36,629 nucleotides of DNA, taken from assembly GCA_009773495.1 (NCBI GenBank), contig WSXW01000018.1:1-36629 (forward strand), read 5' to 3'. Positions 1-36,629 of this stretch are shown piece after piece. Below the pieces are notes generated by a model. That model was not told the origin of the DNA. It made no database searches and saw nothing but the letters and a program-made list of their open reading frames with translations. This DNA is from Bacillota bacterium (lineage in GTDB: Bacteria > Bacillota > UBA994). Within the stretch, counting starts at the first letter, position 1. Each line of letters starts with the position of its first letter. Made by a program: the position numbers and the translations under genes.

Positions 1-2
1 CA

Positions 3-74
3 GGCGTCAAAGTCCTGTGGCGAGGGTTCCGAAGACTGCAGGATATTACTGATATGTGGGAGCTTTTCCATTAG
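3..74 (+). pseudogene. possible C-terminal tail of a transposase (cut by window edge)
   Basis: An open frame runs in from the left edge and stops at TAG 72-74. Its last 23 residues include KVLWRGFRRLQDI, a basic/aromatic pattern that resembles the C-terminal ends of some DDE transposases. Nothing upstream is visible, so this is only a suggestion. The two other forward frames also stay open for part of this stretch, so coding is not proven. Confidence 0.2.
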
Positions 75-120
75 CTCAATACTTGTGGGTAAAGCATAGG
101 GCTTTGGCCAGGGGGGCTAG

Positions 121-870
121 CTACCACAGTATCTTAAGATCAACAGATAATCCTACAAAGGTGGGGTGTTCCACCACTTCATCATCCATGCCGCCTGCAG
201 CAAAGGTATAGGCGCCATCCTTTAGTGCAAAGCACTCCAGGGTTTTTTCATCTGGGTTGACCAGCCAATAGTGGCGCACTTGGGCCTGCTGGTAAATACG
301 GAGTTTTCGCAGCCTATCTTTGCGGCTAGTAGAGGGGGAGATTACTTCTACTACCAATGTAGGCGGACCGTCGATACGCGCGTGTAGTACGATTTCTTCT
401 TGCCGGCTTGCTATGTAGAAGATATCTGGATGCACTACAGTATAGTCGCCTAAGGTTACATCTAGAGGGGCATCAAATATCTCGCCTGTTGGATCAGAAA
501 TAGCAAAATAGTCCTCTAGTAACCGTTGCAGTCGCCGGGATACTCGCTGGTGCAAGACGGTGGGTGAGGGGTCTTTAACTAAGAGACCGTCTAGGATTTC
601 GTAGCTGTATCCGGGTTCTTCGGGCAGTTTAAGATAGTCTTCGTAGGTCAACTTCTTAGTAGGGTCGGCTTTGTACTCAACGGCTTTCTCTCTAATTTGT
701 GAACATGACAACGAGTTAATTACATCAGTCAGTCGATAGCGGTACTGTTTGCTACCTAATTCGATGTAGGGGATTTTGTTCTCCCGTGTGTACCTCCAGA
801 TTGTCTCTACTGAAAAATCTAAAGCCTTGGCTAGGACTTGGGCAGTGAGGAGTTCTTTATCGTCACTCAT
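121..870 (-). CDS. excisionase-type HTH fused to Uma2-family (PD-(D/E)XK) nuclease domain
   Basis: The protein has 249 residues. Residues 7-55 form an excisionase/MerR-like helix-turn-helix (ETIWRYTRENKIPYIELGSK). Residues 75-249 are a Uma2/DUF820 domain with the PD-(D/E)XK pattern: E91, D149 in HPDIFYIA, E175 in VVEVISPS and K184. Uma2 proteins are putative restriction-type endonucleases, numerous in cyanobacteria and some Bacillota, with no settled role. The start at 868-870 is chosen because AGGAGGTGATCGC precedes it at ideal spacing; a longer frame to 903 has no such site. It is a single gene with no partner on its strand downstream in the window. The N-terminal DNA-binding domain is the unusual part, as most Uma2 proteins consist of the nuclease domain alone. 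Confidence 0.85.
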   Translation of the reverse strand: MSDDKELLTAQVLAKALDFSVETIWRYTRENKIPYIELGSKQYRYRLTDVINSLSCSQIREKAVEYKADPTKKLTYEDYLKLPEEPGYSYEILDGLLVKDPSPTVLHQRVSRRLQRLLEDYFAISDPTGEIFDAPLDVTLGDYTVVHPDIFYIASRQEEIVLHARIDGPPTLVVEVISPSTSRKDRLRKLRIYQQAQVRHYWLVNPDEKTLECFALKDGAYTFAAGGMDDEVVEHPTFVGLSVDLKILW

Positions 871-942
871 GCGATCACCTCCTAGGGTAATCATAGCAAG
901 CATCCTAAAGCATAGTCAAGTAAACACAACAAAACACAACTA

Positions 943-970
943 AAAGGTCCACCGAAACGGGTGGACCTTT
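943..970 (-). terminator. 11-bp perfect hairpin after the 46-aa ORF
   Basis: The arms AAAGGTCCACC (943-953) and GGTGGACCTTT (960-970) pair perfectly around a 6-nt loop. On the minus strand the stem is followed by TTTTAG and lies 2 nt past the stop of the small ORF at 973-1113. This is consistent with an intrinsic terminator shielding the Uma2 gene. Confidence 0.6.
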
Positions 971-972
971 AT

Positions 973-1113
973 CTAGTGGTGCACACGTAGCTCTCGTAGC
1001 TTTTCGAGGGCCAGCCTGATTGCGCTCGCTATAACCAGCGGCGCTATGAAGAGCTTAACTAACATAGCAGTGCGTAAGGGATTCTCAAAGGAGAAGTAGT
1101 GCTCAGTCAACAT
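973..1113 (-). CDS. small hydrophobic protein, 46 aa, unknown function
   Basis: An ATG at 1111-1113 opens a 46-codon frame ending in TAG just before a strong hairpin terminator. The peptide begins MLTEHYFSFENPLRTAMLVK, has one hydrophobic stretch (about residues 17-34, LFIAPLVIASAIRLAL) and ends with a charged tail LEKLRELRVHH. This suggests one membrane helix with a basic C-terminus. The upstream AGGA gives only a weak ribosome binding site. I do not recognise a family. The stop-to-terminator spacing and the amphipathic composition support it as a real gene. The rest of the 871-1261 gap (1114-1261) shows no convincing gene. Confidence 0.45.
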   Translation of the reverse strand: MLTEHYFSFENPLRTAMLVKLFIAPLVIASAIRLALEKLRELRVHH

Positions 1114-1261
1114 GTCGCGGTGTTCCTAGCCCACTCCCTATGCCGAATTTTACCCGGCCATTCTCCTAGTGATTAGTGAGTAATGAGTAGTGATTCAGTC
1201 TCCTAGGTCATGTTTCCTGAGTCATGTTGCATGTTTAACCCGGATGGTTATTGGCCGTCAA

Positions 1262-2305
1262 TTAACTCAACAAATACGCTACGCACAGCTTTGCCGTAGC
1301 CTCAAGTGCGCTCTTATGTGTGCGTTCATGCGCGTGTGAAGCGTCAACTCCAGGCCCAATGAGTGCGGTGCGGATGTCATTACCGGCCCGCAGTGCAGGC
1401 CCGGCGTCTGAGCCATAATTAGGGTAGATATCTACTGCATAGGGTAACTTATGCTCTTCAGCTAGTGCTACCAGCTGCTTACGTAGGCCTGCGTCATAAG
1501 GGCCACCAGAATCCTTAGCGCAGATCGAGACGTCAAACTCGGTGCATGTTAGTCCATCACCGATGCAGCCCATATCTACGGCCAAGAACTCCGTCGTCTG
1601 TGGAGGGGTGCCAACTGAAGCTCCATGACCTACCTCTTCAAAGTTCGTGATAAAGAAATGAGTAGTCCGAGCGGGTAATACTTTCTTATCGGCGAAGTAC
1701 TTGGCAACGCCGAGAAGAACCGCTACGCTGGCCTTGTCATCTAGATGACGGGATTTTACAAATCCAGAGTCAGTGACAGTGGTACGCGGGTCAAGGGCGA
1801 CAAAATCACCTACGCCAATGCCTAGCTTGCGTACATCATCGCGAGACCTAACGACTTCGTCTATGCGTATCTCCATATTGTCTTCACTGCGTTCTTGCTT
1901 ACTGGAATCTGGGCCGTATACATGCGTAGATTGCTTAGTAGTTAGAATGGTACCTGTGTACTTACAGCCGCCGGAAGTAATGATTGTACAGTGTTCCCCT
2001 TCAACTGAGTTATACATGTATCCACCTAACCGGGTAAACCTTAACCTACCACTGGCCTTTATCTCCTTAACCATCGCGCCTAAAGTGTCGACGTGACCAG
2101 ATAGAGTGCGGTGAGCAATGTCATCCGTGCCCCGCAGCGTAGCGATTAGACCGCCCTTATTAAGTAGCTTAGTCTCAAGTCCCAGTTTATCAAATTCGCC
2201 TTTAATGTAGTCAATCACGGTCTCAGTATAGCCCACAGGGCTAGGTGTAGTAGCAATTTTTACTAAGTTATCGACGACATAATTCATGTCTAGATCAAAA
2301 TTCAT
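1262..2305 (-). CDS. M42-family metallopeptidase (glutamyl/deblocking aminopeptidase-like)
   Basis: The protein has 347 residues, normal for M42 dinuclear metallo-aminopeptidases (FrvX/YsdC/PepA group), which are cytosolic and form large tetrahedral complexes. Visible metal and catalytic motifs are H71-x-D73 in SGHVDTLG, D189 in HLDDKASVA, and E223-E224 in [10 protein letters not shown], followed by DMG near residue 245 and a C-terminal [11 protein letters not shown] carrying the last histidine ligand. The start is set by GGGAGG seven bases upstream of ATG at 2303-2305. The gene is divergent from the cyclophilin at 2418, so 2306-2417 should hold both promoters. The likely role is trimming of peptides during protein turnover. 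Confidence 0.9.
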
Positions 2306-2417
2306 GAGGTTGCCTCCCTTTTGTCATATGTTTAATATATTTGCCGCCTTTTGGACGAATCCTTTTAGGCTAGCTAGGATTTTTCTCTTGAATGGAGAAA
2401 ACTACGGAAGGAGGTGC

Positions 2418-2858
2418 ATGAAAATGAACGCTAAAAAGACAGCAACAATCGAAACCGCCAAAGGAACGTTTACCATTGAGCTTTTCACCGAGGCTGCACC
2501 GGGAACAGTCGCTAATTTTGAGAAGCTCGCTAATTCAGGTTACTACGACGGACTGACATTCCACCGCTGCCTTAAAGACTTCGTGATTCAGGGCGGCTGC
2601 CCGCAGGGTACGGGAACTGGTGGCCCGGGGTACACTATTAAATGCGAGACAAAAGGTAATCCTCATAAACATGTGCGTGGAGCATTGAGCATGGCGCATG
2701 CCGGCAAAGATACAGGGGGTAGTCAGTTTTTTATAGTACGCCAACCGCAGCCACACCTTGATGCCATGCACACGGTGTTTGGACAGGTAATCGAAAACGT
2801 AGATTTGGTCGACAAGATGGAGCAGAACGATAAGATGCTCAAGGTTAGGGTGAACTAA
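2418..2858 (+). CDS. cyclophilin-type peptidyl-prolyl cis-trans isomerase
   Basis: The protein has 146 residues and covers the whole single-domain cyclophilin fold with no signal peptide, so it is cytosolic. The characteristic sequences are there: [19 protein letters not shown] (catalytic Arg in FHR), [16 protein letters not shown] and the C-terminal [17 protein letters not shown]. The start at 2418 follows GGAAGGAGGTGC; a frame open back to 2286 lacks a binding site and reads through the divergent promoter region. It lies 35 nt before the aminotransferase gene and is probably co-transcribed with it. It resembles the small PpiB proteins of Bacillota. Confidence 0.92.
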
Positions 2859-2893
2859 CCCACAAGGAGGCACGATACAAGAGGTGAGGCTCA

Positions 2894-4060
2894 TTGAAAA
2901 CAGTAGAACAAGTACGCCAAGACATGCCGGTGTTGAGTAAGTATATCTTTCTTAACGCTGGTTCGCTGTGCCCCACACCCACTCCGGTGATGGACACTTT
3001 CTTTACTGCCTATCAAGAGTGGCATGAACGTGGTGCTGGCTTGTCCAAGCATTACGAGGAGATGCGGGATGTGGTTACAGACCAAACTAGGGCCAAGCTG
3101 GCTCAGCTAGTCAATTGTGATCCCTTAGAGCTTGCTCTGACGAGTAACGCTACCGAGGGAGTCAATATTGTAGCCTGGGGTATCGATTGGCAACCCCAGG
3201 ACGAAGTAATCATTACCACTGGCGAGCACCCAGCTAACTCTGTGGTGTGGATGTACAACGAGGAACGCCTCGGCATTAAATTGCGTTTTCTTCCGGTCTA
3301 CACTAACACAGAGGAAATTATAGCCAACTACGCTAGCTTACTCAATGAGCGTACGCGGCTAGTCTCCTTTAGCCATGTGCTAAGTGCCAACGGCCATATC
3401 TTACCGGTTGAACAGATGACAGCAATGGCCCACGCTGCAGGCGCGATGGTGATTATTGATGGCGCCCATGCGGTAGGACAAATGCCTGTTGATCTGCGCC
3501 AGATAGACTGCGACTTTTACACCCTCAACGGGCACAAGTGGCTCTTTGGGCCTGCCGGTACAGGTGCACTCTATGTGCGCCACGACAGAGTGGAAGAGGT
3601 GCGACCGACGTTTATGGGTGATGTAGGTTATAAACAGTTTGACTACAGGGAAGGCGGCAGCTACACTCCTCCCCCTGGAGCCCGTAGGTACGAGTATGCC
3701 ACTCGCAACTGGGCCGTTATGCCTGCCTTAAATACGGCTATCGACTATGTTAACGATATCGGTATAGATAATATCCGTGAGCGGGTAAAGACCCTCACAC
3801 ATAACTTTAAGCAAGGCCTGTTAAAACTGCCCTACCTTGTGAACTGGAGTCCCATGGATCCAGAGCAATCTGCTGGGTTGGTGTGCTTCGGCTTTAAGGG
3901 ATATAACGCTAAGGAAATATACGCCTATCTCGAAGCTCAAGGCATTTGTCCACGCTTCATTAATGACGATTTGCTCCGAGTATCAATAGGTTACTTCACC
4001 CTCGAAGCCGAGCTAGATAAGCTCCTACAGGCTCTAGAAAGCTATCTTAATACTCACTAA
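2894..4060 (+). CDS. class V aminotransferase (cysteine desulfurase-like, PLP-dependent)
   Basis: The protein has 388 residues of fold-type I PLP enzyme. ALTSNATEGVN (about 81-91) is the phosphate-binding turn, IIDGAHAVGQMP holds D189 and H192, and TLNGHKWLFGPAGTGAL carries the Schiff-base lysine K215. The start is TTG at 2894, preceded by GAGGTGAG. The family includes NifS/SufS desulfurases, isopenicillin-N epimerase-like proteins and selenocysteine lyases. I see no obvious conserved desulfurase cysteine loop, so the substrate is open. No Fe-S scaffold gene is adjacent. The gene is followed directly by a strong terminator. Confidence 0.88.
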   Translation: MKTVEQVRQDMPVLSKYIFLNAGSLCPTPTPVMDTFFTAYQEWHERGAGLSKHYEEMRDVVTDQTRAKLAQLVNCDPLELALTSNATEGVNIVAWGIDWQPQDEVIITTGEHPANSVVWMYNEERLGIKLRFLPVYTNTEEIIANYASLLNERTRLVSFSHVLSANGHILPVEQMTAMAHAAGAMVIIDGAHAVGQMPVDLRQIDCDFYTLNGHKWLFGPAGTGALYVRHDRVEEVRPTFMGDVGYKQFDYREGGSYTPPPGARRYEYATRNWAVMPALNTAIDYVNDIGIDNIRERVKTLTHNFKQGLLKLPYLVNWSPMDPEQSAGLVCFGFKGYNAKEIYAYLEAQGICPRFINDDLLRVSIGYFTLEAELDKLLQALESYLNTH

Positions 4061-4063
4061 CTT

Positions 4064-4096
4064 AAAAGGCTGGCTCACAAGCGTGGCCAGCCTTTT
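4064..4096 (+). terminator. intrinsic terminator of the cyclophilin-aminotransferase unit
   Basis: The perfect 11-bp stem AAAAGGCTGGC / GCCAGCCTTTT has an 11-nt loop and ends in a T run, 3 nt past the aminotransferase stop. The A/T ends make it bidirectional in principle. 4100-4216 shows nothing recognisable. Confidence 0.8.
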
Positions 4097-4216
4097 GATT
4101 GACGCTTTCAGACCAGATTTCACTTGATGTTTGTTAAGTGTAGCGCTTGATAGCTCTTGCTCATACCATCGGTTTCATTCCCTAGGACAAAGGCAACAGG
4201 TTGGGGGGTGTTCTTT

Positions 4217-4318
4217 TCAATCCAATGCCGCCTTGTGTAGCACACTGATATAAAAGTCAACCGGAGTCATAAGTTCCTCTGCCCGCTCCACCCTGTCTCG
4301 CGTGGCCGTGTCAATGCT
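4217..4318 (-). pseudogene. orphaned C-terminal codons of the RlmA-like gene beyond an in-frame TGA
   Basis: Reading on past the TGA at 4319-4321 in the same frame gives about 33 further residues (SIDTATRDRVERAEELMTPV..., ending VLHKAALD) before the next stop at 4217-4219. These match the expected C-terminal tail of RlmA proteins, where MTPxxW is followed by about 30 residues. The full read-through length of 270 positions equals the family norm, so the TGA looks like a recent nonsense change, probably TGG to TGA at a tryptophan, or a sequencing error. Confidence 0.65.
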
Positions 4319-5029
4319 TCAATAGTAGGGTGTCATTGTTAGCAACCTCAAGATATCCTCGCCCTGCAGATGTAGGTCAAAACGTACCTGTTCGCAGCGA
4401 AGCACTGCAAAACCCGGTGGGGAAGGAAGTTTAGAAACATTCTTATCTGTTGAAGCATAGATTAGTTGCTTTAGCCCATAGAGATGGTCAGGGCCAGGGG
4501 TTACTACTACATAGTGACCACGCGGTGTTAGTACCCTCCATGCCTCATCATCTGAGCCCGGAGCCATAATGCGCAGCAGACAGTCAACGCTCTGGCTGAG
4601 GATGGGTAATCTAAAGGTGCTTGCTACAATCCACACACTCGCTTTGTCTCGCTTTGCTGCAGAGGCAATGGCATGACGCGAAATGTCGATTCCGATAAAA
4701 GCGGAGCCAGACAGCTTCGTTCTCAACTGGCGCATAAAGTACCCTTCCCCGCACCCGGCGTCTAGAATTATTTCTGCACCTAAATCAGAGACTACTGTTG
4801 CGAGACTAGCTGCAAGCTTAGCATAATGGCCGGTGTTGAGAAACTCCCTGCGACCCTCTACCATCTTGGCGCTGTCGCCCGGATCCTTGCTCTCCTTGTG
4901 GTGTGAGAGCAGAAGGTTAACATACCCCTTGCGGGAAATATCGAAGCTATGGCGGTTACCGCAGACCCACGCTCTCTCTAGCCGGCCTAGCGCGGCTTGA
5001 CACACAGGGCAGGCCAAGACGCTCATCAT
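4319..5029 (-). CDS. RlmA-type 23S rRNA (guanine-N1)-methyltransferase, C-terminally truncated
   Basis: As translated the protein has 236 residues. The N-terminal zinc site C7-C10-C23-H27 (CPVC...CGNRH), then SFDISRKGYVNLL and the SAM-binding LDAGCGEGYF (D90-G96), are diagnostic of RrmA/RlmA(I/II), which methylates G745 or G748 of helix 35 in the 23S rRNA peptide exit tunnel; the Gram-positive form affects tylosin resistance. The frame ends at LLTMTPYY followed by TGA, about 34 residues short of the family length, and the missing residues are still encoded in frame (4217-4318). The start overlaps the DUF362 stop in ATGATGA, so translation is probably coupled; a second ATG at 5026 is equally possible. 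Whether the shortened enzyme works is unclear. Confidence 0.85.
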   Translation of the reverse strand: MMSVLACPVCQAALGRLERAWVCGNRHSFDISRKGYVNLLLSHHKESKDPGDSAKMVEGRREFLNTGHYAKLAASLATVVSDLGAEIILDAGCGEGYFMRQLRTKLSGSAFIGIDISRHAIASAAKRDKASVWIVASTFRLPILSQSVDCLLRIMAPGSDDEAWRVLTPRGHYVVVTPGPDHLYGLKQLIYASTDKNVSKLPSPPGFAVLRCEQVRFDLHLQGEDILRLLTMTPYY

Positions 5030-6183
5030 CTAAATAACAACCGCCCCAGCCAAGAGCGGCCGACCTCTATTGCCTCTTGCGGACACAACTCTTGGCAGCA
5101 AAAGCAGCGAATACATTTATCTAACTCGACTTGTGGCAGCTCTCCCTGTTTCAGCTCGATAGCTTGGGGTGGGCAGCTCCGTACACATACTCCGCAGGAA
5201 GAGCAGGTGCTACGCATAAAAATGGGTTTGGGCCTTAGCTGGCGCGAGAGCCTATCAGCCCAGCGGCGGGGCATCAGCTGATCTAGTAAATGAGTCCGGA
5301 TGGATGCCGTGGGGAGCGAGGCTCCTCTGTGTTTTGGACTTACCTGGCCACGCACATCAACTTCAGAAAGCGACATGGGGCAAAGGCCAACAGCTTGTCC
5401 CACAACAATTGTGGGTACTTGTTCGGGCTTAAGTCCTAGCATTGCTGCTGCAACTAAGTCCACGGCGTGGACGTCCCTACCAGCTAGAATAGCTCCTACT
5501 TCGTATGGCTTGCCACTAGAGGGGCCTTCGCCTTCCATGCCAATGATGGCGTCAACAATAGTGAGGTCGGGCTCCGCTAGCTCAGCGATTCCGACCAACA
5601 TACTACAGAAATCGTTGAGATCTGGGCTACGCATATGATATTCAAACTTCTGAATACCTGGTACTAGGCCAAATAAGTTTTTCACGGCGCAGGTCATGGT
5701 GGTGAGCCCGTGTGTCTTGAGTTTGGGCAGGTTTATAAGCACATCTGCTTCTATAGCTGGCCGCAACAGTTCCGCCCCGTTTAAATTGGCCTTAGTTTCC
5801 CTCTTAACCTTAACTGTGCTTGTGTCCACGTTGAGTATGGCACCTGATTCTTCGGCAACTTTAGCAAAACCACACTTTTCGTAAGCGTTGCGCAGCAATA
5901 TCGGAGTATATGGCCCTCCCGGGCTATCAATAATCACAGCCTGAGCGCCACACTCTTTCACTAGGTTGCAGACAGCCTTCGCTACGCTTGGGTGTGTCGT
6001 CACAGCTCGGTCTGGCGACTTGGCCATCAGCATATTAACCTTGATGGCCACTGTGGTGCCGGGCTTAACAAGATGGGCCAAGCCTCCGGGCCAGATTTCC
6101 GCTATGGCGCGTTCTACGGCTGCCTGGACAGCACTTTCGTCATAGGTTGCGCAGGTAATACTAGAGACTAGGGGTTTGTTCAT
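5026..6183 (-). CDS. DUF362 protein with C-terminal 2[4Fe-4S] ferredoxin domain
   Basis: The protein has 385 residues. Residues 1-300 form a DUF362 domain (VAIKVNMLMAKSP, INLPKLKTHGLTTMT, AVKNLFGLVPG), and residues 320-375 form a dicluster ferredoxin with C327, C330, C333, C337 and C357, C360, C363, C367. No signal peptide or membrane helix is seen, so it is probably a cytosolic Fe-S protein. The function of DUF362 is unknown; the family is common in anaerobes. AGGAGGATCAACT sets the ATG at 6181-6183. It is the first gene of a two-gene unit, its stop overlapping the rRNA methyltransferase start. It is divergent from glnA. Confidence 0.9.
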   Translation of the reverse strand: MNKPLVSSITCATYDESAVQAAVERAIAEIWPGGLAHLVKPGTTVAIKVNMLMAKSPDRAVTTHPSVAKAVCNLVKECGAQAVIIDSPGGPYTPILLRNAYEKCGFAKVAEESGAILNVDTSTVKVKRETKANLNGAELLRPAIEADVLINLPKLKTHGLTTMTCAVKNLFGLVPGIQKFEYHMRSPDLNDFCSMLVGIAELAEPDLTIVDAIIGMEGEGPSSGKPYEVGAILAGRDVHAVDLVAAAMLGLKPEQVPTIVVGQAVGLCPMSLSEVDVRGQVSPKHRGASLPTASIRTHLLDQLMPRRWADRLSRQLRPKPIFMRSTCSSCGVCVRSCPPQAIELKQGELPQVELDKCIRCFCCQELCPQEAIEVGRSWLGRLLFR

Positions 6184-6289
6184 AGTTGATCCTCCTATAA
6201 ATGGGCAGAATATTTATAATTTTTGGTGTAGACATAATCCGAACATTGCTGTATCATTAACCCATTAATATTCGGGAAGGGTGTGCAAA

Positions 6290-7615
6290 TTGATTACAAA
6301 GCATGACGTATTACAGAGGGCGAAGGATGACAATATTAGGTTTGTTCGGCTTCAGTTCACCGATATCCTTGGTGTAAATAAGAATGTAGCCATCTCTGTC
6401 GACGAATTAGAGACTGCGTTAGACGGAGAGCTAATGTTTGACGGTTCCTCAATCGAGGGTTTTGCTCGTATTGAGGAGTCTGACATGCTGCTTAAAGCCG
6501 ACCCCAGTACGTATGTAGTATTTCCTTGGACCAAAGGTAAAGCCCCTACAGCTCGCTTGATATGCGATATATTAAACCCGGATGGTACTCCCTTCAGTGG
6601 TTGCCCGAGGGCTACCCTAAAGAGAGCTGTCGAGGAAGCGAAGGATATGGGCTATACTATGTATGTGGGCCCTGAGGCAGAATTTTTTCTCTTCAAGCGC
6701 GACGCCGAAGGTAAAGCAACTACCATAACCAACGATCGTGGTGGATACTTTGATCTTTCACCCATTGATACGGGGGAAGACGCTCGTCGCGACATAGTTC
6801 TAACGCTAGAAGAGATGGGCTTTCACGTCGAAGCATCGCACCATGAGTGTGCACCCGGTCAGCACGAAATAGACTTTAGGTATGCTGATGCCCTCACAAC
6901 AGCCGACAACGTTACCACGTTTAAGCTAGTGGTAAGGACTATTGCCATGCAGCACAATCTCCACGCTACCTTTATGCCTAAGCCTCTATTTGGCGAAGCA
7001 GGTTCCGGCATGCATATTAATCAGTCCCTCTTCATAAACGGAAGCAATGCCTTCTATGATCCATCTACCCCTAATAAGCTTAGCAAATTGGCCATGCATT
7101 ATCTAGCAGGGCTGATCAAGTATGTGCCTGATTACACGGCCATTACTAACCCTCTTGTTAACTCCTACAAACGTTTGGTACCAGGTTATGAGGCACCGGT
7201 CTATGTTGCTTGGGCTGAGCGTAACAGAAGCCCGTTGATTCGCGTCCCTGCCCGTCGAGGCAGTAGTACTCGGCTTGAGCTGAGAAGCCCGGACCCAGCT
7301 TGCAATCCCTACCTAGCATTTGCCTGTGCACTTCGTGCTGGCCTAGAAGGTGTAAGGGACAGATTGACCCCGCCTCCTTCAGTAGAGGGGAACATTTATC
7401 ACATGGGAGAAGACGAGCGATCCCTTGCTGACATTAAGAGTTTGCCAGGGAGCTTGCGTGAGGCCTTAGATGTATTTGCCCAGAGTTCGTTTATGCGTGA
7501 AACTTTAGGAGAACACATCTTTGAGCGGTTCTTAAGGGCTAAGCTCGCCGAGTGCAGAATATACGATATGGAAGTCCATGGTTGGGAGCTAGACAGATAT
7601 CTATCAATTTATTAA
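6290..7615 (+). CDS. glnA: glutamine synthetase type I (GSI-alpha)
   Basis: From TTG at 6290 the protein has 441 residues, the size of Bacillus-type GlnA. It catalyses ATP-dependent amidation of glutamate. Visible signatures are LQFTDILG near the N-terminus, FDGSSIEGFARIEESDM, the glutamate/metal region GPEAEFFLF, the ATP-site PKPLFGEAGSGMHINQSL, and NRSPLIRVPARRG. In place of the adenylylated NLYD loop of enterobacterial enzymes it has GNIYHMGEDER, typical of GSI-alpha, which is feedback-inhibited rather than adenylylated. The start choice: GGGAAGGGTG at 6274-6283 sits correctly for TTG 6290, whereas GTG 6281 would overlap it. I could not find a clear GlnR/TnrA site upstream. The gene is monocistronic, closed by a terminator. 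Confidence 0.95.
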   Translation: MITKHDVLQRAKDDNIRFVRLQFTDILGVNKNVAISVDELETALDGELMFDGSSIEGFARIEESDMLLKADPSTYVVFPWTKGKAPTARLICDILNPDGTPFSGCPRATLKRAVEEAKDMGYTMYVGPEAEFFLFKRDAEGKATTITNDRGGYFDLSPIDTGEDARRDIVLTLEEMGFHVEASHHECAPGQHEIDFRYADALTTADNVTTFKLVVRTIAMQHNLHATFMPKPLFGEAGSGMHINQSLFINGSNAFYDPSTPNKLSKLAMHYLAGLIKYVPDYTAITNPLVNSYKRLVPGYEAPVYVAWAERNRSPLIRVPARRGSSTRLELRSPDPACNPYLAFACALRAGLEGVRDRLTPPPSVEGNIYHMGEDERSLADIKSLPGSLREALDVFAQSSFMRETLGEHIFERFLRAKLAECRIYDMEVHGWELDRYLSIY

Positions 7616-7622
7616 AGCAATT

Positions 7623-7655
7623 AGGGGGATGTCCACGAGTCATCCCCCTTTCCTT
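7623..7655 (+). terminator. intrinsic terminator of glnA
   Basis: The perfect stem AGGGGGATG / CATCCCCCT (7623-7631, 7641-7649) has a 9-nt loop and is followed by TTCCTTTT, 7 nt after the glnA stop. Confidence 0.85.
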
Positions 7656-7720
7656 TTGTAAGCCTTGTCTGAAAACTAGTTTACATACGTAAGGATAGGC
7701 AGGAATAGTTTCGATGGGTG

Positions 7721-7790
7721 TGGAACTTTTGTTCTAAGAAGAAGAGGGGAACAACCCCAATTGAATAAGCTGCGTTCCTCATGAAGGAAC
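7721..7790 (+). other. structured leader with competing GGAAC/GTTCC pairings
   Basis: Ahead of the M20 peptidase gene lie three small potential hairpins: GAAC-TTTT-GTTC (about 7723-7734), GGGG-AACAA-CCCC (7746-7758) and GTTCCT-CATGA-AGGAAC (7774-7790). GGAAC inside the second (7748-7752) could instead pair with GTTCC of the third. This resembles a two-state leader RNA, but it matches no riboswitch class I know, and short repeats of this kind can arise by chance. Confidence 0.3.
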
Positions 7791-7815
7791 ACGATATAGC
7801 TTTAGGAGGATTAGA

Positions 7816-8943
7816 ATGCAAAAGTTACTGACAGCAGTTGAACTATATCTGACATCCACCCTAGAGGAAATGGTTCAAGAAAACATACGTATCTGCGAAA
7901 TACCTGCTCCGAGCTTTCAGGAACAGGACCGAGCGCAGTACATCGCACAGCGTTTCAGTGCCGAAGGTGTACAAGAAGTACAAGTAGATGATGCCCACAA
8001 TGTGTACGGTCGTATTTTTGGCGCGGGCGGTAGGTCCGTAATGCTTGCGGCCCATTCCGACACAGTATTTCCACTTGGCACCGATGTAACAGTGCGGCGT
8101 GAAGGAGACCGCCTTATGGCGCCGGGTGTACGGGATAATTCTACTGGCATTGCGGCTTTGATAACCTTGGCGCGCCTGATACGGGAGCTTAAGCTTACTC
8201 CGCCTGGGGATATTATTCTTGTAGCTACAGCATGCGAGGAAGGCTTAGGCGACCTCAAGGGCATGAAACGTGCTATGGAACTGTTTCATGACAGCGTCGA
8301 CCATGTAATAGCCGTTGACGGTAACCTCGGAGGTCTTGTTTACCAAGGTATAGCCAGTAGACGCTTAAGGGTTTTAGTTACTACGGGGGGTGGCCATAGT
8401 TGGGGGGATTTCGGTCGCCCTAGTGCTATCCATACCTTGGGAAGAATCATTGCAGAGATTTCCCGAATCGAGGTGCCTTCTAAGCCACGTACATCTTACA
8501 ATGTGGGGGTTATTAGCGGAGGCACATCCATAAACACTATCGCTGGTTCCGCCGAAATGCTGTTGGATATGCGCTCTGTTGATTCGATAGAGCTAGCTAA
8601 GCTCGAGGATAAGGTTCGACGTGTTATTAGCGCCGAAACGAGGGGAGCAGGCGTTACAGCAGAAATTGAAGTAGTAGGGGACAGACCGGGCGGGGGGCTA
8701 AGCTCTGACCACGTATTGGTGAGAACTGTAAGAAATATTCAGCGCTCGTTAGGCCTTACATCAGTTGAGGAAGCTAGTAGTACTGATGCTAATGTTCCCC
8801 TAAGCCAAGGTGTTCCCGCAGTGTGTATTGGAATAACGGAAGGCCGAGGCACCCATCGCCTCGACGAATATTTAAATATAACTCCGATGATTAAGGGTAT
8901 GGAACAGTTATTTGCAGTAGTCTGGGAGACACAACAGCTCTAG
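7816..8943 (+). CDS. M20-family metallopeptidase (ArgE/DapE/PepT-like)
   Basis: The protein has 375 residues. M20 zinc ligands and catalytic residues are visible: H80-x-D82 in AAHSDTVFP, D107 in GVRDNSTGIAA, E141-E142 in ACEEGLGD, and a dimerisation domain with GGGHSWGDFGRPSAIH. No signal peptide is seen, so it is a cytosolic peptidase or deacylase. AGGAGG lies 8 nt upstream of the ATG. The family covers tripeptidases, succinyl-diaminopimelate desuccinylase and carboxypeptidase G2; the sequence does not fix the substrate. The gene stands alone between terminators, with a structured leader upstream. Confidence 0.88.
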   Translation: MQKLLTAVELYLTSTLEEMVQENIRICEIPAPSFQEQDRAQYIAQRFSAEGVQEVQVDDAHNVYGRIFGAGGRSVMLAAHSDTVFPLGTDVTVRREGDRLMAPGVRDNSTGIAALITLARLIRELKLTPPGDIILVATACEEGLGDLKGMKRAMELFHDSVDHVIAVDGNLGGLVYQGIASRRLRVLVTTGGGHSWGDFGRPSAIHTLGRIIAEISRIEVPSKPRTSYNVGVISGGTSINTIAGSAEMLLDMRSVDSIELAKLEDKVRRVISAETRGAGVTAEIEVVGDRPGGGLSSDHVLVRTVRNIQRSLGLTSVEEASSTDANVPLSQGVPAVCIGITEGRGTHRLDEYLNITPMIKGMEQLFAVVWETQQL

Positions 8944-8949
8944 ATCCTT

Positions 8950-8972
8950 GAGGCCGATTACGGTCTCTTTTT
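8950..8972 (+). terminator. intrinsic terminator of the M20 peptidase gene
   Basis: The stem GAGGCC / GGTCTC (one G-T pair) around GATTAC is followed by TTTTT, 7 nt after the stop. Confidence 0.75.
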
Positions 8973-9049
8973 CCATGCTAGGACTACTTGCAGGGAAAGC
9001 TTGTGCTTAGTGGAATAAGTACTTAAAGGATGTTGAGGAGGTGGAGCGA

Positions 9050-10000
9050 GTGACCTTCACTGAAGAGGTAAAGAGCGAACTGGTCAGGCTTGTTGTTTCA
9101 GGAGACTGTTGCCGACGCTCTGAGTTGACGGCGATTGTCAAGCAACATGGCACTCTTCAGTTGTCCCGCGCAGGGGGGATTGGTTTAAATATTGCTACGC
9201 AGAACCCAGGTGTAGCTCGACTAGTGTTCAAGTTAGTCAAAGAGCACCAGCCGGATGCCCGAGTTTTTATTCGGAGGAGATCTGCGTTTCGAAAGAATAG
9301 GATGTACCTTATTTTTGCTCCCATGGCAGAGAAAATATTGTCTAACCTGGGGATTTGGGATGATCAAGAGAAAAGCCTGCGCTTAACTAGCCAAGCTCTT
9401 GGAAGTGAGTGCTGCAATCGAGCCTACCTCCGCGGTGCCTTTATTATATCGGGCACCATCAACGACCCTAACAGAGTCTCTTACCACTTAGAAATGGTGT
9501 CGGAATATCAAGACCAAGCTGATTTTTTGTGTGAGGTTATGCGCAGGTGCAATCTGTCACCCCGGGTCGTGCGTCGCAAGGAACTATATGTGGTTTATCT
9601 CAAAGAGGGAGAACAGGTTGTGGACTTTCTTAACTTGATTGGGGCGCACCAAAGCCTGCTTAAAGTTGAGGGAGCCCGTGTGCGCAAATCAATGCGTAAC
9701 CAGGTTAATCGGTTAGTCAATGCTGAGACGGCTAACATTAATAAGACTGTGACAGCTAGCTGGCGCCAAGTGGACTGCATTCGGTACCTAGATCAAAAAA
9801 TGGGGGTGATCAACCTACCCGCAGCGCTACGCGAAACAGCGGATGTCAGGGGAAAGTACCCAGACGCTAGTTTGCAGGAACTCGGGGCCCTCTTTAACCC
9901 GCCTTTGAGTAAGAGCGCAGTTAACCATCGTTTACGTAAGCTTGAAGCTTTAGCCTTTAAGCTCGGGTTTAAAGAAATTGAGGTGGGATTTCATGAGTGA
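9050..10000 (+). CDS. whiA: WhiA, sporulation/cell-division DNA-binding protein
   Basis: From GTG at 9050 the protein has 316 residues. It has the WhiA layout: an N-terminal degenerate LAGLIDADG homing-endonuclease fold (residues about 1-210; RAYLRGAFIISGTINDP is its core) and a C-terminal helix-turn-helix (about 230-310; YPDASLQELGALFNPPLSKS, NHRLRKLEA). WhiA is near-universal in Gram-positives and in Bacillus affects division and chromosome segregation. GAGGAGGTGGAG (9036-9046) fits GTG 9050, and the product MTFTEEVKSEL matches the usual MSF-SEVK start, so GTG 9041 is rejected. It overlaps the HPr gene by 8 nt. The usual rapZ-yvcK partners would be upstream but are absent here. Confidence 0.93.
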   Translation: MTFTEEVKSELVRLVVSGDCCRRSELTAIVKQHGTLQLSRAGGIGLNIATQNPGVARLVFKLVKEHQPDARVFIRRRSAFRKNRMYLIFAPMAEKILSNLGIWDDQEKSLRLTSQALGSECCNRAYLRGAFIISGTINDPNRVSYHLEMVSEYQDQADFLCEVMRRCNLSPRVVRRKELYVVYLKEGEQVVDFLNLIGAHQSLLKVEGARVRKSMRNQVNRLVNAETANINKTVTASWRQVDCIRYLDQKMGVINLPAALRETADVRGKYPDASLQELGALFNPPLSKSAVNHRLRKLEALAFKLGFKEIEVGFHE

Positions 10001-10262
10001 AGAGAAAGCCTTAGTCACTATCCGCAATGATGTTATCCATTTCCGCCCGATTGCTCGCCTCAAGGATTTGGGCCGGAAGCTAGATGTAGATATCTACCTA
10101 AGTTATCAAGGGGAGACTTTTTCTATTAGTAGTATCATAGCTATTACTGCTTGGGAATTACAGCGTGGTTGTCAGATTGAGGTCTTAGTGCGGGGCACAG
10201 GAGATGTAAGCTCGGAGTTAAGGACTATTGTGGCTTTTGTTGAGGGAGGTTGGGGTGAGTAA
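9993..10262 (+). CDS. HPr-family phosphocarrier protein
   Basis: The protein has 89 residues. The active-site HARP loop is HFRP (H16, R18, P19), so the phosphorylatable histidine is kept, unlike in Crh. FSISSIIAITAWELQRG aligns with the HPr regulatory-serine helix, placing S47 at the HprK-phosphorylated Ser46. Both phosphorylation modes are therefore plausible. ATG 9993 lies inside the whiA 3' end after GAGGTGGG. Its neighbours whiA, enzyme I and rpoN form one transcription unit. In Bacillus the whiA neighbour is Crh, so this protein occupies the Crh locus but with HPr chemistry. The helix is divergent (A50, W54), so interaction with HprK/CcpA is uncertain. Confidence 0.85.
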   Translation: MSEEKALVTIRNDVIHFRPIARLKDLGRKLDVDIYLSYQGETFSISSIIAITAWELQRGCQIEVLVRGTGDVSSELRTIVAFVEGGWGE

Positions 10263-10263
10263 A

Positions 10264-11715
10264 ATGCAGGTCACGGGGCAAGGCTTGTCGGGTGGGCTCA
10301 TCACAGGTGAGGCCGCCCTAGTACAAGATGTAACAGGGGTGGCGTCTGATATATCCGCCATGTTTACTGTAGCCAAACGACGATATCAGCAGTATGCAAA
10401 TGACCAATCACTCTCAACAGAGGCCCGCGAAGTGGCCCTAGTGTATCTCAGTTTGATTGAAGACCCTTTGTTGCTAGGGACTGTGCAGGATAAGGTTCGG
10501 GCTGGTGTTACTGTACGGGAGGCCGTTCTAGCTACTTGCGGTGAACTGCGTGCTTCCTTTGAATACTCTAAGAACGCCTATCTTAGAGCAAGGGGCAACG
10601 ATCTCCTCCACTTGGCTGGGGACTTGCTTGGGCCTAATAAAGAGACTGCGCGTGGAGCCATCTGGCTAGTCGCTAACCTAACGCCGACGCTGCTGTTCTC
10701 AGCCAACGAGCAGGGGGCTAAAGGCATTTTGTGTACTGGTACACTCCCTACGTCAGGGCATCTGGCAATTTTAGCTCGGAGCCTAGGCTTGGTAGTGGTG
10801 GGGGGTATAGAAGATATCCACAAACTCGACGGCTTGGTTATCTCAGTTGATGGTAAGAGCGGGGTAATATACACCGGGCCTACGCCCGAGCAGGTCACTG
10901 TAAACTCTTATGCTGATGCTGCTGATTTGCCGCTATGGCTAAACGTTTCGTCTAGTGCCGAAATCGGTTCAACCGAAGGCTATCGCGGTGTAGGGCTTTT
11001 CCGGACAGAGTTTATATATTTGCGCAGCAACTCTATACCCTCACGCGACACCGAATGTGAGGAATACAAAAGGGCTTTACTGGCCGCTAAGGGTAAGCCA
11101 GTAGTGTTTCGTCTGTTAGATTTTGGGGCTGACAAGCCCTTACCCGGGAGTCTCGCCAAGGTTGAGCAAAATCCCATGTTGGGGACGCGGGGAGTGCGTT
11201 TACTCCTAGATGAGCCGGATTTACTGCAGCGCCAATTGGAGCTGCTAATTGCCGCATCACCTTACGGTAATTTACACATAATGGTTCCTATGGTCACTGA
11301 TGTTGGCGAAATGTGCAAGGTAAGGTCAATGCTGAGTTCCTTAGGCGGCGGGCATATCCCTTTAGGTGCGATGGTGGAGACACCAGCAGCAGCTCTGTTA
11401 ACGAGGGAGCTTTGTAGTGTGTCTGATTTTCTTAGCTTGGGAACGAACGATTTATCAGCTTACGTATATGCAAGCGACCGTATGAGCCTTGGTGTGCCTG
11501 CCCGAGGGGAAGCAGAAGCGCTTATGCGCCTGATCAAGATAGTGGCAGACGAAGCAGTAGCCTGTAATAAATCTCTTGGTGTGTGCGGTGAAATGGCGGC
11601 AGATCCCGTTTTCGCCCGGCGATTGATTGATTTAGGTTGTAGTTACCTCAGTGTATCGTCTCAGGAGCTTAGTTATGTGGCAAACGCGCTCAAGCCTAGA
11701 GGGGGAGGGGTGTAA
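10264..11715 (+). CDS. ptsI: PEP-protein phosphotransferase, PTS enzyme I (short form)
   Basis: The protein has 483 residues versus about 570 for typical enzyme I. It transfers phosphate from PEP to HPr. The phosphohistidine region is LPTSGHLAILARSLGL with H166. The PEP-binding barrel is complete: GVGLFRTEFIY, RLLDFGADKPLP, NPMLGTRGVRLLLDEP, MVETPAAALL, SLGTNDLSAYVYASDRM, and catalytic C441 in GVCGEMAADP. The shortening is mostly in the N-terminal half and linker, but every key residue is kept. The ATG at 10264 lies 1 nt after the HPr stop. No EII sugar permease genes lie in this window, so the pair may serve regulation or distant EIIs. Confidence 0.88.
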   Translation: MQVTGQGLSGGLITGEAALVQDVTGVASDISAMFTVAKRRYQQYANDQSLSTEAREVALVYLSLIEDPLLLGTVQDKVRAGVTVREAVLATCGELRASFEYSKNAYLRARGNDLLHLAGDLLGPNKETARGAIWLVANLTPTLLFSANEQGAKGILCTGTLPTSGHLAILARSLGLVVVGGIEDIHKLDGLVISVDGKSGVIYTGPTPEQVTVNSYADAADLPLWLNVSSSAEIGSTEGYRGVGLFRTEFIYLRSNSIPSRDTECEEYKRALLAAKGKPVVFRLLDFGADKPLPGSLAKVEQNPMLGTRGVRLLLDEPDLLQRQLELLIAASPYGNLHIMVPMVTDVGEMCKVRSMLSSLGGGHIPLGAMVETPAAALLTRELCSVSDFLSLGTNDLSAYVYASDRMSLGVPARGEAEALMRLIKIVADEAVACNKSLGVCGEMAADPVFARRLIDLGCSYLSVSSQELSYVANALKPRGGGV

Positions 11716-13040
11716 TGCGACCTGGACTAACGCTGCAACTTGAACAGAGCGGCAGGCTAATAATGACGCCTCAGCTCAAGCAGGCCATTGAATTACTGCA
11801 GATGAATACCCTGGAGCTAGATAGCTTTCTGCGGGTCCAGATTTCAGAAAACCCTGTGTTTGAGTTAGCGTCCCCACCTTGGGAGCAACCCGCCGGCTTC
11901 AGCTTAGAGCGAGTAAAAAATACCGCTAAGTGGCGCAATGGCGATAACGAACCTAATGACCTGTACGACCCCCCCAATACTCCTGATCCGCGTAGTGAGT
12001 TACTGCTGGAGATAAATCTGAGTTCAGTGAGCCCTGTAGTGAAACGTGCTGCAGGGGTGCTCGTAGATTCGTTAGATTCGCGTGGCTACCTACCAGAGTT
12101 TGCACCAGAGTTTGTTAAAGAAGTCGGCTTTAGCCGTCGTGTACTGGTTTTAGCACAAAGATTACTACAGTCTATTGGCCCGCCTGGTTTTGGCACGCAA
12201 AACCTTGCTGACTGCTTACTGTTGCAACTGTACCAGCGCGGAACGCTCACGCCTTTAGCCGAGAGGGTCGTACGCAATTACCTGCCCCTGCTAGGTGTGC
12301 GTCTCGACCGTGTTGCTCAGCAGATTAATATTTCTCTGGCAGAGCTCTATCCTATACTCGAAAACATTAAGGCCTGCGACCCTAGCCCAGGGAGCAGGTA
12401 TTGCCTGCCGAATCCAACCACAAGCGTTATTCCAGACGTGTATATCCTACGCTCGCATGATGGATTTGCAGCTCATGTCAATCAGTCTTTGAGCAGCAGT
12501 ATAGTTGTAAGTGATGTGTATCGCCGTATGGCTGAGCAGGCGCGAGATGGAGAGGCGAGAAGCTATATAGACGATTGCATGCGCAGCGCCTTATGGGTAA
12601 TGCGGGCTGTGGAACAGCGGCGAGAGACTCTGCTAAGGGTCACTCAAGCTCTGATCAAGCTACAGTATGAATTCTTAGAGTATGGCACGGCATATCTGCG
12701 GCCTTTAACCCTGGCAGCGGTAGCGGCAGAGGTAGGAGTGCATGAGTCTACGGTGAGTAGGGCTGTCTCGCATAAACAGGCCTTAACCCCCCGTGGTCTG
12801 TGTTCTTTAAAATCCTTTTTTAATAGCGGCGTAAAGAGTAGCGCCGGAGGCATTGCAGCCGAAGCTGTAAAGGAACGCATTGCTAAACTTGTAGGGCTAG
12901 AGAGCAAGGCCAGTCCCTTAAGCGATGAACAGATCGCTAATATGCTCAAACATGAGGGTATTCAAATTAGCCGTCGGACTGTTGCCAAGTACCGAGAGAG
13001 CCTGTCTATCTTGTCGTCTGCAGGTCGGCGGTTGCTATGA
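11715..13040 (+). CDS. rpoN: RNA polymerase sigma-54 factor
   Basis: The protein has 441 residues. Region I begins RPGLTLQLEQSGRLIMTPQLKQAIELLQMN, shown here only in part: the TPQLKQAIELLQM core is the activator-interacting helix. The core-binding and HTH parts follow, and the RpoN box SRRTVAKYRESL (419-430) binds the -24 promoter element. ATG overlaps the enzyme I stop by one base (TAATG), so the genes are coupled. No sigma-54 activator or clear -24/-12 promoter is visible in the window. Its place between PTS genes and the gap operon is where many Bacillota have cggR. Confidence 0.92.
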   Translation: MRPGLTLQLEQSGRLIMTPQLKQAIELLQMNTLELDSFLRVQISENPVFELASPPWEQPAGFSLERVKNTAKWRNGDNEPNDLYDPPNTPDPRSELLLEINLSSVSPVVKRAAGVLVDSLDSRGYLPEFAPEFVKEVGFSRRVLVLAQRLLQSIGPPGFGTQNLADCLLLQLYQRGTLTPLAERVVRNYLPLLGVRLDRVAQQINISLAELYPILENIKACDPSPGSRYCLPNPTTSVIPDVYILRSHDGFAAHVNQSLSSSIVVSDVYRRMAEQARDGEARSYIDDCMRSALWVMRAVEQRRETLLRVTQALIKLQYEFLEYGTAYLRPLTLAAVAAEVGVHESTVSRAVSHKQALTPRGLCSLKSFFNSGVKSSAGGIAAEAVKERIAKLVGLESKASPLSDEQIANMLKHEGIQISRRTVAKYRESLSILSSAGRRLL

Positions 13041-13046
13041 TATAAT
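13038..13046 (+). promoter_or_regulatory. extended -10 promoter for the glycolytic operon
   Basis: TGATATAAT overlaps the rpoN stop and gives a perfect TGN-TATAAT extended -10. A -35 match is weak (TCTGCA, 18 nt upstream), as is usual for extended -10 promoters. It would start transcripts near 13053, about 35 nt before gap, separating glycolysis from whiA-rpoN control. Confidence 0.6.
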
Positions 13047-13086
13047 GGGTGAGACTAGGTCACTTTCATATAGAGGGGGATGTCTT

Positions 13087-14085
13087 ATGAGAATCGCAAT
13101 TAACGGATTTGGCCGTATTGGCCGGCAGGTTTTTCGCATCGCCCATAACCGTCCGGAGCTAGAAATAGTTGCCATCAACGATTTAGCTGATCCCAAGGCT
13201 CTGGCACATTTGCTTAAATATGACTCAAACTATGGTCGTTTTGAGGCTGATGTACAACCGATAAATGATGGCTTTGAGGTCAATGGTAAAAAGGTGAAGG
13301 TGTTTGCAGAGAGAGATCCTGCTAAGCTTCCGTGGTCTGATTTAGGCATTGACGTCGTTGTGGAGTGCACAGGGTTATTCAAAGAGCGCAAAACAGCTGG
13401 TAAACATATTGAAGCGGGAGCTAAGAAGGTCCTCATTAGCTCTCCAGCTAAAGACGAAGACATAACCATTGTGCTTGGTTGTAATGAGGACAAATATGAT
13501 CACGCGAAGCATCATATTATCAGTAACGCCTCATGCACTACCAATGCTCTAGGGCCAATGGCTAAGGTTTTGCATGAAGAGTTTGGCATCGTCAAGGGTC
13601 TGATGAATACGATTCATGCTTTTACTAATGATCAGAGAATCCTTGATGTCGTGCACAGTGATTTGCGTAGAGCTCGTACGGCTAGTCAATCCATCATCCC
13701 TACGACAACAGGGGCAGCTAAGGCCATAGGTCTAGTTCTCCCTGAACTTAAGGGTAAGCTTAACGGATTTGCCTTACGCGTACCTACAACCACGGTATCC
13801 ATTGTCGACTTGACTGTGGAGTTAGCTAAACAAGCAACCAGCGAAATGATCAACGACGCTTTCCGTAGGGCGGCTAATGGTAAGCTTAAGGGTATTTTGG
13901 GCGTAAGCGATGAGCCTTTAGTGTCAATAGACTATCTGGGGGATACCCGCTCCTCGATTGTTGATATGGAGCTCACCATGGTAGTTGGAGATAACATGGC
14001 CAAGGTTTGCACTTGGTATGACAACGAGTGGGGTTATTCCTGCCGCATGGTAGACGTTTTATCTATGATCGCTAATCAGGCGTAG
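13087..14085 (+). CDS. gap: glyceraldehyde-3-phosphate dehydrogenase
   Basis: The protein has 332 residues of classical GAPDH. INGFGRIGR is the Rossmann loop, D32 in INDLADP favours NAD, and SNASCTTNALGP carries the catalytic C150. RVPTTTVSIVDLT and WYDNEWGYSCR lie in the catalytic domain. The NAD-typical Leu-Pro pair before HxDLRRAR is Val-Val here, so cofactor preference is likely but not proven. The start is ATG 13087 after GAGGGGGATG; a frame open from 12925 lies inside rpoN and is ignored. It is the first gene of gap-pgk-tpiA-gpmI-eno. Confidence 0.96.
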   Translation: MRIAINGFGRIGRQVFRIAHNRPELEIVAINDLADPKALAHLLKYDSNYGRFEADVQPINDGFEVNGKKVKVFAERDPAKLPWSDLGIDVVVECTGLFKERKTAGKHIEAGAKKVLISSPAKDEDITIVLGCNEDKYDHAKHHIISNASCTTNALGPMAKVLHEEFGIVKGLMNTIHAFTNDQRILDVVHSDLRRARTASQSIIPTTTGAAKAIGLVLPELKGKLNGFALRVPTTTVSIVDLTVELAKQATSEMINDAFRRAANGKLKGILGVSDEPLVSIDYLGDTRSSIVDMELTMVVGDNMAKVCTWYDNEWGYSCRMVDVLSMIANQA

Positions 14086-14094
14086 GCGGGTATC

Positions 14095-15294
14095 ATGCCT
14101 AAGCTCACAGTTAAAGATATTGAAGTAAGAGGTAAGCGGGTTTTCGTACGCGTTGACTTCAATGTACCTCTGGATGCACAGAGTCAGGTGACAGATGACA
14201 CCCGGATTAGAGCGGCACTCCCCACAATTCAGTACCTGCGGGAACAAGGGGCCAAAATTATACTAGCTAGCCACCTCGGTCGACCTAAGGGTTCGCCAGA
14301 GGCAAAATACAGTCTTCTCCCAGTCGCCATTCGGCTTGCGGAGCTATTAGGATTTGAGGTCCCTCTCCTACCCGATTGCGTGGGTAGCGCGGTAGAAGAG
14401 AAAGTAAGCGGCATGGCGGCTCAGGACGTCGTGATGCTGGAAAATCTCCGTTTTCATGGCGATGAGGAGAAAAACACACCTAGGTTTGCCGCCGACTTAG
14501 CTAGGTTGGCCGATGTCTATGTAAATGATGCTTTTGGTGCGGCACACCGTGCTCACGCATCAATCTCTGGCGTAGCATCTTTGGTACAACCTGCTGTCGC
14601 GGGATTTCTTCTGAGCAAAGAGCTAGATTTTTTGGGTTCTGCCCTAGAGAATCCGCGGCGGCCATTTGTCGCTGTTTTGGGTGGTGCTAAGGTGTCTGAC
14701 AAGATTAAGGTCATTGAGAACTTGCTCAGCAAGGTTGATGGTTTGATTATCGGAGGGGGCATGGCCAATACCTTCCTTAAGGCTAAGGGGTATGATGTCG
14801 GCAAATCGCTTTTTGAGTCTGCTCAGGTTGAATTAGCAAGCGAGCTACTAGACTTGGCAGAGAGATCTAAGGTTACCGTGCACTTACCACTTGATGTTGT
14901 CATAGCCACTAGCGTTCAAGACGAGGAGGGCGAAATAGTAGGCTTGGAGGGCGTGCCCACCGACAAGATGATTGTCGATGTTGGGCCAGAGACTTCGGAT
15001 CATTTTGCTAAAGTAGTCAGTACAGCTAGGTGTGTTGTGTGGAACGGTCCCATGGGAGTATTCGAAAACCCGGCCTTTTCGGTAGGTACTTTCCGGCTGG
15101 CTAAGGCTATGGCCGAATCGACCGCTGTTACTATCGTGGGCGGGGGTGATAGCGCTGCCGCAGTAGAACAGTCTGGCTTGGCTTCTGGCATGACACATAT
15201 TTCCACAGGCGGTGGTGCATCTCTTGAGTTCTTAGAGGGCAAGCCTTTGCCGGGCGTAGAGGTTTTGACTGATAAGCTGGGGAAAGGTGAATAG
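14095..15294 (+). CDS. pgk: phosphoglycerate kinase
   Basis: The protein has 399 residues, full length. The N-domain signature [31 protein letters not shown], the [14 protein letters not shown] loop and the C-domain nucleotide site [13 protein letters not shown] and [14 protein letters not shown] are as in other bacterial PGKs. It makes ATP from 1,3-bisphosphoglycerate. It starts 9 nt after gap with only a weak ribosome site (AGGCGGG), so translation is probably coupled. The end overlaps the region used for the tpiA ribosome site. Confidence 0.96.
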
Positions 15295-15295
15295 A

Positions 15296-16044
15296 GTGTT
15301 AAGACCATTAATCATGGGTAACTGGAAAATGAATGGCACGTTGGCGGAAGGCAGGGCGTTTGTCCGCCAGCTTTGCACTCTTTTAGAGGGTAGCAGCAAT
15401 GTGGACGTTTGTCTCTGCCCTCCTTTTACGTTGCTCCAGGAAATACGTGATCAAATTGGCCTTACAGCGATATTCCTGGGAGCACAGAATGTACATCATG
15501 CCGATAAAGGGGCATTTACCGGTGAAGTATCTATCCCCATGCTACAGGAACTGGATTGCACTTATGTTATTCTAGGCCACTCAGAGCGACGCTCGTATGT
15601 GGGTGAGACTGACGCCATGATAGCTCGTAAGATTTTGGCAGCACAATCATGGGGCATTACGCCTGTGCTCTGCGTTGGCGAGAGTCTTGAAGTACGCGAT
15701 AACGGAGAGGGCGAAAGGCATGTCCTTGCTCAGGTTCGCAATTGCTTAGATGGCGCTCAGGCCGAGCCTCTCGTCATCGCCTATGAACCCATCTGGGCCA
15801 TAGGCACGGGTAGGGCAGCTAGCACAGCGCAAGCTGCTCAAATGCTCAAAGCTATCAGAGAGGCCCTCGTGAGCATGTACAAAGATGCCGGCGCGTCAGT
15901 ACGCCTGCTCTATGGCGGCAGTGTTACAGCTGCTAATATCAGCGAGTATCTGGCCTCAGAATATGCAAACGGCGCTTTAGTCGGGGGTGCATCACTCCAG
16001 GCAGAGGAGTTTGCATCGATCGTGCGCCAGGCAGAAACAGTGCC

Positions 16045-16060
<16 letters not shown>
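15296..16060 (+). CDS. tpiA: triosephosphate isomerase
   Basis: From GTG 15296 the protein has 254 residues. GNWKMN near the start holds the catalytic Asn-Lys, YVILGHSERR contains the electrophilic His, AYEPIWAIGTG has the catalytic Glu and LLYGGSV is the phosphate clamp. GGAAAGGTGA (15281-15290) places the start at 15296 rather than the in-frame GTG 15287, and the product MLRPLIMGNWKMN fits the family. It begins 1 nt after the pgk stop and overlaps gpmI by 16 nt. Confidence 0.95.
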
Positions 16061-18856
<2,796 letters not shown>

Positions 18857-18869
18857 CTTCGGACTAACA

Positions 18870-18898
18870 TTGTAAACATCTAGCGCTTGTGCTAAAAT
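18870..18898 (+). promoter_or_regulatory. sigma-A-type promoter upstream of secG
   Basis: TTGTAA (18870-18875), a 17-nt spacer and TAAAAT (18893-18898) with an upstream TGC giving an extended -10. The start would fall near 18905, 25 nt before secG. Confidence 0.65.
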
Positions 18899-18929
18899 CA
18901 ATAGAGTTAAACGGAGGGGGGTACGGTGG

Positions 18930-19151
18930 ATGATTACTGCTTTTAAAGTTCTTCACGCACTAGTTGCTGTGGGAGTTATTGTATCAATTATCATGCAGAG
19001 TGGACGCGCAGCGGGCCTCGGGGCGATTGCTGGCGGTGCGGAGACATTATTTGGGCGCAAGAAAAATATGGATGCCTTCTTTGGCAAGCTAACCATTGGC
19101 CTAGGAATAGCCTTTATGGTGCTATCCTTGGTTATAGCTGTAATTCAGTAG
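18930..19151 (+). CDS. secG: preprotein translocase subunit SecG
   Basis: The protein has 73 residues with two membrane helices (about 2-22 and 51-72) joined by the diagnostic GAIAGGAETLFGRKKNMDAFF loop, quoted at its length limit as GAIAGGAETLFGRK. SecG supports SecYE during protein export. CGGAGGGGGG upstream sets ATG 18930. In many Bacillota secG follows eno and precedes rnr; here it is followed by a hairpin and hppA, and rnr is 12 kb further on. Confidence 0.93.
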   Translation: MITAFKVLHALVAVGVIVSIIMQSGRAAGLGAIAGGAETLFGRKKNMDAFFGKLTIGLGIAFMVLSLVIAVIQ

Positions 19152-19155
19152 AATC

Positions 19156-19183
19156 AGAAGGCATACCCGTGGGTATGCCTTCT
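19156..19183 (+). terminator. 13-bp hairpin after secG
   Basis: AGAAGGCATACCC / GGGTATGCCTTCT is a perfect inverted repeat 4 nt after the secG stop. There is no real T run, so it may be a weak or factor-aided terminator, or an mRNA 3' end stabiliser. Confidence 0.55.
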
Positions 19184-19216
19184 AGTCAGATAGGATATTA
19201 AGGAGGGAAAACAGAC

Positions 19217-21217
19217 GTGGAGGATTTGCTGCTATGGTTATCTCCTGTGACTGGAATATTAGCGCTCTTATTTGCGTGGTATCTAGCTGCTAATGTAGCT
19301 CGCCAAGATGCTGGTACACCTAAAATGAAAGAAATCGCTGCAGCTATACATGAGGGTGCAATGGCGTTTTTGCGCCGGGAATATCGTACTCTTTCGATTT
19401 TTATCGCGGCATTATTTGTTATTCTTATCTGGCAGATAGACTTCCCCACGGCCATATCATTTGTGGGCGGTGCTATTAGCTCTATGCTGGCAGGCTTAAT
19501 CGGCATGCAAGTGGCCACGAAGGCTAACGTACGTACTGCCGCCGCTGCACGCCATGGGCAAACCAAGGCACTGGGCGTAGCATTTTCTGGTGGTGCCGTA
19601 ATGGGCATGTCGGTCGTTGGTTTGGGCCTTTTTGGCATCAGCACTTTTTATATTATTTTTCGTGCACTCAATCCCGCTGCTGATTTTGCAACATTGGTAG
19701 GTATGGTCAATGGCTTTGCTCTGGGAGCGAGTTCCATCGCTTTGTTTGCGCGCGTAGGCGGCGGCATCTACACGAAGGCAGCCGACGTCGGTGCCGACCT
19801 AGTGGGCAAGATTGAGGCTGGTATCCCTGAGGATGATCCCCGCAACCCAGCGGTCATCGCTGACAATGTTGGCGACAACGTAGGTGACGTAGCCGGTATG
19901 GGTGCCGATCTTTTTGAGTCCTATGTCGGTTCCATCGTTGCCGCCATGGCCCTAGGTGCTGTTCATTCTGTCGGTAACCCTTGGCTAAGAGTGCTCTTGC
20001 CGTTAGCTCTGGCAGCGCTCGGCATTATAGCTTCAATTATTGGTTCGCGCTTTGTTTCCGCTAAAGAAGGCACCAATGTCCAGCAAGCGCTTAACAACGG
20101 GACTTATGTAGCTGGTATTCTTACTGTGCTGGCGGCCTTTGGGCTGGTACGTGCCTTGGACATAGAGATGGGCGTTTTCTACGCCATTGTGGCCGGATTG
20201 GCTGCGGGCATAATCATCGGGCAGATCACTGAGTATTACACCTCAGGCGACAAGGCCCCTGTCCAGAGCATTGCCTCAGCCGCCCAGACTGGGCCGGCCA
20301 CTACAATCATCAGTGGTCTGGCTGTGGGCATGATGAGTACAGCGGCACCGGTTATCGTCATTGCAGCAGCTATATTGGTGGCAGTCCAATTTGCCGGCCT
20401 GTATGGTATCGCCATTGCCGCGGTAGGTATGCTGGCTACCACGGGTATGACTGTAGCAGTCGACGCTTATGGCCCCATTGCTGACAACGCAGGCGGCATC
20501 GCCGAAATGGCTGGCCTTGATAAGTCAGTGCGTGCAGTCACAGATAACCTCGATGCTGTCGGTAACACCACCGCCGCTATCGGCAAAGGCTTTGCCATTG
20601 GCTCAGCAGCGCTAACCGCGCTGGCGTTATTCTCAGCGTATGCTACAGCAGTAGATTTGCAGGTAATTGATTTGCTTGATGCCAAAGTCATTATCGGTTT
20701 GTTCCTAGGCGGCATGCTTCCATTCCTCTTCTCGGCGATCACTATGCAGGCAGTGGGCAAGGCTGCCTTCCAGATGATTGGTGAGGTGCGTCGCCAATTT
20801 AAAGAAATTCCCGGTATCATGGAGGGCACAGGCCGTCCGGACTACGCACGCTGCGTAGACATCAGCACTACCGCCGCCCTGAGAGAAATGATCATCCCCG
20901 GGCTCATTGCCGTAATTGCACCGATTTCTGTAGGCCTCTTGCTGGGTAAAGCAGCCTTGGGTGGCTTGCTAGCAGGCGCAGTGTTGACGGGTGTGCTCAT
21001 GGCCATTATGATGTCTAACGCGGGTGGAGCCTGGGACAATGCCAAGAAGTTCGTAGAAGCAGGGAACTATGGTGGCAAAGGGACCTCGGTTCATCAGGCA
21101 ACTGTAGTTGGCGATACCGTGGGTGATCCCTTTAAGGATACCTCCGGACCATCCATGAACATTCTCATCAAACTGATGACCATCGTGTCTCTCGTATTTG
21201 CCCCCATATTTATGTAA
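19217..21217 (+). CDS. hppA: membrane-bound cation-translocating pyrophosphatase (K+-dependent subtype)
   Basis: The protein has 666 residues and about 16 membrane helices. Pyrophosphate-binding motifs are [40 protein letters not shown] and [31 protein letters not shown] has Ala-Ala where K+-independent enzymes have Lys, which marks the K+-dependent clade. That clade contains both H+ and Na+ pumps, so the exported ion is not settled. It couples pyrophosphate hydrolysis to ion export, conserving energy in anaerobes. The start is GTG 19217 with AGGAGGG 9 nt upstream. It is transcribed alone, with hairpins on both sides. Confidence 0.95.
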
Positions 21218-21221
21218 GAAT

Positions 21222-21257
21222 ACAACACCCGGACCCGCAAAGGTCCGGGGTTGTTGT
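21222..21257 (+). terminator. hairpin after hppA
   Basis: ACAACACCCGGACC and GGTCCGGGGTTGTTGT form a long, nearly perfect stem around a short CGCAAA-type loop, 4 nt after the hppA stop. The T run is weak. Confidence 0.7.
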
Positions 21258-21355
21258 AAATAGAGCCCGGCGGGAGGCGCTATCCGCCTTCCGTGAACGA
21301 CTTCAAGGACTTACTAGAACATAGCGCATTTTTTGGTAAATGAAGGAGTCCTAAC

Positions 21356-21907
21356 ATGGAAAGAAACGAAGCTCTAAATCTAGTCAAACAACATGTTAAG
21401 AACAAGAACCTCATTAAGCACATGCTCGCGGTCGAGGCCGTGATGGGGGCGCTTGCGCCGCACCTTGGTGGTGACACAGAGTTATGGAGGTTAGCAGGGT
21501 TACTCCATGACATCGACTATGATCAGACCTTTGACAAGCCAGAGGAGCATAGCAAGCTGGGCGCGCAGATGCTAGAGGCCCTCCACTTGCCAGAGGATCT
21601 AGTAAACGCTGTGCGTGCTCATAACGAAATTCACGGCATTGAGCGGTCCACAGCAATAGATAAGGCCCTCTACTGCAGCGACCCTGTCACGGGGCTGATT
21701 GTTGCCGGAGCATTAATCCACCCTAGCAGGAAGCTCTCAGTCATTGATAAGGATTTTATTCTTAATCGCTTTAACGAGAAAAGCTTCGCACGCGGGGCTA
21801 ACCGTCAGACCATCGCTGCCTGTAGTGAGCTCGGCCTCACCTTGGAGGACTTCGTCGCTATTGCTCTCGAAGCAATGCAGCAGTCCGCAAGCGAATTAGG
21901 GCTATAG
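21356..21907 (+). CDS. HD-domain protein (putative phosphohydrolase)
   Basis: The protein has 183 residues with one HD domain. H22 in IKHMLAVEAVM, H51-D52 in GLLHDIDYD, H65 and RAHNEIHG provide the metal-binding histidines and aspartates typical of HDIG-type proteins, which hydrolyse phosphate mono- or diesters of nucleotides. No other domain is seen. AAGGAGTCC lies 5 nt upstream of ATG. It lies between hppA and the decayed island, with its own hairpin downstream, so its partner genes are unknown. Confidence 0.85.
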   Translation: MERNEALNLVKQHVKNKNLIKHMLAVEAVMGALAPHLGGDTELWRLAGLLHDIDYDQTFDKPEEHSKLGAQMLEALHLPEDLVNAVRAHNEIHGIERSTAIDKALYCSDPVTGLIVAGALIHPSRKLSVIDKDFILNRFNEKSFARGANRQTIAACSELGLTLEDFVAIALEAMQQSASELGL

Positions 21908-21936
21908 AGAGCGTGGAGGCCTATTTGTGTGACAGC

Positions 21937-21964
21937 ACCAAGCCCCCGCTTGGCGGGGCTTGGT
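21937..21964 (+). terminator. GC-rich hairpin after the HD gene; one of two similar copies
   Basis: ACCAAGCCCC / GGGGCTTGGT closes a CGCTTGGC loop. The core CCCGCTTGGCGGG recurs in the hairpin at 24469-24499. There is no T run. It may be a terminator or a dispersed palindromic repeat. Confidence 0.55.
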
Positions 21965-22027
21965 AATCTGGTAGTTGACACCGAGAACGCTTCTCGCTTC
22001 GAGGAGATAAGCATAAAGGTGTACTCA

Positions 22028-22247
22028 CTACTGCTTAACCATATGGTCGGTCAACTGTATGAACTGCTCTATTTCCCTCTCGATAATCTCCAGTGACTTG
22101 AGCCAGAATTCCTTTTGGGTGATATCAATATTCATGGTGCCGGCCACATCTATTGCCATCATCTTGGTAGTATTATTGAGCAGCGTATTGTTGGTACTGA
22201 GCGTACAAGCCTTTACCGAACAACAGACCAAAGGCGTAGGGATAAGC
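22028..22247 (-). pseudogene. remnant of an M3-family oligoendopeptidase (C-terminus, frameshifted)
   Basis: Two frames on this strand together read like the C-terminal end of an M3B oligoendopeptidase. Frame A (22247 to about 22173) gives AYPYAFGLLFGKGLYAQY and then a stop; frame B (about 22172 to 22028) gives MNIDITQKEFWLKSLEIIE and ends ...QLTDHMVKQ. The catalytic HEXXH region and everything upstream are missing. The homology begins where the duplicated transposase segment ends (22245), so mobile-element activity probably truncated the gene. Confidence 0.55.
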
Positions 22248-22350
22248 TCGCGCAATGCTCTGTTGCGCTCTGTTGGGTTCATTTCTTTGAGCATACCTAC
22301 CGGGTGCCCGCCCATTATTAGCTGTACCGCTGCAAGAACTTCAGCTGTTG
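22245..22350. repeat. 106-bp partial duplication of the RAYT gene (copy 1)
   Basis: It is identical to 22486-22591 except for one base (G/A in GCAATRCTC), in the same orientation and offset by 241 bp. On the minus strand it encodes AEVLAAVQLIMGGHPVGMLK and onward to NRALREL, part of the transposase C-terminal region. One end overlaps the REP-like palindrome by two bases; the other abuts the M3 peptidase remnant. Confidence 0.9.
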
Positions 22351-22377
22351 TCCCATGGGGACGGGGGAATTGGGACA
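22349..22377 (-). repeat. REP-like palindromic element, copy A
   Basis: The 29-bp element has TGTCCC / GGGACA ends around a CCCCCGTCCCC core (minus-strand sense). It shares 25 of 29 positions with 23379-23407, in inverted orientation. It lies 29 nt downstream of the RAYT stop codon, as expected for a substrate palindrome of such a transposase. Confidence 0.65.
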
Positions 22378-22406
22378 TAATCACCACGATCGCCTCCCCA
22401 GCCAAG

Positions 22407-23168
22407 TTAGGCCCGTTCCACTACTTTCCTGCCAAGCCCCACCAATCGAGCGATTTTTGCACTACTGACCCCGGGTATAGTCTTCAGCTCGCGCAATACT
22501 CTGTTGCGCTCTGTTGGGTTCATTTCTTTGAGCATACCTACCGGGTGCCCGCCCATTATTAGCTGTACCGCTGCAAGAACTTCAGCTGTTGAAGCATTAG
22601 CGGAATCCTCAACATCCTGGAAGTCGTACTTACTAGTCTCTCCGTGAAACTCCACAAATTGCTGGAGCCCGCCAGTTACGCCAAGAGCAAACGCAGTGTC
22701 GGTCAGCTCGCCCCGATGCTCCTTTCCTGTTGTATAAGCGAGATAACTGCTCCAAACGTAATGGGCGCACTCAGTGGTTATCCCTGCCTTAATGGGGTTT
22801 TGGTGAACATACCGCACTGCAGCAATTAAGTATGGTTCGCTCTCTATTGGTTCACTGAGGAACCGGTCCTGAAATAAGTACCCCACGCGCTCATATTTGT
22901 GGTTGTACCAATACACATAAGATGAGCCAAGGCGCCTCATGATTTCACCGATATTATCATCATCGCCTTCAGCGATGACCAAATGGACATGGTTACGCAT
23001 GAGACAGTAGGCATACACTTGGCATCGTGTCTTCTTTTTGACCGTGTCCAGTGTTTCAAGATATCTACATCTATCCTCAGGCTCCATAAAGATGTCCTGT
23101 TTGTTGATTCCTCTGACCATTACGTGATAAATCCCTGTTTCACTTCTGATTCTTGCTATCCTTGGCAT
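22407..23168 (-). CDS. REP-associated tyrosine transposase (RAYT, IS200-like Y1 fold)
   Basis: The protein has 253 residues. Residues 1-180 form the Y1/HUH nuclease: the HUH pair is H60-V-H62 in LMRNHVHLVI and the nucleophile is Y120 in AVRYVHQNPIKAG. The tail 231-253 (IPGVSSAKIARLVGLGRKVV) looks like a DnaA-type HTH, common in Gram-positive members. RAYTs act on short REP palindromes, which are present on both sides here (22349-22377, 23379-23407). The ATG lies 6 nt from an uninterrupted G11 run that stands in for the ribosome site. All catalytic residues are kept, so it may be active. Confidence 0.88.
   Translation of the reverse strand: MPRIARIRSETGIYHVMVRGINKQDIFMEPEDRCRYLETLDTVKKKTRCQVYAYCLMRNHVHLVIAEGDDDNIGEIMRRLGSSYVYWYNHKYERVGYLFQDRFLSEPIESEPYLIAAVRYVHQNPIKAGITTECAHYVWSSYLAYTTGKEHRGELTDTAFALGVTGGLQQFVEFHGETSKYDFQDVEDSANASTAEVLAAVQLIMGGHPVGMLKEMNPTERNRVLRELKTIPGVSSAKIARLVGLGRKVVERA
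22486..22591. repeat. 106-bp segment inside the RAYT gene (copy 2, the source)
   Basis: This is the intact, in-frame copy within the transposase gene of the sequence repeated at 22245-22350 with one mismatch. The near-identity points to a recent duplication. Confidence 0.9.
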
Positions 23169-23174
23169 ACTCTA

Positions 23175-23185
23175 CCCCCCCCCCC
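23175..23185 (-). repeat. G11 homopolymer at the RAYT ribosome binding position
   Basis: Eleven consecutive C on the plus strand read as G11 on the coding strand, 6 nt upstream of the transposase ATG. Such tracts change length by slippage and could alter translation initiation. The count may also be a sequencing inaccuracy. The 23186-23378 region beyond it holds a 7-bp inverted repeat (AGCGAGG 23192-23198 / CCTCGCT 23250-23256) and no gene I can support. Confidence 0.6.
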
Positions 23186-23378
23186 ATAAATAGCGAGGGA
23201 TAGCTGCCAGAATCCTGCTGTAATGTTCTCCCGTCTCACAGGAACGGTACCTCGCTCTAGTAGAATCTTACCAAACACTTGTTTGCATAGCAAGAAAATA
23301 CGTAGTTGTATGGGATATGGGAGTAGCATTCGTTAGGCGGAGTCATGGTCGCAGAAAATTCCACATACCGGCCTGATG

Positions 23379-23407
23379 TGTCCTGTTTCCCCCGTCCCCA
23401 TCGGACA
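23379..23407 (+). repeat. REP-like palindromic element, copy B
   Basis: This 29-bp element has TGTCC / GGACA ends and the same CCCCCGTCCCC core, and is inverted relative to copy A. It joins directly onto the NHL gene remnant and supplies a fortuitous ATG and eleven codons to its frame. Confidence 0.65.
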
Positions 23408-23936
23408 TAGGTTTCGCGCCACAGGCGAACTACTTGAGACCATTGGTAACGGCATGCCAGGTTTTCAAAAGGAAACTGTAGCCTTTGAGCAAGCACAGTT
23501 CAACTGGATCTACGACCTTCGTTTAGGGCCAGATGGCAATATCTATGTGCTAGACAGTAAAAACTACGCCGTAAGGATGCTAAATACCCATACGCGGTGT
23601 GTAACTACCATTGCTGGCACTGGATGTTCAGGCTCAGCCCTATATTCTGATGACCTACAAAGCGCTACTTTTGGAAGTAATCCTGCAACCACTTTCGACG
23701 GACCTTGGTCTATGGTTTTAGATGAATCGGGTAATATCTACATTGGCGACACCTGGAACAAGGCCATACGCATGATTGACTCCTCACGGCGTAGTATAAG
23801 CACAATTTGCGGTCCCGAGCACGACGTGGACCTAGATCACATTTGCAGCCTAGATTACTTTGGTGGCAGGCTATATATCCCCCTCTGGGATAGTAAACTC
23901 GTAGTGCTTAAGCGGGAGCCTACCTCGACAGATTAG
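23408..23936 (+). pseudogene. 5'-truncated NHL-repeat (beta-propeller) protein
   Basis: The remaining 176 codons hold NHL-type blades: LRLGPDGNIYVLDSKNYAVR, TIAGTGCSG and MVLDESGNIYIGDTWNKAIR, each pairing a D-x-x-G-N-I-Y strand with a following xxAxR turn. NHL proteins are usually extracellular or cell-surface propellers. The 5' part, including any signal peptide, is missing: upstream of residue 1 lies REP copy B, whose translated bases (PVSPVPIGH) are not NHL sequence. No ribosome site precedes the ATG at 23376. The gene is therefore probably dead, cut by the REP event. Confidence 0.65.
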
Positions 23937-24228
23937 CTTCAATCTACTTAGTAGTGGTAACCACTCATGTCATCCATTGGCTTACTCTTCGTTTGTTTGT
24001 GAGGTTTAGGCATTTTGCCTGAATCCCGAACACAACTACGTAAAAATTTACCTAGTTAAAGTCTTTTTTCCGTGTTGGAAGAATATTTTAGTTCTTCTTA
24101 ACCTGGCAGTTGTCGGGGACAGTCGGTGATCAGGGCATCAGACTATCTAAGACGTGCTTGTCTGTGATTAACGAAGATTGACTCTACATAATTTTTAGTG
24201 CATCCTCTGATAAAAGGGAGGTGCATTA
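23937..24228. other. intergenic stretch with no supported gene
   Basis: It contains GTGGTAACCAC (about 23956-23966), a compact TGTCGGGGACA (24111-24121) that may be a decayed REP, and stop codons in all frames. Nothing else is recognised. Confidence 0.5.
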
Positions 24229-24441
24229 ATGCCCAAAACAATGCATAGGTACCAACACTATGAACCCGTCTTAAACGAGTACTTACATCTGGAGCAATTC
24301 TCAACCCTCTCTGAGCTGACAATCAAAGGGAAACGGATCGCCCTAACTCAGCTCATGAATTATCTGGGCGATAACGGGGTATACAGTTTTGCTGATTGTG
24401 TGCCAGATCTCCAGAGAACATTAGGAACTAAATGTCGTTAG
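24229..24441 (+). pseudogene. possible N-terminal fragment of a tyrosine recombinase
   Basis: The protein has 70 residues behind a strong AAGGGAGGTG site. The helical pattern HYEPVLNEYLHLEQF, IKGKRIALTQLMNYLGDNGV and FADCVPDL resembles the SAM-like core-binding domain at the start of phage-type integrases. The catalytic domain is absent; the frame stops after about 70 residues, just before a hairpin. It may be a remnant, or a short unknown protein expressed from a good ribosome site. Confidence 0.4.
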
Positions 24442-24459
24442 GCTCCCATGGCGAGCGCC

Positions 24460-24510
24460 AAACTAAAGCCCCAAGCTCCCGCTTGGCGGGGGCTTGGGGA
24501 CCGTTAGTTT
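24460..24510 (-). terminator. long hairpin at the 3' end of the secreted protein gene
   Basis: The inner 14-bp stem (24469-24482 with 24486-24499, one G-T pair) is extended by AAACTAA / TTAGTTT. The stop codon of the minus-strand gene lies in the outer stem. The core CCCGCTTGGCGGG matches the hairpin at 21937-21964. Confidence 0.6.
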
Positions 24511-24986
24511 AGTTTGACCTTAAGAATGATTGCGCCTGCACCAAGTACTACTAATCCCACGACGCCAGCTACATAAGGCGTGTAGTTAGGCTTCTTTGGA
24601 GCCTCAGCTTCTACCTTGTCTATACCGATGGACATAGTCCTAAATATTGGTTCTTTCGGAGCATTCTTATTATCCTCCGCACGCAGAGCCTCTATATCTG
24701 CCTCAGTTAGGACAGCCTTGGTATCCACTCTTACGTATTCAGTGGTCTTTACTCCATTGACTACCATCGGTACAACGTATACCTCAACCTTGATATTGAA
24801 GAACTCAAGTAGCCAGGCGTCATCAACGGCAACCTTATCGACTGAAACGTTAAGGCGACTAGCCGCATGCTGCTTGGCTAAACCCTCCAATTCCTTGGCC
24901 AAAGGGGCCTCCAGCACTTTCAGCATGGCAAAGGCGGGGGTGGCTAGCAGTACTAGTAATAGGGCGAGTATAGTGATTCTTTTCAT
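24504..24986 (-). CDS. exported protein with C-terminal membrane anchor, unknown function
   Basis: The protein has 160 residues. KRITILALLLVLLATPAFA is a signal peptide with an A-F-A cleavage site at about residue 20. A charged domain (20-130) follows, rich in V/E/K with no cysteine pairs, then a Pro-rich linker KKPNYTPY and one membrane helix near the end (YVAGVVGLVVLGAGAIILK). It is probably anchored on the outer face of the membrane. The ATG at 24984-24986 is chosen because AGGAGGATCGTC precedes it; a longer frame to 25013 starts before that site. I recognise no family. The downstream hairpin overlaps its stop. Confidence 0.75.
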   Translation of the reverse strand: MKRITILALLLVLLATPAFAMLKVLEAPLAKELEGLAKQHAASRLNVSVDKVAVDDAWLLEFFNIKVEVYVVPMVVNGVKTTEYVRVDTKAVLTEADIEALRAEDNKNAPKEPIFRTMSIGIDKVEAEAPKKPNYTPYVAGVVGLVVLGAGAIILKVKLN

Positions 24987-25052
24987 GACGATCCTCCTTT
25001 CGATGTTACTCACCCAATTAGACGTAAGGTCTTAGAGTATGTTCCAGCTAAG

Positions 25053-25988
25053 TTATTTCATTTTTCTTAAGGACGAGGGAGATATGCTTCGGTTGCCCCT
25101 CATTCTGGCGACCAGGAGTCCCAAAATAATAAAAGCTGCCCCGGTGAATTGCCGCAGGGTCAAAGCTTCTTCCAGCAAAACCCATCCGGCTAACATAGCT
25201 ACAATGGGGGACAGGTTACTATAAATTGCGGTGCGCGCAGGGCCCAGTATCTTCACACCACTATTCCAGATATAGTATCCTATGACAATGGCAAATACCC
25301 CAGAGAAAAGCAGAGCTCCCCAGGCAGCGAACGACACTGTGACAAAATTGCTCTTGACTAGGGTAGGTGTGGCCACTAGGGCCAAGGCAAGGGTTCCGCT
25401 AGTCATAGTATAGGTTGTGACTTGTAGTGGTGTATAATGGGCCAGAAGGGGTCTGCTGCGTATCGTGAAAAAGGCATACAGCAGAGTCCCCGCTATTATC
25501 ATGAGGTCACCTCGTAGGGTCTCTCGGGCAAATCCGAGTGCCTTGCCTGACCCTAAGACTACAAGCAGTATTCCCAGGATGGAACAAGCTAGTCCGAGCC
25601 AAGTCGTTACCCGAACTGTATCTATGGACAATGCGACGCTAAACATGGCTACCCACACGGGCATGGTCGCTAAAAGCAAAGATGTGTTTCCCGCAGTGGT
25701 AAAACTAATACCGTAAATGAATAACACTTGGTATAGGGTGTGCCCTAGTAAACCTAGATAGCCCAGTGTAAAAAGATCCTCTCGCCTCGGGCGTGAATTA
25801 GGTTCAGTGATCAGCAATAAGGCCCAACTCAGTATAGCCGCTAATGCAAAGCGCAGGGAGTTAAATACTATAGGATCGAAACTCTGTAGGGCGATTTTGA
25901 CAACAACGACATTAACTCCCCACACCGCTGCGGTGAAGATAAGAGCGAGGTCTACTAGACTAAGCCTTGTGCTGGGGTTGCTTTTCAT
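25053..25988 (-). CDS. EamA/DMT-superfamily transporter
   Basis: The protein has 311 residues and ten predicted membrane helices in two EamA repeats (about 14-140 and 160-300). FTAAVWGVNVVVVKIAL and NSLRFALAAILSW in the first half, and YYIWNSGVKILGPARTAIYSNLSP-type sequence in the second (core GPARTAIYSNLSPIVAML), are typical of RhaT/PecM-like exporters of amino acids or metabolites. The start at 25986-25988 has AAAGGTAGTG upstream; the longer frame to 26021 lacks one. It is divergent from the HTH-TPR regulator, which could control it. The substrate is unknown. Confidence 0.88.
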   Translation of the reverse strand: MKSNPSTRLSLVDLALIFTAAVWGVNVVVVKIALQSFDPIVFNSLRFALAAILSWALLLITEPNSRPRREDLFTLGYLGLLGHTLYQVLFIYGISFTTAGNTSLLLATMPVWVAMFSVALSIDTVRVTTWLGLACSILGILLVVLGSGKALGFARETLRGDLMIIAGTLLYAFFTIRSRPLLAHYTPLQVTTYTMTSGTLALALVATPTLVKSNFVTVSFAAWGALLFSGVFAIVIGYYIWNSGVKILGPARTAIYSNLSPIVAMLAGWVLLEEALTLRQFTGAAFIILGLLVARMRGNRSISPSSLRKMK

Positions 25989-26104
25989 GAAGTCACTACC
26001 TTTCGGGTGTATAAAAATCATAATACCATTGTTTGTGTCGAATTTCTCAGGGAATATGTTCTTCCTGTCGATAGCACAAATCCCATGCTCTAAGGGGTGA
26101 AAGC

Positions 26105-27463
26105 ATGTATAAGCAGGTCTGGAATGATAATGTCCGGCGTTTATTGGCCGAAAACAAGCTGAGCCTCTCCGAAGCTGCTAAGCTGATTGGTACATCCAAA
26201 CAGTATCTATCATCTATACTAGCCGAGGCCGAACCGCAGAGTACCAAAGAGGACATCATGCACAGGCTCTGCATCTTGCTTCATACTAACCCAGGGCGGC
26301 TCTATGCGCTGCCGGATATGGATACCTCGCCAAACATTCAGTTAGAATCGCAAGCCATAATCCACGCTCAGCAAGCGACTTCCGCCGCTGATCTCGCGAT
26401 TCTCGCGGAGCGACACTTCTTAGCCCAGGATTACACGGGTTGCCATCAGGTAGTGCGAAAACTGCTGAACGAATATGCATTTGAATTGTCTCCTGCAGCT
26501 ACAGCCCAAGCCCTTTTGCTAGCAGGTAAATGCTGCTGTCTGCAAGGTCAGGCCGTTCAGGCGCGTGCTTTTCTCAAAGAGGCCCTAGTTTTATTCCAGA
26601 AGCGACTCACTGCTCAACCTGACAAGTATCTTACGCTGTGCATGGATACCTACCGCTACCTTGGTTTGGCTGAATACTCTGATGAGCAGTATAGTCAGGC
26701 CATTAAGGTTTATCTTCGGGTATTTGCCTTAGCGGAACGTTATCCGGAATTAGCTACGGAGCTTGTTGGCAAGGTAGATAATGCAGGCACTGGTATGTTG
26801 CGATGTGCCGTTAAGCTAGGCAAAATATCTTGTCTAGAATCGGTTGGTAAGGACATCAACAAAATGGCGGCCAGTCTTGAGCTAAGTCGCTTACAGTGCC
26901 GCGCCCAAGTGGAGGAGGTCTTTTGCACGTATCTAATTAAAAAGGTAACTCAGCCGAATAATCCTAACCCTGCTCTCGACTTTGGAGGCTGTAACGCATG
27001 CTATACCGATCCTTTTACTGCGTTGCAATATGGACTGATGCTATGGGATAGTGGTCGTGCCTACGAGCTAGCGGAGTTTTCCGCGCAGGTGGAGCTGACA
27101 TCGGAAGGCGAGCTCGCTTTCGTCGGCACTTGGTTGCGTAGTTTGCTTTCGCTTACTGATTACGCTGAGACGGCGGTCCGTTTAAGTCGTCTAGAGAAAA
27201 TGCTAGATGGGCATTGGGCTGCACTGTACAAAGGTATCTTTATAGTTTTAAAGGCCGTATGGCTTAATCTAACGGGTGAAAAGGTTAAATCTTTTTATCT
27301 ATGGCAAGACGCACTGCACATACTAAGGTCTAACCGGGAGACTCCCTATTACTTGTACTGTCTCAATTGGTTTATGTGCATCTATGGGCCAACTCTAGCC
27401 GATGAAGACCGCAGAGTTTTTCGCGCTGCGCTAGAGCGTGCCGTAACAAGCTTTATCCAGTGA
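26105..27463 (+). CDS. XRE-type HTH regulator with TPR-like helical repeats
   Basis: The protein has 452 residues. An HTH (about 6-60; LSLSEAAKLIGTSKQYLSSI) is followed by a long all-helical region with TPR-like pairs (FLAQDYTGCHQVVRKLL, AQALLLAGKCCCLQGQAVQA, YRYLGLAEYSDEQYSQAIKV). This architecture is shared by peptide-binding RRNPP regulators (PlcR, Rgg, Rap) and many uncharacterised HTH-TPR proteins. AGGGGTGA precedes the ATG. The small membrane protein gene follows 19 nt later and is probably co-transcribed. Its target is not evident; the divergent EamA gene is one candidate. Confidence 0.82.
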   Translation: MYKQVWNDNVRRLLAENKLSLSEAAKLIGTSKQYLSSILAEAEPQSTKEDIMHRLCILLHTNPGRLYALPDMDTSPNIQLESQAIIHAQQATSAADLAILAERHFLAQDYTGCHQVVRKLLNEYAFELSPAATAQALLLAGKCCCLQGQAVQARAFLKEALVLFQKRLTAQPDKYLTLCMDTYRYLGLAEYSDEQYSQAIKVYLRVFALAERYPELATELVGKVDNAGTGMLRCAVKLGKISCLESVGKDINKMAASLELSRLQCRAQVEEVFCTYLIKKVTQPNNPNPALDFGGCNACYTDPFTALQYGLMLWDSGRAYELAEFSAQVELTSEGELAFVGTWLRSLLSLTDYAETAVRLSRLEKMLDGHWAALYKGIFIVLKAVWLNLTGEKVKSFYLWQDALHILRSNRETPYYLYCLNWFMCIYGPTLADEDRRVFRAALERAVTSFIQ

Positions 27464-27482
27464 ATTTTTTGGAGGAGTTAGC

Positions 27483-27731
27483 GTGGCGATAGCAATTTTT
27501 ATACTTACCTCTACTTTGTCTTCTTTAGGGGTGAGGCTGCTCGGTATATATTTACTACCAAAACGTAAGGGGAGACGTGAACGCCATAACCTGTTTCGGG
27601 AACTGACCCGTTTATTTATTGCCAGCTTCGCCGCTTGGATTACCTACGCCATAGTACCTGAAGAGCGGTCTTTTACTCTAGCCGTAATAGTAGGGTCGTT
27701 TATTGGAGCATTCTTGTCATTTTCAGAGTAA
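27483..27731 (+). CDS. small integral membrane protein, unknown function
   Basis: The protein has 82 residues starting at GTG behind GGAGGAG. Hydrophobic segments lie at about 1-24, 44-58 and 64-80, separated by a strongly basic KRKGRRERH loop that should face the cytoplasm. I do not recognise a family. It forms a pair with the HTH-TPR gene (19 nt apart) and is separated from the exported protein gene at 27821 by a promoter and operator. Confidence 0.7.
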   Translation: MAIAIFILTSTLSSLGVRLLGIYLLPKRKGRRERHNLFRELTRLFIASFAAWITYAIVPEERSFTLAVIVGSFIGAFLSFSE

Positions 27732-27752
27732 AGCGAAAAATTTTTTAGTCTC

Positions 27753-27782
27753 TTTACATTCTACCGAGGTGTATTGTAAAAT
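27753..27782 (+). promoter_or_regulatory. sigma-A promoter of the BlaI-like module
   Basis: TTTACA (27753-27758), an 18-nt spacer, and TAAAAT (27777-27782). The predicted start lies inside the palindrome at 27787-27805, so a bound repressor would block initiation. Confidence 0.65.
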
Positions 27783-27786
27783 GTAG

Positions 27787-27805
27787 CTACTATGGCATGT
27801 AGTAG
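27787..27805 (+). promoter_or_regulatory. putative BlaI-like operator, site 1
   Basis: CTACTATGGCATGTAGTAG has arms CTACTA/TAGTAG and matches site 2 (29493-29511) at 16 of 19 positions. It follows the -10 by 4 nt. The overlapping GTAGCTAC (27783-27790) is a further palindrome. BlaI/MecI proteins bind TACA/TGTA-type dyads, to which this is similar. Confidence 0.65.
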
Positions 27806-27820
27806 TTTGGAGGTGTCAAA

Positions 27821-28102
27821 ATGAAAGCGACTAAAATCTTGGTTCTGGTGCTTATCTTGACGACGGTATTCTTTGGTGTTCAGTATTTCCGTTCAGCTCT
27901 AGCCAATCCATCTGGCGGTGACTACGACACTATTCGGAAGGAGGCACTTGCCTTTTACCAGGCAAATAACCCCGATATGCGGAATCTAACAGCAAAAGTA
28001 ATTAATTACGGCTGTCATTTCGAAATTGAAATTCTACAGAACGGATCAGTTGTTGGCCGCGTGGGCTGGGCAGGTCCTGGTAGCTATTATGATATAAGGT
28101 AG
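27821..28102 (+). CDS. small exported protein, first gene of the BlaI-M56 module
   Basis: The protein has 93 residues behind GGAGGTGTCAAA. Residues 5-24 are hydrophobic (KILVLVLILTTVFFGVQYF) with a possible A-L-A cleavage at about 31, so it is either secreted or N-terminally anchored. The mature part is small, ends GWAGPGSYYDIR, and has one cysteine. No family is recognised. It stands in front of the repressor gene (7 nt apart) under the first operator, so it is made when the system is induced. It may be a sensed ligand, substrate or immunity-type lipid binder; this is inference. Confidence 0.72.
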   Translation: MKATKILVLVLILTTVFFGVQYFRSALANPSGGDYDTIRKEALAFYQANNPDMRNLTAKVINYGCHFEIEILQNGSVVGRVGWAGPGSYYDIR

Positions 28103-28109
28103 TGATATA

Positions 28110-28532
28110 ATGACTCTTAAACATGTAGCCCCAGATTTTAAACCGCAGCGCGATGGATTGAAGCAAGTTCTTGGTGATTTAGAAGCAGATATCATGGAGT
28201 ATGTGTGGATTAAAGGCCATTGCACAGTGCGTGATGTTCATGAGCACCTGCTTAAGGGCAGAGATCTGGCATATACGACGGTCATGACGGTTATGGGGCG
28301 CTTGTTTGAAAAAGAAATTCTCCTGCGTGAAGCAGAAGGAAACACTCATCTATATCGGCCAGCCATGCTGCGTGAGGAGTACATTTCTCGAGTAGTAGGG
28401 GAAGTTCTCGATGCTTTGCTCAGCGCCCATAGTGAGCAGACTATTTCGCACTTAGCGGCTCGGCTCGGTGAGGCCGATGCAGAGAAGCTTAGCATGCTAG
28501 AGCAGGTGATTAGGCAGAAACGGGGGAGATAG
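28110..28532 (+). CDS. BlaI/MecI/CopY-family transcriptional repressor
   Basis: The protein has 140 residues. The N-terminal winged helix (about 18-85) has the family pattern: LGDLEADIMEYVWIKGHCTV, VHEHLLKGRDLAYTTVMTVM, GRLFEKEILLREAEG and HLYRPAMLREEY. The C-terminal third is helical for dimerisation. In staphylococci MecI/BlaI is inactivated by proteolysis triggered by an M56 membrane protease. Here the M56 gene follows 3 nt later, and both operators lie within this module. AGGTAGTGA precedes the ATG. Confidence 0.92.
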   Translation: MTLKHVAPDFKPQRDGLKQVLGDLEADIMEYVWIKGHCTVRDVHEHLLKGRDLAYTTVMTVMGRLFEKEILLREAEGNTHLYRPAMLREEYISRVVGEVLDALLSAHSEQTISHLAARLGEADAEKLSMLEQVIRQKRGR

Positions 28533-28535
28533 CAG

Positions 28536-29465
28536 ATGTTTAGCACGATTAAGCTCCTGCTTGCTCCGTTCGTACTTTATACGTTGTTGGCCGGGGGAGT
28601 GGCCTATCTACTTGTTTTTGCGATTGATCGCAGATTAAGGCCTACGCCACGCACGCGCACATTCTTGTACATCGGTGTTCTGGTAGCTCCCTTGATAACG
28701 TACGCGGGTTACCTTTTTCACATCTGGCGTAGCTGTGCCAGCTCCTATGGGGAGTTTTACCATCGCTTATGCGTAATTTCCATCCGTTATTCTGGGTTCC
28801 TTTCGCCTCTAACGCTGTTTTTGCTTGGCGGATATCTGGTCTATAGAGTGGCATTGCACTATAGCTCACCCCTCCGTAGCAAGGGCAGATCGACCAACAA
28901 AGCATATTTTGAGCGAGTAAACCAGGTTTTGCAGGCTCTACCCGGCGGGAGCCAGGTAGAGGTGGAAGTAGGGGAGAATTGTTATCCCAGCGCCTTTGTG
29001 CGTGGGTACAAAAGTCCGCGATTAGTTGTCACAAGTGGGTTGCTAGACCTACTAGATAAAGAGGAGCTCGAAGGTGTTATTGCTCATGAATTGGCGCATG
29101 TGACTAGTCGAGACAACTATCTTAACTGGGTGTTTGTGTTTAGGGAATTAACTTTCTTCTCACCGTTTGCGCAGGCCGCCTTTAATGCTTTCTCGCAAGC
29201 GCGGGAAGAGGCTGCAGATATTATGGGTACGATAGGTTCCGCGGAGCGCAGCTTGGCCTTGGCATCTGCACTTATCAAGGTTGCTAAGCGTGCTCAAGAG
29301 CTGATCCAGCTCACCCAGCTAAGCTGGGCGCATAGCTACTTTACTGGTGCGCAGGGCGTAACTCGGCGTGTGGAGCTTCTCGTGAGCGGAGAGCAAATAT
29401 ATAGCTCACTTTCTCCAGTTTACCCCTTGGCAATCTTAGCTGCCCTAATGATGCTCATCTGCTAG
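28536..29465 (+). CDS. M56-family (BlaR1/MecR1-like) membrane metallopeptidase without sensor domain
   Basis: The protein has 309 residues, about half the length of BlaR1. Membrane helices lie at about 8-29, 42-60 and 88-107; the zinc motif is H184-E-L-A-H188 in GVIAHELAHVTSRDN, with a third ligand likely among E224/E225 in QAREEAAD. A last helix lies at 294-309. The extracellular penicillin-binding domain of BlaR1 is absent; the protein ends at that helix, so signals must be perceived by another route, perhaps the partner small protein. The start follows GGGGGAGAT. Confidence 0.9.
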   Translation: MFSTIKLLLAPFVLYTLLAGGVAYLLVFAIDRRLRPTPRTRTFLYIGVLVAPLITYAGYLFHIWRSCASSYGEFYHRLCVISIRYSGFLSPLTLFLLGGYLVYRVALHYSSPLRSKGRSTNKAYFERVNQVLQALPGGSQVEVEVGENCYPSAFVRGYKSPRLVVTSGLLDLLDKEELEGVIAHELAHVTSRDNYLNWVFVFRELTFFSPFAQAAFNAFSQAREEAADIMGTIGSAERSLALASALIKVAKRAQELIQLTQLSWAHSYFTGAQGVTRRVELLVSGEQIYSSLSPVYPLAILAALMMLIC

Positions 29466-29492
29466 AGATCAGGGGCATTCTTTTCTGAATAT

Positions 29493-29511
29493 CTACTACA
29501 GCACGTAGTAG
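29493..29511 (+). promoter_or_regulatory. putative BlaI-like operator, site 2
   Basis: CTACTACAGCACGTAGTAG is a perfect 7-bp-arm dyad with a 5-nt spacer, 30 nt upstream of the permease start. GAATAT directly before it (29487-29492) is a possible -10. The match to site 1 is 16 of 19. Confidence 0.68.
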
Positions 29512-29540
29512 GGAAAAAGCACAACGGAGGTATGACAAGA

Positions 29541-30698
29541 ATGAAGTTTTTCAGTGTAGCTCTAAAAAACCTTTTCCGCAGACGCATGCGCACTGGACTA
29601 ACCCTGATGGGCATAGCTATTGGCATCGCCATGCTCTTTAGCTTTATGTCTTTTAACCAGGGATATCAAGAGAGTCTACGCAAAGATCTCAGAAACATGG
29701 GTGCGCATATGCTAGCCATTGCTAAGGGTTGCCCTTACGAAGCCACATCAATGATTCTTCATGGCGGTGAGATCAAGGACTACCTGACCAGTGAAGATGT
29801 GGAGCGTATAAGACAAATGCCTAACGTAGCTAGTGCGGTGGGCATGTTCATGAATCAAAAAATCTTCCCCCATGGTAAGACTTTGGTTGTCTACGGCCTT
29901 GACGATGCAGCTTTTGCTCTTAAGCCCTGGTGGGTGGTTAAAGGTGATAAGTTTTTAGATGAACGCTCCGTCGTATTACCGGAGGAAATGGCTACAGAGT
30001 TGGGCCTAAGTATAGGTAGTACCTGGAGCATGCCTGGGGTCGAGGGCGAATTCACTGTAACAGGGTTACTTGAGAAGACGGGTTCCCAAGATGACCAATT
30101 TATTTATTTGCCCCTCGTAACAGCACAGCAAATCTTTGAAGCGGAGGGTAAAGTAACTTCCATAGCCATTACCTTAGAGGATATCTCCAAAATTCAGGAC
30201 GTGGTGAAGTCGGTTGAATCCTTGCCCGACGTACAGGCCATAACTATGTCGCAAGTCTTGGGCACAGCGCAAACTCTAATGAATTCTGCTCAGGCTATGA
30301 TTACATCAATAGTAGCCATAGCTGTGCTTATTAGTGCACTAGGCGTAATGAACAGTATCCTGATGTCAGTATTCGAGCGCACTAGGGAAATCGGCATGAT
30401 GAAAGCAGTAGGGGCATCTCAAGGCGACGTTTTTGCTTTGGTGTGGATAGAGAGTGTGCTTCTAACCCTTACCGGAGGTATGCTCGGTATAGGAGCAGCC
30501 ATTGCCGCAGGTAAGCTAATTGACGGGGCACTGCGCGGTCTGCTGCCTTTCGCGCCCTCTGGCAATCTCGTGGCATTTGATGGACAGATAGTCATGGTCA
30601 GTCTTGCAGCGTCCCTATTCCTCGGCATAGTATCTGGGGCATACCCAGCCTTCAGGGCCTCTCAGCTTAGCCCGATGGAAGCGATAAGGAGTGAGTAA
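29541..30698 (+). CDS. MacB/FtsX-like ABC transporter permease
   Basis: The protein has 385 residues. A membrane helix lies at about 16-35 (TGLTLMGIAIGIAMLF), then a large extracellular MacB-core domain (about 40-250), then three helices in the FtsX-like domain (about 260-285, 310-335, 350-375), with the signature MNSILMSVFERTREIGMMKA-type motif (ERTREIGMMKAVGASQGDV). MacB-like pairs in Gram-positives export or sense antimicrobial peptides and lipoproteins rather than crossing an outer membrane. The ATG at 29541 is preferred to 29532 because GGAGG at 29526 lies too close to the latter. The ATPase gene follows 2 nt later. Confidence 0.88.
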   Translation: MKFFSVALKNLFRRRMRTGLTLMGIAIGIAMLFSFMSFNQGYQESLRKDLRNMGAHMLAIAKGCPYEATSMILHGGEIKDYLTSEDVERIRQMPNVASAVGMFMNQKIFPHGKTLVVYGLDDAAFALKPWWVVKGDKFLDERSVVLPEEMATELGLSIGSTWSMPGVEGEFTVTGLLEKTGSQDDQFIYLPLVTAQQIFEAEGKVTSIAITLEDISKIQDVVKSVESLPDVQAITMSQVLGTAQTLMNSAQAMITSIVAIAVLISALGVMNSILMSVFERTREIGMMKAVGASQGDVFALVWIESVLLTLTGGMLGIGAAIAAGKLIDGALRGLLPFAPSGNLVAFDGQIVMVSLAASLFLGIVSGAYPAFRASQLSPMEAIRSE

Positions 30699-30700
30699 TA

Positions 30701-31363
30701 ATGGCATACATTATTAAGGCAGAAAACCTTTCAAAGTCATACAAGCGTGGTAGCGAGACTGTTTACGCTCTACAAGAGGCAAACCTGGTTATAAATGCAG
30801 GAGAGTTTATCTCTATCGTTGGGCCATCTGGTTCCGGCAAGACTACCTTTATGAACATGCTTGGATGCCTTGATACTCCTAGCTCCGGTGGCTACCTTCT
30901 CAACGGTACTCAAATAGCTGGGCTTAAAGAGAGGGATTTGGTTAAGGTGCGTCAAGAAAACATCGGCTTTGTGTTTCAGCAATTCTATCTCTTGCCGACC
31001 TTAACAGTGAAGGAAAATGTAGAGTTGCCGCTGCTGTTTCAAAATAAGGGCTTAAACCGCTCCAAAGAGATTCTAGAGACGGTGGGTCTATCGCATCGCT
31101 ACACCCATCTTCCTAAAGAGCTCAGTGGAGGAGAAATGCAACGTGTAGCTATAGCCAGGGCCCTCATCAATAGCCCCAAGATACTTCTAGCAGACGAGCC
31201 CACAGGTAACCTCGATACCAAAAATAGTGAAAAAGTTATTACCCTGTTTAGAGAACTCCATCGTTTGGGCCTTACCATCATCATGGTTACTCATAACCCA
31301 GAACTTGCCCGTATTGCCGATAGGATTATAACTATGACTGACGGCAGAATTAAGACCGCTTGA
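30701..31363 (+). CDS. ABC transporter ATP-binding protein (MacB/LolD type)
   Basis: The protein has 220 residues. Walker A GPSGSGKTT, Q-loop VFQQFYLLPTLTVKENVELP, signature LSGGEMQRVAIARAL, Walker B ILLADEPTGNLD and H-loop VTHNP are intact. It pairs with the preceding permease as the energy-supplying subunit; two copies should form the exporter. AAGGAGTGAG precedes the ATG. It is the last gene before the module's terminator. Confidence 0.95.
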   Translation: MAYIIKAENLSKSYKRGSETVYALQEANLVINAGEFISIVGPSGSGKTTFMNMLGCLDTPSSGGYLLNGTQIAGLKERDLVKVRQENIGFVFQQFYLLPTLTVKENVELPLLFQNKGLNRSKEILETVGLSHRYTHLPKELSGGEMQRVAIARALINSPKILLADEPTGNLDTKNSEKVITLFRELHRLGLTIIMVTHNPELARIADRIITMTDGRIKTA

Positions 31364-31421
31364 CAGGGGAGGAGCGGATAGTACGGAAGACCCTTCAGTG
31401 TAATCATTTCCCCAGTATCTC

Positions 31422-31446
31422 AGCAGTCTCGAGAGAGACTGCTTTT
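31422..31446 (+). terminator. intrinsic terminator of the ABC genes
   Basis: The perfect 9-bp stem AGCAGTCTC / GAGACTGCT has a GAGA tetraloop and a T run, about 60 nt after the ATPase stop. Confidence 0.82.
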
Positions 31447-31471
31447 CATATAGGCACATTTTGGGTATGAT
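31443..31471 (+). promoter_or_regulatory. probable promoter of rnr
   Basis: TTTTCA (31443-31448), a 17-nt spacer, and TATGAT (31466-31471). It is placed right behind the terminator and 35 nt before the rnr start. The -35 is only partly conserved. Confidence 0.45.
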
Positions 31472-31505
31472 AAGGTATAGGTCCCAATAAGTGAGGAGGC
31501 TAGCG

Positions 31506-33638
31506 ATGTCTGTTGATAGAGGCCGCTTAATAGAGTTGATGAGGCAAAAAGTCTATAAGCCTATGGGTGAGACTGAACTAGTTGAGGCATTGTCTGAGAG
31601 CCAAGAGGAACAAGCGCCGTGGCGTGATCTTATTGCCGACCTCGAACGCGAAGGAGTAGTAATAAAGACGCGCTATGACAGCTATGGCCTGCCGGAAAAA
31701 ATGAATTTGGTGGTCGGTCGTATGCAGATACAGACCCAAGGGTATGGATTTGTTATGCCGGACAAGTCTCTAGGTATACCCGATGTCTACATTCCCAGCA
31801 CTGGCTTAGAAGGTGCCATGCACAAGGATAAAGTCATTGCACGTATTGTCACCAAAAGCGACAAGGACCGCCGTTCTGAAGGCGAAGTCATTCGTATACT
31901 TGAGCGTGCCAATGCGACTATAGTAGGCGTTTTTGAAGGCTTTGCAGGCGAGGTAGGATTTGTGCAGCCCGACGAAAAGCGCATTTCCTACAATGTGTAC
32001 ATACCAAAGGGCAAGACGCAAAACGCAGATCATGGTGATAAGGTCGTGGTTAACATTACGCGCTGGCCAATCAAACGTCACCCGCCAGAAGGCGAAATAA
32101 TAGAAATCCTCGGCAAACATGGCGACCCAAGGGTTGAAATCACAGCTGTGGCACGCCAGCTTAACTTGCCAGGAGAGTTTCCAGATGAGGCCAAGCAACA
32201 GCTTGGGCGGATGACGCTTGAAATTACTCCCCGCGATATTGACGAGCGCCGGGATCTGCGCGGTTGGAATATTGTCACCATCGATGGTGCGGATGCAAAG
32301 GATCTAGACGATGCCGTAAATGTGGAGCTCATGGAAAACGGGCATTACCGTTTAGGGGTACATATCGCCGACGTAGCCCATTATGTTCGAGAGGGTACTC
32401 CTATTGACAGAGAGGCCCTATATCGGGGAACGAGCATTTACCTGCTAGATAGGGTTATCCCTATGCTTCCTAGGGAACTATCCAATGGTATCTGCAGCCT
32501 CAACCCACAGGTGGAGCGGCTGACATTAAGTCTAGTCCTAGAGATAAATCGTGCCGGGCACGTTGTTCATAGCGAATTGTTTGAGGGTGTCATCAAAACT
32601 GCAGAACGCATGACATATGATGATGTGAATCGTATTCTGGTAGATCATGATCCTGTGGTTAGGCAGCGTTACGAAGAGCAGCTTGAGCATTTTAAACGCA
32701 TGGCCGAACTGCGAAACATTCTACTAAAACGGCGCGAGGAGCGGGGAGCAGTAGAGTTTGAACTGTCCGAGGCTAAAATTGTATTGGCGGACAGCGGTAA
32801 GGTCGAGGACATCTATCCTCGTAAGAAAACGTTGGCTGACAGCGTTATCGAGGAGTTTATGTTAGTGGCTAACGAGACTGTCGCCGAACGCTTTTACTGG
32901 CAAGAGATACCCTTTGTGTACCGTGTTCATGAAGACCCCTCATATGAAAAGATTGCAGACGTCAACATTTTTCTACACAATTTTAACCTCAGGATTAAGG
33001 CTAAAGCCGATAATATTCATCCCAAAGCATTTCAAAAGGTAATGAAAGAGTTAGACGGAATGGATGAGGAGCGGTTAATCAATCGCGTACTGCTGCGCTC
33101 TATGATGCGGGCTCGCTATAGCACTGATTGCCTAGGGCACTTTGGCCTAGCCGCGCGCTACTATTGCCACTTCACTTCGCCCATTCGCCGTTATCCGGAC
33201 TTGGTAATCCACCGCATCATGAAGGAGACGATCCATCATGGGAAATTCTCGGATAAGCGTCATGCCCAGCTGAGCGCTTTTGCGGATCACGCTGCCACCC
33301 GGTCATCGGAGCGCGAGCAGCTAGCAACTGAAGCCGAGCGAGCCGTTGACGACATTAAGAAGGCGGAATTTATGGCCGATAAGGTCGGCCAAGAGTTCGA
33401 AGGCATGATTAGTGGGGTAATTTCCTATGGTTTTTTTGTGGAACTGGAGAACACTGTCGAGGGTATGGTACATGTCTCAACGCTCACAGATGATTACTAT
33501 ATTTTTGAACCCGAAGCTTATGCCTTACTCGGGCGGCGCACCAAAAAACGCTATCGCCTCGGCGACCACGTTAAAGTACGCGTGGAGAAGGTAAATGTCG
33601 AGGAACACCAAATCGATTTTGTCCTGGTTTCGGAGTAG
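31506..33638 (+). CDS. rnr: ribonuclease R
   Basis: The protein has 710 residues, the usual RNase R plan: an N-terminal winged helix (1-65), two cold-shock OB folds (about 70-225; YGFVMPDKSLGIPDVYIPS), a central RNB 3'-5' exonuclease domain (ITIDGADAKDLDDAVNVEL-type core at VTIDGADAKDLDDA, HFTSPIRRYPDLVIHR) and a C-terminal S1 domain (FEGMISGVISYGFFVELEN). There is no lysine-rich tail. It degrades structured RNA and non-stop mRNA with tmRNA. ATG 31506 follows GTGAGGAGGC; an upstream GTG 31491 overlaps that site. smpB and ssrA lie downstream, beyond lysS. Confidence 0.95.
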   Translation: MSVDRGRLIELMRQKVYKPMGETELVEALSESQEEQAPWRDLIADLEREGVVIKTRYDSYGLPEKMNLVVGRMQIQTQGYGFVMPDKSLGIPDVYIPSTGLEGAMHKDKVIARIVTKSDKDRRSEGEVIRILERANATIVGVFEGFAGEVGFVQPDEKRISYNVYIPKGKTQNADHGDKVVVNITRWPIKRHPPEGEIIEILGKHGDPRVEITAVARQLNLPGEFPDEAKQQLGRMTLEITPRDIDERRDLRGWNIVTIDGADAKDLDDAVNVELMENGHYRLGVHIADVAHYVREGTPIDREALYRGTSIYLLDRVIPMLPRELSNGICSLNPQVERLTLSLVLEINRAGHVVHSELFEGVIKTAERMTYDDVNRILVDHDPVVRQRYEEQLEHFKRMAELRNILLKRREERGAVEFELSEAKIVLADSGKVEDIYPRKKTLADSVIEEFMLVANETVAERFYWQEIPFVYRVHEDPSYEKIADVNIFLHNFNLRIKAKADNIHPKAFQKVMKELDGMDEERLINRVLLRSMMRARYSTDCLGHFGLAARYYCHFTSPIRRYPDLVIHRIMKETIHHGKFSDKRHAQLSAFADHAATRSSEREQLATEAERAVDDIKKAEFMADKVGQEFEGMISGVISYGFFVELENTVEGMVHVSTLTDDYYIFEPEAYALLGRRTKKRYRLGDHVKVRVEKVNVEEHQIDFVLVSE

Positions 33639-33672
33639 CCACAAAGCTACTACACGACAATGGTTTATCGCC

Positions 33673-33701
33673 TTGACTACGCCTGTGCAACAAGGTAAAA
33701 T
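33673..33701 (+). promoter_or_regulatory. sigma-A promoter of lysS
   Basis: TTGACT (33673-33678), an exact 17-nt spacer, and TAAAAT (33696-33701). It is predicted to start near 33708, about 30 nt before a strong terminator. Confidence 0.7.
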
Positions 33702-33737
33702 GCTGCTAACGACGAAGATGCGGAAGAGTCTAACAGC

Positions 33738-33769
33738 GCTTTCGTCCCTTGCCGGGGCGAAAGCTTTTT
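33738..33769 (+). terminator. terminator in the lysS leader (attenuator)
   Basis: The 11-bp stem GCTTTCGTCCC / GGGGCGAAAGC (one G-T pair) has a TTGCC loop and T5. GACGAA (33711-33716) upstream can pair with TTCGTC (33741-33746) inside the 5' arm, an antiterminator alternative. The shape is like T-box terminators, but no GGTACCGCG-type T-box motif is visible in the short leader. Confidence 0.7.
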
Positions 33770-33790
33770 ATATTGAAGGAGGTCATTTTA

Positions 33791-35248
33791 ATGGGTCAAC
33801 AGGAGTATCGGTTAGACAAGCTTCAAGCATTAAAGGAGCTTGGTATTAAGGCCTTCCCAGAACGTTATGAGACCACACACCTCTTAAAAGAAGCAGGAGA
33901 ATTACCAGATGAAACTACTGGAGTCAAGGTAGCCGGTAGAGTAGTTTCCGTGCGCAAAATGGGTAAACTTACCTTTGCTCACCTGCAGGATATTGAAGGG
34001 CGAGTGCAGGTATCCTTAAAAAAAGACGCTATCGGTGAGAATTACGATATTTTCCATAAAGTGGTTGATATTGGCGATTTTATCGGCGTTGCAGGTCATA
34101 CCTTTACCACCAAGACAGGTGAAAAAACCGTTATGGCCGAAGAGTGGACCTTTCTCGGCAAGTCACTCCGCGAACTGCCAGAAAAGTGGCACGGTCTTAA
34201 GGACGTCGAGCTCATTTACCGCCAGCGCTATCTTGACCTTATATCTAGCCCGGAGAGCCGCCGCGTGTTCCTTATGCGCTCCAAGCTATTACGGGTGATT
34301 CGAAACTTCCTCGAGGGTCAAGGATTCCTAGAGGTAGAGACACAAATCTTAACCAATAAAGCCTCTGGCGCTTTAGCTTCGCCCTTTATAACCCATTACA
34401 ACGCACTAGATATCAACGTATACTTGCGAATCGCCCCCGAGACCTACCTTAAACGCTTAGTAGTGGGCGGATTTACCCACGTCTTTGAAGTCGCTCGCTG
34501 CTTCAGAAACGAAGGCATTAGTCCTTCCCATTTGCAGGACTTTACCATGATTGAAGGTTATAGCGCCTACTTTAACTACCAAGACAACATGAAGCTGCTG
34601 CGCGAAATGATTATCCATGTAATTAAGGAGCTTTTTGGTACTACTCTTGTAAAAATAGGCGAGCAAGAAATAGATTTTGCGGGGGAGTGGCCCGTAGTCA
34701 CTTTCCGCGATCTATTGTTGCGTGACGCCGGGATAGATATTGACTTGCATGAGTCAGCTGGAGAGTTGTTCAAGGCTATTTGCGAGAAGGAGATTAAAAT
34801 AGAGCACGAAGACGTTAAGAAGCTCGGTAAGGGCAACCTAATCGATCTGCTTTACAAGAAGGTCAGTCGCCCTAAGCTCATTTGCCCGACCTTCCTTACC
34901 GCGCATCCCATTGAGCTCTCCCCCTTAGCCCGCCAGAATGATGACAATCCAAACATTACTGACCGCTTCCAGCTCATTGTTAATGGTGCGGAAATCATCA
35001 ATGCATACTCTGAGCTGGTCGATCCTATTGAACAGCGATCTCGCCTTGAAAATCAATCTAAGCTCAAGATGCAAGGCGACGCCGAAGCCATGCCTATGGA
35101 TAACGACTACCTCAAGGCCATGGAATACGGAATGCCGCCCATCTCTGGCTGGGGCATGGGCGTAGATAGACTAATGCAAGTGCTGCTCGACCTTGACAAC
35201 ATCCGCGACAGCGTGCTATTTCCAACAATGCGTCCGCTCGAAGAATAG
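33791..35248 (+). CDS. lysS: lysyl-tRNA synthetase, class II
   Basis: The protein has 485 residues. An N-terminal OB-fold anticodon domain (about 40-130; KVAGRVVSVRKMGKLTFAHL) is followed by the class II catalytic core: motif 1 region YRQRYLDLISSPESRRVF, motif 2 FEVARCFRNEGISPSHLQDF, the lysine/ATP site ITDRFQLIVNGAEIINAYSE, and motif 3 PPISGWGMGVDRLMQVLLD. Motif 2 reads CFRNEGISPSHLQDF where common bacterial LysRS has NFRNEGI-TRHNPEF, so it may belong to a less common LysRS branch. AGGAGGTCATTTTA precedes the ATG; the frame open from 33749 runs through the terminator. It sits in an attenuated leader context between rnr and smpB. Confidence 0.93.
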   Translation: MGQQEYRLDKLQALKELGIKAFPERYETTHLLKEAGELPDETTGVKVAGRVVSVRKMGKLTFAHLQDIEGRVQVSLKKDAIGENYDIFHKVVDIGDFIGVAGHTFTTKTGEKTVMAEEWTFLGKSLRELPEKWHGLKDVELIYRQRYLDLISSPESRRVFLMRSKLLRVIRNFLEGQGFLEVETQILTNKASGALASPFITHYNALDINVYLRIAPETYLKRLVVGGFTHVFEVARCFRNEGISPSHLQDFTMIEGYSAYFNYQDNMKLLREMIIHVIKELFGTTLVKIGEQEIDFAGEWPVVTFRDLLLRDAGIDIDLHESAGELFKAICEKEIKIEHEDVKKLGKGNLIDLLYKKVSRPKLICPTFLTAHPIELSPLARQNDDNPNITDRFQLIVNGAEIINAYSELVDPIEQRSRLENQSKLKMQGDAEAMPMDNDYLKAMEYGMPPISGWGMGVDRLMQVLLDLDNIRDSVLFPTMRPLEE

Positions 35249-35539
35249 CCTCTGCGCGGCTCGCGCGCTAACCGTTTCAGTGTAGGGGTACGGCAAGGCG
35301 TGCCCTAAATTGTAGCGGCGTAGCATGGTACGCCGACCCCGGCGGTCTTTAGGCTGAGAGTAGCAGTTTCATGTGAACTCAGATTCATGTGGTTCAATGC
35401 ACCTCGGCTCATCCTTATCCCTTCAGCGTCCATCATAATAAATCAAGCGCATATCTGCATTTACGTCTCCTGCTTCTTCCACGTAATCTAAATCAGTGGC
35501 ACCGTATTCTTCTTAGGTTCTTGGTCTTTACACTATCCA
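35249..35539. other. intergenic region with two decayed palindromes
   Basis: TAGGGGTACG / CGTGCCCTA (about 35283-35307) and the perfect 7-bp dyad CGGCGTA / TACGCCG (35316-35322, 35329-35335) lie next to each other. They look like remains of dispersed palindromic repeats or hairpins at the lysS 3' end. No T run follows and no gene is seen in the remaining 200 nt. Confidence 0.45.
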
Positions 35540-35568
35540 TTGATTAATTTGCAGTTTCGTGTTAAAAT
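35540..35568 (+). promoter_or_regulatory. sigma-A promoter of smpB
   Basis: TTGATT (35540-35545), a 17-nt spacer, and TAAAAT (35563-35568). The start would fall near 35575. Confidence 0.6.
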
Positions 35569-35578
35569 TATCTGTGTA

Positions 35579-35612
35579 CGACCTGCTTGCTCAGCGAGTT
35601 GGTCGATTTTTT
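35579..35612 (+). terminator. terminator-like hairpin in the smpB leader
   Basis: CGACC / GGTCG close an inner imperfect GCTTGCT / AGCGAGT stem (35579-35605), followed by A and T6. It lies between the predicted start and the smpB ATG, so it could terminate or attenuate smpB-ssrA transcription. Confidence 0.6.
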
Positions 35613-35633
35613 AACAAAATGGCGGTTTTTCTT

Positions 35634-36113
35634 ATGGTAAAAAAAGAAACGAAAGAAAGAGTTTTCGCCGAAAATCGCAAAGCTTTCCATGAATATTTTA
35701 TTGATGAGACCTACGAAGCTGGTATAGCCTTAAAGGGTACCGAGGTCAAATCAATACGTAATGGTAAAGCTAACCTGCGCGATAGTCACGCAGGCATTGC
35801 GAACGGCGAATGCATCCTCTATAATGTTCATATCAGCCCATATGACCAAGGTAATCAGTTTAATCACGATCCGCGCCGCGAACGTAAGCTATTAATGCAT
35901 AAGCGCGAGATCAGTAGATTGTTTGGCTTGGTCAAGCAAAAGGGTTATACTCTTGTGGCGCTGCGACTTTATCAAAAGGATGGCAAAATTAAGGTAGCAA
36001 TTGGAGTTGCCCGCGGTAAAAAACTGCACGATAAACGTGACATAGCCGCCGAAAAAGAATCTCAGCGTGACATCGAGCAAGCTTTTCGTCTTCGCCAAAA
36101 AGGCGAGGTTTAA
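35634..36113 (+). CDS. smpB: SsrA-binding protein SmpB
   Basis: The protein has 159 residues, a full-length SmpB OB fold. FAENRKAFHEYFIDETYEAG, GIALKGTEVKSIRNGKANLR, HISPYDQGNQFNHDPRRERK and the C-terminal helix with KKLHDKRDIAAEKESQRDI are typical. It binds tmRNA and brings it to stalled ribosomes. The start at 35634 gives the usual MVKKE-like N-terminus; only GGCGG (35621-35625 region) serves as a weak ribosome site. The open frame back to 35559 runs through the leader hairpin. ssrA begins 5 nt past the stop. Confidence 0.93.
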   Translation: MVKKETKERVFAENRKAFHEYFIDETYEAGIALKGTEVKSIRNGKANLRDSHAGIANGECILYNVHISPYDQGNQFNHDPRRERKLLMHKREISRLFGLVKQKGYTLVALRLYQKDGKIKVAIGVARGKKLHDKRDIAAEKESQRDIEQAFRLRQKGEV

Positions 36114-36118
36114 TTTAT

Positions 36119-36470
36119 GGGGGCGACAAGGTTTCGACGGGGGTAGAGTGGGTTAGAGTAGCGAGTCGGGTTCCCGACACCCGTAAAACAGGGAAAAACT
36201 AAAACAAACGCAAACAACAAGTTAGCGTTCGCCGCCTAATAAGGCGGTCGTCGGACTGGTCTTTTCCTGTGAGGTCAGCAACCGGCGTCATGAAAACAGG
36301 AGTAGGGTTTCCGATCGTCTGGTAGGAAGCGCGAATTTAACAGACTAGCGACATCGTAAGCCTGTCAGCGGGCGTACGAAAGGGCGAATCACCAAATCAC
36401 TGACTTCACTCGGAGAAGCTCTAGCTGGCATGCCTTCGGACGGTGGGTTCGACTCCCCCCGCCTCCACCA
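36119..36470 (+). ncRNA. ssrA: transfer-messenger RNA
   Basis: The 5' end GGGGGCGA pairs with the 3' end CGCCTCC-ACCA (one G-U) as the tRNA-like acceptor, and CCA is encoded at 36468-36470. GGTTCGACTCC near the 3' end is the T arm. The tag frame GCAAACAACAAGTTAGCGTT onward (36210-36236) encodes ANNKLAFAA followed by TAATAA. Pseudoknot-rich flanks fill the rest. It is a one-piece tmRNA of 352 nt. It rescues stalled ribosomes with SmpB. Confidence 0.96.
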
Positions 36471-36478
36471 AATAATCT

Positions 36479-36521
36479 ACCATCTATTGATAAAAGAAAT
36501 TTTGTCGGCAGATGGTTTTTT
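36479..36521 (+). terminator. intrinsic terminator of ssrA
   Basis: ACCATCT (36479-36485) pairs with AGATGGT (36510-36516), followed by a T run to 36521. The loop is long (24 nt). Confidence 0.65.
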
Positions 36522-36530
36522 GTTTGCCCG

Positions 36531-36629
36531 CGCGAAAAAGGCATTACACAGGAGGAACTTGCCGCGTATGTCGGTATTTCCAAAGCCTCCGTATCGAAAT
36601 GGGAAACCGGGCAAAGTTATCCCGATATA
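36531..36629 (+). pseudogene. XRE-type HTH fragment without a visible start, cut by window end
   Basis: The frame REKGITQEELAAYVGISK, then ASVSKWETGQSYPDI, is a clear Cro/CI-type HTH (helix 2-turn-helix 3 and the conserved WE-xG). It is continuous to the last base. The usual first 10-12 residues with ATG are missing: upstream in frame it runs into the ssrA terminator with no ATG, GTG or TTG near a ribosome site. It is therefore probably 5'-truncated, possibly by integration at ssrA. It may continue beyond the window. Confidence 0.6.

Follow-up and report, generated by a model that had tools for sequence, protein, structure and literature searches.

Background

RAYT transposases and the REPs that accompany them are best studied in Gammaproteobacteria, where the REPs are GTAG hairpins. 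IS200/IS605 transposons have ends that are not inverted copies, and they occur as multi-copy, near-identical sequences. The E. coli enzyme TnpA-REP requires GTAG and acts on REPs in single-stranded form, with cleavage at a CT next to the hairpin (PMC8266576). Outside this well-described type, Di Nocera et al. (2013; PMC3733652) reported TIRYT genes with flanking inverted repeats that share GGGGWSAS. Quentin et al. (2018; PMC6006769) placed most TIRYT genes in TnpAY1 subclass 2.1, characterized by an HTH-like C-terminal domain similar to Bac_DnaA_C, HTH_23 and HTH_28, and equated this subclass with Bertels group 1. REP-like sequences near subclass 2.1 genes were not found in that study by either automatic or manual search.

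Here we describe a locus in a stretch of 36,629 nucleotides (the window; contig WSXW01000018.1) from a genome of 2.52 Mb in 76 contigs (G000). The locus is likely a TIRYT-type, REPtron-like unit (TnpAY1 subclass 2.1), consisting of a Y1/HUH transposase with a helical, possibly HTH-like C-terminal domain and two inverted cognate hairpin ends. The new part is the hairpin form of the elements, with a fixed loop and a changing stem, together with its spread over a phylum and its populations in some genomes.

Results

The transposase

Features of the locus are collected in Table 1. The first-pass annotation had described the Y1/HUH transposase between the elements as intact, and we agree: the open reading frame is whole, and H60-V-H62 and Tyr120 are kept. 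The protein matches Pfam Y1_Tnp (E 8e-14), with NHVH from residue 59 (N59-H60-V61-H62) and YVHQNP from residue 120 (Y120-V-H-Q-N-P), and thus has the H-hydrophobic-H and Y-x-x-x-N-P motifs in a Y1/HUH domain that define the RAYT / TnpA-REP superfamily. The catalytic residues are conserved over 49 homologues. NCBIfam REP_Tyr_transpos matches the window protein at E 6.5e-20, with a score of 71.5 bits that lies under the cut-off of 80, and all 49 aligned members match it at E<=0.01. An AF2 model based on the 49-sequence alignment is confident (pLDDT 93). Of the PDB structures, 4er8, a complex of TnpA-REP with a REP hairpin, matches it best, followed by the IS608 and ISDra2 transposases, and 4er8 was the sole match in a sequence-profile search of the PDB. 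These structure matches span the catalytic part of the protein. The C-terminal part is a separate, confidently modelled helical region, for which a weak HTH_23 match was found in 14 of 49 members (best E 0.0013) and none in the window protein.

As judged from sequence, the length, motifs and repeats of the window protein agree with subclass 2.1. Features shared with the published subclass are length (median 238 aa, versus 253 here), NHVH, Y[IV]H-NP, FQ replacing WQ and low copy number (PMC6006769); the C-terminal HTH-like domain may be a further one. At 23175-23185, 11 consecutive C (11 G in the coding direction) occupy the positions 7-17 bases 5' of the transposase start codon, where a ribosome-binding site would be; the length of this run could vary and tune translation.

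Table 1. Coordinates of the unit and its immediate neighbours in the window
Feature	Position	Strand	Description
M3-family oligoendopeptidase C-terminus remnant (left flank, outside unit)	22052..22186	-	TIGR02290 positions 543-587 of 587
Second copy of transposase 3' coding part, 131 bp	22220..22350	-	91% like 22461-22591
Downstream hairpin element	22349..22377	+ (GGGGACGG on + strand)	7-bp stem TGTCCCA/TGGGACA, 15-nt loop
Conserved loop motif GGGGACGG of downstream element	22357..22364	+	
RAYT/TIRYT transposase, 253 aa	22407..23168	-	Y1/HUH catalytic domain and helical, possibly HTH-like C-terminal domain
Upstream hairpin element	23379..23407	- (GGGGACGG on - strand)	TGTCC/GGACA stem of 5 bp; the two inner pairs are mismatches
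Conserved loop motif GGGGACGG of upstream element	23392..23399	-	
NHL-repeat gene, 3' part (5' part missing)	23409..23936	+	Homology to intact relative

The flanking elements of the window locus

The two 29-nt elements are inverted, 25/29 alike (86% complementary) and 1001 nt apart, and both carry the TGTCC/GGACA ends and the CCCCCGTCCCC core, all as initially annotated. Their composite 29-bp pattern occurs at these two places only in the window (expected 0; 100 shuffles), and the pair has an inverted-repeat score of 21, against at most 14 for mismatched controls. The downstream copy, TGTCCCA-tg-GGGACG-ggggaat-TGGGACA, has a perfect 7-bp stem in the register common to the family and folds accordingly, at -5.1 and -5.7 kcal/mol as DNA on its two strands. 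The upstream copy retains the outer 5 bp and has weak or alternative folding, and its distance from the start codon is much longer than is typical for homologous loci. Relative to the GGGGWSAS of TIRYT / subclass 2.1, the motif here is GGGGAC[G/A]G: GGGGACGG, present in both window repeats, agrees at 7/8 positions, and GGGGACAG, found in some homologues, is an exact match. The window's own pair fits the hairpin pattern of the family described below.

Recurrence and hairpin structure across the phylum

Of 398 genomes sampled from the phylum, 86 have homologues at E<=1e-35. The closest named homologues found belong to Pullulanibacillus, Virgibacillus and Oliverpabstia, all members of Bacillota, which suggests that the window also comes from this phylum. 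We oriented 118 homologous loci, mostly of the same phylum, and scanned upstream against downstream flanks for inverted repeats free of any sequence assumption; controls that used another locus's reversed flank (n=400) reached a maximum score of 14. Inverted repeats above 14, and up to 46, flank approximately 89 of the 118 loci, and most contain GGGAC[G/A], while for about one-quarter of the homologues the scan gave no clear pair. Most of these related loci thus carry inverted repeats on their flanks, and each copy is a predicted hairpin. A stem of 6-9 bp that differs from gene to gene encloses a loop of ~15 nt with a near-constant GGGGACGG. The upstream hairpin is typically 35-47 nt from the start codon, and the downstream hairpin begins ~-5 to +10 nt from the stop codon.

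Among 81 elements picked by flanking homology alone, the inner seven pairs pair in 43-79%, versus 27-56% when the arms are shuffled. In an ungapped alignment of 56 of these elements, a set reduced by hand (near-duplicates, off-register elements and wrong cores dropped) that favours structure somewhat, 82.1% of stem cells are paired versus 55.5±1.7 in shuffled sets, and the covariation score is 0.626 versus 0.179±0.021, a value reached by 0 of 500 shuffles. Covariation collapses when the partner is slid by 1-3 columns, every slid register scoring far lower, and RNAalifold found the identical helix unprompted. All four Watson-Crick pairs are in use at the variable stem positions. Stem similarity between elements tracks protein similarity (Mantel r 0.26, p 0.0005). 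In the loop, GGGAC, whose invariance was fixed by the search pattern, is followed by G in 72/82 and 70/80 elements and is mostly preceded by G. Outside the hairpin, information content is near zero on both sides. In a TGACA sub-family (L067, L075, L087 and L091), the stem has an A-A mismatch at a constant place, reminiscent of the conserved bulge of E. coli REPs.

G-T pairs make up 15% of non-Watson-Crick cells, versus 17% in shuffled arms; this lack of excess implies no selection for wobble pairs and so argues for DNA rather than RNA. A stem with no wobble preference points to recognition as DNA. It is scarcely credible that the elements are transcription terminators or attenuators of the transposase mRNA, as their positions just 3' of the stop codon and 5' of the start codon might suggest: besides the missing G-U preference, the loop motif is conserved far beyond the needs of a terminator, the same element stands inverted on both sides of the gene, and there is no matching Rfam family. 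An Rfam match to sR39 (E 0.59) was dismissed as chance.

The first-pass annotation had read the locus as a REP-RAYT unit. The RAYT-type transposase between two inverted hairpins stands, and this layout is found in most relatives, but the elements are not canonical REPs. A gammaproteobacterial REP-RAYT unit guided by GTAG at the hairpin foot would share the catalytic domain, the inverted two-sided layout and the REPIN-like pairs seen in one relative (G269, below). However, GT[AG]G shows no enrichment around the foot, where 5/83 elements have it and ~8 are expected by chance; no base outside the hairpin is conserved, and the invariant motif lies in the loop. The protein is also longer here and has a C-terminal domain. 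We consider the canonical reading very improbable and rejected GTAG REPs as a description of these elements on the grounds of the foot and the flanking bases.

Dispersed hairpins in related genomes

The first-pass annotation had expected the abundance of the motif to be tied to the transposase. This is borne out in relatives, where the cognate hairpin is abundant with the transposase and absent or nearly so elsewhere. The GAAGCA...TGCTTC element of genus g3 has 45, 70, 51 and 33 copies in G004-G007, four relatives of the same family; it has 1 copy in G003 and 0 in eight other genomes, and reversed-pattern controls gave 0 everywhere. A covariance model of the element gave at least 141 matches in G269 (a lower bound, from 150 scored candidates), 49 in G001, 32 in G002 and 22 in G003. 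The model also gave 2 matches each in G011, G013 and G086; G011 and G013 have no transposase homologue at E<=1e-20. Among the places listed in G269 are at least 13 head-to-head hairpin pairs, 35-43 nt apart start to start, in a REPIN layout (for example ..GGAAGCAAGGGGACGGTTCTTTTGCTTCCTAAAAAAGGAAGCAAAAGAACCGTCCCCTTGCTTCC..). These population counts compare a small number of genomes, and the high values in genus g3 can also be explained by common descent within it.

The dispersed copies are pertinent to a further alternative, in which the elements are double-stranded palindromic operators for the C-terminal HTH domain, serving autoregulation or double-strand binding of transposon ends, and the hairpin never forms. 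Covariation restricted to Watson-Crick pairs suits a DNA hairpin and a double-stranded palindrome equally, the upstream element is commonly 35-47 bp 5' of the start codon in a possible promoter zone, and some members have the weak HTH matches in their C-terminal part. Against operators, copies flank the gene on either side and are also scattered at a distance from it, and the most conserved part of the element is the loop rather than the palindrome. Furthermore, the catalytic domain belongs to a family known to act on single-stranded hairpins. We therefore regard operators as an unlikely explanation, albeit one to be taken seriously, and prefer a hairpin formed in DNA.

Copies in the window's own genome

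The first-pass annotation had held that its reading would fall if the motif were absent elsewhere in the genome, and in the window's own genome this is the case. With up to 3 mismatches allowed, the 29-bp pattern occurs in G000 only at the two flanking sites. A looser pattern, which also catches the ends of relatives that are 55-56% identical, found the same two in G000, 7 in G002 and 2 in G003. The many dispersed copies that characterize a REP are thus lacking in the window's own genome and present in G004-G007 and G269. With only two exact copies in its genome, the window locus is a solitary unit rather than the source of a REP population, and dispersal by the window transposase is unsupported there. 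The covariance model gave 14 matches in G000 at E<=1; the best was the downstream element of the window (E 8e-5), the upstream element ranked ninth, and the remaining matches differ from them in the stem, which is for instance of the GAAGCAA or AACAAA type. G000 therefore holds scattered relatives of the element and no population of the window type. The system is at its minimum in this genome (one gene, two ends and no dispersed copies), and is accordingly either newly arrived or quiescent.

A four-copy cluster of the 11-mer CCCCCGTCCCC on contig C44 of G000, with a spacing of 60-64 bp, was set aside as a tandem array beside a different RAYT gene and not as more copies of the window type. The units of the array are ~60 bp long and contain GGGGACGGGGG. 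The RAYT-like gene in question (locus L007, 8365-8800 and 8916 onward) also lies beside a cluster of other palindromes (GGGCACGGCAGTGCCGTGCCC), and the whole appears to be a second, separate REP system.

Edges of the unit

The second copy of the transposase 3' coding part is a direct repeat that reaches exactly to the outer limit of the downstream element and on its other side runs on into the peptidase-like remnant, whose TIGR02290 match (E 2e-7) is far under the family cut-off. On the other side, homology to the intact NHL-repeat protein of G005 starts at 23406, within the upstream element by 2 bases as counted from its outer edge, and the first 143 residues of the G005 protein have no match anywhere in the window. 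Both sharp edges are compatible with a unit bounded by two hairpins; a rearrangement could also explain them. A 25-nt repeat lies on either side of the unit (21934-21958 and 24467-24491, ~2.5 kb apart), with an internal inverted repeat AGCCCCAAGC..CCGCTTGGCGGGG that has the appearance of a terminator-type hairpin.

Neither an empty site nor an excision was observed. Two near-identical units of one genome (L067 and L083) are 93.8% alike over 854 bp and have different sequence outside the downstream end; as proof that the hairpins bound a moving unit this is only suggestive, because L083 adjoins an assembly gap on its upstream side and the downstream copies of both lack the outer stem arm. L120 and L124 are alike from the upstream element onward until shortly before or at the stop codon region, and there is no downstream element. 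In L067 (G191, near 2324-2404), ~4 nt separate the upstream hairpin from the 3' terminus of a tRNA-Ala gene, a possible insertion site.

Alternatively, the window locus could be a decayed ordinary insertion sequence, its repeats being the terminal repeats of one immobile IS200-like copy with no wider role. There are only two elements in its own genome, the upstream stem is imperfect, and the adjoining truncated NHL gene and duplicated 3' gene segment resemble debris. The intact open reading frame and catalytic residues speak against decay, as do the solo hairpins dispersed in relatives. Although most homologues are divergent and present in low copy number, covariation persists at their ends, as continued use predicts. 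We judge a decayed insertion sequence to be improbable, though still a reading with some claim, and retain that of a REPtron-like unit.

Discussion

It is hypothesized that the transposase recognizes the element as a DNA hairpin, reading a family-wide signal in the GGGGACGG loop and an address in the gene-specific stem. Tyr120 would then cut single-stranded DNA beside the hairpin, and hairpins may be moved or copied one at a time or in head-to-head pairs. Purely by analogy with E. coli, the loop motif may do part of the job of GTAG, with the stem giving each pair its specificity. If this mechanism is true, each of many transposase-hairpin pairs would combine a fixed part with a variable one, and these two parts would allow co-evolution of transposase and repeat to be tested through stem and loop swaps between pairs. 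The open question of domesticated transposase-repeat co-evolution would thereby become testable.

We lean, with some reserve, toward a broader proposal for the phylum (probably Bacillota). A whole class of RAYTs that has been classed as without REPs may use a third kind of REP, with GGGGACGG in the loop instead of at the foot, a fast-changing transposase-specific stem and REPIN-like populations in some genomes. Such elements would be the loop-tagged counterpart of GTAG REPs. The survey of subclass 2.1 found no REP-like sequences (PMC6006769), whereas most relatives in this phylum have them here; if the proposal is true, it corrects the published statement that subclass 2.1 has no REP-like partners. 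No report of GGGGACGGTTC-type repeats was found by exact string in the literature searched, which is weak evidence of novelty as that literature had nothing on bacterial repeats by title or abstract.

The elements resemble several known systems in part; among published categories, TIRYT/TIRtron is nearer than the gammaproteobacterial REPtron. The TIRYT/TIRtron description also has a RAYT-like Y1 transposase with inverted repeats on both sides, and some families are moderately repeated (PMC3733652). The published repeats are terminal inverted repeats, of which only some are partly self-complementary (PMC3733652), whereas those described here form hairpins in which the stem covaries and is particular to each gene while the loop keeps a fixed register. 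They are found across a phylum, and a single genome may hold as many as 70 exact cognate copies, or at least 141 matches to the model. The E. coli-type REPtron (subclass 2.2; PMC8266576, PDB 4er8) shares the catalytic fold, inverted hairpins on both sides, a specific hairpin for each transposase and REPIN-like pairs. Its guide is GTAG at the hairpin foot, whereas our elements have no foot motif and carry the conserved motif in a ~15-nt loop. IS608 and ISDra2 of the IS200/IS605 transposons share the HUH/Y1 fold and hairpins at both ends, but the units here are low-copy and divergent and have inverted ends. CGTC, the tag of another group of REPs (Di Nocera et al. 2013), also occurs inside the complement of the loop motif (CCGTCCCC). 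In those REPs it is an unpaired end tag with no associated transposase, whereas here it lies in the loop of elements that flank a transposase, and the likeness is probably a coincidence.

Among relatives of other groups, five named ones (R. rubrum, Legionella, Iodobacter, P. aeruginosa and Sporomusa) have GGGGTCAG or GGGGACAG repeats with no evident matching stem. The GGGGTCAG repeats flank related transposases in Sporomusa, Rhodospirillum, Legionella and Iodobacter (L205, L209, L210 and L211), and in Rhodospirillum, GGGGTCAGACCCC is itself nearly palindromic.
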